A DNA stretch of 64,000 nt from Microbispora corallina (GTDB lineage: Bacteria > Actinomycetota > Actinomycetes > Streptosporangiales > Streptosporangiaceae). This document shows positions 1 to 64,000 of this stretch, piece by piece. The notes under the pieces were generated by a model. That model was not told where the DNA came from. It saw only the letters and a list, made by a program, of their open reading frames with translations, and made no database searches. Location of the stretch: assembly GCF_016863035.1 (NCBI RefSeq), contig NZ_BOOC01000015.1, positions 62,001 to 126,000 of the forward strand. Direction: 5' to 3'. Numbering within the stretch: position 1 is the stretch's first letter; every line of letters starts with the position of its first letter. The position numbers and the translations under genes are program-made.

Positions 1-193
1 GCCGGCGCCGTGCGGATCCCTGGACCGTGGTGCGGAGCGTGCGGTGCATGTGCGCTTCCTCCTGATCGGATCGGCGGGGCCGGTCGTCGGCACGACCGGT
101 CGCCCTCCTCCGATCTACGGCCCGGATTTTTGATCATCAACCTCTCTGAGCTGCGTGAACAACGAATCAACATCGCGGCGCCGGCGGGGCAGG

Positions 194-1117
194 TCAGCCC
201 TTGGTGGAGCCGAGGGCCAGACCGGCGATGAACTGCCTCTGCAGGACCACGTACACGATCAGGGTGGGGATCGCCGCGATGAGGGCGGCCGCCGCGATCA
301 TGTTCTGGTTGCTGACGAACTGTCCCTGGAGGTTGGCCAGGGCGGAGGTGATGGGGCGTTTGTCGCCACGCTGGATCAGCACGATGGCCCAGAAGAAGTC
401 GTTGTAGATCCAGGTGGTCAGCAGCGTCGCCAGCGCCGCGAGCGCCGGGCGGCACAGCGGCAGGGTCAGCTTCCAGTAGCGCGTCCACAGGGAGGCGCCG
501 TCCACGACGGCCGCCTCGTAGATCTCGTGCGGGATCGACTTCATGTAGTTGCTCAGCACGAACACGCAGAAGCCGAGCTGGAAGCAGACGTTGATCAGGA
601 TGAGCCCGGCGTAGGAGTTGTACAGCAGGCCGTTCTCGCTGAGGAACTCGGGCACGGGGATGAGCAGGTACAGCCGGTAGAGCGGCGTGATGATGACCTG
701 CTGGGGGAGCAGGTTGCCCGCGGTGAACAGGATCAGCAGGGTCAGGGTGTACCGCATCCGCACCCGGGACAGCACGAACGCCACGCTGGAGGCGAGCAGC
801 AGCGTGACGAGCACGGCGGGCACGGTGACGATCACCGAGTTCAGGAAGTACCGCTGCATGTCCGACTGCGTCCACGCGTCGGTGAAGTTGCCCAGCGTGA
901 GGTGGCGCGGCAGCGAGAAGTAGCCGCTCTGGGCGGTGTCCTCCACCGGGCGCAGGGACACGTACAGCGCGAACAGGATCGGGACGAGCCACAGCACCGT
1001 GGCCGTGATCATGAAGACGAGCGCCGCCACGCGGGCGGCGCGGCGGCTGCCGCGCGCGCGTCGGCGGCTCGCGGCGGCCACCGCCGGGGCCGTGGTGGAT
1101 CGGGCCTGTGCCGTCAC
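194..1117 (-). CDS. Carbohydrate ABC transporter permease (MalG-like)
   Basis: Membrane subunit of a CUT1-family sugar importer, 307 residues. It has the usual MalG layout: a short basic N-terminus, a first hydrophobic segment near residues 30-52, a periplasmic stretch, then five further membrane spans. The cytoplasmic EAA loop (EAAVVDGAS), which contacts the ATPase, lies between late spans. The GTG start is chosen because it overlaps the stop of the upstream permease as GTGA, implying translational coupling. Last gene of a solute-binding protein-permease-permease operon. No ATPase is encoded nearby, as is usual for actinomycete CUT1 systems that share a common ATPase (MsiK type; family knowledge). 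The substrate cannot be read from the sequence. It closely resembles the permease at 62467-63354 (shared LFTAGN, ANYMK/SNYMK and LQGQF motifs). Confidence 0.93.
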   Translation of the reverse strand: MTAQARSTTAPAVAAASRRRARGSRRAARVAALVFMITATVLWLVPILFALYVSLRPVEDTAQSGYFSLPRHLTLGNFTDAWTQSDMQRYFLNSVIVTVPAVLVTLLLASSVAFVLSRVRMRYTLTLLILFTAGNLLPQQVIITPLYRLYLLIPVPEFLSENGLLYNSYAGLILINVCFQLGFCVFVLSNYMKSIPHEIYEAAVVDGASLWTRYWKLTLPLCRPALAALATLLTTWIYNDFFWAIVLIQRGDKRPITSALANLQGQFVSNQNMIAAAALIAAIPTLIVYVVLQRQFIAGLALGSTKG

Positions 1118-2034
1118 GGCCGCTCCTCCCGCCGGAAGGTCTGGTACAGGAACACCGAGATCGGGACGAGCGAGATGACCAGCAGCACGACCCCGAGGGC
1201 CGAGCCGTACCCGATGCGGGTCTGTTCGCCGAGGATGTTCTGGGTGACCAGGATCGACAGCAGTTCCAGGCCGGGGAGCACCGGGCCGTGGCTGTTGATG
1301 TAGACCAGGTCGTAGGCGCGCAGCGACTCGATCAGCGTCACGACGAGGATGACCACGTTGATCGGCTTCATCACCGGGAAGACCACCCGGAAGAAGGTCT
1401 GCCAGGCGTTGGACCCGTCGATCAGGGCCGCCTCCCGCAGGGAGGGGTCGACGGCCTTGAGCCCGGCCAGGTAGAGGATCATGACGTACCCCGCCTGCCG
1501 CCAGCAGGCCTCCACGAGGACGGCCCAGAGGTTGAGGTGGGGGTCGCCGAGCCAGTTGACGAGGTTGTCGTCGTGGTTGTGGCCGGTGATCGAGTTGATG
1601 AGGCCGTAGTTGGGGGAGTAGATGAGCTCCCAGATGATCCCGATGAGGGCGAGGGACAGCATCACGGGCAGGAACAGCACGCTCTGGTAGACGCGGCTGC
1701 CCTGGATGTTGCGGTCGATGATCACCGCGAACAGCATGCCGAGCGGCGTGGCGAGGCAGACGAAGACCAGCAGCCAGATCGCGTTGTGCTGCACGGCCGG
1801 CCAGAACTGCGGGTCGACCGTGGCCGCGATGCGGTAGTTCTCCACGCCGTACGGCTTGATCTGGTCGAGGCCGCCGATGCCGTTCCATCGGGTGAACGAC
1901 AGCACCACCGACGACAGCGCGGGGAACCAGACGAACGCCAGGTCGGCGAGCACCGGGATGCCGAGCATGAGCCCGACCAGCACCCGGTCGCGCGGGGTCA
2001 TCCCCCGCGCGCGGGGTCGTGACTGTAGGGCCAT
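1114..2034 (-). CDS. Carbohydrate ABC transporter permease (MalF-like)
   Basis: Partner permease of the same CUT1 importer, 306 residues, with about six hydrophobic segments. The first is near residues 20-40, followed by a periplasmic region carrying LSFTRWNGIGG, typical of UgpA/MalF-type subunits. The EAA loop reads REAALIDGS. The ATG at 2032-2034 shares one base with the stop of the binding-protein gene (TGATG), supporting this start. A second in-frame ATG (MTPRDRV) lies 11 codons in and could also be used. Downstream it overlaps the MalG-like gene by four bases. The pair should form the heterodimeric channel receiving sugar from the lipoprotein encoded at 2034-3401. Function is assigned at family level; the specific sugar is unknown. 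Confidence 0.93.
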   Translation of the reverse strand: MALQSRPRARGMTPRDRVLVGLMLGIPVLADLAFVWFPALSSVVLSFTRWNGIGGLDQIKPYGVENYRIAATVDPQFWPAVQHNAIWLLVFVCLATPLGMLFAVIIDRNIQGSRVYQSVLFLPVMLSLALIGIIWELIYSPNYGLINSITGHNHDDNLVNWLGDPHLNLWAVLVEACWRQAGYVMILYLAGLKAVDPSLREAALIDGSNAWQTFFRVVFPVMKPINVVILVVTLIESLRAYDLVYINSHGPVLPGLELLSILVTQNILGEQTRIGYGSALGVVLLVISLVPISVFLYQTFRREERP

Positions 2035-3401
2035 CAGTTCGTGAAGATTGTCTTCGCCTGCGCCTCGATGCTGTCCTGCAGCGATTTGATCCCCGACGGG
2101 CTCGGGTCGTTGATGAACTTCTGGATCGAGGGGATCATCACGTTGCTGGCGAAGCCGGGGTCGGTGTCGCGGTCCATGAACTGGGAGACCGCCTTGCACG
2201 AGGCGATCATCTCGACCGACTTCTTCTGGATCGCGTTGTAGGTCGGGATGCTGGCGCCCTGGGCGAGGGCCACGTCCCACTGGTCGGTCTTGAGGAAGGT
2301 GGCCTCGGCGTCGCCGGTCCCGAGGTACTCCAGGACCTTCTTGCCCGCCGCGACCGTGTCCTCCTTGGCGTTCTTCGCCAGGCAGAACCCGTCGGTCGGG
2401 GCGTCCATGTAGTCCTGGCCGAACTGCGGGTTGATCTCCGGGAAGGCGAAGAAGTCGAGGTCGGCCAGGTCCTTGCCGTCGGTGACGTACTGGGCGGCGA
2501 CCTGGTTGGTGCCCTGGAACATCAGGCCGGCCTGCTTGCTCTCCAGCGTCTTGACCGCGTCCTGCCAGATGCGGCCGGTGGCGCCGGGCTGGCAGTACGG
2601 CAGGATCTCGGCCCACTGCTGGAACACCTGGGTGACCCGCGGGTCGGTCCACGGCACCTGGTGCTTCATGAGCTGGATGTGGAAGTCGTACCCGTTGATC
2701 CGCAGGTTGAGGATGTCGAAGGTGCCGAGCGCGGGCCAGCCGTCCTTGTCGGCGAAGGCCAGCGGCGTCAGGCCGTCGCCCTTCATCTTCTTGAGCAGGG
2801 CCACGTAGTCGTCCCAGGTCTTGGGGATCTCGTAGCCCTTCTCCTGGAAGGTGCTCTTGTTGTAGAAGACGACCCACGGATAGTTGTAGATCGGGACGAA
2901 GTAGTAGTGCCCGTCCAGGCCCTTCGACAGCGACTGCGCGGCCTGGCCGAAGTTGCCGCCGATCTTCTGCCAGACGTCGTCGATGGGCGCGATCAGCCCC
3001 TGCTGGGCGAAGAACTGCATCCGGTAGCCGGCGAACCAGGTGAACAGGGTGTCGGGGGTGCCCTGGAGGTAGGAGTTGATGTTGTTCTGGAACGTGTTGT
3101 GGTCGACCGTGTTGAGCGTGATGGTCGCCCCGGCCTGCTGCCCGGCGGTCTTCGTGAGCGCCTCGAACGCCGCCTTGGGCGCCGGGTCGGAGTAGTTCGA
3201 CCCGAACGTGACCGTCGTCGCGCCGCCGCCCGAGCCGCCCGACGACGTGCCCGACGGGCTGGAGGAGCTGCCGCAGGCCGTGAGGAGACCGGCCGGGACC
3301 GCCGTCGCGCCGAGGGTGAACGCGAGCCCCTTGAGCACCGAACGGCGGCTCGTGGGGGACCCCGGCAGACCGGACGGGCGGGGAGTGACGGAGTGAGACA
3401 T
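2034..3401 (-). CDS. Extracellular sugar-binding lipoprotein of ABC importer
   Basis: Type 1 extracellular solute-binding protein, 455 residues, first gene of the importer operon. The N-terminus carries a twin-arginine signal (SRRSVLKG around residues 18-25), a hydrophobic stretch and the lipobox LTAC near residues 40-43. It is therefore probably Tat-exported and lipid-anchored. A Ser/Gly-rich linker follows, then a periplasmic binding fold with aromatic-rich segments (YYFVPIYNYPWVVFYN, WFAGYRMQFF) of the kind that stack on sugars. The start is followed directly by MSHSVTPRP. The gene is preceded by an A+T-rich stretch that likely holds the operon promoter. The substrate is not determinable by eye; the CUT1 context points to an oligosaccharide or glycoside. 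Confidence 0.92.
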   Translation of the reverse strand: MSHSVTPRPSGLPGSPTSRRSVLKGLAFTLGATAVPAGLLTACGSSSSPSGTSSGGSGGGATTVTFGSNYSDPAPKAAFEALTKTAGQQAGATITLNTVDHNTFQNNINSYLQGTPDTLFTWFAGYRMQFFAQQGLIAPIDDVWQKIGGNFGQAAQSLSKGLDGHYYFVPIYNYPWVVFYNKSTFQEKGYEIPKTWDDYVALLKKMKGDGLTPLAFADKDGWPALGTFDILNLRINGYDFHIQLMKHQVPWTDPRVTQVFQQWAEILPYCQPGATGRIWQDAVKTLESKQAGLMFQGTNQVAAQYVTDGKDLADLDFFAFPEINPQFGQDYMDAPTDGFCLAKNAKEDTVAAGKKVLEYLGTGDAEATFLKTDQWDVALAQGASIPTYNAIQKKSVEMIASCKAVSQFMDRDTDPGFASNVMIPSIQKFINDPSPSGIKSLQDSIEAQAKTIFTN

Positions 3402-3723
3402 GACGCCTCCCGAATGGGCGCAGAATCAGTCTTTAGCGAACATAATTAAACAAGTCCGATCAGAGTTAAATCCTCGTCTCGCGCGCGTGTCAAGGCGACC
3501 CGAATCTCGGTTGCGTCACGGTGACAGGCCGGGTCCCCCTGCCTGAACGGCGTACGGCTCCCGGATGAGCGCGGTCCTTCGCCCCTGGTCTGGCCCGATT
3601 CGCCTGTTCGGCTATGAAGGAACATGAGGGATTTCGTGAATCAGACGGCGCGCGTTCGATTTCTCGGTTCGATAGGGCGCGAAATGCCCCTAAAAGGGGA
3701 GAGTCGGTCATTCGGGCGGCGTT
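3402..3723 (-). promoter_or_regulatory. Promoter/operator region of the CUT1 importer operon
   Basis: This 322-base gap lies between the 3' end of the small gene at 3724-4080 and the binding-protein gene, both on the minus strand. It holds no credible gene. The striking part is an A+T-rich island at about 3432-3472 (TTAGCGAACATAATTAAAC, then CAGAGTTAAATC), sharply different from the surrounding G+C-rich DNA. This is where the promoter and a repressor site (LacI or ROK type would be usual for this importer class) are expected. No clean -35/-10 pair or perfect palindrome could be assigned. Confidence 0.5.
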
Positions 3724-4080
3724 CTATGTCTCCCACTCGGGGTCCGGCGGCAGCACCGGCGCCCCCGCGATCTCCGCGTCGGCGGCGAGGATCGTCGATA
3801 CGTACTGGTCGTCGACGCGGTAGCCCATGCCGTTGCACCGGAACACGGGGTCGAGGTTGGTGTTCACCGGCCCGATCCGGGTCGCCCGGGGCAGCCGGGC
3901 GTACACGCCCTTGGGGCGGTCCCGGTTGAACGCTCCGCAGTGCAGGATCGTGATGGTCCTGTCGGTCACCGCGAAGATGAAGTTCGCCCCCTGCGTGTAC
4001 GCGGGGAACAGGTACTGGAGCACCTCGTCCGGGTCCAGGAACGGCCGGCACCGTTCGCGGACGGTCGACGGCAGCGGCAT
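3724..4080 (-). CDS. Small conserved-looking protein of unknown function
   Basis: 118 residues, without signal peptide or membrane segment. The fold suggested by the alternating hydrophobic pattern (FIFAVTDRTITILHCG, then ATRIGPV and DPVFRCNGMGYRV) is a small beta-rich domain, reminiscent of bacterial PH-like domains that begin with a phrase such as 'xxVTDRRIxxL'. This resemblance is weak and no function is claimed. The start is supported by a GGAGG ribosome-binding site six bases upstream. It lies between the phosphodiester glycosidase gene and the sugar importer on the same strand, but is separated from the former by a strong hairpin, so it is probably transcribed alone. Confidence 0.7.
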   Translation of the reverse strand: MPLPSTVRERCRPFLDPDEVLQYLFPAYTQGANFIFAVTDRTITILHCGAFNRDRPKGVYARLPRATRIGPVNTNLDPVFRCNGMGYRVDDQYVSTILAADAEIAGAPVLPPDPEWET

Positions 4081-4116
4081 CGCGCACCTCCAGGATCGCC
4101 GTCCCCGACCATACGA

Positions 4117-4156
4117 CCGCGCCGTCCCGTCCGGAAGCCCGGACAGGACGGCGCGG
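4117..4156 (-). terminator. Hairpin terminator downstream of the glycosidase gene
   Basis: An 11-base perfect inverted repeat (CCGCGCCGTCC at 4117-4127 with GGACGGCGCGG at 4146-4156) is extended inside by one mismatch and six more pairs (GTCCGG/CCGGAC), leaving a four-base loop. It starts 17 bases after the stop of the minus-strand gene at 4174-5799, the right place for a rho-independent-type terminator of the U-poor actinomycete kind. Confidence 0.7.
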
Positions 4157-4173
4157 CGCCGGCGGTGTGGGGG

Positions 4174-5799
4174 TCAGTGCGCCCGCGGCAGCACCTGGAC
4201 GGTGTCGCCGACCGGGCGCTCACCGGTCGCGTCGGAGGTGTGGTTGACCAGGGCGCCGTTCACCGCCATGGCGGTCGAACCGCCGCCGTCGAGGTTCAGC
4301 GCCTGGACGGCTCCGAGGGACCGCATGAACGCCGCGCCCTCGGCGATGGTGAAGCCCTCGCTGCCGCCGCTGAGGCGGCCGTCCACGGTGACCAGCAGCA
4401 GGCGGCCCCGCTCGTCGACACCGGCCATGGTCCGGGGCTGGCGGTTGTTCGCCCATGCGTACCCGAAGGACAGGTCGGCCGGGTCGACCGTGCCCTCGGC
4501 GGCCGCGTCGATGTCGATCCGGCCGTCCCGCACGAGCGTGGGGGCGGCGCTGACAACGCTGTCGTCCGCGCCGAACCTGACCCTGCGGCCGTCGGCGTCC
4601 CGCACGACCTCGGTGAGCGCGACCCTCCCGCCGGTCGAGGCGTGGGCGGCCAGCCAGTCGGCGGCCGGGCCGACGCCCTGGAGGACGGTCTGGCCGGGCG
4701 CGACCGAGCCGCCCCGGTCGCCGACCGACACCACGCGGTCCCGGCCGTCCAGCACGACCTGGACGCCGGCGCCCGTGGGCAGGGCGTGGACGTACTCGGG
4801 GGTGAACGCCACCAGGTCGTCGGTCTCGGCGCAGGTCACGTCCTGGCGCGGCTCCTCGGTGGGGGTGCCGCCGGGCTGGCCGCAGTCCCGAACGAGTCCC
4901 GGCGTGCGGTTGACGCCGCGGACGGCGCGGGCCGAGCGGCCGGCGCGCGCGGTGACGGTCGTGGTCAGGTCGGCGACGCGGGGGCGGCGTCCGCCGTCCG
5001 CGAGGATCAGCGCCGCGCGCGCCCCCACGGCCATCGACGCGAGCGCGCCGCGGTGGACGCTGAGGCCGGCCGGGATGCCCTGGACGCCGTCGGCGTCGGA
5101 GGTGACGAAGAAGCCGCCGTTCACGCCGACCAGGGAGCCCAGCCGGGCCGCGACCGACGACGTCGTCTCCCGCTGGGTGACGTTCCCGTCGTGCGTGGCC
5201 TCGACCGAGCCGCGGAAGACGTGGGGGTCGACGACGGCGACGTGGATGTTCTCCACGTCGGCCGGCTGGTCGGCGTCGTAGCCGGTCCACTCCACGGCCG
5301 TGTGGAAGCCCGCCGCCGTGACCTTGGACGCCGTCGTCTTCGCCGCGTCCTGGGTGTCGTAGGAGCCGACCCGCACCCGCACGCCCATGAGGCCGGAGGG
5401 CGTGTCGCTGTAGCCCGGCCACGGGATCCGCCGCACGTCCGGCTCGAAGCCCGCCGCCCGCAGTCGCGCCGCGGTGTCCGAAGCCCAGGACTCCGGTCCC
5501 ACCGCGGCCCAGGCCTGGGCGCCGGTGAACCGCGCCGTCACCGGGGCCTGCACGGTCACGGTCCAGCGGGGTGCGGCCGCGGGGTTGGTGATCGTGCCGG
5601 TACGCACCTCCACCCCCGGCGCGACGGTTGCCGTCGTCCACTGCGCGGTGGTCGCGGGGGCGGCGACCGGCGCGTCCGCCGCGGCCACGCCGGGGACCGC
5701 CACCGGCGCCGCGAGGGCCAGGGTGACGGCCAGCGCGGTGGCCAGGTGGAGCGCCGGCCGCGTACGGGTGCCGCGACCGCTGCCTGGGGCGTCGTTCAT
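4174..5799 (-). CDS. Secreted phosphodiester glycosidase (NAGPA-like) with SPOR-like domain
   Basis: 541 residues. The N-terminus is a Sec signal peptide (basic start, then LATALAVTLALAAPVAVPG, cleavage near VAAADA). Residues roughly 60-170 contain a sporulation-related-repeat-like segment (RVRVGSYDTQDAAK...), a peptidoglycan-associated module. The rest matches the phosphodiester glycosidase family related to the human 'uncovering enzyme': GVNGGFF and, near the C-terminus, the signature LNLDGGGSTAM. The family hydrolyses GlcNAc-phosphodiester or related glycosyl-phosphodiester links; in bacteria the substrates are mostly unknown, and cell-wall or exopolysaccharide targets are plausible. Monocistronic: divergent from the GH16 gene and followed by a strong terminator hairpin. 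Confidence 0.85.
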   Translation of the reverse strand: MNDAPGSGRGTRTRPALHLATALAVTLALAAPVAVPGVAAADAPVAAPATTAQWTTATVAPGVEVRTGTITNPAAAPRWTVTVQAPVTARFTGAQAWAAVGPESWASDTAARLRAAGFEPDVRRIPWPGYSDTPSGLMGVRVRVGSYDTQDAAKTTASKVTAAGFHTAVEWTGYDADQPADVENIHVAVVDPHVFRGSVEATHDGNVTQRETTSSVAARLGSLVGVNGGFFVTSDADGVQGIPAGLSVHRGALASMAVGARAALILADGGRRPRVADLTTTVTARAGRSARAVRGVNRTPGLVRDCGQPGGTPTEEPRQDVTCAETDDLVAFTPEYVHALPTGAGVQVVLDGRDRVVSVGDRGGSVAPGQTVLQGVGPAADWLAAHASTGGRVALTEVVRDADGRRVRFGADDSVVSAAPTLVRDGRIDIDAAAEGTVDPADLSFGYAWANNRQPRTMAGVDERGRLLLVTVDGRLSGGSEGFTIAEGAAFMRSLGAVQALNLDGGGSTAMAVNGALVNHTSDATGERPVGDTVQVLPRAH

Positions 5800-6148
5800 G
5801 CCGGTTCCTTACAACTCGGGGAGGCGCCCGGAGGCGCCGTTGCGAACGGTCTGGAAGTCCAGCGCGCCGAGGCGAACTCCAGGACGTGGGCAGGAGGGCG
5901 TCCGCGGTCGGTCGTGTGAACACCCGGTGCCGTCCAGCCCGGCGGAGGCGACGCCGGCCGCGGTTTCGCTGCCCGCCGCCTCTACGGCGGACCCTCTGAC
6001 ACGTCTTCTTAGAAGTATTAAATTAAGCCTTGACACTAGTTCGAGCCCGGATGCACTGTGATCCGGTAGAGCGCGCCCTGCCCCCTCCTTTCGTGCCCCG
6101 GTCAGCCGGACCGGGCGTGCGAAGCACCCCCCATTCCGAGGAGAAGCA
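5800..6148. promoter_or_regulatory. Divergent promoter region (glycosidase / GH16 glucanase)
   Basis: A 349-base gene-free stretch between two divergent secreted carbohydrate-enzyme genes. Its centre (about 6001-6040) is A+T-rich for this genome. It contains the 11-base palindrome CTTCTTAGAAG at 6005-6015, adjacent TA-rich sequence that could serve minus-strand transcription, and TTGACA at 6030-6035 as a possible -35 for the plus strand. No convincing -10 follows at the right spacing. The palindrome is a candidate operator shared by both genes. Elsewhere in the stretch nothing recognisable was seen. Confidence 0.45.
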
Positions 6149-8296
6149 GTGCACCCACCCCGTTCGGGCCGGTTGGCGGCCATAGTGGCGTCGCTGGCCC
6201 TGATCGCGACCGCGTTGACGGTCGGCCCGGCCGTCGCGGCCGACACCCTGCTGTCGCAGGGGAAGACGGCGACCGCGTCGTCCACCGAGAACGCGGGCAG
6301 CCCGGCGTCGGCGGCGGTCGACGGCGACGCCGGCACCCGCTGGTCCAGCGCGTTCGGCGATCCCCAGTGGCTGCAGGTCGACCTGGGCGCGCCCGCGACC
6401 GTCAGCGGCGTCGTGCTCAACTGGGAGGCCGCGTACGGGAAGGCGTTCAAAATCCAGGTCTCGGCCGACGCGGCGAACTGGACGGACGTCTACTCCACGA
6501 CCACCGGCGCCGGCGGCGTCCAGACCCTGGCGGTGTCCGGCACCGGGCGGTACGTCCGCCTCTACGGCACGGCCCGCGCGACCGCGTACGGCTACTCCTT
6601 GTGGGAGTTCCAGGTCTACGGCAGCTTCACCGGCACCTCGGGCTGCGGAACGGCCGACGCCGCGCAGGGCCGCCCCGCGACCGCCTCCTCCACCGAGAAC
6701 GCCGGGACCCCGGCCTCTGCGGCCGTCGACGGAAACGCCGGCACCCGCTGGTCGAGCGCCGCGAGCGACCCCCAGTGGCTCCAGGTCGACCTCGGCTCGT
6801 CCACGACCGTCTGCGGGGTGACCCTCACCTGGGAGACCGCGTACGGCAGGTCCTTCCAGATCCAGGTGTCCGGCAACGGCACGAGCTGGACCGACGTCTA
6901 CTCCACCACGACCGGGGCAGGCGGCGTCCAGAACCTGACCGTCTCGGGCACCGGCCGCTACGTGCGCCTGTACGGCACGGCCCGCGGCACCCAGTGGGGG
7001 TACTCGCTGTGGGAGTTCGCCGTCCACACCGGTGGGGTGACGACCTCGCCCTCGCCGTCCCCGTCTCCGTCGCCTTCCCCGTCCCCGTCTCCCGGCGGTG
7101 ACGTGGAGCTGTCCTACCAGAAGCCGGCCACGGCCTCGTCGTACCAGGACGACGCGAACTGCCGCGGGTGCGGCCCGGCGAAGGCCCTGGACAACGACCC
7201 CGCCACCCGCTGGGCCACCAGCGCCACCACCGGCTGGGTCGACCCGGGCTGGATCTCGGTCGACCTCGGCGCCCCGGCCGCCATCCACACGGTGATCCTG
7301 CAGTGGGACCCGGCCTACGCCACGGCCTACCAGCTGCAGACCTCGAACGACGGGACGAACTGGACGTCGATCTACTCCACGACCACCGGCAAGGGCTTCA
7401 AGGAGACCATCACCGGCCTCAACGGCAGCGGCCGCTACATCCGCATGTACGGCACCGCCCGCTCGAACGGTTACGGCTACTCGATGTGGGAGTTCCAGGT
7501 CTACGGCACGGGCGGCAACCCGACCGCGCCGCCGGCACTGCCGAAGAACCCGGCGTTCCCCGCCACCAAGCTCGTCTTCAGCGACGAGTTCAACGGCGCG
7601 GCCGGCACCACACCGGACGCGGGCAAGTGGTTCGCCGACACCGGCCCCGGCGTCAACAACGAGCTGGAGTACTACACGGCGAACCAGAACGCCAAGATGG
7701 ACGGCAACGGCAACCTCGTGATCCAGGCGCGCAGGGAGACCACTCCCGGCTCCGCCTGCCCCGGCGGCCCTTGCCAGTACACCTCGGGGCGGATCAACAC
7801 CGCGCGGAGCTTCAGCTTCACGTACGGCCACGCCGAGGCGCGTATCAAGGTCTCCGGCACCCAGGGCCTGTGGCCGGCGTTCTGGCTGCTCGGCTCCAAC
7901 TTCCCGACCGCCAACTGGCCCTACTGCGGGGAGATCGACATCATGGAGCACGTCGGCAAGGTGCCCAACGCCGTGTACTCGACCATCCACGCCCCCGCCT
8001 ACAACGGCGGCGGCGGCATCGGGTCGCCGTACACGATCGGCGGGGACTTCAAGGACGGGTTCCACACGTACGCCGTGGACTGGGACCAGTCGCACATGAC
8101 GTTCTACGTGGACGGCAACGCGTTCTTCACCGTGAACAAGGCCGAGGTGGAGGCGACCCGGGGTCCCTGGGTCTACGACCATCCCTTCTACATCATCCTG
8201 AACAACGCGGTCGGCGGCGACTGGCCCGGCGCGCCCGACGGCACGAGCGTCTTCCCGCAGGACATGGCGATCGACTACGTGCGGGTCTACCAGTAA
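6149..8296 (+). CDS. Secreted GH16 endo-beta-glucanase with three F5/8C domains
   Basis: 715 residues, GTG start with GAGGAG upstream. Signal peptide at about residues 1-30 (cleavage after VAA). Three F5/8 type C (discoidin/CBM32-like) domains follow at about 32-160, 168-295 and 320-452, each with the TRW(S/A) and RYVRLYGTAR-type motifs. Domains two and three are separated by a Pro-Ser repeat linker. The C-terminal ~255 residues are a family 16 glycoside hydrolase. The catalytic ExDxxE is visible as EIDIME with nucleophile E595, D597 and acid/base E600, plus WPAFWLLG. The domain is closest in look to laminarinase-type beta-1,3-glucanases, so fungal or plant glucans are likely targets. Domains one and two are much more alike than either is to three, suggesting recent duplication. 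Confidence 0.93.
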   Translation: MHPPRSGRLAAIVASLALIATALTVGPAVAADTLLSQGKTATASSTENAGSPASAAVDGDAGTRWSSAFGDPQWLQVDLGAPATVSGVVLNWEAAYGKAFKIQVSADAANWTDVYSTTTGAGGVQTLAVSGTGRYVRLYGTARATAYGYSLWEFQVYGSFTGTSGCGTADAAQGRPATASSTENAGTPASAAVDGNAGTRWSSAASDPQWLQVDLGSSTTVCGVTLTWETAYGRSFQIQVSGNGTSWTDVYSTTTGAGGVQNLTVSGTGRYVRLYGTARGTQWGYSLWEFAVHTGGVTTSPSPSPSPSPSPSPSPGGDVELSYQKPATASSYQDDANCRGCGPAKALDNDPATRWATSATTGWVDPGWISVDLGAPAAIHTVILQWDPAYATAYQLQTSNDGTNWTSIYSTTTGKGFKETITGLNGSGRYIRMYGTARSNGYGYSMWEFQVYGTGGNPTAPPALPKNPAFPATKLVFSDEFNGAAGTTPDAGKWFADTGPGVNNELEYYTANQNAKMDGNGNLVIQARRETTPGSACPGGPCQYTSGRINTARSFSFTYGHAEARIKVSGTQGLWPAFWLLGSNFPTANWPYCGEIDIMEHVGKVPNAVYSTIHAPAYNGGGGIGSPYTIGGDFKDGFHTYAVDWDQSHMTFYVDGNAFFTVNKAEVEATRGPWVYDHPFYIILNNAVGGDWPGAPDGTSVFPQDMAIDYVRVYQ

Positions 8297-8311
8297 CGAC
8301 GTCCCTGTGAC

Positions 8312-8355
8312 CGCCGATCTCGCGGGGAGCCCGTGCGGCTCGCGCGAGATCGGCG
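8312..8355 (+). terminator. Terminator hairpin after the GH16 gene
   Basis: Perfect 13-base inverted repeat, CGCCGATCTCGCG at 8312-8324 and CGCGAGATCGGCG at 8343-8355, with an 18-base loop, starting 16 bases after the GH16 stop codon. Stem strength and position fit a factor-independent terminator; no T-run follows, as is common in actinomycetes. Confidence 0.7.
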
Positions 8356-8472
8356 CGTCGGGGTCCGGTCATGCGCAACGAGGTGATCGAAACCGTCTGA
8401 CGCCGGGCGGAGACGGGCGTGACCGGTGGCCCGATTTGCGCCCGGGGGCATCTGAGTTCCAAAGTTGGACTC

Positions 8473-8967
8473 ATGACGACGACCGTGAGCTCCCGTACCC
8501 ACAGCTGGGCCCCCCAGACCCTCCCCAGCCCGGAGATGAGCGGGCTGGACTTCCTCCAGGCCCTGCTGGACGGGAAGATCCCCCCGCCGCCGATCGCGGG
8601 CACGCTGGGCTTCACTCTCGTCCACGTCGAGCCGGGGGTCGCCGTCTTCGAGGGGGAGACCGGCGAGCACCAGTACAACCCCATGGGCTCGATCCACGGC
8701 GGCTACTTCGCCACCCTGCTCGACTCGGCGCTCGGCTGCGCGGTCATGACCCGCCTCCCCGCCGGACGCGCCTACACGACGACCCAGCTGGGCGTGCACA
8801 TGGTCCGCCCGGCCTTCTCCCACACCGGGACGCTGCGGTGCGAGGCCACGGCCATGCACGTCGGCAGGACCGTGGCGACCGCCGAGGCCCGTCTGACCGG
8901 CGTGGCCGACGGCAAGCTGTACGCACACGGCACGACGACGTGCGCCGTCTTCCCGATCGCGCAGTGA
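8473..8967 (+). CDS. PaaI-family hotdog thioesterase
   Basis: 164 residues from the ATG at 8473 (MTTTVSSR). An in-frame ATG further upstream at 8419 exists but would add a tail unlike the family. Hotdog-fold acyl-CoA thioesterase: the PaaI signature HGGYFATLLDSALGCAV carries the His-Gly-Gly and the downstream Asp used in catalysis, preceded by QYNPMGSI. It is predicted cytosolic and to hydrolyse small or aromatic acyl-CoA thioesters; the exact substrate is unknown. It stands alone between the GH16 terminator and a long non-coding leader, so the context gives no pathway. Confidence 0.88.
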   Translation: MTTTVSSRTHSWAPQTLPSPEMSGLDFLQALLDGKIPPPPIAGTLGFTLVHVEPGVAVFEGETGEHQYNPMGSIHGGYFATLLDSALGCAVMTRLPAGRAYTTTQLGVHMVRPAFSHTGTLRCEATAMHVGRTVATAEARLTGVADGKLYAHGTTTCAVFPIAQ

Positions 8968-9021
8968 ACCCCCGCGTCCGCTCCTCACCGTCTGAGCTGC
9001 GGATACATGAGAACCATCCCC

Positions 9022-9059
9022 TTGACATAAGTCGGGCAGCCAGTCAGATAACGGACTGG
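9022..9059 (+). promoter_or_regulatory. Candidate promoter with operator-like inverted repeat
   Basis: TTGACA at 9022-9027 is a perfect -35 hexamer. A weak -10 (around TCAGAT/CAGATA, 9044-9050) follows 16-17 bases later. Overlapping it is the inverted repeat CCAGTC (9040-9045) / GACTGG (9054-9059) with an eight-base spacer, a geometry typical of dimeric repressors such as TetR proteins. No regulator gene is adjacent. Confidence 0.45.
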
Positions 9060-9187
9060 TTCTTTCTCGATACTCTTCGCCACCGGCCGGGCGGCGGATA
9101 CGGTGCCCTTGCCTCGGCCGTTCCCACCCGTCCCTCCACAGGGTAGGGCCGGCCGGACGGCACGCCGTGTGACCCGGAGCACGGCGC

Positions 9188-9222
9188 AACGCCCCCCGGC
9201 CTCCCCTTGGACGGGGGGCGTT
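9188..9222 (+). terminator. Hairpin in the methyltransferase leader (attenuator or terminator)
   Basis: Ten-base perfect stem, AACGCCCCCC at 9188-9197 with GGGGGGCGTT at 9213-9222, loop of 15. It is too far (about 220 bases) from the thioesterase stop to be its ordinary terminator and lies inside the presumed leader of the gene at 9405, so it may act as an attenuator; a bidirectional terminator is the alternative. Confidence 0.55.
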
Positions 9223-9250
9223 CCTCGTGTGCCGGGTCGTGCATCGCGCC

Positions 9251-9290
9251 GGGGAGACCCGGGGAGCCCCGGGGAGCCCAGGGGAGCCCG
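9251..9290 (+). repeat. Four tandem 10-base GGGGAGCCC repeats
   Basis: Four head-to-tail decamers with exact 10-base period: GGGGAGACCC, GGGGAGCCCC, GGGGAGCCCA, GGGGAGCCCG. Each brings a GGGG run, so the transcribed strand could fold a G-quadruplex or GGGG/CCCC hairpins. The array lies about 115 bases upstream of the methyltransferase start codon and could vary in copy number by slippage. Confidence 0.8.
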
Positions 9291-9404
9291 GCGACGGCGC
9301 TGGTAGCGTGCCCGCATGCGGATCGCCGACATCGACGGGCCGGGCGGGGAGGGCGTGTCCCGCGCCGGCCCCGTGCCCACGGGACGGAGAGCCGGCCGCC
9401 TGTC

Positions 9405-10184
9405 ATGACCTACCGTCACGCCACCGAACGGGACGACTACGAGGACCTGGCGGGCGGGGCCGTCCTGCATTCGGCGCCGGGCTTCCCCGCCTTCCCGGTC
9501 CGGCTGGCCAGCGAGATGTTCCAGCGTGCCCTGCACGTGCGCGGCGGCGGGCCGTGCATGGTCTGGGACCCCTGCTGCGGCAGCGGCTACCTGCTGACCG
9601 TGATCGGCTTCCTGCACCGCCGGTCGATCTCGTCCCTGCTGGGCTCCGACGCCGACCCCGAGGCCGTACGGCTCGCGGAGCGGAACCTGGGCCTGCTCGG
9701 ACGGGACGGCCTGGAGGCCCGGGCCGCCGACCTCGGCGCGCGGGCCGAGCGCTGGGGGAGGCCGTCCCACGCCGCGGCGGCGCGGTCCGCCCGGCGGCTC
9801 GCGCGGACGCTGGCGGACGGCGGGGGCGACCTGCCCGCCGAGGCGCGCCGCGCCGACGTGTTCGACGCCGGCGGGCTGCGGGAGGTCCTCGGCGGACGCC
9901 GTCCCGGTTTGGTCGTCACCGACGTGCCGTACGGCGAGCAGACGTCCTGGCTCGGACCGGACGGCGGGAGCGGCGCCGCGGGCATGCTCCGCACGCTGGG
10001 CGCGGTGCTGCCCGAGGGCGCCGTGATAGCGGTGGCGGTCAGGGGCCGCCGGCCGCCGCGCGCCGACGGCGCCCACGGCCTGGTTCCGCGCGGATCCTTC
10101 AAGGTCGGCACGAGGACCGTCACCCTGCTCCAGACGGCGGCCGGGGGCCCCCGGGACGAGGACGGCCGCCGAGTCGCGCCGTGA
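9405..10184 (+). CDS. AviRa-like 23S rRNA methyltransferase
   Basis: 259 residues from the ATG at 9405. Class I SAM-dependent methyltransferase; the SAM-binding motif is WDPCCGSGYLLT near residue 50, and the target/catalytic motif is TDVPYGEQT, a DPPY-like variant typical of N-methylating enzymes. The opening (YRHATERDDY, then HSAPGFPAFPVRLASE) is characteristic of AviRa, the avilamycin-resistance enzyme that methylates a guanosine in the peptidyl-transferase/A-site-entry region of 23S rRNA and blocks orthosomycin binding (family knowledge). No orthosomycin pathway is visible here, so the gene may give intrinsic resistance or serve housekeeping modification. The long structured leader suggests inducible expression. 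Confidence 0.85.
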   Translation: MTYRHATERDDYEDLAGGAVLHSAPGFPAFPVRLASEMFQRALHVRGGGPCMVWDPCCGSGYLLTVIGFLHRRSISSLLGSDADPEAVRLAERNLGLLGRDGLEARAADLGARAERWGRPSHAAAARSARRLARTLADGGGDLPAEARRADVFDAGGLREVLGGRRPGLVVTDVPYGEQTSWLGPDGGSGAAGMLRTLGAVLPEGAVIAVAVRGRRPPRADGAHGLVPRGSFKVGTRTVTLLQTAAGGPRDEDGRRVAP

Positions 10185-10219
10185 GCGGCCGCGCCGCGAC
10201 ACCCCGGCCGGGGGAGCGG

Positions 10220-10981
10220 TCAGCGCAGGCGCTCGGCCAGGAACTCCTCCCAGGTCCGCCCGCCCAGATCGGCGCCTTCGAGGGACAGGTTCCCCCCGGC
10301 CCGGTAGACGCGGCCGGCCTTCCCCGGCATCCGCACCGGCAGCGTGGGACGCCGGCGGCCGACGGCCGCGAGGTAGCCGCGCACCAGGTCGCCCAGGCCG
10401 TACACCCGGGGCCCGGCGAGGTCGGGCACGAGACCGGACGGCTCGCCGAGCGTCAGGCCGACGAGCCGGTCGGCCACGTCGCGCGCGTCGACCGGCTGGA
10501 AGCGGAGGCCGCCGGGGACCGGCACCACGGGCAGCCTGGCCATCTGCCGCACCACCTTCAGGACCAGGTCGTGGAACTGGGCGGCCCGCAGCGTCGTCCA
10601 CGGCAGGCCGGAGCCGGCCACGGCCTGCTCCGCGCCCAGCTTGGCGCGGAAGTAGCCCAGTGGGACCCGGTCCGCGCCAATGACCGAGATGTACACCAGG
10701 TGCCGGACGCCGGCCCGCGACGCCGCCCGCACGAGGTTCCGGGTGGCCTCGTCGTCGCCCTTCGACCCGCCGGCGAGGTGGACGACCACCTCCGCGCCGT
10801 TCACGGCCGGCTCGATCCCCACGCCTGTGAGAAGGTCGCCGGTCACGTGGTCCACGCCGTCCCCGGACTCGCGGGCCCGGCGGCTGAGCACCCGGACCGC
10901 GTGTCCGGCGTCCCGCAGGGCCGGCACAACGAGACGCCCGAGGGTGCCCGTGCCCCCGGTGACCAGAACGAGCGATGTCAT
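10220..10981 (-). CDS. NmrA-like NAD(P)H-binding reductase/epimerase-type protein
   Basis: 253 residues. An N-terminal Rossmann motif, TGGTGTLG, and an atypical SDR/NmrA layout without the usual YxxxK pair place it among NAD(P)H-binding proteins of the NmrA/YbjT group. Its substrate is unknown. The start has AAGGAGG a few bases upstream. It is divergent from an ECF41 sigma factor gene with only 97 bases between. ECF41 factors are typically linked to a carboxymuconolactone decarboxylase, oxidoreductase or epimerase ('COE') gene that they transcribe (family knowledge). This gene is the obvious COE partner, so regulation by the neighbouring sigma factor is expected. Confidence 0.88.
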   Translation of the reverse strand: MTSLVLVTGGTGTLGRLVVPALRDAGHAVRVLSRRARESGDGVDHVTGDLLTGVGIEPAVNGAEVVVHLAGGSKGDDEATRNLVRAASRAGVRHLVYISVIGADRVPLGYFRAKLGAEQAVAGSGLPWTTLRAAQFHDLVLKVVRQMARLPVVPVPGGLRFQPVDARDVADRLVGLTLGEPSGLVPDLAGPRVYGLGDLVRGYLAAVGRRRPTLPVRMPGKAGRVYRAGGNLSLEGADLGGRTWEEFLAERLR

Positions 10982-11013
10982 ATGTCCTCCTTCGGACCGG
11001 GAGCCGCGCCCCC

Positions 11014-11040
11014 GGTCACATCCGCCGGTTTCGGTGGGTC
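11014..11040 (+). promoter_or_regulatory. Candidate ECF41-type promoter
   Basis: GGTCACA at 11014-11020, then 16 bases, then GGTC at 11037-11040. This differs by one base in each half from the ECF41 consensus as I recall it (TGTCACA and CGTC with about that spacing). On the other strand TGTCCCA in the same gap is another near match facing the reductase. Both would fit autoregulation plus control of the partner gene. Confidence 0.4.
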
Positions 11041-11078
11041 TACCGCTGGGACACCGCGCGGGAAAGGAATGTGACGAC

Positions 11079-11948
11079 GTGGACGAGGGCGATCGGCTGG
11101 CGGAGCGTTTCGAGGAGCACCGGGCGCGGCTGCGCGCGGTGGCCTACCGGATGCTGGGCTCGTCGAGCGAGGCGGACGACGCCGTGCAGGACGCCTGGTT
11201 ACGCGTCAGCCGTGCCGGAGCCGGCGGCGTGGACGACCTCGGCGCCTGGCTGACCACGGTGGTGGCCCGCGTGTGCCTGAACATGCTGCGCACGCGCGCG
11301 CACCGGCGTGAGGACCCGCTCGACGGGCGGGCCGATCCGACGGCGGGCGGCGACCCGGAGCAGGAGGCCGTGCTGGCCGACTCGGTGGGGCTGGCTCTGC
11401 TGGTCGTGCTCGACACGCTGACGCCGTCGGAGCGGATCGCCTTCGTGCTGCACGACATGTTCGCGGTGCCGTTCGACGAGATCGGCCCGATGATCGACCG
11501 GTCTCCGGCCGCGGCGCGCCAGCTCGCGAGCCGGGCCCGCCGCCGGGTCCGCGGGGAGACGGCGGTGCCCGACGCCGACCTCGTCCGGCAGCGGCGGGTC
11601 GTGGACGCCTTCCTGGCGGCCTCCCGCGGCGGCGACTTCGAGGCCCTCGTGGCCGTGCTCGACCCCGAGGTGGCGCTGCACGCCGACGCGGCGGTCGGGC
11701 CGACCCCGGCGCCGGTCGTGCTCCGCGGCGCGCGGTCCGTCGCGAAGGGCGCGTTCCTCGCCTCCGCGCGGGCCAGGTTCACCCAGCCGGCGCTGGTGAA
11801 CGGCTCGGTCGGTCTCGTGATGGCGCCGCGGGGGAGGCTCTCGCTCGTCCTCGGCTTCGCGATCGCGGACGGCCGGATCACGGCGATCGACATCATCGCC
11901 GACCCGGACCGGCTCCGCGGCCTCCACCTCGCCGTGCTCGACGCGTGA
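11079..11948 (+). CDS. ECF41-family sigma factor (SigJ-like)
   Basis: 289 residues from GTG 11079, with GGAAAGG eleven bases upstream. Sigma region 2 spans about residues 8-75 (FEEHRARLRAVAYRMLGS, DDAVQDAWLR, WLTTVVARVCLNMLR). Region 4 spans about 115-170 (LTPSERIAFVLHDMF, PFDEIGPMI, SPAAARQLASRARRRVR). The C-terminal ~110 residues form the SnoaL-like domain that defines ECF41 and acts as a built-in regulator in place of an anti-sigma factor (family knowledge). It ends IADPDRLRGL, resembling the conserved NPDKL-type terminus. It directs RNA polymerase to its own promoter and to the divergent NmrA-like gene. The inducing signal is unknown. Confidence 0.92.
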   Translation: MDEGDRLAERFEEHRARLRAVAYRMLGSSSEADDAVQDAWLRVSRAGAGGVDDLGAWLTTVVARVCLNMLRTRAHRREDPLDGRADPTAGGDPEQEAVLADSVGLALLVVLDTLTPSERIAFVLHDMFAVPFDEIGPMIDRSPAAARQLASRARRRVRGETAVPDADLVRQRRVVDAFLAASRGGDFEALVAVLDPEVALHADAAVGPTPAPVVLRGARSVAKGAFLASARARFTQPALVNGSVGLVMAPRGRLSLVLGFAIADGRITAIDIIADPDRLRGLHLAVLDA

Positions 11949-12104
11949 CCGGGACCGTGGTCCCGCCCGGGGTGGAACTAGGGTGTGGCGTGTGACGCCC
12001 ACTCACCTGGCCGCCCATCCGGCGCCGCTCACGGCCGGCGCGCGGCGCGGCCTCCTGCCCGCGGCGCCGTACGCCGTGCCCGGGACGGCGGAAGGGAGCG
12101 TCGC

Positions 12105-12674
12105 ATGACGACCGCCCGCGCCGGTGACGTCGACTACGACGCCCACGTTCACGGCTACGCCGTCCAGCGCAGGACCGACCCGCGGATCGCGGCCAGGGTC
12201 CACGCGGCGATCGGGGAGGGCCGCAGCCTGATCAACGTCGGCGCGGGCGCCGGGTCGTACGAGCCCGACGACCGGTACGTCGTGGCCGTCGAGCCCTTCG
12301 CGGTCATGCGGGCGCAGCGCCCGGCGCACCGGGTGCCCGCGCTCGACGCCGCCGCCGAGCGCCGCCGGTTCCCCGCCGTCGACTGGATCGCCGGGCGGAT
12401 CGGGACGACGAGCCGCGTGGAGACGGTCCCGGTCCCGAACGACTGTGTGGACGGCTTCGTCGAGGCCTACTACGCCCGGCCGGAGCACTTCCTCGACCCG
12501 CGGGTGCGGGCGTCGCAGTCGGCGTGGGGGTTCGTCGACGACGAGGTCGAGCGCCGCGCCGTGGAGCGCCTGCGCGCCGACCTCGACAGCGGGGCCGGGG
12601 ACGCCCGGTTCGGCCACCTGCGCGGGCAGCCGGAGTTCCACGGGTCCCTCCGCCTCGTCGTCGGACTCCCGTGA
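12105..12674 (+). CDS. Methyltransferase-like protein with internal in-frame deletion
   Basis: 189 residues. The N-terminal ~70 residues hold a SAM motif I (LINVGAGAGSYEP) and the following beta-strand (YVVAVEPFAVMRAQRP). The C-terminal ~100 residues match the family's tail (VPVPNDCVDGF, EAYYARPEHFLDP, SQSAWGF). Between them, where the family normally has about 60-70 residues carrying motifs II and III, the sequence runs straight from ALDAAAE to RRRFPAVDWIAG. The junction DNA contains the repeat-like GCCGCCGAGCGCCGCCGG, consistent with a slippage deletion that kept the frame. The product probably cannot bind SAM and substrate normally. It could be a decaying gene or a shortened binding protein. 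It is followed at 59 bases by an intact methyltransferase. Confidence 0.7.
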   Translation: MTTARAGDVDYDAHVHGYAVQRRTDPRIAARVHAAIGEGRSLINVGAGAGSYEPDDRYVVAVEPFAVMRAQRPAHRVPALDAAAERRRFPAVDWIAGRIGTTSRVETVPVPNDCVDGFVEAYYARPEHFLDPRVRASQSAWGFVDDEVERRAVERLRADLDSGAGDARFGHLRGQPEFHGSLRLVVGLP

Positions 12675-12732
12675 CCGCGCCCCTCCCCCTCCCCCTGCCC
12701 GTCCCCCCGGCCGCCGCACGAGGAGACACGGC

Positions 12733-13329
12733 ATGACCGAGCGATCCCTCGACGACACCAGGGCCTTCTTCGCGGCCAAGGCGGCCACCTGGGAGGAGAA
12801 GTACCCGGACGACGGCCCGGCCTTCGCCGCGGCCGTCGCCGGCCTGGCCCTCCCGGCGGGCGGCGTGGCCCTGGACGCCGGGTGCGGCACCGGCCGCGCC
12901 TTCCTCCCGCTGCGCGCCGCCGTCGGGCCGTCCGGGCACGTCGTGGGCGTCGACGTCACGCCGGAGATGATCTGGTCGGCCCGCGACCGCGGCCGGGGCG
13001 CCCACGGCACCCTGCTGATCGCCGACGTCGGACGGCTCCCGCTCCGCGACGGCGCGGCCGACGGCGTGCTGGCGTCGGGGCTGATCTCGCACGTCCCACA
13101 GCCGGCCGAGGTGCTGGCCGAGCTCGCCCGGGTGACCCGCCCCGGGGGCAGGCTGGCGCTGTTCCACCCGGTCGGCCGCGCCGTCCTGGCGGCCCGGCGC
13201 GGCCGCACGCTCACCCCGGACGACGTGCGCGCGGAGCCCAACCTCCGCCCCCTGCTGGAGGCCGCGGGCTGGGCCCTGCTCGCGTTCCACGACGGCGACG
13301 ACCGCTACCTGGCTCTCGCCGGCAGATGA
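12733..13329 (+). CDS. Class I SAM-dependent methyltransferase
   Basis: 198 residues, start supported by GAGGAGA ten bases upstream. Small Rossmann-fold methyltransferase of the UbiE/type-11 kind: motif I is ALDAGCGTGRAFLPLR, the SAM-ribose strand is HVVGVDVTPEMI, motif II is LIADVGRLPLRDGAADGV, and RVTRPGGRLALFHPVG matches motif III/post-III. No signal or membrane segment; cytosolic. The acceptor (small molecule or lipid) cannot be inferred. It probably forms an operon with the internally deleted methyltransferase-like gene just upstream. Convergent with the SGNH hydrolase gene, with a modest hairpin in between. Confidence 0.88.
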   Translation: MTERSLDDTRAFFAAKAATWEEKYPDDGPAFAAAVAGLALPAGGVALDAGCGTGRAFLPLRAAVGPSGHVVGVDVTPEMIWSARDRGRGAHGTLLIADVGRLPLRDGAADGVLASGLISHVPQPAEVLAELARVTRPGGRLALFHPVGRAVLAARRGRTLTPDDVRAEPNLRPLLEAAGWALLAFHDGDDRYLALAGR

Positions 13330-13342
13330 CCCCGTACGGCGT

Positions 13343-13373
13343 CCGCCCGCCGGGACGCCGCGACGCCGGGCGG
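13343..13373. terminator. Candidate bidirectional terminator hairpin
   Basis: Inverted repeat CCGCCCG (13343-13349) / CGGGCGG (13367-13373) with a 17-base loop, centred between two convergent genes (methyltransferase ending at 13329, SGNH hydrolase ending at 13405). Seven G+C pairs only, so support is moderate. Confidence 0.4.
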
Positions 13374-13404
13374 CCCGGGGGACCACCCGGCGTCGCACGA
13401 TGGC

Positions 13405-15198
13405 CTACGGCCAGGTGCTCCTGACGAGGTCGGCAAGCCGGCGGCCCTCCTCCGCGTAGCCCGCGACCGTGGGATGGTAGGACTCCCTGTTCGGCGGCCA
13501 GGACGCCGGGAGCCCGTTGGCGTAGGGGCTGCCGGCGCAGAAGTCGTGACCCTTGAACGCGTCCTCGACGTCCAGGACCGAGACCCCCGCGATGGCGGCC
13601 GCGGCCTTGATGACGGCGTTGAGACGCGACCACGTCCCCCGGATGCGCTTCAGCGTGGTGTCGCTGATCGAGTCGATGACGCCGAGGGACGCGCCGCAGT
13701 AGAACGGCGCGGTCTCGGGGAAGATCTGCGGGTAGGTCAGCACCACGACGTGCGCCTTGGGGGCCGCGACCCGCACGGCGTCGTAGGTGGCGACCAGCGT
13801 CCACTCGAAGTCGTCGATGAACGCGTCGGCCTTGTCGAGCTCGCCGCCGAAACAGGAGTTGATGGTGGCCGATCCCATGCAGCGGGTCAGAATGCCGGCG
13901 AAGTCGACGTCGTTGCCGCCGAGGGTGAGGGTGACCAGCCGGGTCTTCGCGCCGAGGGGGCCGGAACCGCCCGTCTGGTCGATCTGCGGCGGGTGGCCCT
14001 TGAAGACCTGCGTCAGGACGCTGGTCGTGGCCTCCGAACAGGCGAGGATCACCGGTTTGGCGCCGCCCAGCCAGGTGGGCAGACCGCTGTTCGCGGCCAC
14101 CATGGAGTACGTCTTGTCCGAGCGGTCGCAGTTGTCGCCGGGGAAGCCGGAGTGGTCGTAGGTGCCGAGGCCCGCGGCGTAGGAGTCGCCGAGCGCGACG
14201 AACGGCACGGAGGTGTCGACGGCGGGCGGCTGGGCGGAGTCGCAGTGCGGGACACCCGGTGAGAAGCCGTCCGTGCCCTGCTGAGGCGTGGAGACGAACC
14301 AGTCGTAGACCCACCTGTTGTCGCCGATCTTGTCCCACGTCCTGCTGGTGAGGCCGTCGTACGGGTCGGCTCCGCCGTTGTTGACCTGGCAGATCACGCT
14401 GACCCCGGCACCCTCGCGGAGGGTGGCGACGACGTGGCCGGTCTCCGGCCGGCTCTGCACCGACAGACTCCCGTCCGTGCCCTGGATCCGGTAGCCCGTG
14501 GGGCCCGGGGTCTGGGTGGGCGAGCAGTGCGGGATGCCCGGCGAGTATCCGTCCGCGCCCTGGGGCGGCGTGGAGACGAACCAGTCGTAGACCCACCTGT
14601 TGTCGCCGATCTTGTCCCACGTCCTGCTGGTGAGGCCGTCGTACGGGTCGGCGCCGCCGTCGTTGACCTGACAGACGACCTGCACCGGGTCGCCCTCCCG
14701 CAGGGAGCCGACGACGTGGTCGACGGCCGGCCGGCCCTGGACGGTGAGCGTGCCGTCGGTGCCCTGGACGTGGTATCCGCCGCCCGGGCTCCCGGTTGTG
14801 GGGGAGCAGTGCCGCACGCCGGGAGAGAACCCGTCGGCGCCCTGGGGCGGGGTGGTGACGAAGTGGTCGTACACCCATCCGCCGCCTGCGACCAGGTCCC
14901 AGGTGCGGCTGGCGAGACCGTCGTCGGGGTCGGCGCCGCCATTGTTGATCTGGCAGACCACCGCCACGGCGTCGCCCTCGCGCAGCCAGCGGACGGGGTC
15001 GCCCACCTTCGGGTCGCGCTGGACGGCCAGGGTCCCGTCCGTGCCGTCGACGTGGTAGGTCTGCGTGGGAGGCACGCACTGGCCGGTGACGTCGTCGGGA
15101 ACGCAGGCCAGTGCGGGTGTCCCGGCCGCGACGACCAGGCCTCCCGCGGCCAGCGCGGCCGCGCAGGCGACGCGCGCGACCAGCCTCAGCTGCAGCAT
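13405..15198 (-). CDS. Secreted SGNH hydrolase with three repeated cysteine modules
   Basis: 597 residues from the ATG at 15198, which has GGAAGAGG six bases upstream and opens a signal peptide (LVARVACAAALAAGGLVVAAG, cleavage near ALA/CVPDD). Longer in-frame starts exist but add a non-signal extension. Residues ~40-318 hold three copies of a ~90-residue module with the pattern GTDGxLxVQ, REGDxVxVxCQ(I/V)NxGGADP, TWD, WVYDxFVxTP, GxSPGxxHC. The rest is an SGNH/GDSL hydrolase: GDSYAAG (block I), GGNDVDF (block III), and SYHPT with the catalytic His near the C-terminus. It is likely an extracellular esterase or lipase, with the modules as probable wall- or substrate-binding domains. The same module occurs once in the CHAP protein at 16773. 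Confidence 0.9.
   Translation of the reverse strand: MLQLRLVARVACAAALAAGGLVVAAGTPALACVPDDVTGQCVPPTQTYHVDGTDGTLAVQRDPKVGDPVRWLREGDAVAVVCQINNGGADPDDGLASRTWDLVAGGGWVYDHFVTTPPQGADGFSPGVRHCSPTTGSPGGGYHVQGTDGTLTVQGRPAVDHVVGSLREGDPVQVVCQVNDGGADPYDGLTSRTWDKIGDNRWVYDWFVSTPPQGADGYSPGIPHCSPTQTPGPTGYRIQGTDGSLSVQSRPETGHVVATLREGAGVSVICQVNNGGADPYDGLTSRTWDKIGDNRWVYDWFVSTPQQGTDGFSPGVPHCDSAQPPAVDTSVPFVALGDSYAAGLGTYDHSGFPGDNCDRSDKTYSMVAANSGLPTWLGGAKPVILACSEATTSVLTQVFKGHPPQIDQTGGSGPLGAKTRLVTLTLGGNDVDFAGILTRCMGSATINSCFGGELDKADAFIDDFEWTLVATYDAVRVAAPKAHVVVLTYPQIFPETAPFYCGASLGVIDSISDTTLKRIRGTWSRLNAVIKAAAAIAGVSVLDVEDAFKGHDFCAGSPYANGLPASWPPNRESYHPTVAGYAEEGRRLADLVRSTWP
14285..14652 (-). repeat. 86-base exact direct repeat inside the SGNH hydrolase gene
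   Basis: Bases 14285-14370 and 14567-14652 are identical over 86 positions, offset by 282 bases (94 codons, one module). They encode the conserved end of modules two and three, whose flanking parts have diverged. The first module is less alike. This indicates a recent tandem duplication or gene conversion. Confidence 0.85.
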
Positions 15199-15417
15199 GG
15201 AGCACCTCTTCCTGCCGGCCGTGCGGCCCTGGCGGGCCGGGGGGAACGCGGCCGGCGCCCTGAGTGTCCCGGCCCCGCGGATCGGCGTCATGTCGGGCAA
15301 AGGCACTCGAAACATGTCCTGGCTTCACGCCACATGTCGCGTCATCACCTGACATGACGGGAGCTGATCGACGGCCCAAAACTCATCGGTGACCGCCGTG
15401 ATCGATTGGAGTCGCCC
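15199..15417. promoter_or_regulatory. Divergent promoter with four CATGTC sites
   Basis: The gap between the divergent SGNH hydrolase and CHAP genes contains CATGTC at 15289-15294, 15313-15318 and 15333-15338 and its complement GACATG at 15351-15356. Two lie within ACATGT palindromes (15312-15317, 15332-15337) exactly 20 bases apart. Regular spacing near two helical turns suggests cooperative binding of one regulator controlling both secreted enzymes. Confidence 0.5.
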
Positions 15418-16614
15418 ATGCCGCGATCGTCCGGACCCGCCGCCACGCGGGTGATCCTGCTCGCCGTCGCGACGCTCCTGCTGCTCGCCGGTTATCCGGG
15501 GTCGGCGTCCTCCGCCGCGGCCCGCGCCGTCCCCGCGAGGGCCGTGGCCACGCCCGTCACCGGGCACGCCCGGCTGGCCGGCGACGACTACCCGTACGCC
15601 ACTTTGGGCCAGTTCGAGCAGATGGGGCCCACGGACCCGTGGAACGAGTTCTACGGCCAGTGCGACTCGTTCGCCGCCTGGAAGGTGTATGAGAACCTGG
15701 GCGGCCTCACCAGGGCCAACCCCGACCGGATCCCCGTCTCCGGCTTCACGCCGCCCGACGCGAACCGCAGCCCCGTCTGGGGCACGGCCCGCCCGACAGG
15801 ACGGTCGAACTGGGGCGACGCGAGGGACTGGGGGCGGGTCGCGCCGGGCTACGGCTACGCCGTGGACGGCACCCCGCGCCCGGGCTCGATCGCCTGGTGG
15901 AGCGACCAGGGCACGGGAATGGCCCTGGGCCACGTCGGCTACGTCGCCGACGTCTACCCGGACGGCACCATCCTCGTCGAGTCGTACAACCTCCGGGAGA
16001 ACGGCCAGTACTCGACCGTCCACCTCGGCCCGGGGGGAACCGACGACAGGAGCTTCCACCTGCCGGCCTTCCACGTGGTCTGGCCCACCGGGTTCATCCA
16101 CATCGGCGACGGCGCGTTCCAGACCGTCCAGCCGCCCGCCCCGGTCCCCGCGGTGGCGTTCCACTACCCCCGCAACGTGTACGGCCCGGGCGACGGGAGC
16201 GGCTTCTCGCTGGCCGGGGCGGCCTACCCGGGCAGTGACCACGGCTGGTACACCCACGCCGGGCACGGCGAGATCGGCCAGATGAAGTGGACCAACACCC
16301 ACGCGGGCGCGGCCGACTCGACCGCCACGTGGAGCCCGCCGCTCCGGGCCGGCGCGTGCTACGCCGTCGACGCGCTGATACCCGACAGCTACTCCAACGC
16401 CCCAGCGGCGACGTACCTGGTCAGCGGCGCGGCCGGCACCACGACGGCCCGCGTCGACCAGAACGCCTTCACCGATCAGTGGGCGCGCGTGGGCGTCTAC
16501 CAGGCCGGACCCGACGGCCGACTCAGCGTGACCCTCACCGACCAGAGCCCGGCCGGCTCCTACGTCGCGGCCGACGCCATGCGCTTCGTCCTCCAGACGG
16601 CCTGCCCGTCCTGA
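15418..16614 (+). CDS. Secreted CHAP-domain amidase with golvesin-like C-terminal domain
   Basis: 398 residues; the ATG at 15418 has TGGAG six bases upstream. Signal peptide: RVILLAVATLLLLAGYPGSASSAAA. The CHAP (NlpC/P60-like cysteine amidase) domain spans about residues 60-225. The catalytic Cys is in GQCDSFAAW and the His in LGHVGYVADVYPDGTILVESYN. The C-terminal ~130 residues (YAVDALIPDSYSNA, RVGVYQ, SVTLTDQSP, YVAADAMRFV) resemble golvesin/Xly-type carbohydrate-binding domains. It probably cleaves peptide or amide bonds in cell-wall peptidoglycan. It lies in a block with an SGNH hydrolase and a second CHAP protein. The divergent promoter has repeated CATGTC sites. Confidence 0.9.
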   Translation: MPRSSGPAATRVILLAVATLLLLAGYPGSASSAAARAVPARAVATPVTGHARLAGDDYPYATLGQFEQMGPTDPWNEFYGQCDSFAAWKVYENLGGLTRANPDRIPVSGFTPPDANRSPVWGTARPTGRSNWGDARDWGRVAPGYGYAVDGTPRPGSIAWWSDQGTGMALGHVGYVADVYPDGTILVESYNLRENGQYSTVHLGPGGTDDRSFHLPAFHVVWPTGFIHIGDGAFQTVQPPAPVPAVAFHYPRNVYGPGDGSGFSLAGAAYPGSDHGWYTHAGHGEIGQMKWTNTHAGAADSTATWSPPLRAGACYAVDALIPDSYSNAPAATYLVSGAAGTTTARVDQNAFTDQWARVGVYQAGPDGRLSVTLTDQSPAGSYVAADAMRFVLQTACPS

Positions 16615-16772
16615 CGCCGCCGGCGCCGGCCGGGCCCACCCCCGGCGCCCTGCCGTCCCGTCCCGGCTCCACGCCGCGGTGCCGGTGCCGGTGCCGCCGG
16701 TGTGGCGCACGGCGCTCGCACACTCCCCGCGACCCTCCCTCGCGGGGTCCCCCTCCGAAGAAAGGCTGCCCC

Positions 16773-17582
16773 ATGTCCCGTACCAGGTGGACACGTCTGC
16801 TCGCGACGACGGCCGGTGTGCTGACGGCCGCGATCGTCCCCGTCCTGGCGCCGCACGCCGCGTCGGCCGCGTGCGTCACGGATCCCTACAGCGGAGTCTG
16901 CGTGAGCCCGGTCACCTACAAGGTGTTCTCGACCGACGGCACCCTCGCCGTGCAGAAGACCCCCAAGGTGGACAACGTCGTCCGCTGGCTGAAGGAGGGG
17001 GACAGCGTCGGCGTCGTCTGCCAGATCAACAACGGCGGCACCGACCCCTACGACAACATGACCAGCCACACCTGGGACTACATCTCCACCGCAGCCGGCA
17101 CCGGCTGGGTGTACGACCACTTCATCACCACCCCGGCGCAGGGGACCGACGGCTGGTCGCCCGGCGTGCGGCACTGCGGCTCCGGCGGAGGCTCCACCTC
17201 CAGCCTCAACCCGAACAACTACCCCTGGCCCGCCGTGGACGGATGGGTGGCCGACGGGCACGGCTACTACGAGGGCGAGTGCGTGTCGTTCGCCGCCTGG
17301 GCGATCCGCTCTGACGGCATGCCGCACAGCAAGTCGCCCGACTGGCTCGGCAACGCCGACATGTGGACCGGCGCGTACGTGGACACCTCGCCCCACGCCG
17401 GCGACATCGCCCAGTGGGACGACAAGGTCAACGGGGCCGGCGACAGGGGCCACGTGGCCTACGTCGCGGCGGTCAACTCGGACGGCACCATCAAGGTGTA
17501 CGAGTACAACTGGGGCACGATGCACCGCCTGAACATCCGGACGATCCCCGCCAACGCCCCGAGCCGGTACCTACACTTCTGA
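16773..17582 (+). CDS. Secreted CHAP-domain amidase with N-terminal cysteine module
   Basis: 269 residues; ATG at 16773 with GAAGAAAGG seven bases upstream. Signal peptide (RLLATTAGVLTAAIVPVLAPHAASAA). Residues ~38-135 are one copy of the module found three times in the SGNH hydrolase at 13405-15198 (STDGTLAVQ, KEGDSVGVVCQINNGGTDP, WVYDHFITTP, GWSPGVRHC). A Gly-Ser linker leads to a CHAP domain at ~150-269 with Cys in GECVSFAAW, His in RGHVAYVAAV and the partner polar residue in YEYNWG. It is a likely peptidoglycan hydrolase. Its 3' end overlaps the convergent sensor kinase gene by 12 bases. Confidence 0.9.
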   Translation: MSRTRWTRLLATTAGVLTAAIVPVLAPHAASAACVTDPYSGVCVSPVTYKVFSTDGTLAVQKTPKVDNVVRWLKEGDSVGVVCQINNGGTDPYDNMTSHTWDYISTAAGTGWVYDHFITTPAQGTDGWSPGVRHCGSGGGSTSSLNPNNYPWPAVDGWVADGHGYYEGECVSFAAWAIRSDGMPHSKSPDWLGNADMWTGAYVDTSPHAGDIAQWDDKVNGAGDRGHVAYVAAVNSDGTIKVYEYNWGTMHRLNIRTIPANAPSRYLHF

Positions 17583-18863
17583 CGCCGCGGATCCCGGGGC
17601 CGCACGGCCGGGCCGGTCTCCGGCCCGGCCGAACGGCGCCCGCAGCTCGACGAACGTCCCGGCGCCCGGCGCGCTGTCCACGAGGGCGTGCCCTCCCACC
17701 TCGCGCATCCGGCGGCCGATGGACTCCCGCAGGCCCATCCCCCAGACCGCCTCACCCGGCGAGAAGCCGCGGCCCCGGTCGTGCACGGTGACCACGACCT
17801 CGGCGCCGCGGAGGTGGACGCGCATGGTGGCGGCGGAGACCCCGGAGTGCTTGGCCACGTTGGTCAGCGCCTCGTTCGCCGCCTCGACGAGCGCGGCCGC
17901 TCGGTCCGGCGGCAGCAGGTCCGGCCACCCGTCCACATCGCGTACGGAGGCGCTGTTGAGATCGACCCGCAGCCCGGTCCGCGCCTTGTCCCTGACCAGC
18001 CGTTGCAGGCCCGCCGGCAGGTCGCCGCCGTCGCCGTCGTGGACGCCCTCCACCAGTGCCCTCAGCCAGGCGGCCTCTCCCGCGATGTGGGCGCGGAAGG
18101 CCTCGTCGGAGACCCACTCGCCCCGCGCGAGCGTCTCCAGCGTCTGGAGAACCCGGTCGTGCAGGATGCGGGCGTGCCGGGCGCGTTCCCGTTCCCGGGC
18201 GAGCGCGTCGGCGCGTTCGACGGCGACGACGCGGCTGCGGTCGAGGTCGGTTCCGCTGCGGCGCAGGTACCGGGCCGCCGCCCAGCCCACGGTCGTGTTG
18301 GCGAGGTAGCTGACGGCGTTCGGCACGACGTTCCAGAAGGGGTCGTGATGGAGGACTATCGCCGCGGCGACATACCCGGCGCACAGGAGCAGCGTCGCGG
18401 CGATCACCGCGGCGAGGCGGCGGTACCCGAAGCCGACGGCCACCGAGGTGACGACCGTGAAGGGATACATGAAGTAGATCCACGTGTGCCCGTCCCCCCG
18501 GACGGTGAGCGCCGCGCACAGGAACAGCCCCGCCGTGCAGAAGACCACGTCGGCGCTGATGAGCCAGGAGGGGATGGCGCGGCGGCGCACGCACACCGCG
18601 ATCACCGCGAGGCTCTCGGCGAACACCGCCGCCGCCAGCGCGAGCACCGGGACCGGACGCGGGTAGTGGGAACCGTCGAGCCACACCGCCACCGCGACCT
18701 GGCTGAGACCGTAGAGGCGGTACAGGGACAGCGCGAGGACGAGGGCCGACTCGGCTCGCGCAGCCCCGGAGACCGGCACGAAGCCCGGCCTGGGCGCGAG
18801 GCCCTGCGCGAGGTCCGGGGCGGGCGCGGGGGAGCCGTCCGGCGCGCGGGGCGGGGAGGTCAT
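17571..18863 (-). CDS. Sensor histidine kinase (NarL-partner type)
   Basis: 430 residues. Residues ~50-200 hold about five or six hydrophobic segments forming a membrane sensor region. A coiled linker (VERADALARERERARHARI) leads to the phosphoacceptor box ILHDRVLQTLE, in which His-Asp is diagnostic of NarX/DesK-type HisKA_3 kinases. The ATPase domain shows the N box EALTNVAKHSG and G box DRGRGFSP, GMGLRESIGRR. It phosphorylates the response regulator encoded immediately upstream at 18860-19537; the two genes overlap by four bases (ATGA). The signal is unknown. The neighbouring secreted cell-wall enzymes are candidate targets by position only. The 3' end overlaps the convergent CHAP gene by 12 bases. 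Confidence 0.92.
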   Translation of the reverse strand: MTSPPRAPDGSPAPAPDLAQGLAPRPGFVPVSGAARAESALVLALSLYRLYGLSQVAVAVWLDGSHYPRPVPVLALAAAVFAESLAVIAVCVRRRAIPSWLISADVVFCTAGLFLCAALTVRGDGHTWIYFMYPFTVVTSVAVGFGYRRLAAVIAATLLLCAGYVAAAIVLHHDPFWNVVPNAVSYLANTTVGWAAARYLRRSGTDLDRSRVVAVERADALARERERARHARILHDRVLQTLETLARGEWVSDEAFRAHIAGEAAWLRALVEGVHDGDGGDLPAGLQRLVRDKARTGLRVDLNSASVRDVDGWPDLLPPDRAAALVEAANEALTNVAKHSGVSAATMRVHLRGAEVVVTVHDRGRGFSPGEAVWGMGLRESIGRRMREVGGHALVDSAPGAGTFVELRAPFGRAGDRPGRAAPGSAASEV

Positions 18864-19537
18864 ACCGGTCCCGTTCCCCCTAATCGCTCCAGGGCGGCCC
18901 GCGTGAGCTGGGCCTTGTTGCCGATCTGGAGCTTGGCCCGGATGCGCTCCACGTACGTCTCCACGGTCGCCTTGCTCACCCCCATGCGGGTCGCCACCTG
19001 GGCGTGGGTGAACCCGCTCGCGATCAGGTTCAGCGTCTCCTCCTCGCGGGCCGACAGCTCCGCCTGGCGTGCCCCGGACGGCTGCCGCCCCTTGACCGGC
19101 CCGGCGGCCGCGGACGGACCGAGCTCGGCCTGGAGGATGTCCGCCAGGGGGGCCGAGAGCGCGAAACCCCCGGCGGCGACCGTCTCGACGGCGGCGACGA
19201 ACATCGCGTCGTCGGCGTGCTTGGTGATGTAGCCGGAGGCGCCGGCCCGGATCGCGCCCATCACGTCCTTCGGCTGCCCGGACGCCGACATCACCAGCAC
19301 ACGGGAGCTCCCGGCCAGCCGCGCCACCGCGTCGAGGCAGGGCGCCCCGCCGTCGTGGTACAGGTCGAGCACGATGACGTCGAAGTCCGCCGGAGACTCG
19401 GCGGCCTCCATGGCGGCGGCCAGCTCGCCGAGGGACCCGGCGGCGGCCACGACCTTCACGCGACCCGTCTCGTGGAGGAGATGCTCCACGCCCCGCCGGG
19501 CGATCGGATGATCGTCCACCACCCCTACCCGGATCAT
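18860..19537 (-). CDS. NarL/LuxR-family response regulator
   Basis: 225 residues from the ATG at 19537 (MIRVGVVDDHPI), which has GGAG six bases upstream. A start at 19618 (MSLPDHDA) with GAGGAG eleven bases upstream would add a 27-residue polar leader and cannot be excluded. Receiver domain: acidic pair in VVDDHP, phosphoacceptor Asp in VIVLDLYHDGG, conserved S/T in VLVMSASG, Lys in ITKHA. The C-terminal LuxR helix-turn-helix is LSAREEETLNLIASGFTHAQ ... MGVSKATVETYVERIRAKL. Forms a two-component system with the following kinase gene and probably controls transcription of nearby secreted-enzyme genes (inference from position). Confidence 0.92.
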   Translation of the reverse strand: MIRVGVVDDHPIARRGVEHLLHETGRVKVVAAAGSLGELAAAMEAAESPADFDVIVLDLYHDGGAPCLDAVARLAGSSRVLVMSASGQPKDVMGAIRAGASGYITKHADDAMFVAAVETVAAGGFALSAPLADILQAELGPSAAAGPVKGRQPSGARQAELSAREEETLNLIASGFTHAQVATRMGVSKATVETYVERIRAKLQIGNKAQLTRAALERLGGTGPV

Positions 19538-19731
19538 GTCCTGCTCCGTCGGATCGGTCTGTGAAGATCGAAGGCCGGAAGTATTCTCACCCGCGGCGTC
19601 GTGATCCGGAAGACTCATGGCGCGGCGCACTCCTCACTAAGTGTCTCGACCGGCACGCGGTCGAATAGCTCAGTATGCGAGAGCGCAACCGGCCCGCGCG
19701 TCGGGTGAACACCCCACACCGCGCCCGCACA

Positions 19732-21786
19732 TCAGAGGCGGACCGCCTCGACGAGGAACGCGGTGCCGGGGCTGTCGGAGAGGAGGGGAGCGGCGAGCCC
19801 GATGACGGCGAGGGCCCGGCCGCCGAGCCGAACCCCTCCGGACGCCCAGTCCGGCCACCTGCCGGGTGGTCCGGACACGACGCCGGGGACGGCGGCGACG
19901 GCGTACTCGGCGTCCGGGTCGAGCCCGGGCAGCCGCATCCGCGCGGGACGCTCGGACGCCGAGGTCTCCAGCTGCACGTAGGCGAACACGGCGTGCCCGC
20001 GGTCGGGGGAGACGACGCCGTGGACCCAGGCGGCGGGGTCCGGGTGGTCCACCCGCACCACCTCGCCGCCGTGCAGCAGCGGGCGCAGCCTCTTGTGCAG
20101 GGCGACCCACTCGGCGAGCGCGGCGCGCTCCTCGGTGGTCCACGCGGTGATGTCGGCCTCGATGCCGGCGTGGCCGAACAGCGCGGTGGCGGCGCGGAAC
20201 CCGAGGCCGGTGACCCGGCCGGTGATGTGCGCCCGCTCCGACCCGACGTGGGTGCCCATCAGCTCGTACGGGATCAGCAGGCCGGTCCAGCGCTGGATCC
20301 GCTGCCGCTCGAACGGGTCCATCGTGTCGGAGGCCCAGATCCGGTCGGTGCGCTCGAGGACGCCGAGGTCGGCCCGGCCGCCTCCCGACGAGCACGACTC
20401 GATCTCCAGGTGCGGGAAGCGGCCGCGCAGGTCGTCCAGAAGCCGGTAGACGGCCTCGGTCTGCGCGTGCGTGCCCGGGATCCCGTCGTGGACGGCCTCC
20501 GCCAGGTCGCGGTTGTGGTCCCACTTGACGTAGTCGACGCCGTACTCGCCGACGAGCGCGCCGATCCGCTCCAGGAGGTACGCGTAGACCTTCGGCCGGG
20601 CCAGGTCGAGGGTGTGCTGGTGGCGCCGGGGACGCGGCAGCCGCCCAGGGTCGGCCAGCAGCCAGTCGGGGTGGGCCCTGACCAGGTCGGAGTCGGGGTT
20701 GGCCATCTCGGGCTCGAACCACAGCCCGAACTGCATGCCGTGCTCGCGTACCCGCCGCACCAGTGCGTGCAGCCCGTCCGGCCAGACGGTCTCGTCCACG
20801 TACCAGTCGCCCAGGCCCGCGCGGTCGTCGCGGCGGTGCCGGAACCAGCCGTCGTCCACCACGAACCGCTCCGCGCCGACCTCGGCGGCCGCGTCGGCGA
20901 GCGCGAGCAGCCGGTCCTCGCGGTGGTCGAAGTAGACGGCCTCCCAGGTGTTCATCGTCACCGGCCGCGGCGACCCCGGATGGCCGCCGCGGGCGCGCAG
21001 CATCGCGTGCAGCCGCCGGCTCAGTCCGTCGAGGCCGGCGTCCGAGGTGGCGAAGTAGACCCACGGCGTCCGGTACGACTCACCCTCGCCCAGCCGCACC
21101 TCGCCGGGCGCGAGCAGTTCGGCCCCGGCGAGCACCCCGTCCCCCTCGGGGAGCCGTTCGACGTGCTGGACGTGGTCGCCGCTCCAGGCCACGTGGACGG
21201 CCCAGACCTCGCCCGTGCGGAACCCGAACCCGGGGGTGCCGACGACGAGCGGGCCCGCGTCGAACCCGGTGCGGCCGCGCCGGTTCTCCCGCGACCACAC
21301 GCCCCGCCGGAGCGGCGCCCGCTGGGGGTGGCGCTCCCGCGCCCACCGGCCGGTGAAGTCGAGCACCTCGGCCGCCTCGGCCGGCACCGGCATCAGGCAG
21401 GCCAGCCGGTCGAGGGTGTACGGCGATGTCGCCGTGTTGACCACCTCGTGCCGCATCCGCAGCACGCCCTGTCCGGTGAGCTCGATCTCGGTCCGCAGGT
21501 CCAGCCCCGCGCCGGGGTCCGTGGCGCGCGCCTCGACGCGGCGGCCGTCCACCGCGACGGGCTCGGCCAGGGTGAACCGGGGCGGCCGCCAGGCGCCGTC
21601 GCGGTGCCCCGCCAGCGCGGGACGTCCGTACCAGCCGTCGCCCTGGCTCGGCACGAGGTCCTGGGCGGGCGCCGGAGGGAGGTCCGTGAGCGGTCCCGGG
21701 CAGGCGCCCCAGTGCAGGACCCGGGGCGGGCGCGGCCCGGCGACGTCGAGGACCAGGCCCACGCCCTCCGCGGAAAGAACGATCAC
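19732..21786 (-). CDS. GH36 alpha-galactosidase
   Basis: 684 residues, no signal peptide, so cytosolic. Full-length family 36 glycoside hydrolase: N-terminal beta-sandwich, then a (beta/alpha)8 barrel beginning NTWEAVYFDH with DDGWFRHRRDD. The nucleophile is Asp423 in YVKWDHNR; the acid/base is Asp487 in WASDTMD. The substrate-pocket segment is SCSSGGGRADLG. It releases alpha-linked galactose from melibiose- or raffinose-type oligosaccharides after their import. Monocistronic and divergent from the RiPP precursor. The importers at either end of the window are possible but unproven suppliers of substrate. Confidence 0.93.
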   Translation of the reverse strand: MIVLSAEGVGLVLDVAGPRPPRVLHWGACPGPLTDLPPAPAQDLVPSQGDGWYGRPALAGHRDGAWRPPRFTLAEPVAVDGRRVEARATDPGAGLDLRTEIELTGQGVLRMRHEVVNTATSPYTLDRLACLMPVPAEAAEVLDFTGRWARERHPQRAPLRRGVWSRENRRGRTGFDAGPLVVGTPGFGFRTGEVWAVHVAWSGDHVQHVERLPEGDGVLAGAELLAPGEVRLGEGESYRTPWVYFATSDAGLDGLSRRLHAMLRARGGHPGSPRPVTMNTWEAVYFDHREDRLLALADAAAEVGAERFVVDDGWFRHRRDDRAGLGDWYVDETVWPDGLHALVRRVREHGMQFGLWFEPEMANPDSDLVRAHPDWLLADPGRLPRPRRHQHTLDLARPKVYAYLLERIGALVGEYGVDYVKWDHNRDLAEAVHDGIPGTHAQTEAVYRLLDDLRGRFPHLEIESCSSGGGRADLGVLERTDRIWASDTMDPFERQRIQRWTGLLIPYELMGTHVGSERAHITGRVTGLGFRAATALFGHAGIEADITAWTTEERAALAEWVALHKRLRPLLHGGEVVRVDHPDPAAWVHGVVSPDRGHAVFAYVQLETSASERPARMRLPGLDPDAEYAVAAVPGVVSGPPGRWPDWASGGVRLGGRALAVIGLAAPLLSDSPGTAFLVEAVRL

Positions 21787-22013
21787 ACAGACCTCCGGCG
21801 CCGGCGTCCACGATCACTGCCCGTACGGGTGAATCATCCCGCACCGCGAGATCGCGCACGAGGCGGGACCCGGCGGACGGGGCCCGTGCGCAGCGGGTCA
21901 ACCGGACTCCAAGTCGCGTACGAGTCGGGGCCAAGTGCCGGCTGGCACCGTCGTCCCCGTCGCCGCACGAGACGGCGACGTGATCGGCAAGAAATCCAGA
22001 GAGGAGCACTTTC

Positions 22014-22169
22014 GTGCGCAAGAACATCCAGATCGTCGACCTGCCCGAGGCCGCCGTGGAGCTGGACGGCGACCAGCTCGACATCGTCGCCGGCGCCCAG
22101 CGCCCCGAGTCCGGCTTCGTGTGCAGCGCCCTCAACGGGTCGAGCAGCGGCGACTGCTGGGACATGTGA
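22014..22169 (+). CDS. RiPP precursor peptide with GA-type leader and two-cysteine core
   Basis: 51 codons, GTG start at 22014 with a strong GAGGAG seven bases upstream. Residues 1-28 look like a double-glycine-type leader: amphipathic NIQIVDLPEAAVEL, then DGDQLDIVAGA, matching the L-x-x-x-Q/E-L-x-x-V-x-G-G/A pattern cut by C39 peptidases. Cleavage after Ala28 would release a 23-residue core from Gln29 to Met51. The core holds Cys37 and Cys48, three consecutive serines (43-45) and acidic residues Glu32, Asp47 and Asp50. Ser plus Asp/Glu side chains are the usual substrates for ATP-grasp ester/amide macrocyclisation. It is followed by a terminator-like hairpin and then an ATP-grasp maturase, a maturation factor and a C39 exporter, which strongly supports the assignment. 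No known precursor family was recognised. Confidence 0.82.
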   Translation: MRKNIQIVDLPEAAVELDGDQLDIVAGAQRPESGFVCSALNGSSSGDCWDM

Positions 22170-22174
22170 TCCGG

Positions 22175-22206
22175 GGGTACGGCCGGGCTCCCGCCCGGCC
22201 GTACCC
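22175..22206 (+). terminator. Strong hairpin between RiPP precursor and maturase genes
   Basis: A perfect 14-pair stem, GGGTACGGCCGGGC (22175-22188) with GCCCGGCCGTACCC (22193-22206), and a four-base loop, beginning five bases after the precursor stop. It probably acts as a partial terminator or mRNA 3'-end stabiliser, so that the short precursor message exceeds that of the enzymes. The maturase ribosome-binding site follows directly. Confidence 0.8.
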
Positions 22207-22225
22207 GGTGGGAAGGGACGCCACA

Positions 22226-23194
22226 ATGCTGTTGATCATCAGTGATCCGCGGGACGACTCGGTGCGCATGGTCGTGCGCCGCCTCGCGGAGCGCGACGTG
22301 CCGTTTCTGTGGTGGGACGAGGCGGAGTTCCCGGAGCGGACCGTCATCGGCACCCGCCTGTCCGGGGAGGGCTGGCGGCAGTCGCTGACGCACGGGGGCA
22401 CGACCTACGACCTCGCCGAGGTCACCGCGGTCTGGCACCGGCGTCCCAACCCGCCGTCGGCGCCGTCCGTGGCCGACCCGAGCCAGCGGGCGTACGCGGA
22501 GCAGATGGCCCGCCAGATGCTCCAGGGCGTCTACGAGCTGATGCCCGCCGAGCGCTGGATGCCGGCCCGGCCCAAGCACCTGGCCCGGGTGGACAACAAG
22601 CTGCTCCACCTGCGCCGGGCCGTCGAGCTGGGGTTCACGGTGCCGGACACGGTGGTCGGCAACGATCCCGGGGACCTCGTGCCCGCCTGGCGGCGCTCGG
22701 GCGGACGGCTGATCTCCAAGGCCCTCGACTTCCGCCCGTTCTTCGTCGACGGCGAGGACCACCACGTCTACACCACGAAGATCGAGCGCAGGGACCTGGC
22801 CGGGCGGCACCGCGTGCGGCACTGCCCGGTGATCCTGCAGCCCAACCTGGCCAAGGCCGTCGAGCTGCGGGTCACCGTCGTGGGGGACCGCGTCTTCAGC
22901 GCCGAGATCGACTCCCAGTCGTCGCGCCTGACCAGCCAGGACTGGCGCCACTACGAGGACCTCGGCGTGGCGTACCGCCCGCATCCCCTGCCCGCCGAGG
23001 TCGAGAAGCGCTGCCTGCGGCTGGTGGACTCGCTCGGGCTCAGCTACGGGGCCGTCGACCTCATCCTCACCCCGGACGGCGAGTACGTGTTCCTCGAGCT
23101 CAACGTCAGCGGCCAGTGGGCGTTCGTCGAGCTGCGCGCCGGGCTGCCGATCGGGGACGCGATCGCCGGCTGGCTCACCGAAGGAAGATCATGA
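22226..23194 (+). CDS. ATP-grasp RiPP maturase (MvdD/graspetide ligase-like)
   Basis: 322 residues, ATG with GGAAGGGA upstream. The layout matches the MvdC/MvdD-type ATP-grasp ligases of graspetides. The N-terminal pre-grasp domain starts MLLIISDPRDDS and includes VWHRRP. The ATP-grasp core has the nucleotide-binding lysine in LISKALDFRP, PVILQPNLAKAVELRVTVVG with the peptide/ATP-contacting Arg, SAEIDSQSS, and the metal-binding end AVDLILTPDGEYVFLELNVS followed by GQW. Members phosphorylate Asp/Glu carboxylates of a leader-bound core and form ester or amide rings with Ser/Thr/Lys (family knowledge). Its substrate should be the peptide encoded 57 bases upstream. The stop overlaps the start of the next gene. 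Confidence 0.9.
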   Translation: MLLIISDPRDDSVRMVVRRLAERDVPFLWWDEAEFPERTVIGTRLSGEGWRQSLTHGGTTYDLAEVTAVWHRRPNPPSAPSVADPSQRAYAEQMARQMLQGVYELMPAERWMPARPKHLARVDNKLLHLRRAVELGFTVPDTVVGNDPGDLVPAWRRSGGRLISKALDFRPFFVDGEDHHVYTTKIERRDLAGRHRVRHCPVILQPNLAKAVELRVTVVGDRVFSAEIDSQSSRLTSQDWRHYEDLGVAYRPHPLPAEVEKRCLRLVDSLGLSYGAVDLILTPDGEYVFLELNVSGQWAFVELRAGLPIGDAIAGWLTEGRS

Positions 23195-24210
23195 TGACAG
23201 ACGTCTTCGGCGGCGACCTCGCGTCCGCCGTACGGCTCCTGCGCACGCTGCCCCGGCGCAGACAGGACGTCGGGCAGGCCGAGCGGCGGGTGCGGGCCTG
23301 GTCGGCCGAGCGCCCCGCCCTGGCGGCCGAGCTCGTCGTGGACGAGCCGCCGGGCACCGGGCAGGTCGGGTACGACCTGCTGCTGGCCCACCCTGAGGGC
23401 GGCACGGTGGCGATCTCCGCCCAGACCGAGGACGGCGTGCCGTGGCTCGTCGACCACTCGACCCACTGGGCGGCCGGGCAGGTCGTGAGCGTGGACGGCA
23501 TCGGGCTGTCCGTGCCCGCCGCCCTGTACGCCCTCCGCGCGCTGGGCGCCCGCGACCGCACGGTGCACGAGCAGCTCGCTGACTACCGGATCCTGCTGTC
23601 GGAGATCGACGGCGACAAGGAGCCGGTGGGCGACGCCGAGCTGCGGGAGGCCATGGACGACTTCCGCCGCCGCCGCGGCCTGTTCAGCCGGGAGCGCACG
23701 CTCCGATGGCTGGAGGAGGTCGGGCTGCCCGAGGACGCCTTCGCCGGCTTCATGGAGACGACGGCCCGGATGAACCGGGTCCGCGCGCGGTTCGCCGGCG
23801 AGCCGGCCAGGGCCTACCTCCGCGAGCACGCCGACGAGCTGGCGCACGCGCGGGCGGCCTGGGTCACCGGGCGCGACCGCGCGGTGATCGAGGAGATCGC
23901 CGGCGCCGACACGGCCGCCGGCCTGCTCGACCGCGCGGGACGCGCCCTGGAGGAGCGGCCCGGGCGGCTGCGCCTCACGACGGCCGCCGGGCCCGCCTCC
24001 GAGCTGCCCGCGCCGCTGCGCGCGGCCGCGCCCGGCCGGGTCGTCGGCCCCGCCGAGTCGGAGGACGGCCTGCTGGCCGGGGTCGTGCTGGACCGCGCCG
24101 CCGCCGACCCGGACGACCCCGCCGCCCTGGCCGCGGCCGCCGACGCCGCCTACACCGCGTGGCTGGCCGGGCGCCGCGCCGCCGCGGCCATCACCTGGCA
24201 CTGGCTATGA
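23191..24210 (+). CDS. Putative peptide maturation protein, PpiC-related
   Basis: 339 residues from ATG 23191; ATG 23194 is equally possible and better spaced from AGGAAG. No signal or membrane segment. The C-terminal half looks like a degenerate SurA/PpiC peptidyl-prolyl isomerase: a helical chaperone-like part (RTLRWLEEVGLPEDAFAGF, RAYLREHADELAHARAAWVT), then a parvulin-like end (APGRVVGPAES, GVVLDRAA). This is the kind of protein annotated 'putative peptide maturation system protein' (TIGR04500-like, from memory) that accompanies C39 exporters and ATP-grasp enzymes. The N-terminal ~150 residues are an unassigned domain. It probably helps present or fold the modified precursor. Coupled to the genes on both sides by 4-base overlaps. 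Confidence 0.72.
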   Translation: MMTDVFGGDLASAVRLLRTLPRRRQDVGQAERRVRAWSAERPALAAELVVDEPPGTGQVGYDLLLAHPEGGTVAISAQTEDGVPWLVDHSTHWAAGQVVSVDGIGLSVPAALYALRALGARDRTVHEQLADYRILLSEIDGDKEPVGDAELREAMDDFRRRRGLFSRERTLRWLEEVGLPEDAFAGFMETTARMNRVRARFAGEPARAYLREHADELAHARAAWVTGRDRAVIEEIAGADTAAGLLDRAGRALEERPGRLRLTTAAGPASELPAPLRAAAPGRVVGPAESEDGLLAGVVLDRAAADPDDPAALAAAADAAYTAWLAGRRAAAAITWHWL

Positions 24211-26324
24211 GACGCCGTGTGCCGCTGCGGATGCAGCAGACCCAGACCGACTGCGGCGCCGCCTGCCTCGCGATGGTGCTCGGCGCCCTGGGCCGCCGTA
24301 CGAGCATCGCCGAGGTCTGGCGCCACCTGCCCGAGAACGCGGACGGGGCGACGCTGCGCGACCTCATCGGCGCCGCCACCGCGTTCGGCCTCCGGCTGCG
24401 GGCCTTCCGGCTCGCGCCCGACCAGGCCGGGGGGCTGCCCACGCCGTTCGTCGCCCATTGGGAGCAGCGCCACTTCGTGGTGGTCGAGCGCGTGGACGCG
24501 CGGGGCGTGGTGGTGGCCGACCCGGCGTCCGGACGGCTGCGCCTGACCCGCGAGCGGTTCGCCGAGGGCTACAGCGGCACGGTACTCGTGCCGGACGTCC
24601 CGGAGCGGCTCACCCCGCCCGAGCCCGGCCGCTCGTCGGCCCGGGCCGTGCTGTCGACGCTGGCGCGGGCGTTCACCGAGCGCCGGCTGATCCTCCAGGT
24701 CGTGGCGGCGACGGCGCTGGTCCAGCTGTTCGGCCTGGCCGTCCCGCTGTTCACCAAGCTCGTGGTGGACGGCGGCGCGCTCTCGCCGGGGGCGCTGGGC
24801 CTGGCGGCCGCCGTCGCCGTGGCCGCGCACCTGCTCGTCTCGCGTGTGCGGTCGTTCCTGCTGATCCGGCTCCAGACCGGGGTGGCGGCGGCGCTCATGC
24901 GGCGGCTCGTCGGCCACGTCCTGGCCTTGCCGTACGGGTTCTTCCAGCGGCGCACCAGCGGCGACCTGCTCAGCCGGCTGAGCGCGGTCTCCGGGATCCG
25001 CAACATGATCGCCGAGCGCTCATTGGCCCTGCTGTTCGACCTGCTGACGGCGTTGACGTACCTCGTCGCCCTCGCCGTCGCCGCGCCCGGCATCGCGGCC
25101 CTGACGGTCGCGGCCGCCGCGGCGCAGGCGGCCGTGGTGGCGCTGTTCGCGGGCCGGTCGGTCCAGCTCGCGTACGCCGGGCTGCACGCCACCTCCGCCA
25201 CCCAGACGAGCCTGGTGGAGAGCCTGTCCGGGATCGAGGCGCTCAAGGCGGCCGGCGCCGAGGACGGCGCGTTCGAGCGGTGGCAGGCCTGCCACCGGCG
25301 GGAGCTGGAGGCGAGCGCCGAGCGGGATCGCACGGTCGTCACGATCCAGGCCGCCACCGAGGCGCTCCAGCTCGCGCTCGCGCTGGGCCTGCTCGTCGTC
25401 GTCCGCGCCCAGCTGCCCGGGTCGTCCAGCCTCGGCGACCTGCTGGCCCTCGCCGCGATGGCGGGCGCGGCGATCGCGCCGCTCTCGTCGCTGCTGGGCA
25501 CGGTGCAGCAGATCCACCTCGCCTTCGCCCACCTGGACCGCGTGGCCGACCTGCTCGCCGCGGCCCCCGAGCCGTCCGGTGGGCTGCGGCCCGCGCTGCG
25601 CGGCGCGGTGGAGGTGCGGGGCGTGTCCGCGGGGTACGACCCGCGCTTCCCGGTCCTGCACGACGTCTCCCTGCGGATCCCGGCGGGGGCCAGGGTGGCC
25701 GTCGTGGGCGGGTCGGGGTCGGGCAAGACGACGCTCGGGCGCGTGCTGCTGGGGCTCGTCGAGCCGGCGAGGGGAGAGGTCCGCTTCGACGGGCTGCCCC
25801 TGCCGGACCTGGACCCGCGGCACCTGCGCCGCCAGGTCGGCGTGGTCACCCAGCAGCCGCACCTGTTCTCCGGCACCGTTCTGGACACGATCGCCTTCGG
25901 GGACCCATCGGTCACGCCCGCCGTCGCCGAGGAGGCCGCCCGGCTCGCCGAGATCCACGACGAGATCCGCGCGATGCCGCTGGGCTACCGCACGCACATC
26001 GGGGAGAGCGGCGGCCGCCTGTCCGGGGGGCAGCGCCAGCGGCTCGCCCTCGCCCGCGCGCTGGCCCGCCGCCCGCGCGTCCTGCTGCTCGACGAGCCGA
26101 CCTCGGCCCTCGACGCGCTCACCGAGGAGCGGATCCGGCTCAACCTGGCGGGCCTCGGCATCACGCAGATCGTGATCGCCCATCGCCTGTCGACGATCCG
26201 GGACGCCGATCTGATCGTCGTCCTGGAGGGCGGCCGGGTGGTGGAGACCGGCACGCACGACGAGCTGCTCTCGTACGGCCGCCGGTACGCCGGCCTGGTG
26301 TCGCTCCAGGCGGCGCCGGGCTGA
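24207..26324 (+). CDS. C39-peptidase ABC exporter of the RiPP operon
   Basis: 705 residues. The N-terminal C39 peptidase domain (~1-140) has a complete catalytic set: Cys16 in QTDCGAAC, His89 in RHFVVVE and Asp105 in ADPASGR. A six-span exporter membrane domain occupies ~165-430. The ATPase domain has Walker A GGSGSGKTT near residue 505, signature LSGGQRQR, Walker B VLLLDEPTSALD and the H-loop His in AHRLST. It removes leaders after double-glycine-type motifs while exporting the core (family knowledge), which fits the VAGA site in the peptide at 22014. Start overlaps the upstream stop (ATGA). Last gene of the four-gene operon. Confidence 0.93.
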   Translation: MRRRVPLRMQQTQTDCGAACLAMVLGALGRRTSIAEVWRHLPENADGATLRDLIGAATAFGLRLRAFRLAPDQAGGLPTPFVAHWEQRHFVVVERVDARGVVVADPASGRLRLTRERFAEGYSGTVLVPDVPERLTPPEPGRSSARAVLSTLARAFTERRLILQVVAATALVQLFGLAVPLFTKLVVDGGALSPGALGLAAAVAVAAHLLVSRVRSFLLIRLQTGVAAALMRRLVGHVLALPYGFFQRRTSGDLLSRLSAVSGIRNMIAERSLALLFDLLTALTYLVALAVAAPGIAALTVAAAAAQAAVVALFAGRSVQLAYAGLHATSATQTSLVESLSGIEALKAAGAEDGAFERWQACHRRELEASAERDRTVVTIQAATEALQLALALGLLVVVRAQLPGSSSLGDLLALAAMAGAAIAPLSSLLGTVQQIHLAFAHLDRVADLLAAAPEPSGGLRPALRGAVEVRGVSAGYDPRFPVLHDVSLRIPAGARVAVVGGSGSGKTTLGRVLLGLVEPARGEVRFDGLPLPDLDPRHLRRQVGVVTQQPHLFSGTVLDTIAFGDPSVTPAVAEEAARLAEIHDEIRAMPLGYRTHIGESGGRLSGGQRQRLALARALARRPRVLLLDEPTSALDALTEERIRLNLAGLGITQIVIAHRLSTIRDADLIVVLEGGRVVETGTHDELLSYGRRYAGLVSLQAAPG

Positions 26325-26342
26325 CGGGGGTGCGGCACCGAT

Positions 26343-26360
26343 CTGGGGTCAGCACCCCAG
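26343..26360. terminator. Candidate terminator at the convergent junction
   Basis: CTGGGGT (26343-26349) pairs with ACCCCAG (26354-26360) across a four-base loop. It starts 19 bases after the exporter stop and overlaps the 3' end of the convergent HAD gene, so it could end exporter transcription. Confidence 0.4.
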
Positions 26361-27074
26361 CCGGTGGGCGAGGTCCTGGAAGTCCCGCGCCACGGCGTCC
26401 CAGGGTTCGACGGGCGTGAGATCCGCGGTCTGCCCGGTGCCGTGCTCGGCCGGTCTCGGCACGAAGGCGGTGACGAGGCCGGCCGCCCGCGCGGCCCGCA
26501 GATCGTCGTTGTGCGCCGCCACCAGGCAGAGCTCCGGGGGACGCAGTCCCAGGACCTCGGCGGTCCGCAGATAGGCCTCGGGCCGCGGCTTGTAGGCCTG
26601 GGCGACCTCCGCGCCGAGCACGGCGTCCCACGGGATCCCGGCCCGCTTCGCCATCGCCGTGAGCAGGGCGATGTTGCCGTTCGAGAGCGGCGCGACGGTG
26701 AAGCGCCGCTTGAGGCGCGTCACTCCCGCCACCGCCTCGGGCCAGGGGTCCAGACGGTGCCACGCCCGGTTGAGGTCGTCCAGCTCGGCCTCGCCGATGC
26801 GCCTGGGGTCGAGGCCCAGGTCGGCCAGGACGGCCTCCAGGTTCTCGCGGTGCAGGACGTCCAGCCGGGTGAAGGGACGGCGGCCCGACCGGCACTCCTC
26901 CATCGCGGGCTGGTAGCGCGCCCGCCAGGCGTCGGCGAAGGCGTGGGGGTCGACGTCGTGGCGTCCGTGACGGGCCAGGAAGGGCGCCGCCTCCCGGGCC
27001 ACGCCCTCCCGCCAGTCGACCACCGTGCCGAACACGTCGAAGACCAGCGCCCTGACGCCGTCGAAGCGCGTCAT
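26349..27074 (-). CDS. Haloacid dehalogenase type II-like HAD hydrolase
   Basis: 241 residues, cytosolic. HAD superfamily motifs are clear: motif I LVFDVFGTVVDWR with the nucleophile Asp, motif II PLSNGN, the conserved Lys in AYKPRPEAY, and an acidic motif near AAHNDDLRAA. The phrase FDVFGTxxDW with SNGN and KPxPE is typical of L-2-haloacid dehalogenases, which displace halide through an aspartyl-ester intermediate. The family also has phosphatase members, so the substrate is uncertain. Monocistronic, convergent with the RiPP exporter gene and separated by about 120 bases from the P450 operon on the same strand. Confidence 0.85.
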   Translation of the reverse strand: MTRFDGVRALVFDVFGTVVDWREGVAREAAPFLARHGRHDVDPHAFADAWRARYQPAMEECRSGRRPFTRLDVLHRENLEAVLADLGLDPRRIGEAELDDLNRAWHRLDPWPEAVAGVTRLKRRFTVAPLSNGNIALLTAMAKRAGIPWDAVLGAEVAQAYKPRPEAYLRTAEVLGLRPPELCLVAAHNDDLRAARAAGLVTAFVPRPAEHGTGQTADLTPVEPWDAVARDFQDLAHRLGC

Positions 27075-27196
27075 CCCACGCCCCCCTGATCGCGAGATTG
27101 CGAAGCCCCCTCCAGCATGTCACCGCGGACGTACGGCGAGGAGGCCGCGCCACCGCCGGACCCCGGACCGGCCGGCCGGCGTCCGGCGGTCACGGC

Positions 27197-28474
27197 TCAG
27201 GCGGCGCCGATGCGGACGGGCAGCGTGCGCGGGCCGCGTACCTGGCCGGCCGACCAGGTGACCGCCGCCGGGTCGGCGAGGGTGAACTCGGGGATGCGCT
27301 CCAGCCACACCTCGAGGGCGATCCGCAGCTCCATGCGCGCCAGGTGAGAACCGACGCAGCGGTGGATGCCGAGGCCGAACGCCACGTGCCGGTTGACCTC
27401 GCGGTCGATGACGACCTCGTCCGCCCGCTGGAACTGGGCCGGGTCGCGGTTGGCGGCCGGGAACGACAGCAGGATCCAGTCGTCGGCCTTCATGTCGACG
27501 CCGTTCCAGCGCATGTCGTCCTTCACCAGCCGGGCCATCGTCACCGGGGCGTAGACCCGCAGGAACTCCTCCATCGCGGTCGGCAGCAGCCCCGGCTCGG
27601 CGACCAGGCGCTCACGGTCCTCGGGGGTCTTCGCGAGGTGCCACAGGGACGCGCCGATGGCACTCCAGGTGGTGTCGATGCCCGCGATGAGCAGCAGGGC
27701 CATCGTGCCGGCCACGTGCGAGGGGTCGAGCTTGCGGCCGTACAGCTCGGCGTTGACGAGGTACGTCGTCAGGTCGTCGCGGGGGTTGTCGACGTGGTCG
27801 CGGATCTGCGCGAGCAGGTAGTCGAACACCTTGTCCATCCGCTCGATGCGCTCGTCGGGCGGCCGGTTGACGCCTTCGAGGGAGTTCTCGATGAACTCGC
27901 GGAACTGCGGCCCGTCCTCCGGGGGGAAGCCCAGCATGTCGGCGATGACCCGCACCGGGATATGCTGCGCGTACTCGCGGGCGGCGTCCACCAGATCACG
28001 GCCCTGGAACGCGTCGATCAGCTCGTGGCACAGCGCCCGCGTGGCCGCCTCGCGCCGGGCCACCGCGCTCTTCGTGAACGCCGGGAGCAGGAGCTTGCGG
28101 GCGTCGTGGTGGAACGGCGGGTCGGAGGAGATCGGCGGAACGCCGCCCACCGGGGCGATGTCCCGCGGCGGCCGGAAGTTGCTCATGACGATCGACCGCG
28201 ACGAGAACCGCTCGGTGTCGTACGCGATGGCCGCGACGTCCTCGTACCGCGTCGGCAGCCACCCGCCGCCGAACCGGTCGGTGTGCGCGATGGGGCAGCG
28301 CCGCCGCAGGTCGTCCTGGATGGGGTAGGGGTCGGCGGCCCACTCGGGTTCGAGGTGGGAGAAGTCGGTCGCCCAGTCGGCGACGGGGCCGGTGACGACC
28401 TCGTTGCGCGTTCCGGCCGGCGCCTCTCCCCGGGTCTCCCGGAAGTCCTTGGTGAACCGGTCGTCGACGGTCAT
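27197..28474 (-). CDS. Cytochrome P450
   Basis: 425 residues from the ATG at 28474, which has AGGAGGGG a few bases upstream. Soluble class I bacterial P450: I-helix oxygen-activation motif AGIDTTWSA, K-helix ExxR in EEFLRVYAP, and heme-binding FGLGIHRCVGSHLAR with the thiolate ligand Cys373. It inserts oxygen into an organic substrate using electrons from the [3Fe-4S] ferredoxin encoded just upstream, with only ten bases between. The conserved HHDARKLLLPAFT segment is also present. Substrate unknown; sterol- or terpenoid-like compounds are commonly handled by such TetR-ferredoxin-P450 units, but nothing here proves this. Expression is probably controlled by the TetR gene at the head of the operon. 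Confidence 0.93.
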   Translation of the reverse strand: MTVDDRFTKDFRETRGEAPAGTRNEVVTGPVADWATDFSHLEPEWAADPYPIQDDLRRRCPIAHTDRFGGGWLPTRYEDVAAIAYDTERFSSRSIVMSNFRPPRDIAPVGGVPPISSDPPFHHDARKLLLPAFTKSAVARREAATRALCHELIDAFQGRDLVDAAREYAQHIPVRVIADMLGFPPEDGPQFREFIENSLEGVNRPPDERIERMDKVFDYLLAQIRDHVDNPRDDLTTYLVNAELYGRKLDPSHVAGTMALLLIAGIDTTWSAIGASLWHLAKTPEDRERLVAEPGLLPTAMEEFLRVYAPVTMARLVKDDMRWNGVDMKADDWILLSFPAANRDPAQFQRADEVVIDREVNRHVAFGLGIHRCVGSHLARMELRIALEVWLERIPEFTLADPAAVTWSAGQVRGPRTLPVRIGAA

Positions 28475-28484
28475 GCCACCCCTC

Positions 28485-28676
28485 CTAGAGGATCTCGATC
28501 GCTCGTTCGGGGCAGTTCGAGACCGCCAGGCGCGCCGCGTGCTCCTGGTCCTGCGGCACCGTGCCGTCGCCGATGACCTGGCCGTAGCCCTCGTCGTCCT
28601 CACCGAACAGGTCGGGCGCGAGGTCGTAGCAGCGGCCGTGTCCCTGGCACCGCTGCGGGTCTATCCGTACTTTCAC
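28485..28676 (-). CDS. [3Fe-4S]-type ferredoxin for P450
   Basis: 63 residues, GTG start overlapping the TetR stop as GTGA. Starts VKVRIDPQRCQGHGRCYDLA. The cluster motif is C-x2-H-x2-C, i.e. the central cysteine of a 4Fe cluster is replaced by His; with the distant NCPERAI cysteine this predicts a [3Fe-4S] or His-ligated [4Fe-4S] cluster, as in many actinobacterial P450-partner ferredoxins. It shuttles single electrons from a ferredoxin reductase, not encoded in this window, to the P450 ten bases downstream. It is a real gene despite its size because of motif, length and coupling. Confidence 0.92.
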   Translation of the reverse strand: MKVRIDPQRCQGHGRCYDLAPDLFGEDDEGYGQVIGDGTVPQDQEHAARLAVSNCPERAIEIL

Positions 28677-29290
28677 TGGGTTGCTCCCCTCTGGGCAGTG
28701 ACGTCGGTGGGGGCGAGGGCGGCCACCACGCGGGTGAGCAGGGCGGACCACTGCGCGTCGTCCACGCCGTGCAGGCCGGGGGTGACGAGCGCGCTGCCCA
28801 TCGCCAGCAGGAGGCAGAAATGGGCGAGCGCGTCCGGCGACAGGCCCGGGTCGATCTCGCCGCGGGCCTGCGCGCCGCGCACGAGGTCCGCGATCCATTC
28901 TGTGCGCCCGCCGAGGTAGTCGCGCATCGGCCGGGCCACGTCCTCGTCGCGGCGGGCCGCGACCAGCGCCTCGACGATGAGGTAGCCGCGGGCGTCACGC
29001 GGGCGTGCCAGCTGCCGGCCGACCGTGAGCAGCAGGTCGGTGACCGGCCGGTCGGGGGCGGCCGCGAGCAGCGTGGCCAGCAGGCGGGGGCCGTGCGCGC
29101 GCAGCGCCTCCACCAGCAGCCCGGCCTTGGACGGGAAGTGCGCGTACAGCGCGCCGTTGCTCACCCCCGCGGCCGCCGCGATGTCCGCCACCCGCGTGCC
29201 GTCGTAGCCGCGCTCGGCGAAGACGTCGGCGGCCGCGCGGAGCAGTCGCTCGCGCGTCTCGGCCGCGGTGACGCCCGCGATTCGGGCCAT
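28673..29290 (-). CDS. TetR-family repressor of the P450 operon
   Basis: 205 residues. N-terminal TetR DNA-binding domain: TRERLLRAAADVFAERGYDG, then VADIAAAAGVSNGALYAHFP with the helix-turn-helix. The C-terminal helical ligand domain has no recognisable specificity. First gene of an operon with the ferredoxin and P450. The promoter immediately upstream contains a perfect AACGATCGTT palindrome placed between -35 and -10, so the protein probably represses its own operon and is released by a ligand, perhaps the P450 substrate. The -10 element ends only six bases before the ATG, indicating a leaderless message. Confidence 0.93.
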   Translation of the reverse strand: MARIAGVTAAETRERLLRAAADVFAERGYDGTRVADIAAAAGVSNGALYAHFPSKAGLLVEALRAHGPRLLATLLAAAPDRPVTDLLLTVGRQLARPRDARGYLIVEALVAARRDEDVARPMRDYLGGRTEWIADLVRGAQARGEIDPGLSPDALAHFCLLLAMGSALVTPGLHGVDDAQWSALLTRVVAALAPTDVTAQRGATQ

Positions 29291-29296
29291 GGAGGA

Positions 29297-29325
29297 ATTA
29301 AACGATCGTTCATTTCCCTGGTCAA
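29297..29325 (-). promoter_or_regulatory. Promoter and TetR operator of the P450 operon (leaderless)
   Basis: Reading the minus strand: TTGACC (29325-29320), a 17-base spacer, TTTAAT (29302-29297), then six bases to the ATG at 29290. Both hexamers and the spacing are near consensus for the primary sigma factor. The palindrome AACGATCGTT (29301-29310) straddles the spacer and -10, an ideal repressor site. The -35 lies within the last codons of the upstream monooxygenase gene. Confidence 0.78.
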
Positions 29326-30470
29326 GGCCTCCGTACGGCGCCCTTCTCCGGCACCGGGCCCGACGACCGGAGGTACGTGCTGGCCCGGCGCAGCCAGCGG
29401 GTGTTGGTGGCGGTGAGCAGCGCGTCCGGGACCAGGCGCGTCATCGCCTGCACGGGGTACCGGTCCGTGCTCTCGACGGCCGCCAGGGCGGCCACCCGGC
29501 CGGCCGTCCGGGAGCGGACCCGCTCGTAGCGGCGCAGCCGGTCCTCCACGGGACCGTCCCCGGTCAGCTCGCGCACCAGCGCCCACGCGTCCTCCAGCGC
29601 CTGGTTGGCGCCCTGGGCCAGTGTGGGCGGCATCGAGTGCGCGGCGTCCCCCGCGAGGGTCGCCCGCCCCCGGCCCCACACCTTCGGGACGCGATGGCGG
29701 TAGTGGGCGAAGCGGTCCACGTCGCCGATCGCGGCGAGGATCTCGGGGACGGGCGCGGCCCAGCCGCCGAAGCGGGCGGCGAGCGCGCGGGCGGGGGAGG
29801 CGGGCGGATCGCCACCGCCGATCCGGTGGTCGAACCACCACAGCAGCAGCCCGTCGCCGGCCGGAATGAGCCCGCACAGCCCCTCGCGCCCGATGATCAT
29901 CAGGGCGAGGTGGGACGACACGAGGTCGGCGGGCCCCCGGACGAACCCCTGCCAGGTCACCCAGCCGGTGGGCCGGGCGGGGTCCGCGCCCCAGAGGCGG
30001 TCGCGTACCGCGGACGACCGCCCGTCGGCCCCGACGACGACGTCGCCGCGCACCTCCCGCCCGTCGGCGAGGCGGACCACGCCCGCGTCGGGGTCCACGC
30101 CCGCGCAGGCCTGGCCGAAGCGCAGCACCCCGCTCGGCAGGCCCTCGGCCAGCCGCTCGACGAGCCGCTGCCGGGGCACGTGGACGGCGGGCGTGCCGAA
30201 GCGGCGGGCCGCGGCCGCCACGTCGACCGTGAACAGCCGCCGGCCGTCGTGCCGGCGGGACTCCATGGCGTCGATCCGCCGGCCGATCCCCGACAGACCG
30301 GCGCCGAGGTCGCGCAGGATGCCCGTGCTCCCGCTCCACAACGTGACGGACCCGCCGGCCGTGCGGAGGGCGGGCGCCCGCTCGTACACCTCGACCTCGT
30401 GGCCCGCCCGCACCAGCCCGCGGGCGCAGGCGAGCCCGGCGACGCCCGCGCCGACGACGAGTACTCTCAT
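29322..30470 (-). CDS. FAD-dependent aromatic-ring-type monooxygenase
   Basis: 382 residues; ATG at 30470 with GAGGA five bases upstream. Class A flavoprotein monooxygenase: N-terminal dinucleotide motif VLVVGAGVAGLACARGL, the middle motif VVVGADGRSSAVRD (DG fingerprint), and the C-terminal FAD-ribose motif LAGDAAHSMPP followed by GANQALEDA. The family hydroxylates or epoxidises aromatic, polyketide or tetracycline-like substrates with NAD(P)H and oxygen; tetracycline-inactivating (TetX-like) relatives exist, so drug modification is one possibility. Divergent from a TetR gene with twin operators in the 52-base gap, so it is almost certainly the repressor's target. Its 3' end carries the promoter of the next operon. 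Confidence 0.9.
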   Translation of the reverse strand: MRVLVVGAGVAGLACARGLVRAGHEVEVYERAPALRTAGGSVTLWSGSTGILRDLGAGLSGIGRRIDAMESRRHDGRRLFTVDVAAAARRFGTPAVHVPRQRLVERLAEGLPSGVLRFGQACAGVDPDAGVVRLADGREVRGDVVVGADGRSSAVRDRLWGADPARPTGWVTWQGFVRGPADLVSSHLALMIIGREGLCGLIPAGDGLLLWWFDHRIGGGDPPASPARALAARFGGWAAPVPEILAAIGDVDRFAHYRHRVPKVWGRGRATLAGDAAHSMPPTLAQGANQALEDAWALVRELTGDGPVEDRLRRYERVRSRTAGRVAALAAVESTDRYPVQAMTRLVPDALLTATNTRWLRRASTYLRSSGPVPEKGAVRRP

Positions 30471-30487
30471 GTCGTCATCCTCATTCT

Positions 30488-30518
30488 GATACTCGCAGTA
30501 TCCGATACCGGAAGTATC
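30488..30518. promoter_or_regulatory. Twin TetR operators between monooxygenase and TetR genes
   Basis: Two inverted repeats lie side by side: GATACT-CGC-AGTATC (30488-30502) and GATAC-CGGAA-GTATC (30504-30518). Both share 15-base length and the GATAC/GTATC half-sites; centres are 16 bases apart. They fill most of the 52-base gap between the divergent genes, where both promoters must lie. Clear candidate sites for the TetR encoded at 30523. Confidence 0.8.
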
Positions 30519-30522
30519 ACAT

Positions 30523-31116
30523 ATGCCCACGAGCCCGTCACCACGGGGGCGCCGGCCCGACCCCGCCGTCGACGAGAAGATCCGCGCCGCCGTTCTCGCC
30601 CTGCTCCTGGAGCGCGGGCTGGAGATGACGATGGACGAGGTCGCCGCGCGCGCCGGGGTCGGCCGCGCCAGCGTTTTCCGCCGGTACGGCACCAAGCGCG
30701 ACCTGCTGCTCGACACGATGGGGCGGCTGCTCGACGTCCACGTCGCCATCCCCGACACGGGCTCGCTCGCCGGCGACCTGCGGCAGGTGGTGGCCGACAC
30801 GCTCGCCGTCTGGCGGGACGACCGGCTCGCCGCCGTCAGCCGCCAGGTCCTGGGGGAGGCCGGGCGCGATCCGGAGGTGGCCGACATGGTCCGGACCACG
30901 ATGCGGGAGCGGATGACGCGGTCCTGGGTCGTGTACGACCGGGCGATCGAGCGCGGCGAGCTCCGCCCGGACGCCGACCTGTGGCTGCTGACCGATCTGT
31001 TCGCCGGGCTCGTGGTCTACCGGGGGCTCCTCGGGATCGGTCCGCCCGGCGTCGACGCCGTCGTGGACGCCCTCCTCCACGGCTTCGCCCCACAGGGTGG
31101 CGTTGAGCAACACTGA
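30523..31116 (+). CDS. TetR-family repressor, divergent from the monooxygenase
   Basis: 197 residues. DNA-binding domain near residues 15-65 (DEKIRAAVLALLLERGLEM, then VAARAGVGRASVFRRYGTKR) followed by an all-helical ligand-binding domain (LLTDLFAGLVVYRGLLG). Start ATG at 30523 with GGAAG eight bases upstream; the message must have a very short leader. The 52-base gap to the divergent FAD monooxygenase is filled by two near-identical palindromes, so the protein should repress both directions. The inducer may be the monooxygenase substrate. The next gene, an AraC regulator, starts four bases after its stop. Confidence 0.92.
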   Translation: MPTSPSPRGRRPDPAVDEKIRAAVLALLLERGLEMTMDEVAARAGVGRASVFRRYGTKRDLLLDTMGRLLDVHVAIPDTGSLAGDLRQVVADTLAVWRDDRLAAVSRQVLGEAGRDPEVADMVRTTMRERMTRSWVVYDRAIERGELRPDADLWLLTDLFAGLVVYRGLLGIGPPGVDAVVDALLHGFAPQGGVEQH

Positions 31117-31120
31117 GTCC

Positions 31121-32050
31121 ATGGAATACGTCGGACGGGTGCCCGCGCCGCCGCTCGACCGGTTCATCGACGACATCTACTGCCTGACGGGGGTGCCGCG
31201 GCACCGCCTGATGAACGTCCCGCCGATGCCGTCGGCACACCTGTTCGTCAACCTGGGCGAACCCGCCCGCCTGTGGGACTCCGACCCCTCGGTGCCGCCG
31301 GTGACGTTCACCGGCGCGTGGTTCATGGGTGTGTGGACCAGGCGTTTCCTCTTCGAGTACCCCACGCGGGTGCGGCTCGTCGGGGTGCACTTCAAGCCGT
31401 GGGGGATGTCGCCGTTCGTCGGCGTGCCGGCCGCCGAGCTGCGGGACCGATGGGTGCCGGCCGACGCCGTCCGGCGGCGGTCACCGGACCGGATCCGCGA
31501 CCGGGTCGGCGGCCTCGCGTCGGCGACGGAGACACTGCGGGTGCTGGAGGAGGAACTGCGGTCGATGCTCACCGAGGCGCCGCCGCGCGGCCTCGACCTG
31601 GTCCGGCACACGGGAGGGCGCCTGGAGGCCGCCCACGGCGCGGTCCCGATCGGCGCGCTGGCCGACGCCGCCGGGGTGAGTGGCAACCACCTGGCGGCGC
31701 AGTTCACGTCCCATGTCGGGGTCACCCCGAAGCGGGTGGCGCGGATCTACCGCTTCGCGCGGCTGATCCTGTCCGTCGACGCCCTGCGTCCGGTCGACTG
31801 GCCGGGGCTCGCGCAGACGGCGGGCTACTTCGACCAGGCCCACTTCAGCAGGGAGTTCAAGGACTTCACCGGCCACACCCCGACGGAATACCTGGCCCTG
31901 CGGCGCCGGTTCCCCGCCGAGCGGGGGTTCCCGCCGGACAGCGGTCCGATGCCCGCTGATGGATTTTCTACAAGCCCGCCCGCCCTCGGGACCGGCACGA
32001 TCGGAGGCGAACGCGCGAGGAGAATCGAGGAGGTCCCGTGGGCATGGTGA
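31121..32050 (+). CDS. AraC-family transcriptional regulator
   Basis: 309 residues from ATG 31121, just after the TetR stop. GTG 31097 would overlap the TetR gene by 20 bases and add eight residues. The N-terminal ~140 residues form an unassigned sensor domain (LMNVPPMPSAHLFVNLGEP, WFMGVWTRRF, GVHFKPWGMSPF) seen in AraC proteins with a small-molecule-type domain. The C-terminal AraC DNA-binding domain is at ~190-280 (IGALADAAGVSGNHLAAQF, GVTPKRVARIYRF, AGYFDQAHFSREFKDFTGHT). Probably cotranscribed with the upstream TetR gene and with the downstream RibD-like reductase, whose start lies inside its 3' end. Confidence 0.88.
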   Translation: MEYVGRVPAPPLDRFIDDIYCLTGVPRHRLMNVPPMPSAHLFVNLGEPARLWDSDPSVPPVTFTGAWFMGVWTRRFLFEYPTRVRLVGVHFKPWGMSPFVGVPAAELRDRWVPADAVRRRSPDRIRDRVGGLASATETLRVLEEELRSMLTEAPPRGLDLVRHTGGRLEAAHGAVPIGALADAAGVSGNHLAAQFTSHVGVTPKRVARIYRFARLILSVDALRPVDWPGLAQTAGYFDQAHFSREFKDFTGHTPTEYLALRRRFPAERGFPPDSGPMPADGFSTSPPALGTGTIGGERARRIEEVPWAW

Positions 32051-32649
32051 TCATGAACAGCGCGGTGTCGGTGGACGGCTTCATCGCCGACGGGAACGAC
32101 GACGTCGGGCCACTCCACGAGTGGTACTTCACCGGGGACACCCCGATCGTCGAGGGCGGCGGCCGGCAGTACGACCACTCCGGAGTCGGCAGCGGCTTCA
32201 CGGTCTCGCGCGCGTCGGCGGAGTACGTCCGGCCCATGTGGGAGGCGATCGGCGCGATCGTGATGGGCCGCACCCTGTTCGACCTGGTGAACGGCTGGGA
32301 GGGCAAGCCGCCCGCGGGCGACCACGTGGTCGTGGTGTCCCACCGGCCCAAGCCCGAGGGCTGGCACCCCGAGGCGTCGTACCACTTCGTCGACGACGTG
32401 ACGGCCGCGATCGGCAAGGCCAAGGAGCTCGCCGGGGAGCGGACCGTCGCGGTGAACGCCGGCGACGTGGGCGGCCAGATCCTCGCGGCCGGTCTCGTGG
32501 ACGAGGTGGCGATGGACGTGGTGCCCGTGGTGTTCGGGTCGGGCAAGCGCTACTTCGGCGGCGTCGACGGGCGGCATCTGCTGGAGGATCCCCACGTGGT
32601 CGTCCAGGGCGACCGGGTGCTGCACCTCATGTTCAAGGTACGCCGCTAG
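32038..32649 (+). CDS. Dihydrofolate-reductase-like (RibD C-terminal) protein
   Basis: 203 residues. GTG 32038 has AGGAGG four bases upstream; the in-frame ATG 32044 at spacing ten is an alternative. DHFR-like fold of the RibD C-terminal family: opening MNSAVSVDGFIAD, middle GAIVMGRTLFDLVNG (the MGRxTxE-like loop), VVVVSHRPKPEGW, and the GGxIxxxLL-like GGQILAAGLVDEV. These proteins bind NADPH and reduce pterin- or pyrimidine-like compounds; the actual substrate of this stand-alone subfamily is unknown. Overlaps the AraC gene by 13 bases and shares a CTAG with the stop of the convergent response regulator gene. Confidence 0.85.
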   Translation: MGMVIMNSAVSVDGFIADGNDDVGPLHEWYFTGDTPIVEGGGRQYDHSGVGSGFTVSRASAEYVRPMWEAIGAIVMGRTLFDLVNGWEGKPPAGDHVVVVSHRPKPEGWHPEASYHFVDDVTAAIGKAKELAGERTVAVNAGDVGGQILAAGLVDEVAMDVVPVVFGSGKRYFGGVDGRHLLEDPHVVVQGDRVLHLMFKVRR

Positions 32650-33302
32650 AAAGCGCCCGTGAGGCGGTTCTCCCAGGCCCAGGCGGCGATCTCGACCCTG
32701 TTGCGCACGCCGAGCTTGGCCTGGATGCCGGCCAGGTGGCTCTTCACCGTGCTCAGGGAGATGAACAGCTCGGCGGCGATCTCCTGGTTCGTCCGGCCGC
32801 GGGCGATGGCCCGCACGACCTCGGTCTCCCGTTCGGACAGCGGGCGCGCGGGCCGCCGGGCGGCCGGTGCGGCGGCCGCGGCCAGGTGGCGCAGCAGCCG
32901 CAGGGTGACCGACGGGGAGACCAGGGCGTCCCCGGCGTTCGCGGCCCGCACGGCCTCGACGAGCAGGACGGGGCCGGCGTCCTTCAGGATGAACCCCACC
33001 GCGCCGCCGCGCAGCGCGCCGTACACGTACTCGTCGAGGTCGAACGTCGTGACCACGACCACCCGCAGCGGGTCGGCGACCCCCGGGCCGGCCAGTGCCT
33101 GGGTCACCTCGATGCCGTCGAGGCGCGGCATGCGGATGTCCACGAGGCACACGTCCGGCCGCAGCCGCCGGGCGAGGGCGACGGCCTCCGCGCCGTCGGC
33201 GGCCTCCCCGACGACCGTGATGTCCGGCTGGTCCTCCAGGATGAGCCGCAGCCCGCTGCGCACCATGGCCTGGTCGTCGGCGATCAGGACGCTGATCGTC
33301 AT
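32646..33302 (-). CDS. NarL/LuxR-family response regulator
   Basis: 218 residues from the ATG at 33302 (MTISVLIADDQAMVRSGL). Receiver domain has the acidic pair in IADDQ, phosphoacceptor in VCLVDIRMPRLDG, the conserved Thr in VVVTTF and Lys in ILKDAG. The C-terminal LuxR domain is LSERETEVVRAIARGRTNQE, AAELFISLSTVKSHLAGIQAKL. Partner of the histidine kinase at 33388-34548, 85 bases upstream on the same strand. Its stop codon shares the palindrome CTAG with the convergent RibD-like gene. Targets unknown; the DUF418 gene divergent from the kinase gene is the nearest candidate. Confidence 0.93.
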   Translation of the reverse strand: MTISVLIADDQAMVRSGLRLILEDQPDITVVGEAADGAEAVALARRLRPDVCLVDIRMPRLDGIEVTQALAGPGVADPLRVVVVTTFDLDEYVYGALRGGAVGFILKDAGPVLLVEAVRAANAGDALVSPSVTLRLLRHLAAAAAPAARRPARPLSERETEVVRAIARGRTNQEIAAELFISLSTVKSHLAGIQAKLGVRNRVEIAAWAWENRLTGAF

Positions 33303-33330
33303 CCGATCCCCCTGACCGGCCCGCCCGTCG

Positions 33331-33390
33331 TCGCGGCCTGCCGTCCAGGGCCGCCGATCGCCGTGGCCTGCCGCCGAGGGCCGCCGGTCA
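33331..33390 (-). repeat. Two 30-base imperfect tandem repeats between RR and kinase genes
   Basis: Bases 33331-33360 and 33361-33390 align without gaps at 24 of 30 positions (shared GGCCTGCCG, AGGGCCGCCG blocks), with a partial third copy (GGGGCCTCCC) entering the kinase 3' end. Read in the response regulator frame they would give a Gly-Asp-Arg-Arg-Pro-type decapeptide repeat upstream of its ATG, so this may be a remnant of a longer reading frame. Confidence 0.6.
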
Positions 33391-34548
33391 CCGGGGCCTC
33401 CCCGCGGGAACGGGCAGGGTCGCCAGCACGGCCCAGCCGGCGCCCGCCCGCGGCCCGGCGCGCAGCGTGCCGCCGAGGGCCTCGAGGCGCTCACGCATCC
33501 CCACCAGGCCGTACCCGCCCCGATGGGAGGGCCGGACGGGGCCCGGCGGGGCGTCGTCCACCACCTCGACGGTGACGACGTGCCCGTCCTGGGCGACCGT
33601 GACCGTGGCGGAGCGGGCGTGCCGGGCGTGCCGGGTGATGTTGGTCAGCGACTCCTGCACCACCCGGTATACAGTGCTCGTCACCTCGGGCGGCCACGCC
33701 GCCGTCCCCTCGCCGTCCGGCAGGCGCAGGCTCACCGCGGGTCCGCGGCCGTCGAAGTGGCCGTCGAAGCGACTGACCAGCTCCCCGAGCCGCTCGGGCC
33801 CGGGAGTGGCCGGCGCCGCGTCCCCGGCGTCGCGCAGCAGCCCGACCACCCGCCGCATCGCGGTCAGCGCCTCCGAGCCCGCGGCCTCGATGCCGGCGAG
33901 CGACTCCTCCAGCTTCTCCGGCTGCCGCCGGGCGACGATCCGGGCGCCCTGGGCCTGCACCACGATGCCGGTGATGTGGTGGGCCACGACGTCGTGGAGC
34001 TCCCTGGCCAGCGCCAGCCGTTCGTCGCGGCGCACCCGCTCGGCGGCGGCGCGGCGGCGGGCGTCGAGCAGCCGCAGGCCCAGCCCGGCGGCGAGGGCCG
34101 CGAGCCAGGCCGCGCCGTACAGCCTCGTCACCGGCGCGAGGTGGTCCGGCGGGGGGACGGCGGTGGCGGCGGCCACCGCGAGCCCCCCGGCCGCGACGGC
34201 GCAGGCGGCGAGGGGCCGCAGAACTCTGATCGCGCTGCCGAGGAGCACCGACAGGGCCAGCGTCATCGCGAGACCGGGCTCGCCGGGCAGGTGCGCCGCC
34301 TTGGCCGCCGGGACGGCGACCGCCGCGACGGCCAGTCCCGCCACCGCCGCCCACCCCAGGTCGCGCCGCCGGGCCAGCGCGATCACGCACACCACCAGTC
34401 CGGCGACGCAGTCGAACCGCCAGGCGCCGCCGCCCCAGCTGTGCGCGATCCGGTACGCCTGGACGGCGAGCGCCGCGGCGAAGACCGCGCCGAGCCCGGC
34501 GACCGCCGCCAGCCGGACGAGCCGGGCCGCCCACTCCCTCGCGTTCAC
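33388..34548 (-). CDS. Sensor histidine kinase (DesK/NarX type)
   Basis: 386 residues, GTG start at 34548. The N-terminal ~160 residues contain five or six hydrophobic segments (membrane sensor). The HisKA_3 phosphoacceptor box is [20 protein letters not shown], with the His-Asp pair typical of the family that works with NarL-type regulators. The ATPase domain has N box [14 protein letters not shown] and G boxes with [17 protein letters not shown]. It should autophosphorylate and pass phosphate to the response regulator encoded downstream. A divergent DUF418 membrane protein begins 119 bases away and may be part of the sensed or regulated function. Signal unknown. Confidence 0.93.
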
Positions 34549-34667
34549 AGGGCTCAGGCTACGAGAGGCCGGCCGCCCCCGGGACCGGCCGAAAGTACGA
34601 TCCCCGGGGCGCGAACCCCCCTTCCGGCCGATGCCGCGGCCCGGCCGCCGGCCCGCAGGCTTGGCCC

Positions 34668-35741
34668 ATGTTCTCCGATCACCCCTCTCCGGGCCGGGCG
34701 GCGCCGCGGCCCGCCTCCCCGCCGTCAGAAGCTCCCGGACGGGAGGACTCCGTCCCGCCCCCGGTGCGGGAGCGCATCACCGCCCTCGACGTGATCCGCG
34801 GCTTCGCGCTCTGCGGGATCCTGGTGGCGAACGTCCAGCCGATCGCCCATGTCGGCGACGCCGCCGTGGTGGGCCCGGGAGGCGGCGGCCCGGGGGAGCA
34901 GGTAGTGGGCCTGCTCGTCGAGCAGCGCTTCTTCCCGATCTTCTCGCTGCTGTTCGGCGTGGGGTTCTCGCTGCTGCTGGAGTCGGCCGCGGCGCGCACG
35001 GCACGCCCGAGGGTGGTCCTGCTGCGCCGGCTCCTGGTGCTGCTCGCGGTGGGCCTGGTCCACATGTTCGCGCTCTGGCGGGGCGACGTCCTCACCGTCT
35101 ACGCGCTCGTCGGGCTGGTGGTGCTGCTGCCCTCGACCTGGCTGCCGCGGTGGGCGGCGGCCGGCCTCGCTCCCGTCCTCCTGGCGGCCGGGCTGCTGGC
35201 GTTCGGCGGCGGGTTCGCCCTCGTCCCCGGGCTGTTCCTGCTGGGCTCGGCACTGGTCCGGTACGGCGTGGCCGACCGGATCGAGCGGTCCCCGCGGGTG
35301 CCGGCCGCCCTGGCCCTGGCGTTCGCGGCGGCGGCCGCGCCCGCCCTGTGGTGGCAGACGGGCACGCGGGTGACGGACCCGGAGTTCGGCCTCTCGATGG
35401 GCGTGGCCGGATTGCTGATCGCCGGGGTGTACGTGTGCGGGCTGCTAGCGCTGCTCCACACCCCTGTCCGGCCGCTGCTGCGGGCCGTCTTCGCGCCCCT
35501 CGGCCGGATGGCGCTGACCAACTACCTCACGGCGACCATGCTCGTCCTGGCCGTCGCGCGGGTGATCGGCGGTGTGCCGCAGAACTGGCCCGTCACGACG
35601 GTGCTCGCGATCGCCGGCGCGATCCTCGCCGTCCAGTGGGCGGTGTCCGCCGCCTGGCTGCGGCGGTACCGGTACGGCCCGCTGGAGTGGCTCTGGCGCT
35701 GGGCCACCTGGGGTCGCCGCCCGCCCCTGCGCATCCGATGA
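34668..35741 (+). CDS. DUF418-family membrane protein
   Basis: 357 residues. After a Pro-rich cytosolic N-terminus (~40 residues) the first span begins [21 protein letters not shown], the hallmark opening of DUF418/heparan-glucosaminide acetyltransferase-like proteins. About eight to ten hydrophobic segments follow, with the family motif [15 protein letters not shown] and a C-terminal [13 protein letters not shown] ... [13 protein letters not shown]. The biochemical role is unproven; relatives have been suggested to be acyl-transfer membrane enzymes. It is divergent from a two-component system and upstream of the Pls-type NRPS, though 250 bases separate it from the latter. Confidence 0.87.
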
Positions 35742-35991
35742 CCGGGGATCTTTTGCGCCGATTGTGCTGCGGTGATAACCGGGGGAGAAGGGCCGGGAAC
35801 TTATCCTGGGAGGGATCCGCCGTGCGGCCGCCGGGCATGTCGAGACCCGCGTCCGAGGCCGTCGCCCGGGCCACGGCGAGGAGGCGCGATCACGCGACCG
35901 TCCATCGGCACGGCGATCAGGCGCGAACGACGCGACCGCCCATGGGACCCCGGCGACGGGGCGGCGGTCCGCGAGCGACCAAAGGGTGATC

Positions 35992-38900
35992 ATGCCGGGG
36001 TGTGCATCGCGACCAGAGCGGATGGCCGGCGCTCCGGGCCGGCCGGCGGCCGGGCGGCTCCACCACGTCTTCGAAGCCGCCGGCGACCGGACGCCGTACG
36101 CGACCGCGCTGGAGTGCGACCAGGGCGCGTTCACCTACGCCGAGCTGGACGAACGCGCGAACCGGCTGGCGCACGTGATGCGCGGGCGCGGGACCGGCGC
36201 CGGGTCGCGGGTCGCGATCCTGCTGCCGAGGTCGCTGGACACCTACGTGGCGTTGCTCGCGGTGGGCAAGGCGGGCGGCGCGTTCGTGCCGATCGATCCG
36301 GCGTCGCCGCCGGACCGCGTCGCCTACATCCTCCGCGACGCCGGCGCGGACCTCGTGCTCACCGTCGCGGAGACGACGCCGGACGCGGCGGCGGGCGGGC
36401 GGCCGGTGCTCGACGTGAGCCGGTGCGGGGCCGCGCTGGCCGCCGCGCCGCCGACCCGCCCCCCTCCTGAGCCGCCCGGGGACGGCCGGGAGGACGATCC
36501 GGCCGCGTACGTGATGTACACCTCCGGGTCGAGCGGACGGCCCAAGGGCGTGGAGGTGGCCCAGTCGAGCATCCGCAACTTCCTCGACGTCGTGCCCGGG
36601 CTGTACGACGTACGGCCCGACGACCGGGTGTACCAGGGCATGACGATCTCCTTCGACTTCTCGATCGAGGAGATCTGGCCGACGTGGGCGGTCGGCGCCA
36701 CGCTCGTCGCCGGCCCGTCCGGCTCCCAGCGGCTCGGCGCCGAGCTGGCGGACTTCCTCGACGACCGGGGCGTCACGGTCCTGTACTGCGTGCCCACGCT
36801 GCTCGCGACGATCCCCCGGGACCTCCCCGCCGTACGGACCGTCCTGGTCGGGGGCGAGCCGTGCCCCGCGCCGCTGGTGGAGCGGTGGAGCCGGCCCGGG
36901 CGCCGCATCCTCAACACCTACGGGCCGACCGAGGCCACGGTCACCGCGACCTGGGCGGAGCTGCTGCCCGGCCGTCCGGTGACCATCGGCAGGCCGCTGC
37001 CGACGTACTCGGTGGTGCTGCTGGACGAGCGCCGCCGCCCGGTGCCGGACGGCGAGGTGGGGGAGATCTGCGTCGGCGGCCCCGGCGTGGCCCGGGGCTA
37101 CGTCGGGCGCCCCGACCTGACCGCCGAGCGGTTCATCGACCATCCTCTGGCCGGCGGAGGCCGGCTGTACCGGACGGGCGATCTCGGGAGGACGACGGCG
37201 GACGGGGAGATCGAGTACCTGGGCCGCGCCGACGCCGAGGTCAAGGTCCGGGGACACCGGGTGGACCTGGGCGAGGTCGAGGGCGTGCTGCTGGAGGAGC
37301 CTGGGGTCGCGGCGGCCGCGGCCGCGCTCGCGCCCGACGGCGATGGCCGGCCCGCCGAGCTGGCCGCGTACGTGGTGCCCGCCCCCGGTGGAGAGAACGG
37401 GAACGGGCGGGACGGCGACGGGGCGGCGCTCGCCGGGCGGCTGCGCGACCGGCTGCGGCGCGCCCTGCCCGCGTACATGGTGCCGTCGTTCCTGGACGTC
37501 GTGGCGGCGCTGCCGGCCATGCCGAGCGGCAAGGTGGACCGCTCGCGGCTGCCGCCGCCGTCCGGGCGCCGGCTCCCGGGCTCGGGGCCGGCCGTCCCGC
37601 CGCGGGACGCGCTCGAGGAGCGGGTGCGGGCGGCGTGGGCCGAGGAGTTCGGCGTCGAGCCCGCGTCGGTGTCGGTCGAGGCGGACTTCTTCACCGACCT
37701 CGGCGGCCACTCGCTCCTCGCGGCCCGCGTGGTGTCGCTGCTCCGCGCCCGGGACGTCGGAGCGCGCCTCGCCGTCCGCGACCTGTACGCCAACCCGACC
37801 GTGCGCCGCCTCGCCGCGCACCTGCGCGCGTCCCCGCAGGGCGCGCAGACGCCGGGGACGGCCGTCGTCCCCCGTCCCGAGCCCGTACGGCACCCGTCCC
37901 GGCGCGTCGCCGCCGCCGGCGCGGCCCAGGCCGCGGCGATCTACCTGCTGCTGCTCCTGGTCACGCTGCCGATGTCCTGCCTGCTGTACCGGTGGGTGGG
38001 CGACCGCGGTGGGAGGCCCCCGGCGGGCGGCGCGGCGCCCCATGACCGCCTTCTCGGCCCCGGTCTGCTGATCCCGATCGTGCAGGCCGCCGTCGCCGGC
38101 TATCTCGGCGTCCGCTGGCTCCTGCCGGTCGTGGCGGCGCGGCCGCTGGCGGCCGGCGTCCGGCCGGGACGTCACCCCCTGTGGGGCGTGACCTACCTGC
38201 GGCTGTGGACGCTCAACCTGCTGCTGTCGCTCAGCCCGCTGGGGGTGCTCAGCGGCTCCCCGATGATGGGGCCGTACCTGCGGCTGCTCGGCGCGCGGAT
38301 CGGCCCGGGCACCACGATCGCCACCGCGGACATCGGCCCGCCCACGCTGGTCCGCGTGGGGGAGGGCGCCTCGGTCGGCTACCGGGCCTCGCTGCACGGC
38401 TGGCGGGTCGCGGACGGCTGGGTGATCGTCGCGCCGGTCGAGGTCGGGCCGCGCGCCTTCGTCGGGGCCGGCGCGGCCCTGGAGCCGGGCGCCCGCGTCG
38501 GGGCGGGGGCCGGGCTCGGGGACCAGTCGGCGCTCGGCCAGGGCGAGGCCGTGCCCGAGGGAGCGCGCTGGGCCGGGTCGCCGGCGAGCCCCGTCGCCTC
38601 CCTCGGCCCCGCCGTGGACGCCATGCTGGGCGCCGGGACCGGCGCGGCCGGCTGGCGGGCGCGCGAGCCGGCCGCGGCCGCGCTCGGCCTCCTGTGCCTG
38701 GAGGTCTGCGGGCTGGTCGCGGCGGCGCCCGGCGCCGCGCTCGTCTGGTACGCCCTGCTGACCAGAGGAGTCCTGGCAGGCCTGGCCACGCTGCCCGTGG
38801 CCGGTCCGCTCTTCGTGGCCGGGGTCTGCGCCGTGGTCGCCGGGGGCAAGCGGCTGGTCCTGCGGCGGGCGCCGGCCGGCGTCCACCCGGTCCGCTCCGG

Positions 38901-40056
38901 CCTGGGCGTGCGCAAGTGGGCCGTGGACAAGCTGCTCGCGGCCAGCCTCGCCTGGACCAATTCGCTCTACGGCACCCTGTACGCGATGCCGTGGCTGCGG
39001 CTGCTCGGCGCCCGGGTCGGCCGGCGCGTCGAGGTGTCCACGGCCGCCCAGATCGACCCCGACCTGCTCACGCTGCACGAGGAGAGCTTCGTCGCCGACA
39101 TGGCCAGCGTCGGGGCCGCCGGATTCGCGGCCGGCCGGGTGGCGCTGCTGCCGACCGAGGTGGGCCGGCGCGCCTTCGTGGGCAACGCGGCGGTCCTGCC
39201 GGCCGGGACGCGGACGGGACCGGGCTCGCTGCTCGGGGTCGGCACGGTCCCGCCTGCGGAGGGGGTGCCGGAGGGCACCTCCTGGCTGGGCTCGCCCGCG
39301 ATCCGCCTGCCCCGGCGGCAGGCGAGCGGCCCCTTCCCACAGGAGACGACGTACCGGCCGAGCCGGGGGCTGGTGGCGCACCGGCTGGGCGTCGAGTTCT
39401 TCCGCGCCACCCTCCCCGCGACCCTGCTCGGCGGCGCGTTCTACCTCTACCTCCTCGCCGTTCTCGGGCTCGCCCTCGGATCCGCCCTGCCGGTGGTCGT
39501 GCTCGCGTCGCCTTTCGTCGCGCTCGCCCTCGGGCTCGCCGTGATCGGGTGCTGCGCCGCCGCCAAGCGGGTCCTGATCGGCAGGTACGAGCCGCGGGTC
39601 GAGCCGCTGTGGAGCCGGTACGTCCGGCGCACGGAGTTCGTCACCGGGCTCTACGAGGCGGCCGCGGTCCCGGCCGGGGTGGGGATTCTCACGGGGACCC
39701 CGTTCCTGCCACCCGTCCTGCGGTGGTTCGGCGCGCGCATCGGCAGGCGAACCTGCGTCGGCACCACGTACCTCACCGAGTTCGACCTGGTGGAGGTGGG
39801 CGACGACGCCGCGATCGGGGTGGGCGCGTCCCTGCAGACCCACCTGTTCGAGGACCGTGTGATGAAGATGTCCGCCGTCACCGTCCGGGACGGCGCCACC
39901 GTCGGCGCGCGGACCGTGGTGCTGTACGACTCCGTGGTCGACGAGGGCGTCTCGCTGGGCGCCCTGTCGCTCCTGATGAAGGGCGAGCACCTCGCCCCCG
40001 GCACGAGCTGGCGCGGCATCCCGGCCCAGGCCGTCGTCACCGGGCCCGACCCCTGA
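35992..40056 (+). CDS. Pls/PosA-type NRPS: A-T-membrane/beta-helix homopolymer synthetase
   Basis: 1354 residues from ATG 35992 (AAAGGG five bases upstream; GTG 35986 is possible). Adenylation domain ~30-510: YTSGSSGRPKG near 176, FDFSIEEIW, NTYGPTEATVT, YRTGDLG, PSGKVDRSRLP with the catalytic Lys. Carrier domain with phosphopantetheine Ser574 in DLGGHSLL. Then ~750 residues with six hydrophobic segments in three pairs, each followed by a left-handed beta-helix (hexapeptide) domain, as in epsilon-poly-L-lysine synthetase. My alignment to the PheA pocket gives D235 F236 E239 Y278 L299 G301 T322 V330 T331 K517. E239 and G301 occur in known Lys and Orn codes, suggesting a basic amino acid. It should make an isopeptide-linked homo-oligomer at the membrane. 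There is no classical condensation or thioesterase domain. Confidence 0.9.
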   Translation: MPGCASRPERMAGAPGRPAAGRLHHVFEAAGDRTPYATALECDQGAFTYAELDERANRLAHVMRGRGTGAGSRVAILLPRSLDTYVALLAVGKAGGAFVPIDPASPPDRVAYILRDAGADLVLTVAETTPDAAAGGRPVLDVSRCGAALAAAPPTRPPPEPPGDGREDDPAAYVMYTSGSSGRPKGVEVAQSSIRNFLDVVPGLYDVRPDDRVYQGMTISFDFSIEEIWPTWAVGATLVAGPSGSQRLGAELADFLDDRGVTVLYCVPTLLATIPRDLPAVRTVLVGGEPCPAPLVERWSRPGRRILNTYGPTEATVTATWAELLPGRPVTIGRPLPTYSVVLLDERRRPVPDGEVGEICVGGPGVARGYVGRPDLTAERFIDHPLAGGGRLYRTGDLGRTTADGEIEYLGRADAEVKVRGHRVDLGEVEGVLLEEPGVAAAAAALAPDGDGRPAELAAYVVPAPGGENGNGRDGDGAALAGRLRDRLRRALPAYMVPSFLDVVAALPAMPSGKVDRSRLPPPSGRRLPGSGPAVPPRDALEERVRAAWAEEFGVEPASVSVEADFFTDLGGHSLLAARVVSLLRARDVGARLAVRDLYANPTVRRLAAHLRASPQGAQTPGTAVVPRPEPVRHPSRRVAAAGAAQAAAIYLLLLLVTLPMSCLLYRWVGDRGGRPPAGGAAPHDRLLGPGLLIPIVQAAVAGYLGVRWLLPVVAARPLAAGVRPGRHPLWGVTYLRLWTLNLLLSLSPLGVLSGSPMMGPYLRLLGARIGPGTTIATADIGPPTLVRVGEGASVGYRASLHGWRVADGWVIVAPVEVGPRAFVGAGAALEPGARVGAGAGLGDQSALGQGEAVPEGARWAGSPASPVASLGPAVDAMLGAGTGAAGWRAREPAAAALGLLCLEVCGLVAAAPGAALVWYALLTRGVLAGLATLPVAGPLFVAGVCAVVAGGKRLVLRRAPAGVHPVRSGLGVRKWAVDKLLAASLAWTNSLYGTLYAMPWLRLLGARVGRRVEVSTAAQIDPDLLTLHEESFVADMASVGAAGFAAGRVALLPTEVGRRAFVGNAAVLPAGTRTGPGSLLGVGTVPPAEGVPEGTSWLGSPAIRLPRRQASGPFPQETTYRPSRGLVAHRLGVEFFRATLPATLLGGAFYLYLLAVLGLALGSALPVVVLASPFVALALGLAVIGCCAAAKRVLIGRYEPRVEPLWSRYVRRTEFVTGLYEAAAVPAGVGILTGTPFLPPVLRWFGARIGRRTCVGTTYLTEFDLVEVGDDAAIGVGASLQTHLFEDRVMKMSAVTVRDGATVGARTVVLYDSVVDEGVSLGALSLLMKGEHLAPGTSWRGIPAQAVVTGPDP

Positions 40057-40086
40057 CACTCCATGGACGACCTGGTGAGGCACGCG

Positions 40087-40821
40087 ATGAGACCACAGAG
40101 GATCCTGGGCGCGCTGCGGCGCGCGCTCCGCCCGGCGCAGCCGCCGCGCCGGAGGCCGGGCCGTCCGCTGGCGCTCGTCTACCGGGGCCCGGGCTCGGTT
40201 CCCGGCTGCCCCGAGGCGGTCGCGGCGCTGCTGTCGGCGGCCCCGTGGGGATTCGACGTCCGCTACACCGGCCCGTACGAGGACCTGCCGCTCTCGGCGG
40301 AGACGCTGGCCGGGGCCGCGCTGTACGCCCAGCCGGGCGGCGGGGGCCTGTCCCGCGCCTACCGGCGGCTCAGACGGCACCGCGACGAGATCCGCGAGTA
40401 CGTCGCCGGCGGCGGCCGCTACCTCGGGTTCTGCCTCGGCGGCTACCTCGCGGGGGCCACCCCCGGTTTCGCCCTGCTGCCCGGGGACACCGACCAGTAC
40501 ATCGCCTCGCCCGGCGCCACCGTCCACGACGAGGAGGACCGCCTGGTCGAGGTGCGCTGGCGGGACCGGACGCGCACCGTGTTCTTCCAGGACGGCCCCC
40601 ACTTCGTGCTCGACGCGCGTCCGGGCCCGGGGGTGCGGGTGCTCGCCACCTACACCAACGGGACGATCGCCGCCCTCGCCGCCCCCTTCGGCCAGGGCCG
40701 CGTCGCCGTCGTGGGGCCGCACCCCGAGGCGACCGACGACTGGTTCACCGACGCCCACCTGCCCGTCCAGCACACGCACGACCTCGGCCTCGACCTCGTG
40801 GACGCCGTCATGACGCCGTGA
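40087..40821 (+). CDS. BPL-N / glutamine-amidotransferase-like protein
   Basis: 244 residues from ATG 40087, which has GGTGAGG six bases upstream; the ATG at 40063 lacks a ribosome-binding site. Class I glutamine-amidotransferase-like fold of the BPL-N group: LALVYRGPGSVPGC at the start, AALYAQPGGGG, then the nucleophile-elbow-like YLGFCLGGYLAGA with Cys, and VVGPHPEATDDW toward the C-terminus. The family has no firm biochemical role, and several members sit beside Pls-type synthetases or other peptide ligases. Starting 30 bases after the NRPS stop, it is probably cotranscribed with it. It may trim, amidate or otherwise modify the polymer (inference). Confidence 0.8.
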   Translation: MRPQRILGALRRALRPAQPPRRRPGRPLALVYRGPGSVPGCPEAVAALLSAAPWGFDVRYTGPYEDLPLSAETLAGAALYAQPGGGGLSRAYRRLRRHRDEIREYVAGGGRYLGFCLGGYLAGATPGFALLPGDTDQYIASPGATVHDEEDRLVEVRWRDRTRTVFFQDGPHFVLDARPGPGVRVLATYTNGTIAALAAPFGQGRVAVVGPHPEATDDWFTDAHLPVQHTHDLGLDLVDAVMTP

Positions 40822-40867
40822 CAACTGGGACATACGCGACAGAAGGGGACGAATTACCGGTTATCTC

Positions 40868-40873
40868 TACAAT
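40868..40873 (+). promoter_or_regulatory. Candidate -10 element before the M1 peptidase gene
   Basis: TACAAT at 40868-40873 lies in a locally A+T-rich 69-base gap and 17 bases before the peptidase start. The -35 position carries only GGGGAC, so the promoter is uncertain. Confidence 0.3.
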
Positions 40874-40890
40874 TCCCGCAATATGGGCGA

Positions 40891-42279
40891 ATGCTGCGTA
40901 AAGCTCCCGTGGTGGCGCTCGTCGCCGGTCTCACGGTGATCGCGTCCCTGGCGGTTCCCGCGCACGCGGGGCAGACCACCTTCACTCCCGGAGCGGCGGG
41001 GCTCGGCGATCCCTACTTCCCGTTGGCGGGGAACGGCGGGTACGACGTCGGCCACTACGACCTGAAGCTGCGCTTCGACCCGGCCGGTCACAGGCTCACC
41101 GCGCGGACGACGATCACGGCGACCGCCACCCAGAACCTGTCCCACTTCGACCTCGACTTCTCCGGGCCCGCGATCAGCCGGGTGGAGGTGAACGGCGCCC
41201 GGGCCGGCTACCGGCGCGAGGGCCAGGAGCTGGTCGTCACCCCCGCGCGGGGGCTGCCGGCGGGCAGCAGGTTCACGGTCGCCGTCTCGTACGCGGGGAG
41301 GCCGAAGGCGGTCAAGGACGACGTCGGCCACCAGGGCTGGATCGACACGAGGGACGGCGCGTTCGTCGCCTCTCAGCCCGACGGGGCCCGGAGCTGGTTC
41401 CCGGCCAACGACAGCCCGGCGGACAAGGCCACGTTCAGCATCCAGGTGACGGCGCCCGACGACCTGGCCGTGCTCGCGAACGGGGAGCGGGCGGCCGACG
41501 GCGTCACCGCGCCCGGGGACGGCTACGCCACCACCCGCTGGGAGATGACGCACCCGATGGCGCCGTACCTTGCGATGGTCGCGATCGGCCGCTTCACGGT
41601 CAGCGAGGGGACCGTCGCCGGCATGCCGAACATCACCGCCTTCGATCCCTCTCTGGCCGGCAAGGCGAAGGACCTCCATGACATGACCGCCAAGGCGGTC
41701 CAATGGGAGGCCGGGCTCTTCGGCCCGTACCCGTTCTCCTCGACCGGCGGGATCGCGGACGGCTACGGCAACGAGACCGCGCTGGAGACGCAGGGCAGGC
41801 CCGTCTACAGCGGCGGTCCCACCGACGACCTGGAGATCGTGCACGAGCTGGCCCACCAGTGGTTCGGCGACAGCGTCGGCGTGCGGAACTGGCGGGACAT
41901 CTGGCTCAACGAGGGATTCGCCACGTACGCCGAGTGGCTGTACCAGGAGCAGCACGGCGGCCCGTCCGCGCGGCAGATCTTCGACAGGTACAGCGCGCGT
42001 AGCGGCGGCTTCTGGAAGTTGAGGACGGGCGATCCCGGCCGCCGGGGCATGTTCGACGAGAACGCCGTCTACGTGCGCGGGGCGATGACCCTGCACGCCC
42101 TCCGTGAGAAGGTCGGCGACCCGGTGTTCTTCCGCCTGATCAGAACCTGGACCCAGGAGCACCGGTACGGCCTGGTGACCACCGCCGACTTCGTCGGGCT
42201 GGCGGAGCGGCTCTCGGGGCGGGACCTCGGGGCCTTCTTCGACGCCTGGCTCTACCGGACGGGCAAGCCCCAGGCGTGA
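40891..42279 (+). CDS. Secreted M1-family zinc metallopeptidase
   Basis: 462 residues, with a Sec signal peptide (LRKAPVVALVAGLTVIASLAVPAHA). N-terminal beta domain of M1 aminopeptidases (GGYDVGHYDLKLRF, SWFPANDSPADKATF), then the thermolysin-like catalytic domain. The zinc site is HELAHQWF (His318, Glu319, His322) plus Glu341 in NEGFATYAEW. The substrate N-terminus motif GxMEN is replaced by GYGNETALE. It is shorter than classical PepN and lacks the C-terminal helical domain, as do other secreted actinomycete members. The epsilon-poly-lysine producer uses a Zn-dependent aminopeptidase to degrade its own polymer (family knowledge), so this gene is a good candidate hydrolase for the product of the preceding synthetase. 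Confidence 0.92.
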   Translation: MLRKAPVVALVAGLTVIASLAVPAHAGQTTFTPGAAGLGDPYFPLAGNGGYDVGHYDLKLRFDPAGHRLTARTTITATATQNLSHFDLDFSGPAISRVEVNGARAGYRREGQELVVTPARGLPAGSRFTVAVSYAGRPKAVKDDVGHQGWIDTRDGAFVASQPDGARSWFPANDSPADKATFSIQVTAPDDLAVLANGERAADGVTAPGDGYATTRWEMTHPMAPYLAMVAIGRFTVSEGTVAGMPNITAFDPSLAGKAKDLHDMTAKAVQWEAGLFGPYPFSSTGGIADGYGNETALETQGRPVYSGGPTDDLEIVHELAHQWFGDSVGVRNWRDIWLNEGFATYAEWLYQEQHGGPSARQIFDRYSARSGGFWKLRTGDPGRRGMFDENAVYVRGAMTLHALREKVGDPVFFRLIRTWTQEHRYGLVTTADFVGLAERLSGRDLGAFFDAWLYRTGKPQA

Positions 42280-42313
42280 GCCAGGTGTGATCCGGGTGTG
42301 AGCCGGGTGTGCG
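42270..42313 (+). repeat. Four 11-base tandem repeats spanning the peptidase stop
   Basis: CCAGGCGTGAG, CCAGGTGTGAT, CCGGGTGTGAG, CCGGGTGTGCG run head to tail from 42270. The first three contain TGA, and because the period is 11 these stops fall in all three frames (42277, 42288, 42299). The real stop of the M1 peptidase is the first. The array is probably recent slippage. Confidence 0.8.
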
Positions 42314-42446
42314 GGATGCACGGCCGGAGGCGTCCGGCCGTGCCGTCCGCACCATGACGGGCCGGGGACCGTTTCCTACCCTCGGATCCACCACACGCGC
42401 GTGGGGTCTGGCCACCAGGCATCGTCCGCCCCCCTCGGAGGCAACC

Positions 42447-43790
42447 ATGGCTCCTTCCCTCGGCACCGACGACTACGCGATATCCCGGGTCCCCGCCCGC
42501 GCCCGATACTCCTGGGTGTCGGTGGCGGTCCAGCGCTTCGGTCAGATCTCCGCCCTCAGCCAGTTCCTGCTCGGCGCCACCCTCGGCTTCGGGATGAGCT
42601 TCTGGAACGCCTTCTGGGCGATCACGCTGGGCGCGGTCATCCTCGAACTCGTGGCGATCGCGCTGGGCGTGATCGGCATGCGGGAGGGCCTGTCGACCTC
42701 CACGCTGGCGCGGTGGTGCGGGTTCGGCCAGGCCGGATCGGCGATCATCGGCCTGGCCATCGGGATCAGCCTGGTCGGCTGGTTCGGCATCCAGTCGGCG
42801 GTGTCGGCGCAGGGTCTGCACGAGCTGATCCCGGCGCTGCCGGTGTGGCTGTGGTCGCTGCTGTTCGGGCTCGCGGTCACCGGCATCGTCGTCAAGGGCT
42901 TCCACTCGATGGCCTGGACGGCCTACCTCACCGTGCCGGCGTTCGTCCTGCTGGTCGCCTGGTCGGTCGGGTCGGAGCTGTCGAGCCACTCCCTGACGGA
43001 GCTGGCGGCCACGGCGCCGGCGGGTCCGGCCCTGTCGCTGCTGGAGGGGACGACGCTGGTCGCGGGCGGGTTCATCGTGGGGGCGGTGATCACCCCGGAC
43101 ATGACGCGCTTCAACCGGTCGGCGGCCGACGTGGTCAAGCAGACCCTGCTCGGCATCACGCTGGGGGAGTACGTGATCGGCCTGATCGGCGTGCTGCTCG
43201 CGCACGCCGTGAAGTCGGCGAACATCATCACGATCGTCACGTCCAGCGTCGGCTGGGTGGGCGTGCTGGTCATCGTCGTCGGCACGTTGAAGATCAACGA
43301 CTGGAACCTGTACTCCTCCGGCCTCGGCCTGGTGAACTTCGTCGGCACGGTCTTCGGCCGGAAGGTCAACCGCGCGCTGGTCACCCTGTTCGTCGGGGTC
43401 GTCGGCAGCGTGCTGGCCGCGGCCGGCATCCTCGACAGCTTCACCGACTTCCTCATCCTGCTCGGGGTCGCGTTCCCGCCGATCGCGGGCATCATGATCG
43501 CCGAGTACTTCGTCGTCCGCACCTGGCGCCCGGACCTGGACGCCACGAAGGCCGCCGGGTCGGTGCCGCCGCAGTCGCCCCGCTGGGTGCCGGCGACGCT
43601 GGTGATCTGGCTCGCGGCGAGCCTGATCGGCAAGTTCGTCACATGGGGCCTGCCCAGCATCAACTCGCTGGTCGCCGCCTTCGTCCTGTACGCGGTCGCG
43701 GGCCGGATCGGCCTGGTCCGGGGGTACGGCACCGCCCCCACGTCGGCCGGCGGCGAGCAGGTGGGCGCCTCCGCGCACACAGCCGCGTAG
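42447..43790 (+). CDS. NCS1-type purine/hydantoin-family permease
   Basis: 447 residues with about twelve hydrophobic segments. Start ATG 42447 (MAPSLGTDDYAISRVP) with GGAGG a few bases upstream. Matches the cytosine-permease branch of the nucleobase:cation symporter-1 family: FGMSFWNAFWAITLG, AIIGLAIGISLVGWFGIQ, and FIVGAVITPDMTRFNRSAAD in mid-protein. First gene of an operon with a hydantoinase/oxoprolinase and three DUF917 proteins, so it probably imports the N-heterocyclic substrate (hydantoin, thiohydantoin or related imidazolone) with H+ or Na+. Substrate identity is inferred from context only. Confidence 0.88.
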   Translation: MAPSLGTDDYAISRVPARARYSWVSVAVQRFGQISALSQFLLGATLGFGMSFWNAFWAITLGAVILELVAIALGVIGMREGLSTSTLARWCGFGQAGSAIIGLAIGISLVGWFGIQSAVSAQGLHELIPALPVWLWSLLFGLAVTGIVVKGFHSMAWTAYLTVPAFVLLVAWSVGSELSSHSLTELAATAPAGPALSLLEGTTLVAGGFIVGAVITPDMTRFNRSAADVVKQTLLGITLGEYVIGLIGVLLAHAVKSANIITIVTSSVGWVGVLVIVVGTLKINDWNLYSSGLGLVNFVGTVFGRKVNRALVTLFVGVVGSVLAAAGILDSFTDFLILLGVAFPPIAGIMIAEYFVVRTWRPDLDATKAAGSVPPQSPRWVPATLVIWLAASLIGKFVTWGLPSINSLVAAFVLYAVAGRIGLVRGYGTAPTSAGGEQVGASAHTAA

Positions 43791-43852
43791 AGGTCCGGCC
43801 ATGGAAGGACGTCCACGCCGGTGAGGCGACCGGCACGCACGAAGGGACTCGC

Positions 43853-45412
43853 ATGAGGATCGGAATCGACGTCGGCGGCACCAACACCGACGCCGTGCTC
43901 ATGGACGGGCAGAGCGTCCTGGCCGCGGTCAAGACCGCGACCACCCGCGACGTGACCGGCGGGATCACCGCCGCGCTCGCGGGGCTGCAACGGCAGCGGG
44001 CCTTCGACCCGGCCGCCGTGAACGCGGTGATGATCGGCACGACCCACTTCATCAACGCCCTGGTCGAGGCCGACAGGCTGGCGCCGACGGCGGCCGTGCG
44101 TCTGGGCCTGCCCGCCACGGCGTCGCTGCCCCCGATGGTCGACTGGCCGGAGCGGCTGGTGGAAGCTATCGCGGGGCGGGCGTACCTGTGTCACGGCGGC
44201 CACGAGTTCGACGGGCGCCGCATCGCCGACCTGCGCGAGGACGAGATCCAGCGGGTCGCCGAGGAGCTGGACAGGCACGGCGTGCGCAGCGTCGCCATCT
44301 CCAGTGTCTTCTCCCCGGTGAACGCCGAGTTCGAGCAGCGCGCGGCCGACATCCTGACCGCGCAGCTGCCCGGCCTGGCCGTCTCGCTGTCGTCCGAGGT
44401 CGGCCGCATGGGACTGCTGGAGCGGGAGAACGCCACCATCATCAACGCCTCGCTGCGCGAGCTGGCCGGCCAGATCGTCGACGGCCTGGCGGACTCCCTG
44501 GAGGGGGCGGGCATCCGCGCCCCCCTCTACCTGAGCCAGAACGACGGCACGCTGATGGACGTCGACTTCGCCCGCCGCTACCCGGTCGCGACCTTCGCCT
44601 CCGGGCCGACCAACTCCATGCGCGGCGCGGCCTTCCTGTCGGGCCTGGAGACCTGCGCCGTGGTCGACGTGGGCGGCACGACCAGCGACATCGGGGTGCT
44701 GCGGCACGGCTTCCCGCGCGAGGCGACCACGGAGGTCAGCGTCGCCGGGATCCGCACCAACTTCCGGATGCCCGACGTGCTGAGCCTCGGCATCGGCGGC
44801 GGCAGCCGGGTACGGGGCGACGCCGGCGCCGTCACGGTCGGGCCCGACTCGGTCGGGTACCGCCTGGCCGAGGAGGCCCTCGTGTTCGGCGGGGCCACGC
44901 TCACCGCGACCGACGTGGCGGTGGCCGCCGGCCGCGCCGCCATCGGCGACCCCGGCGCCGTACGGGATCTCGACCGGTCGCTGGCGCAGGCCGCGCTGGC
45001 CCGGATCGCCCGCGACATCGGCGACGCCATCGAACGCATCCGCACCTCTCCCGAGCCGCTGCCGGTCGTCGCGGTCGGCGGCGGGTCGATCCTGCTCCCC
45101 GACGAGATCGGCGACTCGGGCCAGGTCCACCGCCCCGAGCACTTCGCTGTCGCCAACGCGATCGGCGCCGCCATCGCGCAGATCGGCGGCGAGGTCGACC
45201 GGATCTTCCCGGTCGAGCCGGGTCAGCGGCAGAGCGTGCTGGACGAGGCCAAACAGGAGGCCGTGGACCGGGCGGTCGCCTCCGGCGCGAAGCCGGGCAG
45301 CGTGCGGGTCGTCGAGGTCGACGAGGTGCCGCTCGCCTACCTGCCGGGCAACGCCACCCGCATCCGGGTCAAGGCCGTCGGCGACCTCCAGATGGAGGCC
45401 GTCCGTGGCTGA
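43853..45412 (+). CDS. Hydantoinase/oxoprolinase family protein
   Basis: 519 residues from ATG 43853 with GAAGGGA upstream. HyuA-like ATP-dependent hydrolase of the ASKHA fold: N-terminal MRIGIDVGGTNTDAVL (phosphate 1 loop), GTTHFINALVE, then CAVVDVGGTTSDIGVL (second loop), LGIGGGSRVRG and AVGGGSILLPD. Opens 5-membered cyclic amides such as hydantoin or oxoproline at the expense of ATP. The family often needs a HyuB-type partner, which is absent; this short form is instead linked to DUF917 proteins, three of which follow. It overlaps the next gene by eight bases. Likely carries out ring opening after the DUF917 step. Confidence 0.9.
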   Translation: MRIGIDVGGTNTDAVLMDGQSVLAAVKTATTRDVTGGITAALAGLQRQRAFDPAAVNAVMIGTTHFINALVEADRLAPTAAVRLGLPATASLPPMVDWPERLVEAIAGRAYLCHGGHEFDGRRIADLREDEIQRVAEELDRHGVRSVAISSVFSPVNAEFEQRAADILTAQLPGLAVSLSSEVGRMGLLERENATIINASLRELAGQIVDGLADSLEGAGIRAPLYLSQNDGTLMDVDFARRYPVATFASGPTNSMRGAAFLSGLETCAVVDVGGTTSDIGVLRHGFPREATTEVSVAGIRTNFRMPDVLSLGIGGGSRVRGDAGAVTVGPDSVGYRLAEEALVFGGATLTATDVAVAAGRAAIGDPGAVRDLDRSLAQAALARIARDIGDAIERIRTSPEPLPVVAVGGGSILLPDEIGDSGQVHRPEHFAVANAIGAAIAQIGGEVDRIFPVEPGQRQSVLDEAKQEAVDRAVASGAKPGSVRVVEVDEVPLAYLPGNATRIRVKAVGDLQMEAVRG

Positions 45413-46493
45413 GCTGCTGATCACCGAGGCCGACCTGGACGACATCGCGGCCGGCGCCGCCATCCTCGGCACGGGCGGCGGCGGCGACCCCCACATCGGG
45501 CGGCTGCTCGCGGGCGCGGCCGTCCGCGCCGGCGGCCCGGCCCGCCTGGTCCCGCTGGACACCGTCCCCGACGACGCCGTCGCCGTCGTGGTCGCCATGA
45601 TGGGCGCCCCGACCGTCATGGTCGAGAAGGTGCCGTCGGCCGAGCAGGCCGCGCTCGCGGTGCGGGCGCTCGCCGCGTACCTGGGCAGGACGCCCACCCA
45701 CCTCGTGTGCGCCGAGGCCGGCGGGGTGAACGCCCTGGTGCCGCTCGTCGCCGCCGCCGAGCTGGGGCTCCCGGTGATCGACGCGGACGGCATGGGCCGC
45801 GCCTTCCCCGAGCTGCAGATGGTCGTCCCCACGTTGTACGGCATCGGGGCCACGCCGATGTCGATCGCCGACGAGAAGGGCAACAGCGGCATCTTCGACA
45901 CCGTGGACAACCACTGGGCGGAACGGCTGGCCAGGTCCGCCACGATCGACATGGGCTGCTCCGCGATGATCAGTCTCCTCCCGATGTCCGGGGCCCAGGC
46001 GCGCGAGGCGCTCGTCCCCGGGACGCTCTCGCTCTCGGCCGAGCTGGGCCGGCTCGTGCGGGAGGCCCGGGCGGCCCACCGCGACCCGGTCGCGGCCGTC
46101 ACCGGCCGGCTGGGCGGGGTCGAGCTGTTCACCGGCAAGGTCGTGGACGTCGTCCGGAGGACCGAGGGCGGCTTCGCCCGCGGCGAGGCGACAGTCGAGG
46201 GCCTGGGCGACCGGACCGGGGAGCGCCTCCTGCTGCGGTTCCAGAACGAGCACCTGGTCGCGGTGAGGGACGGCGAGGTGGTCGCCACCGTCCCCGACCT
46301 GATCTGCGTGCTGGAGGCCGAGGCGGGCACGGCCATCACCACCGAGACCCTCCGGTACGGCCAGCGGGTGCGGGTGATCGCCGCCCCCTGCGACCCGCGC
46401 TGGCACACTCCGGAAGGGCTGGAGCTGGTGGGGCCGCGGTACTTCGGCTACGACCACGGCACCGTCCGCCTCGGCGCCGGGACCGTCGCATGA
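45405..46493 (+). CDS. DUF917 / S-methyl-thiohydantoin desulfurase-like protein 1
   Basis: 362 residues, GTG start overlapping the hydantoinase gene. Full-length DUF917 protein: glycine-rich LGTGGGGDPHIGRLL near residues 20-34, MGAPTVMVEK, EAGGVNALVPL, and the metal/substrate loop VIDADGMGRAFPELQM, ending with the FQNEHLVAVRDGEVVATVPD and ICVLEAE blocks. Family members have been characterised, or are annotated in Pfam from memory, as S-methyl-thiohydantoin desulfurases, converting a thiohydantoin ring to hydantoin. All family motifs are intact. It is about as long as its two tandem paralogues. Probably acts with the hydantoinase on an imported sulfur-containing heterocycle. Confidence 0.88.
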   Translation: MAELLITEADLDDIAAGAAILGTGGGGDPHIGRLLAGAAVRAGGPARLVPLDTVPDDAVAVVVAMMGAPTVMVEKVPSAEQAALAVRALAAYLGRTPTHLVCAEAGGVNALVPLVAAAELGLPVIDADGMGRAFPELQMVVPTLYGIGATPMSIADEKGNSGIFDTVDNHWAERLARSATIDMGCSAMISLLPMSGAQAREALVPGTLSLSAELGRLVREARAAHRDPVAAVTGRLGGVELFTGKVVDVVRRTEGGFARGEATVEGLGDRTGERLLLRFQNEHLVAVRDGEVVATVPDLICVLEAEAGTAITTETLRYGQRVRVIAAPCDPRWHTPEGLELVGPRYFGYDHGTVRLGAGTVA

Positions 46494-47593
46494 GCTACAC
46501 CCTGGACCGCGGCGACCTGGCCGACCTCGCCCGGGGCGCGGCCCTGCTGGGCACCGGCGGCGGGGGCGACCCGTACATCGGGCGGCTGCTCGTCGACCAG
46601 GCGCTCCGCCACGGCCCCGGCACGATCACCGTCCTCGACCCCGACGACCTCCGCGACGACGACTTCGTCATCCCGACGGCGCAGATGGGCGCGCCGACGG
46701 TGATGGTGGAGAAGATCCCGCGGGGTGACGAGGCGGTGGCGGCGCTCCGGGCGCTGGAGGACCACCTGGGCCGCAGAGCGGACGCCACCATGCCCATCGA
46801 GTGCGGCGGGATCAACTCGATGATCCCGCTCCTGGTCGCCGCCCGGACCGGGCTGCCCGTGGTCGACGCGGACGGCATGGGCCGCGCCTTCCCCGAGCTC
46901 CAGATGGAGACCTTCTCCGTGTACGGCGTGCCCGGCTCCCCGCTGGCCGTCGGCGGCGAGAACGGCGAGACCGTCATCATCGACACCGGCGCCGACAACC
47001 GGCGCATGGAGTGGCTCGCGCGCGGGATCGCCGTGCGGCTCGGCGGGGTCGCGCACATCGCCGAGTACGCGATGAGCGGCGCGGACGTCAGGCGCACCGC
47101 GGTCCCGCGCACCCTCGGGCTCGGCCTGCGGATCGGCCGGGCCCTGCGCGCCGCGCGCGAGAACCACCGCGACCCGGTGGAGGCGCTCGCGGACACGATG
47201 GCCGGGACCCTCTACGACAAGGTCCGGGTGCTGTTCCGGGGCAAGGTCGTGGACGTCGAGCGGCGGACCGAGGCCGGCTTCGCCCGCGGGCACGCCACGA
47301 TCGCCGCGTTCGACGGGCCGCGGACGCTGGAGCTGACCTTCCAGAACGAGCACCTGGTCGCCCGGGCCGGTGGTGAGGTGCGGTGCGTGGTCCCCGACCT
47401 GATCTGCGTGCTGGAGGCCGACACCGGGGAGCCCATCACCACCGAGGGACTGCGGTACGGGCAGCGGGCCGTCGTGGTGGGCATCAGCACCCCGGACCTG
47501 ATGCGCAGCCCGGAGGCCCTCGGCGTGTTCGGGCCGCGCGCGTTCGGACTCGACATGGAGTTCCAGCCCGTGGAGGATCTCGTGCCACTCTGA
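46490..47593 (+). CDS. DUF917 / S-methyl-thiohydantoin desulfurase-like protein 2
   Basis: 367 residues; ATG overlaps the previous stop (ATGA). Closest to paralogue 1, with the same signatures: LGTGGGGDPYIGRLL, QMGAPTVMVEKIPRG, ECGGINSMIPL, VVDADGMGRAFPELQM, GKVVDVERRTEAGFARGHAT, LTFQNEHLVARAGGEV. All motifs are intact, so both 1 and 2 are probably active, perhaps on different substrates or as hetero-oligomer subunits. It differs in the region after the PELQM loop (ETFSVYGVPGSPLAVGG versus VVPTLYGIGATPMS), a likely specificity segment. Translationally coupled within the operon. Confidence 0.88.
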   Translation: MSYTLDRGDLADLARGAALLGTGGGGDPYIGRLLVDQALRHGPGTITVLDPDDLRDDDFVIPTAQMGAPTVMVEKIPRGDEAVAALRALEDHLGRRADATMPIECGGINSMIPLLVAARTGLPVVDADGMGRAFPELQMETFSVYGVPGSPLAVGGENGETVIIDTGADNRRMEWLARGIAVRLGGVAHIAEYAMSGADVRRTAVPRTLGLGLRIGRALRAARENHRDPVEALADTMAGTLYDKVRVLFRGKVVDVERRTEAGFARGHATIAAFDGPRTLELTFQNEHLVARAGGEVRCVVPDLICVLEADTGEPITTEGLRYGQRAVVVGISTPDLMRSPEALGVFGPRAFGLDMEFQPVEDLVPL

Positions 47594-47597
47594 AGGC

Positions 47598-48665
47598 ATG
47601 CCGGTGCGCCACCTGGGAGAACCCGACGTCGACCACCTCGCGCGCGGGACGGCGCTGCTGGGCTCGGGCGGCGGCGGGCAGACCGACGCGGCCGCCCGCC
47701 TGCTGCGCCGGAGCCTCGCGGGCGACCGCATCCCGCTGCTGGGCCACGAGGAGCTGCCGGGCGGCCACGTCGTGCCGGTGGGGATCGTGGGCGCGGTGTC
47801 GGCGTTCACCGAGAGGCTGCCCTCCGGCGGGGAGTGGGCGCCCGTCCTCGCGGCGATCGAGGACCGGACCAGGACCCGCCCCGCCGGGCTCGTCTCCATC
47901 GAGGCGGGCGGCGTCAACGGGGTCGTGGCGTTCGTCGCCGCCGCCGAGCTGGGCCTCCCGGTGATCGACGCGGACCTGCAGGGCCGCGCGCTGCCGCGGC
48001 TCGACCAGATGTCGGTGGCCGCCCTCGGCGAGCCGCTCACCCCGCTGGCCATCGGCGACGCCACCGGCCGGCTCCTCGTCCTGGACGGCCTGTCCCCCCG
48101 GGCGACCGAGCGGATCGTCCGGTCGGCGCTCACCGAGTTCGGCGGCTGGGCCGCCATCGTGCTGCGCCCGCTGCCCGTCGAGCTCCTCGACCGCCTCGCC
48201 ATCACGGGCTCGCTCAGCCGCGCGCTGGACCTGGGGGCCCGCCACGCGGCCTGGACCCGGGACGCCGACCCGTACGAGGTCGCCGCGTCCCTCGGCGCCC
48301 GGGTCCTGGTCACCGGGCGGGTCGTCGAGGTCGTCCGGCACCGCTCCGGCGTCGGCTTCGGGCGCGGCTCGGTGATCGTCCGCGCCGACCGCGACGGCGT
48401 CCTCGTGCGGCTGGAGATGGAGAACGAGTACCTCCTCGCCCTCGTCGACGGGCGGCCCGCCGTGTCCACGCCGGACATCCTGTGCGTCCTCGACCGGGCC
48501 ACCGGGCTGCCCGTGCCGTGCGACACGGTACGCGGCGGGGCCGAGGTCGTCGCCCTCCACCTGCCCGGGCCCGCGTTCTGGTGGCGGCCCGAGGTCGTGG
48601 ACGCGGTCGCCCCGCGCGCGTTCGGGCTGGACACCGACCCGATCCGGCCGGAGGCGGAGCGATGA
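47598..48665 (+). CDS. Divergent DUF917 paralogue 3
   Basis: 355 residues, starting four bases after the stop of paralogue 2. Same fold and order of blocks, but key motifs have changed: LGSGGGGQTDAA replaces GTGGGGDP(H/Y)IG, the MGAPTVMVEK block is lost, and VIDADLQGRALPRLDQM replaces VDADGMGRAFPELQM. The C-terminal block is ENEYLLALVDGRPAVSTPD. The loss of conserved Asp, Met and Glu positions suggests altered metal or substrate binding. It could be a regulatory or structural partner of paralogues 1 and 2, or an enzyme for a modified ring. Its stop overlaps the PucR gene start (ATGA). Confidence 0.82.
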   Translation: MPVRHLGEPDVDHLARGTALLGSGGGGQTDAAARLLRRSLAGDRIPLLGHEELPGGHVVPVGIVGAVSAFTERLPSGGEWAPVLAAIEDRTRTRPAGLVSIEAGGVNGVVAFVAAAELGLPVIDADLQGRALPRLDQMSVAALGEPLTPLAIGDATGRLLVLDGLSPRATERIVRSALTEFGGWAAIVLRPLPVELLDRLAITGSLSRALDLGARHAAWTRDADPYEVAASLGARVLVTGRVVEVVRHRSGVGFGRGSVIVRADRDGVLVRLEMENEYLLALVDGRPAVSTPDILCVLDRATGLPVPCDTVRGGAEVVALHLPGPAFWWRPEVVDAVAPRAFGLDTDPIRPEAER

Positions 48666-50209
48666 CCGGCGCCGTCCCCACGCTGCGGGAGCTGCTCGGC
48701 TACCCGCCGCTCGCCGCCGCCGCGCCCCTGTCCGGCGAGGACGACCTCGACCGGCCCGTCACCGGCGTGACGCTGATCGACCCGGCGGAGGCGGGCGAGG
48801 TCGAGGAGGGCGAGATCGCCGTCTGCCCCGCCATCCCGCCCGGATACCTCACCAGCTGGCGGCTCGACGCCGTCATCCGGCGGCTCCACGACCGGCGCGC
48901 GGCCGCCCTCGCCGTGCCCGCCCCCGAGGGCGGCGAGACGATGCTGGACGGCAGCCGCCGGCTGGCCCGGCACCTGCGCCTGCCCGTCCTCGGCATCGGG
49001 GCCGCGCCGCTGCGCTGGGCGGGCACGGCCGCCGCGTTCGTGCACGCCCCGGCCGTCCAGGCGGCCGAACACCTGCGCCGCGCGCACCGCGCCCTCACCC
49101 GTGGCCTGCTGAGCCCACAGGAGGTCGCGCGGACCCTCACCGCGATCCTGGACCGGCCCGTGGCCGTCTTCGGGCCCGACGGCACGCCGATCACCGTCCC
49201 GGTCGGCCCGCCGCCCGACTTCGACCCGTACGCCGGGGCGGCCCAGATCCTCACCGGGAACGGCCGGACGACGGTCGCCGTACCGGTCCCGGGCATGGCG
49301 GGCGGGACCGTCGACCTCTGGCTGGCCGTCGCGCTCGGGAACGCGCCGGCGGCCTGGGCCCGCTGCGCGCGCGACGTGCTGCAGGCCGGGACGCTCGCCG
49401 TCCAGCGCTGGCAGGCCACCCGCCGGGGGGTGCTGGAGCGCGACGCCCGCCTGCGCGCCGGCATGTTCGGCGACCTGCTGGAGGGGAGGCTGGGCGGCGG
49501 CGAGACGGCCCGGCAGCGGGCGGCCGAGGTCGGCTGGCGCCTGGACGGCTGGCACGTGGCGTTCCACCTCGCCGTCCTCGGGCAGGTCGACCTGCTGCAG
49601 CACACCGACGCGGTGGCCGCCGCCATGGCCGCGGAGCGGGTCGAGGCCGCGCTGGTGGAACGCGGCGACGGCTGGTCGGCCTGGACGACGACGCGCGCCG
49701 AGCCCGGCCAGGACGCCAGCCGCGACCTGCTCGCCGCGCTGCAGAGGATCCGCCGCCGCCTGGCGACTCGGTTCGACTGCGCCATCGGCGTCGGCCGCGG
49801 CTACCCGGACGCGGGCGGGCTGACCCGCAGCCTCGCCGAGGCGTGGGACGCCGCGAGGCTCGCCCGCGGCCGCCCGCAGACCGGGCGCCTGGTCCACATC
49901 GACCGGCTCGGGCTGGCCCAGCTCCTCGTCGCCTGGGCCAGCACGGAGACTTTCGTGCCCACCGCCACCCGGCTGCTCAGCCCCCTGGAGGCACAGCCGG
50001 GCGAGCTGGTCGCCACGCTCGCCGCCTACCTGGACGCGGGCGGCTCGGCCGCCGACACGGCCGCGGTCCTCGGCGTCCACCGCAACACGGTCGCCGCGCG
50101 GCTGCGCCGGATCGAGGAGCTCCTCACCGTGGACCTGAACAACCCGGACGACAGGCTCGCGCTGCACCTGGCCTGCCGGGTCACCCTGGACCGCGACCCC
50201 GGCCTGTGA
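48662..50209 (+). CDS. PucR-family transcriptional regulator
   Basis: 515 residues, translationally coupled to DUF917 paralogue 3. The N-terminal ~120 residues form a PucR-like sensor domain (LRELLGYPPLAAAAPLSGED, GEIAVCPAIPPGYL, LGIGAAPLRW). A GGDEF-derived middle follows (CAIGVGRGYPDAGGLTRSLAEA). The C-terminal helix-turn-helix is typical of PucR/CdaR proteins: AADTAAVLGVHRNTVAARLR then RIEELLTVDLNNPDDRLALH. PucR proteins control purine, allantoin and related N-heterocycle catabolism (family knowledge). Here it most likely senses the imported substrate and activates its own operon from the NCS1 gene onward. Confidence 0.9.
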   Translation: MTGAVPTLRELLGYPPLAAAAPLSGEDDLDRPVTGVTLIDPAEAGEVEEGEIAVCPAIPPGYLTSWRLDAVIRRLHDRRAAALAVPAPEGGETMLDGSRRLARHLRLPVLGIGAAPLRWAGTAAAFVHAPAVQAAEHLRRAHRALTRGLLSPQEVARTLTAILDRPVAVFGPDGTPITVPVGPPPDFDPYAGAAQILTGNGRTTVAVPVPGMAGGTVDLWLAVALGNAPAAWARCARDVLQAGTLAVQRWQATRRGVLERDARLRAGMFGDLLEGRLGGGETARQRAAEVGWRLDGWHVAFHLAVLGQVDLLQHTDAVAAAMAAERVEAALVERGDGWSAWTTTRAEPGQDASRDLLAALQRIRRRLATRFDCAIGVGRGYPDAGGLTRSLAEAWDAARLARGRPQTGRLVHIDRLGLAQLLVAWASTETFVPTATRLLSPLEAQPGELVATLAAYLDAGGSAADTAAVLGVHRNTVAARLRRIEELLTVDLNNPDDRLALHLACRVTLDRDPGL

Positions 50210-50340
50210 CCCGGGCCGTGACCTGGACTGCCACCCGGCCTGTGACCGCGTTTCCGGGACGGGCCGGGCGGGGATCAACGTTGTTTCCACCTGATCGCGG
50301 TGGGCCGCCAGCGTGGGGAGGACCGGGAGCCGGAGGCGCA

Positions 50341-50739
50341 ATGGGGAGCAGGATCGTCGAGGTCGTGCTGAAGGCCCTGGTGGGCGGGGCGTTCGTGCTG
50401 GCGTTCGCCGCGCTGGCCGAGACGCTGTCGCCGAAGCGGCTCGCCGGGGTGTTCTCCGCGGCGCCCTCGGTGGCCCTGGCCAGCCTCATCGTCACCGCGG
50501 GCTTCACCGGCGTCGGGGACGTCCTCGCCTCGGCCCACGGCATGTGGATCGGCGCGGCTGGCTTCGCCCTCTACTGCGTGGCCGCCGTGCCGCTGGTGCG
50601 GCGCTGGGGCGCCTGGCGGGGAGCGCTGGCCGCCCTCACCGTCTGGGGCGCGGTGGCGGCCGCCGGGTACGGCCTCGCGCCGTCCGAGGCGCACTCGCAC
50701 CGCCCGGGCGTGCGGACTCCGTCGGGATGGGAGCCGTGA
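50341..50739 (+). CDS. Small membrane protein, DUF3147-like (1)
   Basis: 132 residues; ATG 50341 with GGAGG five bases upstream. Four hydrophobic segments (VVLKALVGGAFVLAFAALAE, PSVALASLIVTAGFTG, WIGAAGFALYCVAAVPLV, LAALTVWGAVAAAGYGL) interrupted by the family-like LSPKRLAGVFSAAPSVALAS. No enzymatic motif. Overlaps the next gene, which encodes a similar protein, by 13 bases; such pairs are presumed to form a heterodimer in the cytoplasmic membrane. Function unknown; transport or envelope role conceivable. Confidence 0.75.
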   Translation: MGSRIVEVVLKALVGGAFVLAFAALAETLSPKRLAGVFSAAPSVALASLIVTAGFTGVGDVLASAHGMWIGAAGFALYCVAAVPLVRRWGAWRGALAALTVWGAVAAAGYGLAPSEAHSHRPGVRTPSGWEP

Positions 50740-51158
50740 CCGCGTCCGGCGGGGACGACGACCGGGTCCGGCTGCGGCCCGGCGAGCTGCGGCGGCCGCC
50801 GAAGCGGGACTGGGCGATCCGCTTCGCCTTCGGCGCGGGCGTGTCGGCGCTCGCCGCCGCGGTGTCCATCGTGGCCGGTCCGCGCGCGGGCGGGCTCTTC
50901 CTCGCGTTCCCGGCGATCCTGCTGGCCAGCGTCACGCTCGTGGCGAAGGAGGAGGGCGTGCGCGAGGCCGACGACGAGATCCGGGGCGCCACCCTCGGCG
51001 CCCTCGGCCTGGTCGCGTTCGCCGTCGTCGTCGGGCTCACGGCCGGGGTGTGGCCGCTCTGGGCCTCGCTGACGGCCGCGGCCCTCGCCTGGGGGGCCGT
51101 CTCTCTGGGCCTGTACGCCGCCGCCCGGCTCGTCAGGGCAGGCCGTCCCCGGTCATGA
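50727..51158 (+). CDS. Small membrane protein, DUF3147-like (2)
   Basis: 143 residues from ATG 50727; GTG 50736 overlapping the upstream stop is an alternative. A cytosolic N-terminus (RPGELRRPPKRDW) leads to four hydrophobic segments. The central AGLF-like loop GPRAGGLFLAFPAILLASVT matches the corresponding loop in its partner at 50341-50739. A glutamate-rich stretch, KEEGVREADDEIRG, lies between spans two and three. Paired with the preceding gene. Its 3' end overlaps the convergent dehydrogenase gene by 26 bases (51133-51158). Confidence 0.75.
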   Translation: MGAVTASGGDDDRVRLRPGELRRPPKRDWAIRFAFGAGVSALAAAVSIVAGPRAGGLFLAFPAILLASVTLVAKEEGVREADDEIRGATLGALGLVAFAVVVGLTAGVWPLWASLTAAALAWGAVSLGLYAAARLVRAGRPRS

Positions 51159-52155
51159 CGTGGATCTTGGGACCCGGCCCCGCCCCCGGCGGGCGCCACC
51201 CGGCGAGCACGTCGCCCGCCTGGTCGAGGCCCACGGTGGCGGCGACCAGCGGCTCGGGGTCGACGGCGCCGCGGGCGTAGTGCTCGACGGCGCCGCGCAG
51301 CCCCGCCGACCCGCTGAGGACGCCGACCGCGGTCACGTCCTTGAGCGCCAGCGTCCGGGTGTCGACGAGGCTCGGCCGCCCGGCCAGGCCGATGTAGACG
51401 ACCCGCCCGCCGGGCTCGACCAGGTCGAGCGCGCGGGCCGGCACGTCCGCCGCGTTGGTGGCGTCGATGATCGCGTCGAACGGGAGATCGGGCAGGTCGT
51501 CGGCGGTCCAGACGTTCCGGTGCCCCAGCAGGCGGGGGAAGGCGAGCGCGCCGGCCGAGGGTCCGACGAGGTGGACCTCCGCCCCGGCGGACGCCGCGAA
51601 GGCGGCCGACAGCAGCCCGATCGTGCCGGGGCCCCACACGGCCACCCGGACACCGGGACCGGCCCCGGCCGCCCGTACGGCCCGCAGTGCGTTGCCGCCG
51701 GGCTCGACGAGGGCGCCCGCGGCGGCGCTCACCTCGTCCGGCAGCGGGTGGAGCGAGGCGGCGGGCACGAGCAGCCGCTCGGCCAGGGCGCCGGCCCACC
51801 CGCGGCGGATGCCCACCTCGTGCCGCTCCTCGCAGACGTGTTGGCGGCCGCGCAGGCAGCGGGGGCACGCGCCGCAGCCGAGCATGGTGTCCCCGGTGAC
51901 CCGGCGCCCGAGCCAGGCGGGGTCGACGCCCTCGCCGATCTCGGCGACCGTGCCGCACCACTCGTGGCCGGGCCGCAGCGGGTAGGCGGCGTGGCCCTGG
52001 TGGAGGTAGGCCATCTCACCGGTGAAGAACTCCACGTCGGTGCCGCACAGGCCGACCCGCTCCACGGCGACCACGACCTGCCCGGGCCCGGCGGCGGGGG
52101 GGTCGACGTCCAGCACCTCGGCCCGCCGGGGGCCGGTCAGCACCAGCGCCCTCAC
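51133..52155 (-). CDS. Zinc-dependent sugar/alcohol dehydrogenase (MDR family)
   Basis: 340 residues; GTG start overlaps the lactonase stop as GTGA. Medium-chain dehydrogenase: catalytic zinc ligand in VGLCGTDVEFF, GHEWCGTV, structural zinc site of four cysteines in CGACPRCLRGRQHVC, then the Rossmann motif VWGPGTIGLLSAAFA. Resembles glucose/galactitol/sorbitol dehydrogenase-like enzymes that oxidise a sugar's C1 or a polyol. With the lactonase and the divergent sugar-acid dehydratase it fits the first step of a non-phosphorylative sugar oxidation route (sugar to lactone). The actual sugar is unknown. It is the last gene of the IclR operon and overlaps the convergent DUF3147 gene. Confidence 0.88.
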   Translation of the reverse strand: MRALVLTGPRRAEVLDVDPPAAGPGQVVVAVERVGLCGTDVEFFTGEMAYLHQGHAAYPLRPGHEWCGTVAEIGEGVDPAWLGRRVTGDTMLGCGACPRCLRGRQHVCEERHEVGIRRGWAGALAERLLVPAASLHPLPDEVSAAAGALVEPGGNALRAVRAAGAGPGVRVAVWGPGTIGLLSAAFAASAGAEVHLVGPSAGALAFPRLLGHRNVWTADDLPDLPFDAIIDATNAADVPARALDLVEPGGRVVYIGLAGRPSLVDTRTLALKDVTAVGVLSGSAGLRGAVEHYARGAVDPEPLVAATVGLDQAGDVLAGWRPPGAGPGPKIHVMTGDGLP

Positions 52156-53003
52156 GGGACCGCCCGCCAGCCGTCCGCGCGGACCGGGCCGAGGGGGGCC
52201 CACGGGGTGGCGGGGACGCCGCCGATCCCGGCCTCGACGGCGAACAGGCCGTCCCCGGCCGTCGTGACGACCAGGGTGGTCCCGGCGAAGGCGACGCTGG
52301 TGGTCTTCGGGGCGGGCACGCGCACCGTGCCGAGCGGCCGCCCGGTGGGGGAGATGCGCCGCACCTCGCCGGCGCCGTGCACGGCGAGCCACAGGTCGCC
52401 CCCGGCGTCCACCGCCAGGCCGTCGGGCAGCCCGCCGGTCACGGTCGTGAGCACAGTGCCGGGGCCGACGCGCCCGGTCTCCACGTCGTATGGCCGCGCC
52501 CACACGACGCCGGGGACGCTGTCGACGTGGTACATCGTCCCCCCGTCGGGCGACCAGCCCAGGCCGTTGGAGAGGGTCAGCCCGACGGCCACCACGAGGG
52601 CCGTGCCGTCGGGCTCCAGCCGGTAGAGCCGCTCCTCGCCCGTCCGGTCGTCCAGGGCCATGCTGCCCGCCAGGAACCGGCCCGCGGGATCGCACTTGCC
52701 GTCGTTGAAACGGCTGGCCGCCCCCTCCGGCAGCACCCTCGGCCCCATCGTCACCTCCGGGCCGATGACGGCGAAGCCGTACCGGGCCGCGACCGCGATC
52801 GAGCCGTCGGCGCCGGGCACGGCCGCGCCCACGGTGCCCGGGAGCGTGTGGGTGCGCTCGACGCGGAGGCCCCCGTCCCGCCACCGGCCCTCCAGCACCC
52901 GGCCCGTCGGGATGTCCACCCAGAGCAGGCGCTCCGCGAGCGGGTCCCACACGGGCCCCTCGGCCAGTTCGTACCGCTCGGTCGACAGGGATTCGGCGAT
53001 CAT
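52152..53003 (-). CDS. SMP-30/gluconolactonase-family lactonase
   Basis: 283 residues, six-bladed propeller. Metal ligands are recognisable: Glu in ELAEGPVWD near residue 16, Asn in RFNDGKCDPAGRF and in LSNGLGWSPDG, Asp in LPDGLAVDAGGDLW. These are the positions that hold the divalent metal in senescence marker protein-30 and bacterial gluconolactonases. It hydrolyses an aldonolactone to the sugar acid in the cytosol. The start overlaps the IclR stop (ATGA) and the stop overlaps the dehydrogenase start (GTGA), so regulator, lactonase and dehydrogenase form one coupled operon. Confidence 0.9.
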   Translation of the reverse strand: MIAESLSTERYELAEGPVWDPLAERLLWVDIPTGRVLEGRWRDGGLRVERTHTLPGTVGAAVPGADGSIAVAARYGFAVIGPEVTMGPRVLPEGAASRFNDGKCDPAGRFLAGSMALDDRTGEERLYRLEPDGTALVVAVGLTLSNGLGWSPDGGTMYHVDSVPGVVWARPYDVETGRVGPGTVLTTVTGGLPDGLAVDAGGDLWLAVHGAGEVRRISPTGRPLGTVRVPAPKTTSVAFAGTTLVVTTAGDGLFAVEAGIGGVPATPWAPLGPVRADGWRAVP

Positions 53004-53740
53004 CGGCTCTCCGCGACGATGGCGTGGACGGTGGGCAGGGCCGCCAGCAGCGTGGCCGCCGGCGTGCGGTAGGCGAGCGCGCTCACGCTGACCGCGCCGC
53101 TGGGAGTGCGCGACGAGGTGAGGTAGGCGGGCACGGCCAGGCAGGCGACGCCCTCCTCGTTCTCCTGGTCGTCGACGGCGTGGCCCTCCCGCCGGATCAC
53201 GGCCAGCTCGGCGGCGATCTCGTCCGCGGTGACCAGGGTCCGGTCCGTACGGCGGGCCGGCGGGGCGCCCCCGGCGACCCACGCGCCCACGGCGGCGTCG
53301 TCGGGCAGCGCGTACGCCAGCAGCAGCTTCCCGACGGCGGTCGAGTGGGCCGGGTTGCGCCCGCCCACGGTCGAGGTGAGCCTGACCGGCCCCGAGGGCG
53401 GGTCGACCTTGGCGCGGTAGACCACCTCGCGCCCGTCGAGCACGGCGTAGTGCGCGGTCTCCCCGAACGTCGCGGCCAGCCGTTCCAGGGCGGGCCTGAC
53501 CCTGACGTGGTCGGGCCGGGCCTCGTGATGGGTGAAGGCGAGCCGGAGGAACTCGTCGCCCAGCAGGTAGCGCCCGCGCCCGTCCTGCACGGCGAACCCG
53601 GCGCGGCGCAGGGCGGCCAGCGCCCGGTGGACGGTGGGCTTGGCGGAGCCGACCGCCTCCGCCATCTCCTCCAGCCCCATGCCCCGGGGGTGCTCGGCCA
53701 GCACCCGGAGCACCAGGAGGACGCGGTCGGAGCCGACCAC
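53000..53740 (-). CDS. IclR-family transcriptional regulator
   Basis: 246 residues from GTG 53740, which has GAGGAG eight bases upstream. An alternative GTG at 53782 would add 14 residues but lacks a good ribosome-binding site. N-terminal winged helix: VLLVLRVLAEHPRGMGLEEM, AEAVGSAKPTVHRALAALRR. C-terminal IclR effector domain with HYAVLDGREVVYRAKVDP, NPAHSTAVGKLLLA and DDQENEEGVACLAVP, the usual ligand-pocket loops. It likely controls its own operon and the divergent dehydratase, responding to a sugar acid or keto-deoxy acid (inference). A TTCCGG direct repeat and a GGAT/ATCC inverted repeat lie in the promoter gap. Confidence 0.9.
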   Translation of the reverse strand: MVGSDRVLLVLRVLAEHPRGMGLEEMAEAVGSAKPTVHRALAALRRAGFAVQDGRGRYLLGDEFLRLAFTHHEARPDHVRVRPALERLAATFGETAHYAVLDGREVVYRAKVDPPSGPVRLTSTVGGRNPAHSTAVGKLLLAYALPDDAAVGAWVAGGAPPARRTDRTLVTADEIAAELAVIRREGHAVDDQENEEGVACLAVPAYLTSSRTPSGAVSVSALAYRTPAATLLAALPTVHAIVAESR

Positions 53741-53783
53741 TCGGTCTTCTCCTCGCGTCGCTTCCGGGCTAGAGTCGATCACA

Positions 53784-53809
53784 TTCCGGATATTAGATCC
53801 CTTTTCCGG
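53784..53809. promoter_or_regulatory. Candidate IclR operator
   Basis: TTCCGG occurs at 53784-53789 and again at 53804-53809, exactly 20 bases apart. Between them GGAT (53788-53791) and ATCC (53797-53800) form a small inverted repeat around ATTAG. The element lies 17 bases upstream of the dehydratase start and 44 bases from the IclR start, in the only shared regulatory gap. Confidence 0.45.
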
Positions 53810-53825
53810 CAACTGGAAGAAGGCC

Positions 53826-55520
53826 ATGCGCAGCTCGCAGTGGTACGGGGGTACCGACCGCAACGCCTACATCCACCGGGCCTGGATGCGCCGCGGCCTG
53901 CCGCGCGAGGCCTTCGAGGGTGGCAAGCCGCACATCGCGATCGCCAACACCGCCTCCGACCTCACCCCGTGCAACATGCACCTCGACGAGGTGGCGCAGA
54001 GCGTCAAGCAGGGCGTGTGGGAGGCGGGCGGCGTCCCGCTGAACCTGCCGTCGCTGTCGCTCGGCGAGACCAACGTCCGCCCGACCGCGATGCTGTGGCG
54101 CAACCTCGCCGCCATGGCGGCGGAGGAGATGTTCCGCGCCAACCCGATCGACGGGCTGGTCCTGCTCGGCGGCTGCGACAAGACGATCCCGGCGCTGCTG
54201 ATGGCCGCGGCCTCGGTCGACCTGCCGGCCGTGGTGGTCCCTGGCGGCCCCATGCTGACCGGCCACTTCCGCGGCGTGCCGCTCGGTTGCGGCACCGACG
54301 TGTGGCGGCTCAGCGAGGAGGTGCGGGCCGGGACGCTGTCCCAGGAGGCGTTCCTGGCCTCCGAGTCCGCGATGATCCGCAGCAAGGGCCACTGCAACAC
54401 GATGGGCACGGCGTCGACGATGGCCTGCATGGCCGAGGCCCTGGGCATGACCCTCCCCGGCACGGCGGGCACGCCGGCGCCGGACAGCCGGCTCCTGGAG
54501 CGGGCCCACGACTCGGGCAGGCTCGCGGTGGACCTCGTCCGCGAGGGCCGCACGCCGTCGCAGGTCATGACCCGCGGGGCGTTCCTGAACGCCGTCGTCA
54601 CGCTGGCGGCCGTGGGCGGCTCGACGAACGCGGTCGTGCACCTCCTGGCCGTCGCGGGGCGCCTCGGCGTCGACCTCACGCTCGACGACTTCGACCGGAC
54701 GGGCGCCGGGGTGCCGCTGCTGGTGGACCTGCAGCCCGCGGGACGGCACCTGATGGACGACCTCCACCGCGCGGGCGGCCTGCTCGCGGTGCTCAAGGAG
54801 GTCGCCGACCTGCTCGACCCCGGCGCCGTCACGGTGACGGGCAGGCCGCTCGTCGACCACCTGGGAGACGCGGAGATCTGGGACGAGACGGTCATCCGCC
54901 GCCGCGCGTCCCCCCTGCTGGACGACGCGGGCATCGCCGTCCTGCGCGGCAACCTGGCGCCCCGCGGTGCGGTCATCAAGCCCGCGGCCGCCTCGCCCGG
55001 ACTGCTGCGCCACCGGGGGAGGGCCATCGTCTTCGACAGCGTCGAGGACCTGCGGGCCCGGCTCGACACGGTGGACGCCGACGAGACCAGCGTGCTGGTC
55101 CTGCGCGGCTGCGGCCCCCGCGGCTACCCGGGCATGCCCGAGGTCGGCAACCTCCCGCTGCCCGCCAAGCTGCTGGCCAAGGGAGTGCGCGACATGGTGC
55201 GCATCAGCGACGCCCGGATGAGCGGCACGGCGTACGGCACGGTCGTGCTGCACGCCGCGCCGGAGGCGGCGGTCGGCGGGCCGCTCGCGCTGCTGCGCAC
55301 GGGCGACCCGGTCGTGCTCGACGTCCCCGCCCGCAGGCTCGACGTCGACGTCCCCGCCAGTGAGCTGGCCCGTCGGGAGCCCGTCACCACCGGCTTCGCC
55401 GCCCCCGCGCGCGGGTGGGAGCGCCTTTACGTCGACCACGTCCTGCAGGCCGACCAGGGCGCCGACCTCGACTTCCTGGTGGGCTCCAGCGGCCACGAGG
55501 TGTCCCGGGAGTCGCACTGA
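53826..55520 (+). CDS. IlvD/Edd-family dehydratase, probably sugar-acid dehydratase
   Basis: 564 residues; GGAAGAAGG upstream of ATG 53826. IlvD/Edd fold with iron-sulfur ligands in SDLTPCNMH, GGCDKTIP and KGHCNTMGTAS, and the C-terminal GCGPRGYPGMPE and RISDARMSGTAYG motifs. Enzymes of the family dehydrate dihydroxy acids (valine/isoleucine synthesis) or sugar acids such as arabonate, xylonate or galactonate. The opening NTASDLTPCNMHLDEVAQSV and linkage to IclR, lactonase and dehydrogenase favour a sugar-acid dehydratase giving a 2-keto-3-deoxy acid. The next enzyme of such a pathway is not in the window. Divergent from IclR. Confidence 0.88.
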   Translation: MRSSQWYGGTDRNAYIHRAWMRRGLPREAFEGGKPHIAIANTASDLTPCNMHLDEVAQSVKQGVWEAGGVPLNLPSLSLGETNVRPTAMLWRNLAAMAAEEMFRANPIDGLVLLGGCDKTIPALLMAAASVDLPAVVVPGGPMLTGHFRGVPLGCGTDVWRLSEEVRAGTLSQEAFLASESAMIRSKGHCNTMGTASTMACMAEALGMTLPGTAGTPAPDSRLLERAHDSGRLAVDLVREGRTPSQVMTRGAFLNAVVTLAAVGGSTNAVVHLLAVAGRLGVDLTLDDFDRTGAGVPLLVDLQPAGRHLMDDLHRAGGLLAVLKEVADLLDPGAVTVTGRPLVDHLGDAEIWDETVIRRRASPLLDDAGIAVLRGNLAPRGAVIKPAAASPGLLRHRGRAIVFDSVEDLRARLDTVDADETSVLVLRGCGPRGYPGMPEVGNLPLPAKLLAKGVRDMVRISDARMSGTAYGTVVLHAAPEAAVGGPLALLRTGDPVVLDVPARRLDVDVPASELARREPVTTGFAAPARGWERLYVDHVLQADQGADLDFLVGSSGHEVSRESH

Positions 55521-55645
55521 CTCCTCGCCTCTGAGGGAGTCGAACGGGGCGATTGTCGCTGGCATCCGCGCTGTTCCTTTTTGCGGTCAACCGGACGGCA
55601 GGGGCGTGTCCAACGCGTTCGGTGTCCTTTTGAGCACGTAGCGTA

Positions 55646-55673
55646 GGTGATCAGCTGGAATCACTTGATCACC
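55646..55673 (+). promoter_or_regulatory. GGTGATCA/TGATCACC inverted repeat upstream of secreted protein
   Basis: Perfect 8-base arms, GGTGATCA at 55646-55653 and TGATCACC at 55666-55673, with a 12-base spacer, ending 41 bases before the gene at 55715. Its interior (GATCAGCTGGAATCACTTGATC) resembles the element at 56381-56403 before the next secreted protein, so both may bind one regulator. Confidence 0.6.
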
Positions 55674-55714
55674 GACGTGTCGTACGGCACGTCATGGTTT
55701 ACGGGGATGGACAC

Positions 55715-56233
55715 ATGCGACTCAAGCAGCTCGTCCTGGTGACGGTGGCCGCGCTCGCGCCGGCGGTCCTGGGCGGCCTGCCCGCCGGCGCGGCCGACAC
55801 CACGGTGACCTTCACGGTCACCTCGGGAGCGTTGACCATCACGGCGCCGGCCGGCCCGGTGAGCCTGGGCAGCACGACGGCGGGCAACACCGTCAGCGGC
55901 CCGCTCGGCGCGGTGACCGTCACCGACGCCCGAGGAGGCACGCCCACCGCGGACTGGACCGCCCAGGTCTCGTCCACGGCCTTCGTCGGCCCGACCGACA
56001 CGATCCCCGCGTCCGCCGCCACGTACACGCCCGGGTCGGGCACGCTCGTCGTCGGCAACGGCACGCTCACGCCCGGCGTGCCGGGGAACCTGTCCGCCCA
56101 GCGCGTCGCCATGACCTACACCGGCGGCACCGGCAACAGCCAGGCGACGTGGAGCCCCACGCTCACTGTCGCGGTCCCGCTGGCGGTCGGCCTGGGCACC
56201 TACACCGGGACGGTGACCCACTCCGTGGCCTGA
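55715..56233 (+). CDS. Small secreted beta-rich protein (WxL-like), function unknown
   Basis: 172 residues from ATG 55715 (MRLKQLVLVTVAALAPAV), which directly opens a signal peptide cleaved near GAA/DTTV; an ATG at 55694 adds seven residues. The mature part is rich in Thr, Gly, Ala and Val with no cysteines: TVTFTVTSGALTITAPAGPV, LGAVTVTDARGGT, DWTAQVSSTAF, YTPGSGTLVVGNGTL, and a final YTGTVTHSVA. The alternating pattern predicts an all-beta sandwich resembling WxL-domain-type extracellular proteins, although the diagnostic Trp-x-Leu pairs are not present. Preceded by a GATCA inverted repeat shared with the next gene's promoter. Confidence 0.75.
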   Translation: MRLKQLVLVTVAALAPAVLGGLPAGAADTTVTFTVTSGALTITAPAGPVSLGSTTAGNTVSGPLGAVTVTDARGGTPTADWTAQVSSTAFVGPTDTIPASAATYTPGSGTLVVGNGTLTPGVPGNLSAQRVAMTYTGGTGNSQATWSPTLTVAVPLAVGLGTYTGTVTHSVA

Positions 56234-56380
56234 CCGGTGGCCCGGAGCCGTGTCCGGCCGCCGCGACCGGCGTCGCCGCAGGTCCCCCGCCTCGCGCGGT
56301 CCGGGGCCGGGCGCGCCGGACATGACGGCCGGACACTTTCGTGAGCGGAGGGTCGAGTTTCGGAGGTCATGTGCGATAGA

Positions 56381-56403
56381 AGATCAGTTGCATCTACTGA
56401 TCT
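56381..56403 (+). promoter_or_regulatory. AGATCAGT/ACTGATCT inverted repeat upstream of secreted SRPBCC protein
   Basis: Perfect 8-base arms, AGATCAGT (56381-56388) and ACTGATCT (56396-56403), spacer of seven, ending 15 bases before the GTG start at 56419. Matches the interior of the 55646-55673 element (GATCAG, TG, ATC, ACT, GATC in the same order). It could be an operator or an RNA hairpin near the ribosome-binding site. Confidence 0.6.
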
Positions 56404-56418
56404 CTTCTCGAGGTACAT

Positions 56419-57063
56419 GTGAAGAATCTCCTCCGGTCACTCGCGGCGGTGCTCGCCGCCGCCGTCCTCCTCCCCGCCCTCACCCTCCCGGCCCGTGCCG
56501 ACACCGGCGAGAGCGACGCCCAGATCGCCGCCGAGTGGCAGACGGCCTGGGACACCTACCACTTCGCCACCACCACGCCCCCGCCCGCGCCGGGCTCGGG
56601 CCGCAGCCGGGTCACGTCCAGCATCTCCGTGGAGATCGCGTCGCCCATTGGGCACGTGTTCGCCGCCTACTCCGACATCAACCACCACATCGGCCGGGCC
56701 GCGTTCCTCACGCGGGTCGTCACGCACCAGCAGTGGGTCGACCATAACGTGCGGTACATCAACTTCACCGCGCTGGAGGACGTGCCCTACGAGGGGACCG
56801 TCGTCAACCTGAAGACCCACGCGCAGCAGCGCATCAACGACAAGGGCTACTTCTACGAGACCGACACCTGGTCGGAGCCGAACGTCGTCACGCACCAGAA
56901 GATCGTCTTCGAGTGCCTGGCCGGCGGGAGTACCCGGGTCACCGAGCGCCTCACGTTCGAGGCGGACACGTCGCTGATCGACTTCGTCGTCGCCAACGGC
57001 GTGGCCTCGCACCAGCAGACGCAGGCGGCCCTCAAGCAGGCGATCGAGAGCGGCCAGCTCTGA
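56419..57063 (+). CDS. Secreted SRPBCC/START-like protein
   Basis: 214 residues; GTG 56419 with GAGG six bases upstream. Signal peptide: KNLLRSLAAVLAAAVLLPAL, cleavage after ARA. The mature part has the polyketide-cyclase/START-like pattern: RVTSSISVEIASPIGHVFAA (strand then helix of an SRPBCC pocket), YINFTALEDVPYEGTVVNLK, TRVTERLTFEADTSLIDFVV, and a long C-terminal helix GVASHQQTQAALKQAIE. SRPBCC proteins bind hydrophobic ligands; export of one is unusual, and the ligand is unknown. The promoter carries an inverted repeat related to that of the preceding secreted gene. Confidence 0.78.
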   Translation: MKNLLRSLAAVLAAAVLLPALTLPARADTGESDAQIAAEWQTAWDTYHFATTTPPPAPGSGRSRVTSSISVEIASPIGHVFAAYSDINHHIGRAAFLTRVVTHQQWVDHNVRYINFTALEDVPYEGTVVNLKTHAQQRINDKGYFYETDTWSEPNVVTHQKIVFECLAGGSTRVTERLTFEADTSLIDFVVANGVASHQQTQAALKQAIESGQL

Positions 57064-57198
57064 TCCGACCGACCTGCGCCCCGGTGCGGGCCGCGCCGTG
57101 GCGCGCGCCCCGCACCGGGGTCCGGCCCGCCCCGGCCGGGACGGTGGCGGTCCCGATATTCGGTGGCCCGTCGCGGCCGCGTCGAGCAGTGTGGGCGC

Positions 57199-58443
57199 AT
57201 GACGACCGAGGCGCCGACCCCCGAGTTCCTTCCGGGGCTCGAACTGTCCCGGATCCTGTACGAGCAGGCGGTGCGGCCGATCCTGGCCGAGGAGTACCCG
57301 AGGCTGCCGTACGCGGCCGCGAGGCTCGGCCCGGGGTCGGAGGTGCTGGGGTTCGACACGGCGCGGTCCACCGACCACGACTGGGGCCCGCGGCTGGAGG
57401 TGTTCCTCGCGCCGGAGGCGGCCGCCGAGCACGGGGCCGGCGTGTCGCGGCTGCTGGCCGAGCGCCTGCCGAAGCAGGTGCGGGGATGGCCCACGCACTT
57501 CCGCCGGCCCGATCCGGGCAGCCCCGTCGCGCACATGGAGCCGACGGAGGGCCCCGTCGACCACCGCGTCACGGTCACCGATCTCGGCGGCTGGCTGACG
57601 GCCCGGCTCGGGTTCGACCCCGTTCGCGCGGAACCGGCCACCCGTGACTGGCTGGCGACCCCGCAGCAGAACCTCGCCGAGGTCACGGCCGGGGCGGTGT
57701 TCCACGACGGGCCCGGCTCCCTCACGGCCGTACGGCGGCGGCTGGCGTGGTATCCCGACCAGGTGTGGCGGTACCTGCTGGCCTGCCAGTGGCAGCGGAT
57801 CTCCCAGGAGGAGGCGTTCGCCGGGCGGTGCGCGGAGGTGGGTGACGACCTCGGGGCCGCGCTGGTCACCGGGCGGTTGGCGCGCGACCTGATGCGGCTG
57901 TGCCTGCTTCTCGGCCGGCGGTACGCGCCGTACGGCAAGTGGCTGGGCAGCGCCTTCGCGCGGTTGCCGGTGGCCGGGGCGCTGACGCCGTCACTGCGTG
58001 GAGCCGTCACGGCCGCCCGCCATCCCGAGCGCGAGCGGCACCTGTGCGACGCCTACGAGACCGTGGCCGCGCTGCAGAACCGGTCGGGACTCGCCGAGCC
58101 GGTCGACCCGGCCTGCCGGCCGTACCACGGCAGGCCGTTCCGGGTGCTGCACGCCGAGCGGTTCGCCCACGCGCTCGCCACGACACTCACCGATCCCGCT
58201 CTTCGCGGCCTGCCGCTGACCGGGAGCGTGGACCAGTGGGCCGACAGCACGGACGTCCTCGGACGGCGGGAGCCCGTCCGGGCGGCCGTGGACGCGCTGC
58301 TCCGGCGCTCCGCGCCCGTGCGGGACCCACGGTCAAGCGGAGAAGACGTGGTCGCTGACCAGGCGCGCGGCGCCGATCACCCCGGCCGTCCCGCCCAGGT
58401 CGGACAGGACGATGGGCAGGTTGCCGGTGGCGAGCGGCAGTGA
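57199..58443 (+). CDS. DUF4037-like protein with long antisense-overlapping tail
   Basis: 414 residues from ATG 57199. Nucleotidyltransferase-like N-terminus: FDTARSTDHDWGPRLEVFL contains the conserved Ser/Asp-x-Asp of minimal nucleotidyltransferases, followed by the DUF4037 region (WLATPQQNLAEVTAGAVFHD, WQRISQEEAFAGRCAEVGDD). It may transfer a nucleotide to a small molecule or protein, but this is unproven. The last ~37 residues, from about RDPRSSGEDVV on, are read entirely antisense to the 3' end of the convergent ROK gene (111-base overlap, 58333-58443) and do not look like a folded domain. A lost stop codon is likely. No operon partner. Confidence 0.82.
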   Translation: MTTEAPTPEFLPGLELSRILYEQAVRPILAEEYPRLPYAAARLGPGSEVLGFDTARSTDHDWGPRLEVFLAPEAAAEHGAGVSRLLAERLPKQVRGWPTHFRRPDPGSPVAHMEPTEGPVDHRVTVTDLGGWLTARLGFDPVRAEPATRDWLATPQQNLAEVTAGAVFHDGPGSLTAVRRRLAWYPDQVWRYLLACQWQRISQEEAFAGRCAEVGDDLGAALVTGRLARDLMRLCLLLGRRYAPYGKWLGSAFARLPVAGALTPSLRGAVTAARHPERERHLCDAYETVAALQNRSGLAEPVDPACRPYHGRPFRVLHAERFAHALATTLTDPALRGLPLTGSVDQWADSTDVLGRREPVRAAVDALLRRSAPVRDPRSSGEDVVADQARGADHPGRPAQVGQDDGQVAGGERQ

Positions 58444-59511
58444 CCGCTGGTAGACGACGCTGCGGATCTCCGCGAGCAGCGCGTGGCCGAGCCCGGCCAC
58501 CCCTCCGGAGATGACCACGAGCCCGGGGTTGAAGAAGTTCACGAGACCGGCGAGCACCGTCCCGACCTTCCTGCCGCCCTCGCGGACCATCCCCACGGCG
58601 TGGGCGTCGCCCGCGGCGGCCGCCGCGCCCACGTCCTCGGCGGTCAGCGCGCTCTTCTCGGCGAGCCGCTCCGCGAGGAACGGCGAACGGCCGGAGCGGG
58701 CGGCGGCCAGCGCGTCCCGGGCCAGGGCCGCGCCTCCGAAGTACGCCTCCAGGCAGCCGGAGTTGCCGCACGCGCAGACCGGGCCGTGGTCGTCCACCCT
58801 GATGTGGCCGATGTCGCCCGCGCTGCCGGAGACGCCGCTGTAGATCTCGCCGCGGACGATGATGCCGCACCCGATGCCCGTACCGATCTTCACGAGCAGG
58901 AAGTCCTCCGCCGACCGCGCGAGCCCGGCGTGCAGCTCCCCGAGGGCCATCATGTTCACGTCGTTGTTCACGAGCACGGGGCAGCCGAGCTCCTGGCTCA
59001 TCGCCTCCCGCACGGGATAGCGGTCCCAGCCCGGCATGATCGGGGGAGCGATGGGCGTCCCGTCGCGGAGGCTCACCGGCCCCGGGACGCCGATCCCGGC
59101 TCCGTGGACCTCGGTGACCACGCCGTCGGCGCGGAGCTTGGCGACCATCTCCAGCACCTGGTCGAGCACCGCGGTCGGTCCGTCCCGCACGTCCGCGGGC
59201 CGGGACAGGTGGCCCAGCACCTCCAGCTCACCGTTCGTCACGGCGACGTCGACGGAGGTGGCGCCGATGTCCACACCGAGGAACCGCAGGTTCGCGGCGA
59301 GACGCACGATCTCCGAGCGCCGCCCGCCGCGCGAGGCCGCGAACCCGTCGGACCGCACCAGGCCCAGCGCCGCCAGCCGGTCGAGCTCGAGGGCGATCTT
59401 GGAGCGGGACAGCGCGACGACGTCCCCGAGCTCGGCGCGCGAACGCGGGCCGTCGGTGCGCAGCAGACGGAGGATGCGTGCCTGGTGCACGTTCTCCGGG
59501 CGAGCCGTCAT
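58333..59511 (-). CDS. ROK-family transcriptional regulator (1)
   Basis: 392 residues from ATG 59511 (MTARPENVHQARI); ATG 59532 would add seven residues. N-terminal winged helix (ILRLLRTDGPRSRAELGDVV, LSRSKIALELDRLAALGLV). ROK kinase-like domain starts LGVDIGATSVDVAVTNG. The zinc-binding ROK signature is present with GHIRVDDHGPVCACGNSGCLEAY, containing the Cys-x-Cys...Cys ligands. Usually a sugar-sensing repressor of ABC importers or glycosidases. Divergent from ROK regulator 2; the gap holds a CAACTTT/AAAGTTG inverted repeat. Its 3' end overlaps DUF4037 by 111 bases. Target may be one of the CUT1 importers. Confidence 0.92.
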   Translation of the reverse strand: MTARPENVHQARILRLLRTDGPRSRAELGDVVALSRSKIALELDRLAALGLVRSDGFAASRGGRRSEIVRLAANLRFLGVDIGATSVDVAVTNGELEVLGHLSRPADVRDGPTAVLDQVLEMVAKLRADGVVTEVHGAGIGVPGPVSLRDGTPIAPPIMPGWDRYPVREAMSQELGCPVLVNNDVNMMALGELHAGLARSAEDFLLVKIGTGIGCGIIVRGEIYSGVSGSAGDIGHIRVDDHGPVCACGNSGCLEAYFGGAALARDALAAARSGRSPFLAERLAEKSALTAEDVGAAAAAGDAHAVGMVREGGRKVGTVLAGLVNFFNPGLVVISGGVAGLGHALLAEIRSVVYQRSLPLATGNLPIVLSDLGGTAGVIGAARLVSDHVFSA

Positions 59512-59566
59512 CCGCCTCACGCCGCCCTCCATCTCGGGTTCTTCGGACAGGGGAAGATCTGCGTGG

Positions 59567-59616
59567 CAACTTTATACTCTCCGGGCCGTACTTCCTTCTT
59601 CGGGAGGACAAAGTTG
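59567..59616. promoter_or_regulatory. CAACTTT/AAAGTTG inverted repeat between two ROK genes
   Basis: CAACTTT at 59567-59573 and AAAGTTG at 59610-59616 form a seven-base inverted repeat with a 36-base spacer, in a 274-base gap between divergent ROK regulator genes. TATAAA on the minus strand overlaps the first arm, so repressor binding there would block ROK 1 transcription. Loop-forming or paired operator half-sites are both possible. Confidence 0.45.
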
Positions 59617-59785
59617 GGCGAGGTCCGCGCCCGTGACGTCCAGGAGAGGCGCTCCGGCGGTCCGCGATTGGTAACCTCGATCGTGTGACGGGGTCCGCTC
59701 CGGCGCTCACGGGCGGGCGCGGACGCTCCGTCCGCCCCCAGCCGCCCACGACGATGACAGCCCCCGAGTCGTCAGGAACACCCAG

Positions 59786-61039
59786 ATGACGAGAGCCGGT
59801 CGATCCCAGGAGGAGATCCGCCAGCGCAATCTCGGCGCGCTGCTGCGCCACGTGCATCTGGCGGGCGCCGTCTCCCGCTCCGAGCTGGCCGACCGGATGG
59901 GCCTCAACCGCAGCACGATCCTGGCGCTGACCGCCGAGCTCACCTCGGCGGGACTGGTGCGCGAGGAGCTTCCCCGCGACACCGGCAGGGCGGGCCGGCC
60001 GTCTCTGGTGGTCCGCCCGGAGCCGGGCCGGTTCCACGTGCTGGCCTTCGACGTGCGGGTGGACCGGCTGGTGGCCGCGCGGGTGGGGCTGGGCGGCGTG
60101 GTCCTCGACCGCAGGGAGGCCGTCCGGCAGCGGGCGGGGGCCGACCTGGAGGACGTGGTCGGCGTGCTCGCCGGCTTCGGCCACGACCTGCTGCGCCGCA
60201 CGCGTCCCGGCTCGCTCTGCGTCGGGGTGGGCGCCGCCTACTGCGGGATGATCCGCCCCGCCGACGGCACGGTGCGGTACGGGCCGAACATGGGCTGGGT
60301 GGACCAGGCGTTCGGCACCGAGCTCGGCCGGCGGCTGGGGCTCGGGCTGCCGGTGCCGGTCGGCAACGAGGCCCACCTGGGCGCGCTGGCCGAGCACCAG
60401 CGCGGGGTGGGCATCGGCGTCCAGAACCTGGTCTACCTGCACGGCGACGTCGGCGTGGGCGGCGGGATCATCGTCGGCGGCAAGCTGCTGGACGGCGACG
60501 GCGGCTACGGGTGCGAGCTCGGGCACATGATGGTGAACCCATACGACGGGCGGCCCTGCGAATGCGGCTCCCGGGGATGCCTGGAGGCGGAGGTCGGCGA
60601 GCGGGCCCTGATCGACGCCGCCGGCCGCTCCGGCGACCTGTCCGGCCGGGAGGGCGTGCGGGCCGTGGTGGAGGCCGCCGAGCGCGGCGACCCGGCGGCG
60701 CGGGAGGCCCTGCACCGGATCGGCGACTGGCTGGGCATCGGGGTGGCCAACCTCATCAACCTGTTCAACCCCGGCATGGTGGTCTTCGGCGGGATGCTGC
60801 GCGAGGTGTACCCGGGCTCCGCGGCCCAGGTGCTCAGCCGAGTGGAGGCCAACGTGCTGGTGGCCTCCCGGGAGAGGGTACGGCTCCGCGTCTCGGCCCT
60901 CGGGGACGACGTGACCCTGGCCGGCGCCGCCGAGCTCGGCTTCGCCAAGCTCCTCGCCGACCCTCTCGACGTGCTCGCGGAGACGCGCGCGCGGGCCGGC
61001 ACTCGACGGCGCCGCACCCTCACTCCGACGACCTCCTGA
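59786..61039 (+). CDS. ROK-family transcriptional regulator (2)
   Basis: 417 residues. N-terminal helix-turn-helix (LLRHVHLAGAVSRSELADRM, GLNRSTILALTAELTSAGLV). The ROK domain begins VLAFDVRVDRLVAARVG and carries the cysteine-containing signature HMMVNPYDGRPCECGSRGC, with a glycine-rich VGVGGGIIVGGKLLDGDGG nucleotide/sugar loop. The conserved Asp of ROK kinases in the phosphate-binding DxGxT is replaced (FDVRVD), as expected for a pure regulator rather than a kinase. Divergent from ROK 1 and followed at 95 bases by an SGNH esterase and the convergent ABC importer, which are candidate targets. Confidence 0.92.
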   Translation: MTRAGRSQEEIRQRNLGALLRHVHLAGAVSRSELADRMGLNRSTILALTAELTSAGLVREELPRDTGRAGRPSLVVRPEPGRFHVLAFDVRVDRLVAARVGLGGVVLDRREAVRQRAGADLEDVVGVLAGFGHDLLRRTRPGSLCVGVGAAYCGMIRPADGTVRYGPNMGWVDQAFGTELGRRLGLGLPVPVGNEAHLGALAEHQRGVGIGVQNLVYLHGDVGVGGGIIVGGKLLDGDGGYGCELGHMMVNPYDGRPCECGSRGCLEAEVGERALIDAAGRSGDLSGREGVRAVVEAAERGDPAAREALHRIGDWLGIGVANLINLFNPGMVVFGGMLREVYPGSAAQVLSRVEANVLVASRERVRLRVSALGDDVTLAGAAELGFAKLLADPLDVLAETRARAGTRRRRTLTPTTS

Positions 61040-61088
61040 ACGCTTCAGCGGGATCGTTGACCCCCCTTCCGTGATCGACGTACGGTCC

Positions 61089-61116
61089 TTCGGCAACCGA
61101 TCGCAAGTCTGCCGAA
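61089..61116 (+). promoter_or_regulatory. TTCGGCA/TGCCGAA inverted repeat upstream of SGNH esterase
   Basis: Seven-base perfect arms, TTCGGCA (61089-61095) and TGCCGAA (61110-61116), with a 14-base spacer, ending 18 bases before the GTG start. Placed where an operator for the upstream ROK or another regulator would be expected; otherwise a weak 5' hairpin. Confidence 0.45.
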
Positions 61117-61134
61117 AGATGTCGGGGGGTCCAC

Positions 61135-62379
61135 GTGCTCAGGGGCAGTGCCGGCCGGCCGCCGGACGGCCACTGGGTCGGCACCTGGGTGTCGATGCCC
61201 CAGCTGACGGAGCCGGGCAACATGCCGCCCGCGCCGTTCGCCCAGGGCGACCTCGTCCTGGACGACAGCACGCTGCGGCAGACGGTCCGCGCGACGATCG
61301 GCGGGCGGCGGATGCGGCTGCGCTTCTCCAACGCCTTCGGAGGCGCGCCGCTGCCGATCACGAAGGCGTTCGTGGCGCTGCCGGTCGGGGGACAGGCCGG
61401 GGTGAGCGCCGTCAGGCCGGGCACCGCACGGCCCGTCACCTTCCACGGCCGGACCTCGGCCGTCGTCCGGCCGGGCGCCCAGGTGGTCTCCGACCCGATC
61501 GGCTTCGACGTCGCGCCCCGGTCCAACCTCACCGTGACCGTCTATCTCGCGCAGGGCCAGGCGTCGGCCTCCATCACCTCGCACCCCGGGTCCAGGACCA
61601 CCTCGTACATGGTCGCGGGCGACCACGCGGACGCGGCGGACCTGCCCGGCGCGACCACGGCCGACCACTGGTACTTCCTCAGCGGCGTCGAGGTGTGGTC
61701 CCCCCGGACGACGGCGGCGGCCGCCCTGGTGGGCGACTCGCTGACCGACGGCAGGGGATCGACCACCAACATGAACGACCGCTGGCCGGACCGGCTGCTC
61801 GACCGCCTGCAGTCCCGGCCCGCCACGTCGGGGGTCGCGATCCTGAACCAGGCGGCCGGCGGGAACCGGGTCCTCGACGACGGGCTCGGCCCCAACGTCC
61901 TGGCCCGGCTCGACCGCGACGTGCTCGCGCAGAGCGGCGTCGAGTGGGCGATCCTCTTCGAGGGCGTCAACGACATCGGCACCGCCGATGCCACCGAGGC
62001 CGCCCAGAAGCAGGTGGCCGACGACCTGGTCGCCGCCTACGACCAGATCGTCATCAGGGCGCACACGCAGGGCGTCCGGGTGTACGGCGCGACGCTGACG
62101 CCGTTCGGCGGCAACACCGGTTACGACGACGCGCAGGGATACCGGGAGTCGGCCCGGCAGGCGGTCAACGAGTGGATCCGCACCGGCCGCCGCTTCGACG
62201 CCGTGATCGACTTCGACAGGGCGGCCCGCGACCCGGCGAACCCCCGGCGGCTGCTCCCGGCCTACGACGTCGGCGACCACCTGCACCTGAACCCGGCCGG
62301 GTACCGGGCGCTCGCCGACGCCGTCCCCGCCACGCTGTTCGAGCGGAGGCCGCTGCCCCCGGGCTTCGGCTTCGACTGA
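61135..62379 (+). CDS. SGNH/GDSL hydrolase (rhamnogalacturonan acetylesterase-like)
   Basis: 414 residues; GTG 61135 with GGGGGG six bases upstream. An in-frame stop at 61072-61074 with no start codon between proves there is no longer form. N-terminal beta-sandwich-like region (VGTWVSMPQ, TLRQTVRATIGGRRMRLRFS), then the SGNH domain: VGDSLTDGRG with the catalytic Ser, GGNRVLDDG, LFEGVNDIGTADA and DHLHLNPAGYRALA with the catalytic Asp/His. Relatives are esterases acting on plant-polysaccharide acetyl groups and are normally secreted, yet no signal peptide is present, so this one is cytosolic or exported otherwise. Convergent with the permease operon across a strong terminator. Confidence 0.88.
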   Translation: MLRGSAGRPPDGHWVGTWVSMPQLTEPGNMPPAPFAQGDLVLDDSTLRQTVRATIGGRRMRLRFSNAFGGAPLPITKAFVALPVGGQAGVSAVRPGTARPVTFHGRTSAVVRPGAQVVSDPIGFDVAPRSNLTVTVYLAQGQASASITSHPGSRTTSYMVAGDHADAADLPGATTADHWYFLSGVEVWSPRTTAAAALVGDSLTDGRGSTTNMNDRWPDRLLDRLQSRPATSGVAILNQAAGGNRVLDDGLGPNVLARLDRDVLAQSGVEWAILFEGVNDIGTADATEAAQKQVADDLVAAYDQIVIRAHTQGVRVYGATLTPFGGNTGYDDAQGYRESARQAVNEWIRTGRRFDAVIDFDRAARDPANPRRLLPAYDVGDHLHLNPAGYRALADAVPATLFERRPLPPGFGFD

Positions 62380-62392
62380 CCCCCTCCCCGCT

Positions 62393-62464
62393 CCCGTACG
62401 CGGATGTGACGCCGCGCCGCCCGGCGGAGGGTGACGGGCGGCGCGGCGTCGGGAGCCGTACGGG
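62393..62464. terminator. Bidirectional terminator/cruciform
   Basis: Core stem of 15 perfect pairs, GACGCCGCGCCGCCC (62408-62422) with GGGCGGCGCGGCGTC (62436-62450), loop of 13. An outer pair of arms, CCCGTACG (62393-62400) and CGTACGGG (62457-62464), flanks it. It lies exactly between the convergent SGNH esterase and ABC permease genes and ends two bases before the latter's stop codon. Symmetry fits termination from both sides. Confidence 0.8.
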
Positions 62465-62466
62465 AC

Positions 62467-63354
62467 TCAGCCCTTGTCGGCCCCCAGCGTGAGGCCCGCG
62501 ACGAAGTGCCGTTGCAGGGCCAGGTACACGACCAGCGTCGGGATCACGGTGATGGTGGCCCCGGCCGCGATCATGTTGTAGTCGAGCAGGAACTGCCCCT
62601 GCAGGTTGGTGATCCCCGTGGTGACCGGCAGCCGGTCGCCGTTGTGGATGAACAGCAGCGGCCAGAAGTAGTCGTTGTAGAGCCAGACGACCTCGAGCGT
62701 GGCCAGCGCGGCGAGCGCCGGGCGCGACAGGGGCAGGATGACCCGGCTGAACTGCTGCCAGACGCTCGCGCCGTCCACGAGGGCCGCCTCGGTCAGCGCG
62801 GCGGGCAGCGCCTTCATGTAGTTGGCCAGCACGAACGTGCAGAAGCCGAGCTGGAAGGCGGTCTCCACGGCGATGACGGCGTAGTAGGTGTCGAGCAGGG
62901 TGCCCGAGCTGCTGACCGAGTACGGCAGCGGGGTGTGCTTGAACATCTCGAACAGCGGCGCGGCGAGCACCTGCGGCGGCAGCATGTTGCCCGCCGTGAA
63001 CAGCACCAGCAGCGTGATGTTGAAGCGCCACCTGAAGCGGCTCACCCCGAACGCCATCATCGAGGCGAGCGCGAGCGTGAGCACCACCGAGGGCACCGTG
63101 ATGAGCAGGCTGTTGCCGAAGTAGGCCGACATGCGGCCCTGGGTCCACGCGGTCGCGAAGTTGCCCAGGCCGAACGGCCCGTGCAGGCTCCAGTAGCCGT
63201 ACTTGTCGGTCACGGCCTTGGGGCGCAGGGCGGCGTAGAGGGTCCACAGCAGCGGGGCCAGCCACATCAGGGCCATGGCGGCGAGGAACAGGTGGGTGCC
63301 GGAGTGCCGCCGTCGCGGGCCCCTCACGGGCGCGGTCGCGGGAACGGGTGTCAC
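62467..63354 (-). CDS. Carbohydrate ABC transporter permease (MalG-like)
   Basis: 295 residues; GTG start overlaps the upstream permease stop (GTGA). Six-span MalG-like subunit: first span MALMWLAPLLWTLYAAL, conserved LFTAGNMLPPQVL, FCTFVLANYMKALPAALTEA, EAA loop ALVDGASVWQQFSRVILP, and LQGQFLLDYNMIAAG. It is a clear paralogue of the permease at 194-1117, with the same C-terminal TLGADKG/ALGSTKG ending. Second gene of a permease pair whose upstream binding protein must lie beyond 64000. The ROK regulators and esterase next door are possible functional partners. Confidence 0.93.
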   Translation of the reverse strand: MTPVPATAPVRGPRRRHSGTHLFLAAMALMWLAPLLWTLYAALRPKAVTDKYGYWSLHGPFGLGNFATAWTQGRMSAYFGNSLLITVPSVVLTLALASMMAFGVSRFRWRFNITLLVLFTAGNMLPPQVLAAPLFEMFKHTPLPYSVSSSGTLLDTYYAVIAVETAFQLGFCTFVLANYMKALPAALTEAALVDGASVWQQFSRVILPLSRPALAALATLEVVWLYNDYFWPLLFIHNGDRLPVTTGITNLQGQFLLDYNMIAAGATITVIPTLVVYLALQRHFVAGLTLGADKG

Positions 63355-64000
63355 GAGTCGGCCCTCCGGAACGTGCGGACCAGGTAGTAGACGATGGGCC
63401 CGAGCGAGACGACCAGCAGGATGACCGCGAGGGCCGATCCGACGCCGATCACCTGGCCCTCGCCCACCAGGTTCTGGATCACCAGGACGCTGAGGAGTTC
63501 GAGGCCGTTGGTGCCGCGGTTGATCAGGTACACGATGTCGAAGGCCCGCAGGGCCTCGATGATCGTGATGACCACGACCACGATGTTGACGGGCCGCATG
63601 GCCGGGAACACGACGCGGAGGAACGTCTGGCGGGCGCCGGCGCCGTCGAGGGCGGCGGCCTCCCGGAGGCTGGGGTCGACGCCCTTGAGGCCGGCGAGGT
63701 AGAGCACCATGACGTAGCCGGAGTGCCGCCAGGTGGTGGCGACGAGCGCGGCCCACAGGTTGACGTCGGAGTCGCCGAACCAGTCGACCGCCCCCGGCGT
63801 GCCGGCAGTGCCGAGCAGGTTGTTCACCAGGCCCTGGTCGCGGGCGTAGACCAGCTGCCAGATGATGCCGACCATGACCATCGACAGCATCACCGGCGTG
63901 AAGAACACGCTCTGGTAGAGGCGGCTGCCGCGGATCCGCTGGTCGAGCAGCACCGCGAGCAGCAGCCCGAGCGGGGTCGCCACCAGCGCGAGGAAGGCCA
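63351..64000 (-). CDS. Carbohydrate ABC transporter permease (MalF-like), 5'-truncated by window edge
   Basis: At least 216 residues, the C-terminal two thirds of a MalF-like permease; the frame is open to position 64000, so the start is outside the window. Visible features: ATPLGLLLAVLLDQRIRGSR, SVFFTPVMLSMVMVGIIWQL, the EAA loop REAAALDGAGARQTFLRVVFP, and the last span ALAVILLVVSLGPIVYYLV. Motifs match the permease at 1114-2034 closely (YQSVLFLPVML versus YQSVFFTPVML; LAGLKAVDPSL versus LAGLKGVDPSL). It forms the channel with the MalG-like protein at 62467. Sugar unknown. Confidence 0.92.
   Translation of the reverse strand, partial: AFLALVATPLGLLLAVLLDQRIRGSRLYQSVFFTPVMLSMVMVGIIWQLVYARDQGLVNNLLGTAGTPGAVDWFGDSDVNLWAALVATTWRHSGYVMVLYLAGLKGVDPSLREAAALDGAGARQTFLRVVFPAMRPVNIVVVVITIIEALRAFDIVYLINRGTNGLELLSVLVIQNLVGEGQVIGVGSALAVILLVVSLGPIVYYLVRTFRRADS

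Follow-up and report, generated by a model that had tools for sequence, protein, structure and literature searches.

What peptide is made by the compact four-gene operon in this stretch of Microbispora corallina DNA, and which bonds would close its rings? On the forward strand of the window (the whole stretch of 64,000 nucleotides that was analyzed), positions 22014–26324 hold, in this order, a 51-amino acid precursor (22014..22169; GTG start, translation, and conserved relatives), an MvdC/MvdD-like, TIGR04187-like ATP-grasp graspetide synthetase of 322 amino acids (22226..23194; family models, PDB relatives, and a DWR motif), a TIGR04500 "PpiC-related" protein of 338 amino acids (23194..24210; family model and structure model), and a C39 peptidase-containing ABC exporter of 705 amino acids (24207..26324; family models and motif residues). 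Successive genes are separated by 56, −1, and −4 bases, and the GTG start of the precursor is preceded by AGAGGAGCAC. The first-pass annotation had placed these four ORFs in one operon; they lie where it put them, and family models confirmed the families it named. The same four genes occur in the same order at 15/15 window-type loci (13 distinct). Scanning the window for Rfam families and tRNAs gave no match, and comparison of flanking ORFs of at least 120 codons at 12 window-type loci revealed no additional gene common to all, by which cut we rejected an extra tailoring enzyme for the whole set. Two clusters in this comparison were common to at least three loci: one is the ORF containing the precursor, and the other, about 2.6 kb downstream with pieces upstream, may serve the three loci that carry it (L169, L170, and L172).

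Counting the window, 13 genomes of the order have a core of this conserved type ahead of the synthetase, partner, and exporter genes. A profile made from 12 window-type peptides and searched against 345 genomes of the order recovered 13 window-type loci (the 12 profile members and one near-copy) and 13 further places at E < 1e-3, each followed by an ATP-grasp relative within about 620 bases; 11 weaker rows (E 0.0017–0.0088), likely with chance matches among them, were left uncounted. Because the profile matches sit upstream of ATP-grasp relatives, the small precursor ORF is, judged from sequence, more than a product of chance. The conserved small peptide that was expected upstream of homologous ATP-grasp genes was therefore found, in agreement with the earlier reading of a self-contained graspetide-type operon with a genuine precursor; in the last census, a candidate precursor was missing at 6 of 29 loci (L181, L229, L230, L231, L246, and L247), four of which do carry the TIGR04500 gene.

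The predicted leader comprises residues 1–28, ending VAGA, and the predicted core residues 29–51 (QRPESGFVCSALNGSSSGDCWDM, within 22014..22169). Cleavage after Gly27–Ala28, which the first-pass annotation had also assigned to the exporter, is suggested by the C39 domain and by relatives with cores that begin M-x-P. Translation returned Cys37, Cys48, Ser43–45, Glu32, Asp47, and Asp50 at the positions claimed for them. The emphasis that had been laid on Ser43–45 and Glu32 as core residues was misplaced: in aligned relatives, Glu32 is not conserved and Ser43–45 sit in a loop of variable length, for which reason we dropped them as donors. The conserved candidates for ring residues are Ser33, Ser38, and Asp47. 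Codons 22122..22127 specify Cys37–Ser38, the first Cys of a pair and the most conserved hydroxyl, a candidate donor, and codons 22152..22157 specify Asp47–Cys48, a candidate acceptor carboxylate and the second Cys.

Conservation was counted by column in 29 of 37 aligned precursors, eight (classes B and C, and L159) being dropped because their motif columns could not be placed; class B entered the alignment of 37 with only 4 of its roughly 20 rows, and that alignment contained no near-copies and no member of classes D, E, or F. The residue after the first Cys (C1+1, Ser38 in the window) is Ser or Thr in 26/29, and an acidic residue lies downstream of the C1 column in 29/29. Both Cys are present in 17 of the 29 and neither in 10, the two exceptions being L232, which has just the first Cys, and L223c, which has just the second; this co-occurrence has a Fisher p of 5.8e-6, uncorrected for kinship and overstated by related rows. 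A core joining a possible ester ring to two Cys, as had been proposed, agrees with these counts. Within the window's clade, 10 peptides have two Cys; in these, C1+1 is Ser/Thr in 10/10 and the residue before the second Cys (C2−1) is Asp/Glu in 9/10, and 0 of 20000 shuffles reproduced the conservation at both positions together, also with one peptide per lineage; Cys1 was located by a regular expression with Ser/Thr at −4 and +1, and in two-Cys cores without other Cys its choice is forced, while conservation at −4 is not independent there. L144 and L146 are without the pair, by one loss or two.

We conclude that the locus is probably a graspetide operon of the partner-dependent, rosaritide kind whose core type is its own, the proposed rings and disulfide included, and that its product probably carries both an ester ring made by the enzyme and a disulfide. 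The marks of a graspetide operon are present, namely an MvdC/MvdD-kind ATP-grasp ligase beside a small conserved precursor and conserved donors and acceptors in the core, as is that of group 21, a TIGR04500 gene beside the synthetase. From the observed operon, families, conservation, Cys co-occurrence, and modeled partner fold, we infer the chemical steps, ring partners, disulfide, and cleavage site as follows. The leader (DLP...VAGA) would deliver the precursor to the ATP-grasp ligase in its complex with the TIGR04500 partner, and the ligase would phosphorylate Asp47, perhaps Asp50 too. Ester formation from the activated acid to Ser38 and/or Ser33 would close one macrolactone or two, from Ser38/Ser33 to Asp47/Asp50. 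The exporter would cleave after Gly27–Ala28 and secrete the 23-residue core, whereupon Cys37 and Cys48, which flank ring residues, would oxidize to a disulfide clamping the same hairpin. An ester nested inside the disulfide is the likely picture for the window only. As a rule, strict nesting (ester from C1+1 to C2−1) was rejected: it suits 9/10 window-clade two-Cys peptides but fails for L142, with its acid after Cys2, and for the L223–L226 set, with an acid two before Cys2.

The window core has two acids near its C-terminal end and two conserved hydroxyls, so the ring count could be one or two. The same residues suit a plain graspetide with two macrolactones, from Ser33 and Ser38 to Asp47 and Asp50, whose Cys would be reduced or bind something else and be irrelevant to the ring network; in keeping with this, two acids follow the C1 column in 9/10 pair-less relatives, L180 being the exception. 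We judge this reading unlikely, if worth taking seriously, for the following reasons: Four sub-lineages of the window's clade retain both Cys, and the two residues are gained or lost jointly, with two exceptions. Furthermore, L140, L142, and L145 have one acid between the position 8 residues before Cys1 and the end, which leaves no two esters if the cores begin there, as they were defined in the clade test (a cut further upstream adds acids in these three). Beyond the ester and disulfide proposed for the window, we advance a broader hybrid only tentatively, as somewhat short of an even chance: the disulfide would serve as one of the closures in a graspetide ring network, and lineages of one partner-dependent synthetase family would exchange the Cys pair for a two-Asp form free of Cys, or the reverse, while a sister lineage may also make native thioester rings. 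The last point follows from a lone Cys in that lineage (L179, L235, L241, L244, L233, and L155), which stands in a column that is Ser/Thr in 21/23 other aligned precursors and makes such rings possible in the same family.

For the window itself, a natural thioester, with Cys37 (or Cys48) as nucleophile and a macrothiolactone as the ligase product, is very improbable. Graspetide synthetases accept non-native thiol donors (PMC13097080; PMC12291112), and among the 10 relatives with neither Cys of the pair the C1 column holds Ser, another nucleophile, in five (L144, L146, L227, L179, and L180). In the other five it holds Ala, against Ser/Thr at C1+1 in 26/29; Cys37 thus seems dispensable as a nucleophile, and we dropped a thioester there as the main reading. 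It would also give no reason for the second Cys to be gained and lost, in most cases, together with the first.

The synthetase matches TIGR04187 with E 9e-74 and 248.5 bits, below the cut-off of 350. The versatility of ATP-grasp folds and this score give some room to a ligase that performs other peptide chemistry, such as amino acid addition, and makes no rings, to which we attach very little credence. The closest PDB relatives are 5ig8, 7m4s (AMdnB), and 5ig9, which we take to be microviridin synthetases. The DWR motif (residues 239–241 in the window) recurs in 62/64 sampled synthetases, among them that of the rosaritide-type L078; of the other two, one has DYR and one gave no match in the expected range. 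MirA receives three esters (PMC13097080). The window synthetase is about 37% identical to that of L138. In a similarity network, it shares a component with L078 at alignment score 70 and is separate at 80; a score of 70 discriminates poorly, as it joins the whole sample of 64 synthetases, even that from Bradyrhizobium.

The partner protein exceeds the TIGR04500 cut-off of 180 (E 1e-71, 242 bits), so the label "PpiC-related factor" stands as a family name. As an account of its role the label was incomplete: the protein is very probably a partner needed by the synthetase, as MirB is inactive without its partner MirC (PMC13097080). Its model has an N-terminal helix/strand part, a SurA-like helical part, a parvulin-like part (about 201–314), and a C-terminal helix ending WHWL; "parvulin-like" refers to how strands and helices follow one another in the model, with elements at 218–302. 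The top fold match is 3rgc, and the PpiC domain 3gpk matches only at E 0.47. The protein has no parvulin Pfam match, and phmmer against the PDB gave no match of any kind up to E 1. The parvulin-like stretch is absent from the partners of two sister loci (L003 and L143); at those loci this speaks against prolyl isomerization as the partner's role.

The exporter has an N-terminal Peptidase_C39 domain (E 1.8e-31) followed by ABC domains, and its best whole-protein model is TIGR03796 (494.5 bits, below the cut-off of 853.3). The candidate catalytic Cys in DCGAAC (15–20), the His in HFV (89), and the Asp in DPASG (105) presumably form the C39 catalytic triad, and LSGGQ lies at 605. A degenerate or silent operon, for which the GTG start of the precursor could speak, is very improbable, given four open genes, a ribosome-site-like AGAGGAG, C39 motif residues in place, and conserved core residues.

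The machinery is not new. Its gene set and order are those of mirABCD, the rosaritide operon of Micromonospora rosaria NRRL 3718 (graspetide group 21), described in 2026 as "partner protein-dependent" biosynthesis (PMC13097080): a precursor, a TIGR04187-type synthetase, a TIGR04500 partner, and a TIGR03796-type C39 exporter. What sets the locus apart is its core peptide. Both partners have a SurA-like fold with 3rgc, the structure also named for MirC (PMC13097080), as the closest solved structure. Rosaritide has three macrolactones (Ser8–Asp22, Ser9–Asp26, and Thr11–Asp24; PMC13097080), and its pattern S-S-x-T ... D-x-D-x-D occurs in the Cys-free relatives L078/L138, whereas the window core lacks it and has the Cys pair instead.

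If true, an ester plus a disulfide would add a ring architecture to the graspetides. One partner-dependent synthetase system with many unlike cores in one bacterial order is a natural library for substrate scope, and the two sister loci without the parvulin-like part make the question raised with rosaritide, that of a non-isomerase role for the partner, directly testable.

Plesiocin-type and microviridin graspetides receive side-chain esters from an ATP-grasp ligase, as the window peptide would. The ring-within-ring hairpin of plesiocin (PMC13097080) is akin to two rings whose closing residues are neighbors, but in the window the outer closure would be a disulfide rather than a second ester. 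The fuscimiditide precursor ThfA is likewise a graspetide precursor with a disulfide-capable Cys, and its authors prevented the disulfide by a C76A mutation; that Cys lies in the leader, and the available part of the report describes no conserved core Cys pair (PMC13003496). Finally, the stryphnines, sponge knottins with a Ser–Glu ester, combine a side-chain ester with a ribosomal peptide of the disulfide-rich knottin kind, as the window peptide may; they are animal peptides, and the accessible portion of their description mentions no ATP-grasp/TIGR04500 operon (PMC13418204).

Translation upheld the four-gene content that the first-pass annotation had assigned to this region, a peptide and three open reading frames. 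The precursor MRKNIQIVDLPEAAVELDGDQLDIVAGAQRPESGFVCSALNGSSSGDCWDM (22014-22169) was without a Pfam match up to E 1; in NCBIfam it hit one bacteriocin model, weakly (E 0.14). It is followed by an ATP-grasp ligase of 322 aa (22226-23194) with an MvdD pre-ATP-grasp domain, for which the best NCBIfam model was TIGR04187 (248.5 bits, below the model cut-off of 350); by a partner protein of 338 aa (23194-24210) that matched TIGR04500, 'PpiC_rel_mature' (242 bits, above the cut-off of 180); and by an exporter of 705 aa (24207-26324) with C39 peptidase and ABC transporter domains, whose best whole-protein model was TIGR03796 (494.5 bits, below the cut-off of 853.3).

Scanning genome contigs yielded 74 loci. 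Of 345 genomes of the order, 77 contained a TIGR04500 match above the cut-off, and ATP-grasp matches with E no higher than 1e-60 were present in 69; a phylum sample had TIGR04500 above the cut-off in 2 of 396 genomes, and a class sample had ATP-grasp matches at E 1e-40 in 26 of 394, those from 'same class' genomes being at most 39% identical. Counting the window, 13 distinct loci are of the window type (synthetases 57-65% identical), and the order ligase, partner, exporter was found in 15 of 15 such loci checked, two of them repeats; at L014/L176 the partner gene is split over frames. A profile of 12 window-type precursors matched 32 of the 345 genomes at E 0.01 or better and, apart from the 13 window-type loci, 13 places at E < 1e-3, each of which, by its coordinates, precedes an ATP-grasp relative by no more than about 620 bases (11 weaker profile rows were left out of use). 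Divergent precursors at L170, L172, and L174 were missed by tblastn with the window peptide and came to light when the frames were read, and the last precursor census gave no candidate in 6 of 29 loci. In a similarity network of 64 synthetases with a TIGR04500 neighbor, the published threshold (alignment score 70) discriminated little: all 64 formed one component, with the rosaritide-type L078 and the Bradyrhizobium locus L015 both inside. L078 separated from the window's clade at a score of 80, and the clade, whose support in the synthetase tree was 100/98, stood alone at 100.

Several loci show other arrangements. An ATP-grasp gene paired with TIGR04500 also occurs beyond Actinomycetota, at L015 (Bradyrhizobium jicamae, 5800-8105), where a small ORF of the GG type lies upstream. 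The window's own genome (8.36 Mb; window at G000:C15:62001-126000) encodes a second, distant ATP-grasp ligase (35%; L002:1480-2460, minus strand, G000:C7) that adjoins an ABC exporter relative, possibly another graspetide operon. For the ATP-grasp relatives L006/L156, L008/L229, and L013/L246 (45-53%), no TIGR04500 match was found in the DNA stretches examined and no leader-like small ORF upstream; a link between the two absences is only a hint, because L181, L230, L231, and L247 have a TIGR04500 gene and yielded no candidate precursor.

Ten of the 12 distinct precursors of the window's clade have two cysteines, aligned with window Cys37 (Cys1) and Cys48 (Cys2); L144 and L146 lack both, carrying Ser in the first place and Thr in the second (the latter placed by eye against L142). 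Ser or Thr directly follows Cys1 in all 10 two-Cys precursors, and Asp or Glu directly precedes Cys2 in 9, L142 having Asp after Cys2. None of 20000 shuffles of the non-Cys core residues reached this joint count, and none of 20000 did so when each lineage was represented by a single peptide (4 of 4); in that reduced set Ser/Thr after Cys1 alone was reached in 69 of 20000 and Asp/Glu before Cys2 alone in 6 of 20000. In a wider alignment including relatives outside the clade (29 usable of 37 aligned precursors), Ser/Thr follows the Cys1 column in 26 of 29 (the exceptions being L223b, Ala; L232, Arg; and L223c, gap), the Ser33 column is Ser/Thr in 21, and an acidic residue lies downstream in all 29. 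From these alignments we rank Ser38 first and Ser33 second among the donor candidates and take Asp47 as the main candidate acceptor, with Asp50 a possible second acceptor; Ser43-45 and Glu32, stressed in the first-pass annotation, are not conserved among relatives. Because L140, L142, and L145 have a single acidic residue between 8 residues before Cys1 and the end (further acids lie upstream, in the leaders), at most one ester would be possible in them if the core starts at the Met 8 before Cys1.

Of the 29 precursors, 17 have both cysteines and 10 have neither; those 10 divide into 5 with Ser and 5 with Ala in the Cys1 column. L232 has Cys1 only and L223c Cys2 only (Fisher p 5.8e-6 for co-occurrence, with no correction for relatedness of the rows). 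When each locus is represented by a single precursor, the two-Cys label requires 4 changes on the synthetase tree of 34 rows. By and large the pair is kept or lost as one, as expected of a disulfide. At L179, L235, L241, L244, L233, and L155, sister precursors with a lone Cys (C-x-W) lie upstream of ATP-grasp genes. The lone-Cys column is Ser/Thr in 21 of the 23 other aligned precursors, and these six are candidates for a native thioester ring.

Judged by sequence, one kind of machinery serves very different cores: class A, the window type, with a GA/AG leader; class B, xVSWYIGGKPAEW; class C, MERCYHTNGTEGRPSDGWVSDY; class D, AKSQVIVIHGGHTHTSGDSN; class E, ...PPGVCVED; class F, LPRNGAGSSKTIDDIPGGGRPDTDTDFD (L078/L138); and further two-Cys and one-Cys sets. 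The class D core, with one conserved Asp and also in an ATP-grasp and TIGR04500 system, is nearly invariant in 16 loci (L107-L119, L122, L124, L125). L223 (G603) has three different tandem precursors before one synthetase, two with the Cys pair and one with a single Cys.

The AlphaFold2 model of the window partner (10-row alignment; mean pLDDT 81.4, pTM 0.64; residues 77-94 below 50) starts with an N-terminal helix/strand part, followed by a helical part, by high-confidence strands and helices at 218-302, which from their order we take to be parvulin-like, and by a C-terminal helix. Its best solved Foldseek matches were 3rgc (Cj1289, E 2e-6) and SurA, as also reported for MirC of the rosaritide system (PMC13097080). 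The nine matches with E up to 0.001 had TM-scores of only 0.24-0.35, which indicates that the modeled domain arrangement differs from the solved matches. The parvulin-like label is tentative because the PpiC domain 3gpk matched only at E 0.47 and MirC is described as without similarity to the isomerase domain of Cj1289 (PMC13097080). Shortened partners, with about 114 residues fewer, are encoded at L003:6981-7652 and L171:3165-3824; the parvulin-like part is gone from them, and the C-terminal helix and WHWL end are preserved. In the L003 and L143 partners the missing stretch of about 114 residues, which corresponds to window 201-314 when L003 is aligned, spans the parvulin-like part, and the C-terminal helix and WHWL end are again present; for L143 the deletion was placed from length and sequence end, the computed alignment having put the tail elsewhere. 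The L003 model (mean pLDDT 79.4, pTM 0.54) retains the N-terminal part, helical part, and C-terminal helix. Since L003 and L143 are sister loci in the tree, one deletion is probable. The shortening is an argument that these loci can do without the isomerase-like part, in agreement with the chaperone or complex-partner role proposed for MirC (PMC13097080). A second TIGR04500-like protein of the window's genome (L137:6872-7561, G000:C44) matches model positions 89-338 only; no ATP-grasp relative was found in its 11.1-kb stretch, and its neighbor is presumably a 2-oxo acid dehydrogenase E2 gene. Several further genomes of the order have TIGR04500 matches that begin near model position 80-118.

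PMC8939145 counts TIGR04500 among the families associated with ATP-grasp loci and notes conserved cysteines in many precursors, which the authors relate to thioethers. Stryphnines are sponge knottins with a Ser-Glu ester. No full-text article in the literature search, which covered papers outside subscription, combined 'macrolactone', 'disulfide', and 'ATP-grasp', and the excerpts of graspetide literature examined describe no natural conserved core disulfide. By word search, 'disulfide' and 'Cys' are absent from the main text of PMC13097080; its supplement may tabulate the core type. That main text assigns rosaritide of Micromonospora rosaria to graspetide group 21, with an operon of mirA (precursor), mirB (TIGR04187), mirC (TIGR04500), and mirD (TIGR03796); MirB without MirC gave no visible change, and MirB with MirC gave three macrolactones, Ser8-Asp22, Ser9-Asp26, and Thr11-Asp24 (PMC13097080). 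The class F core agrees with the ring positions given for rosaritide. In its four families and their order the window operon matches mirABCD; the window system is a variant of an already known kind.
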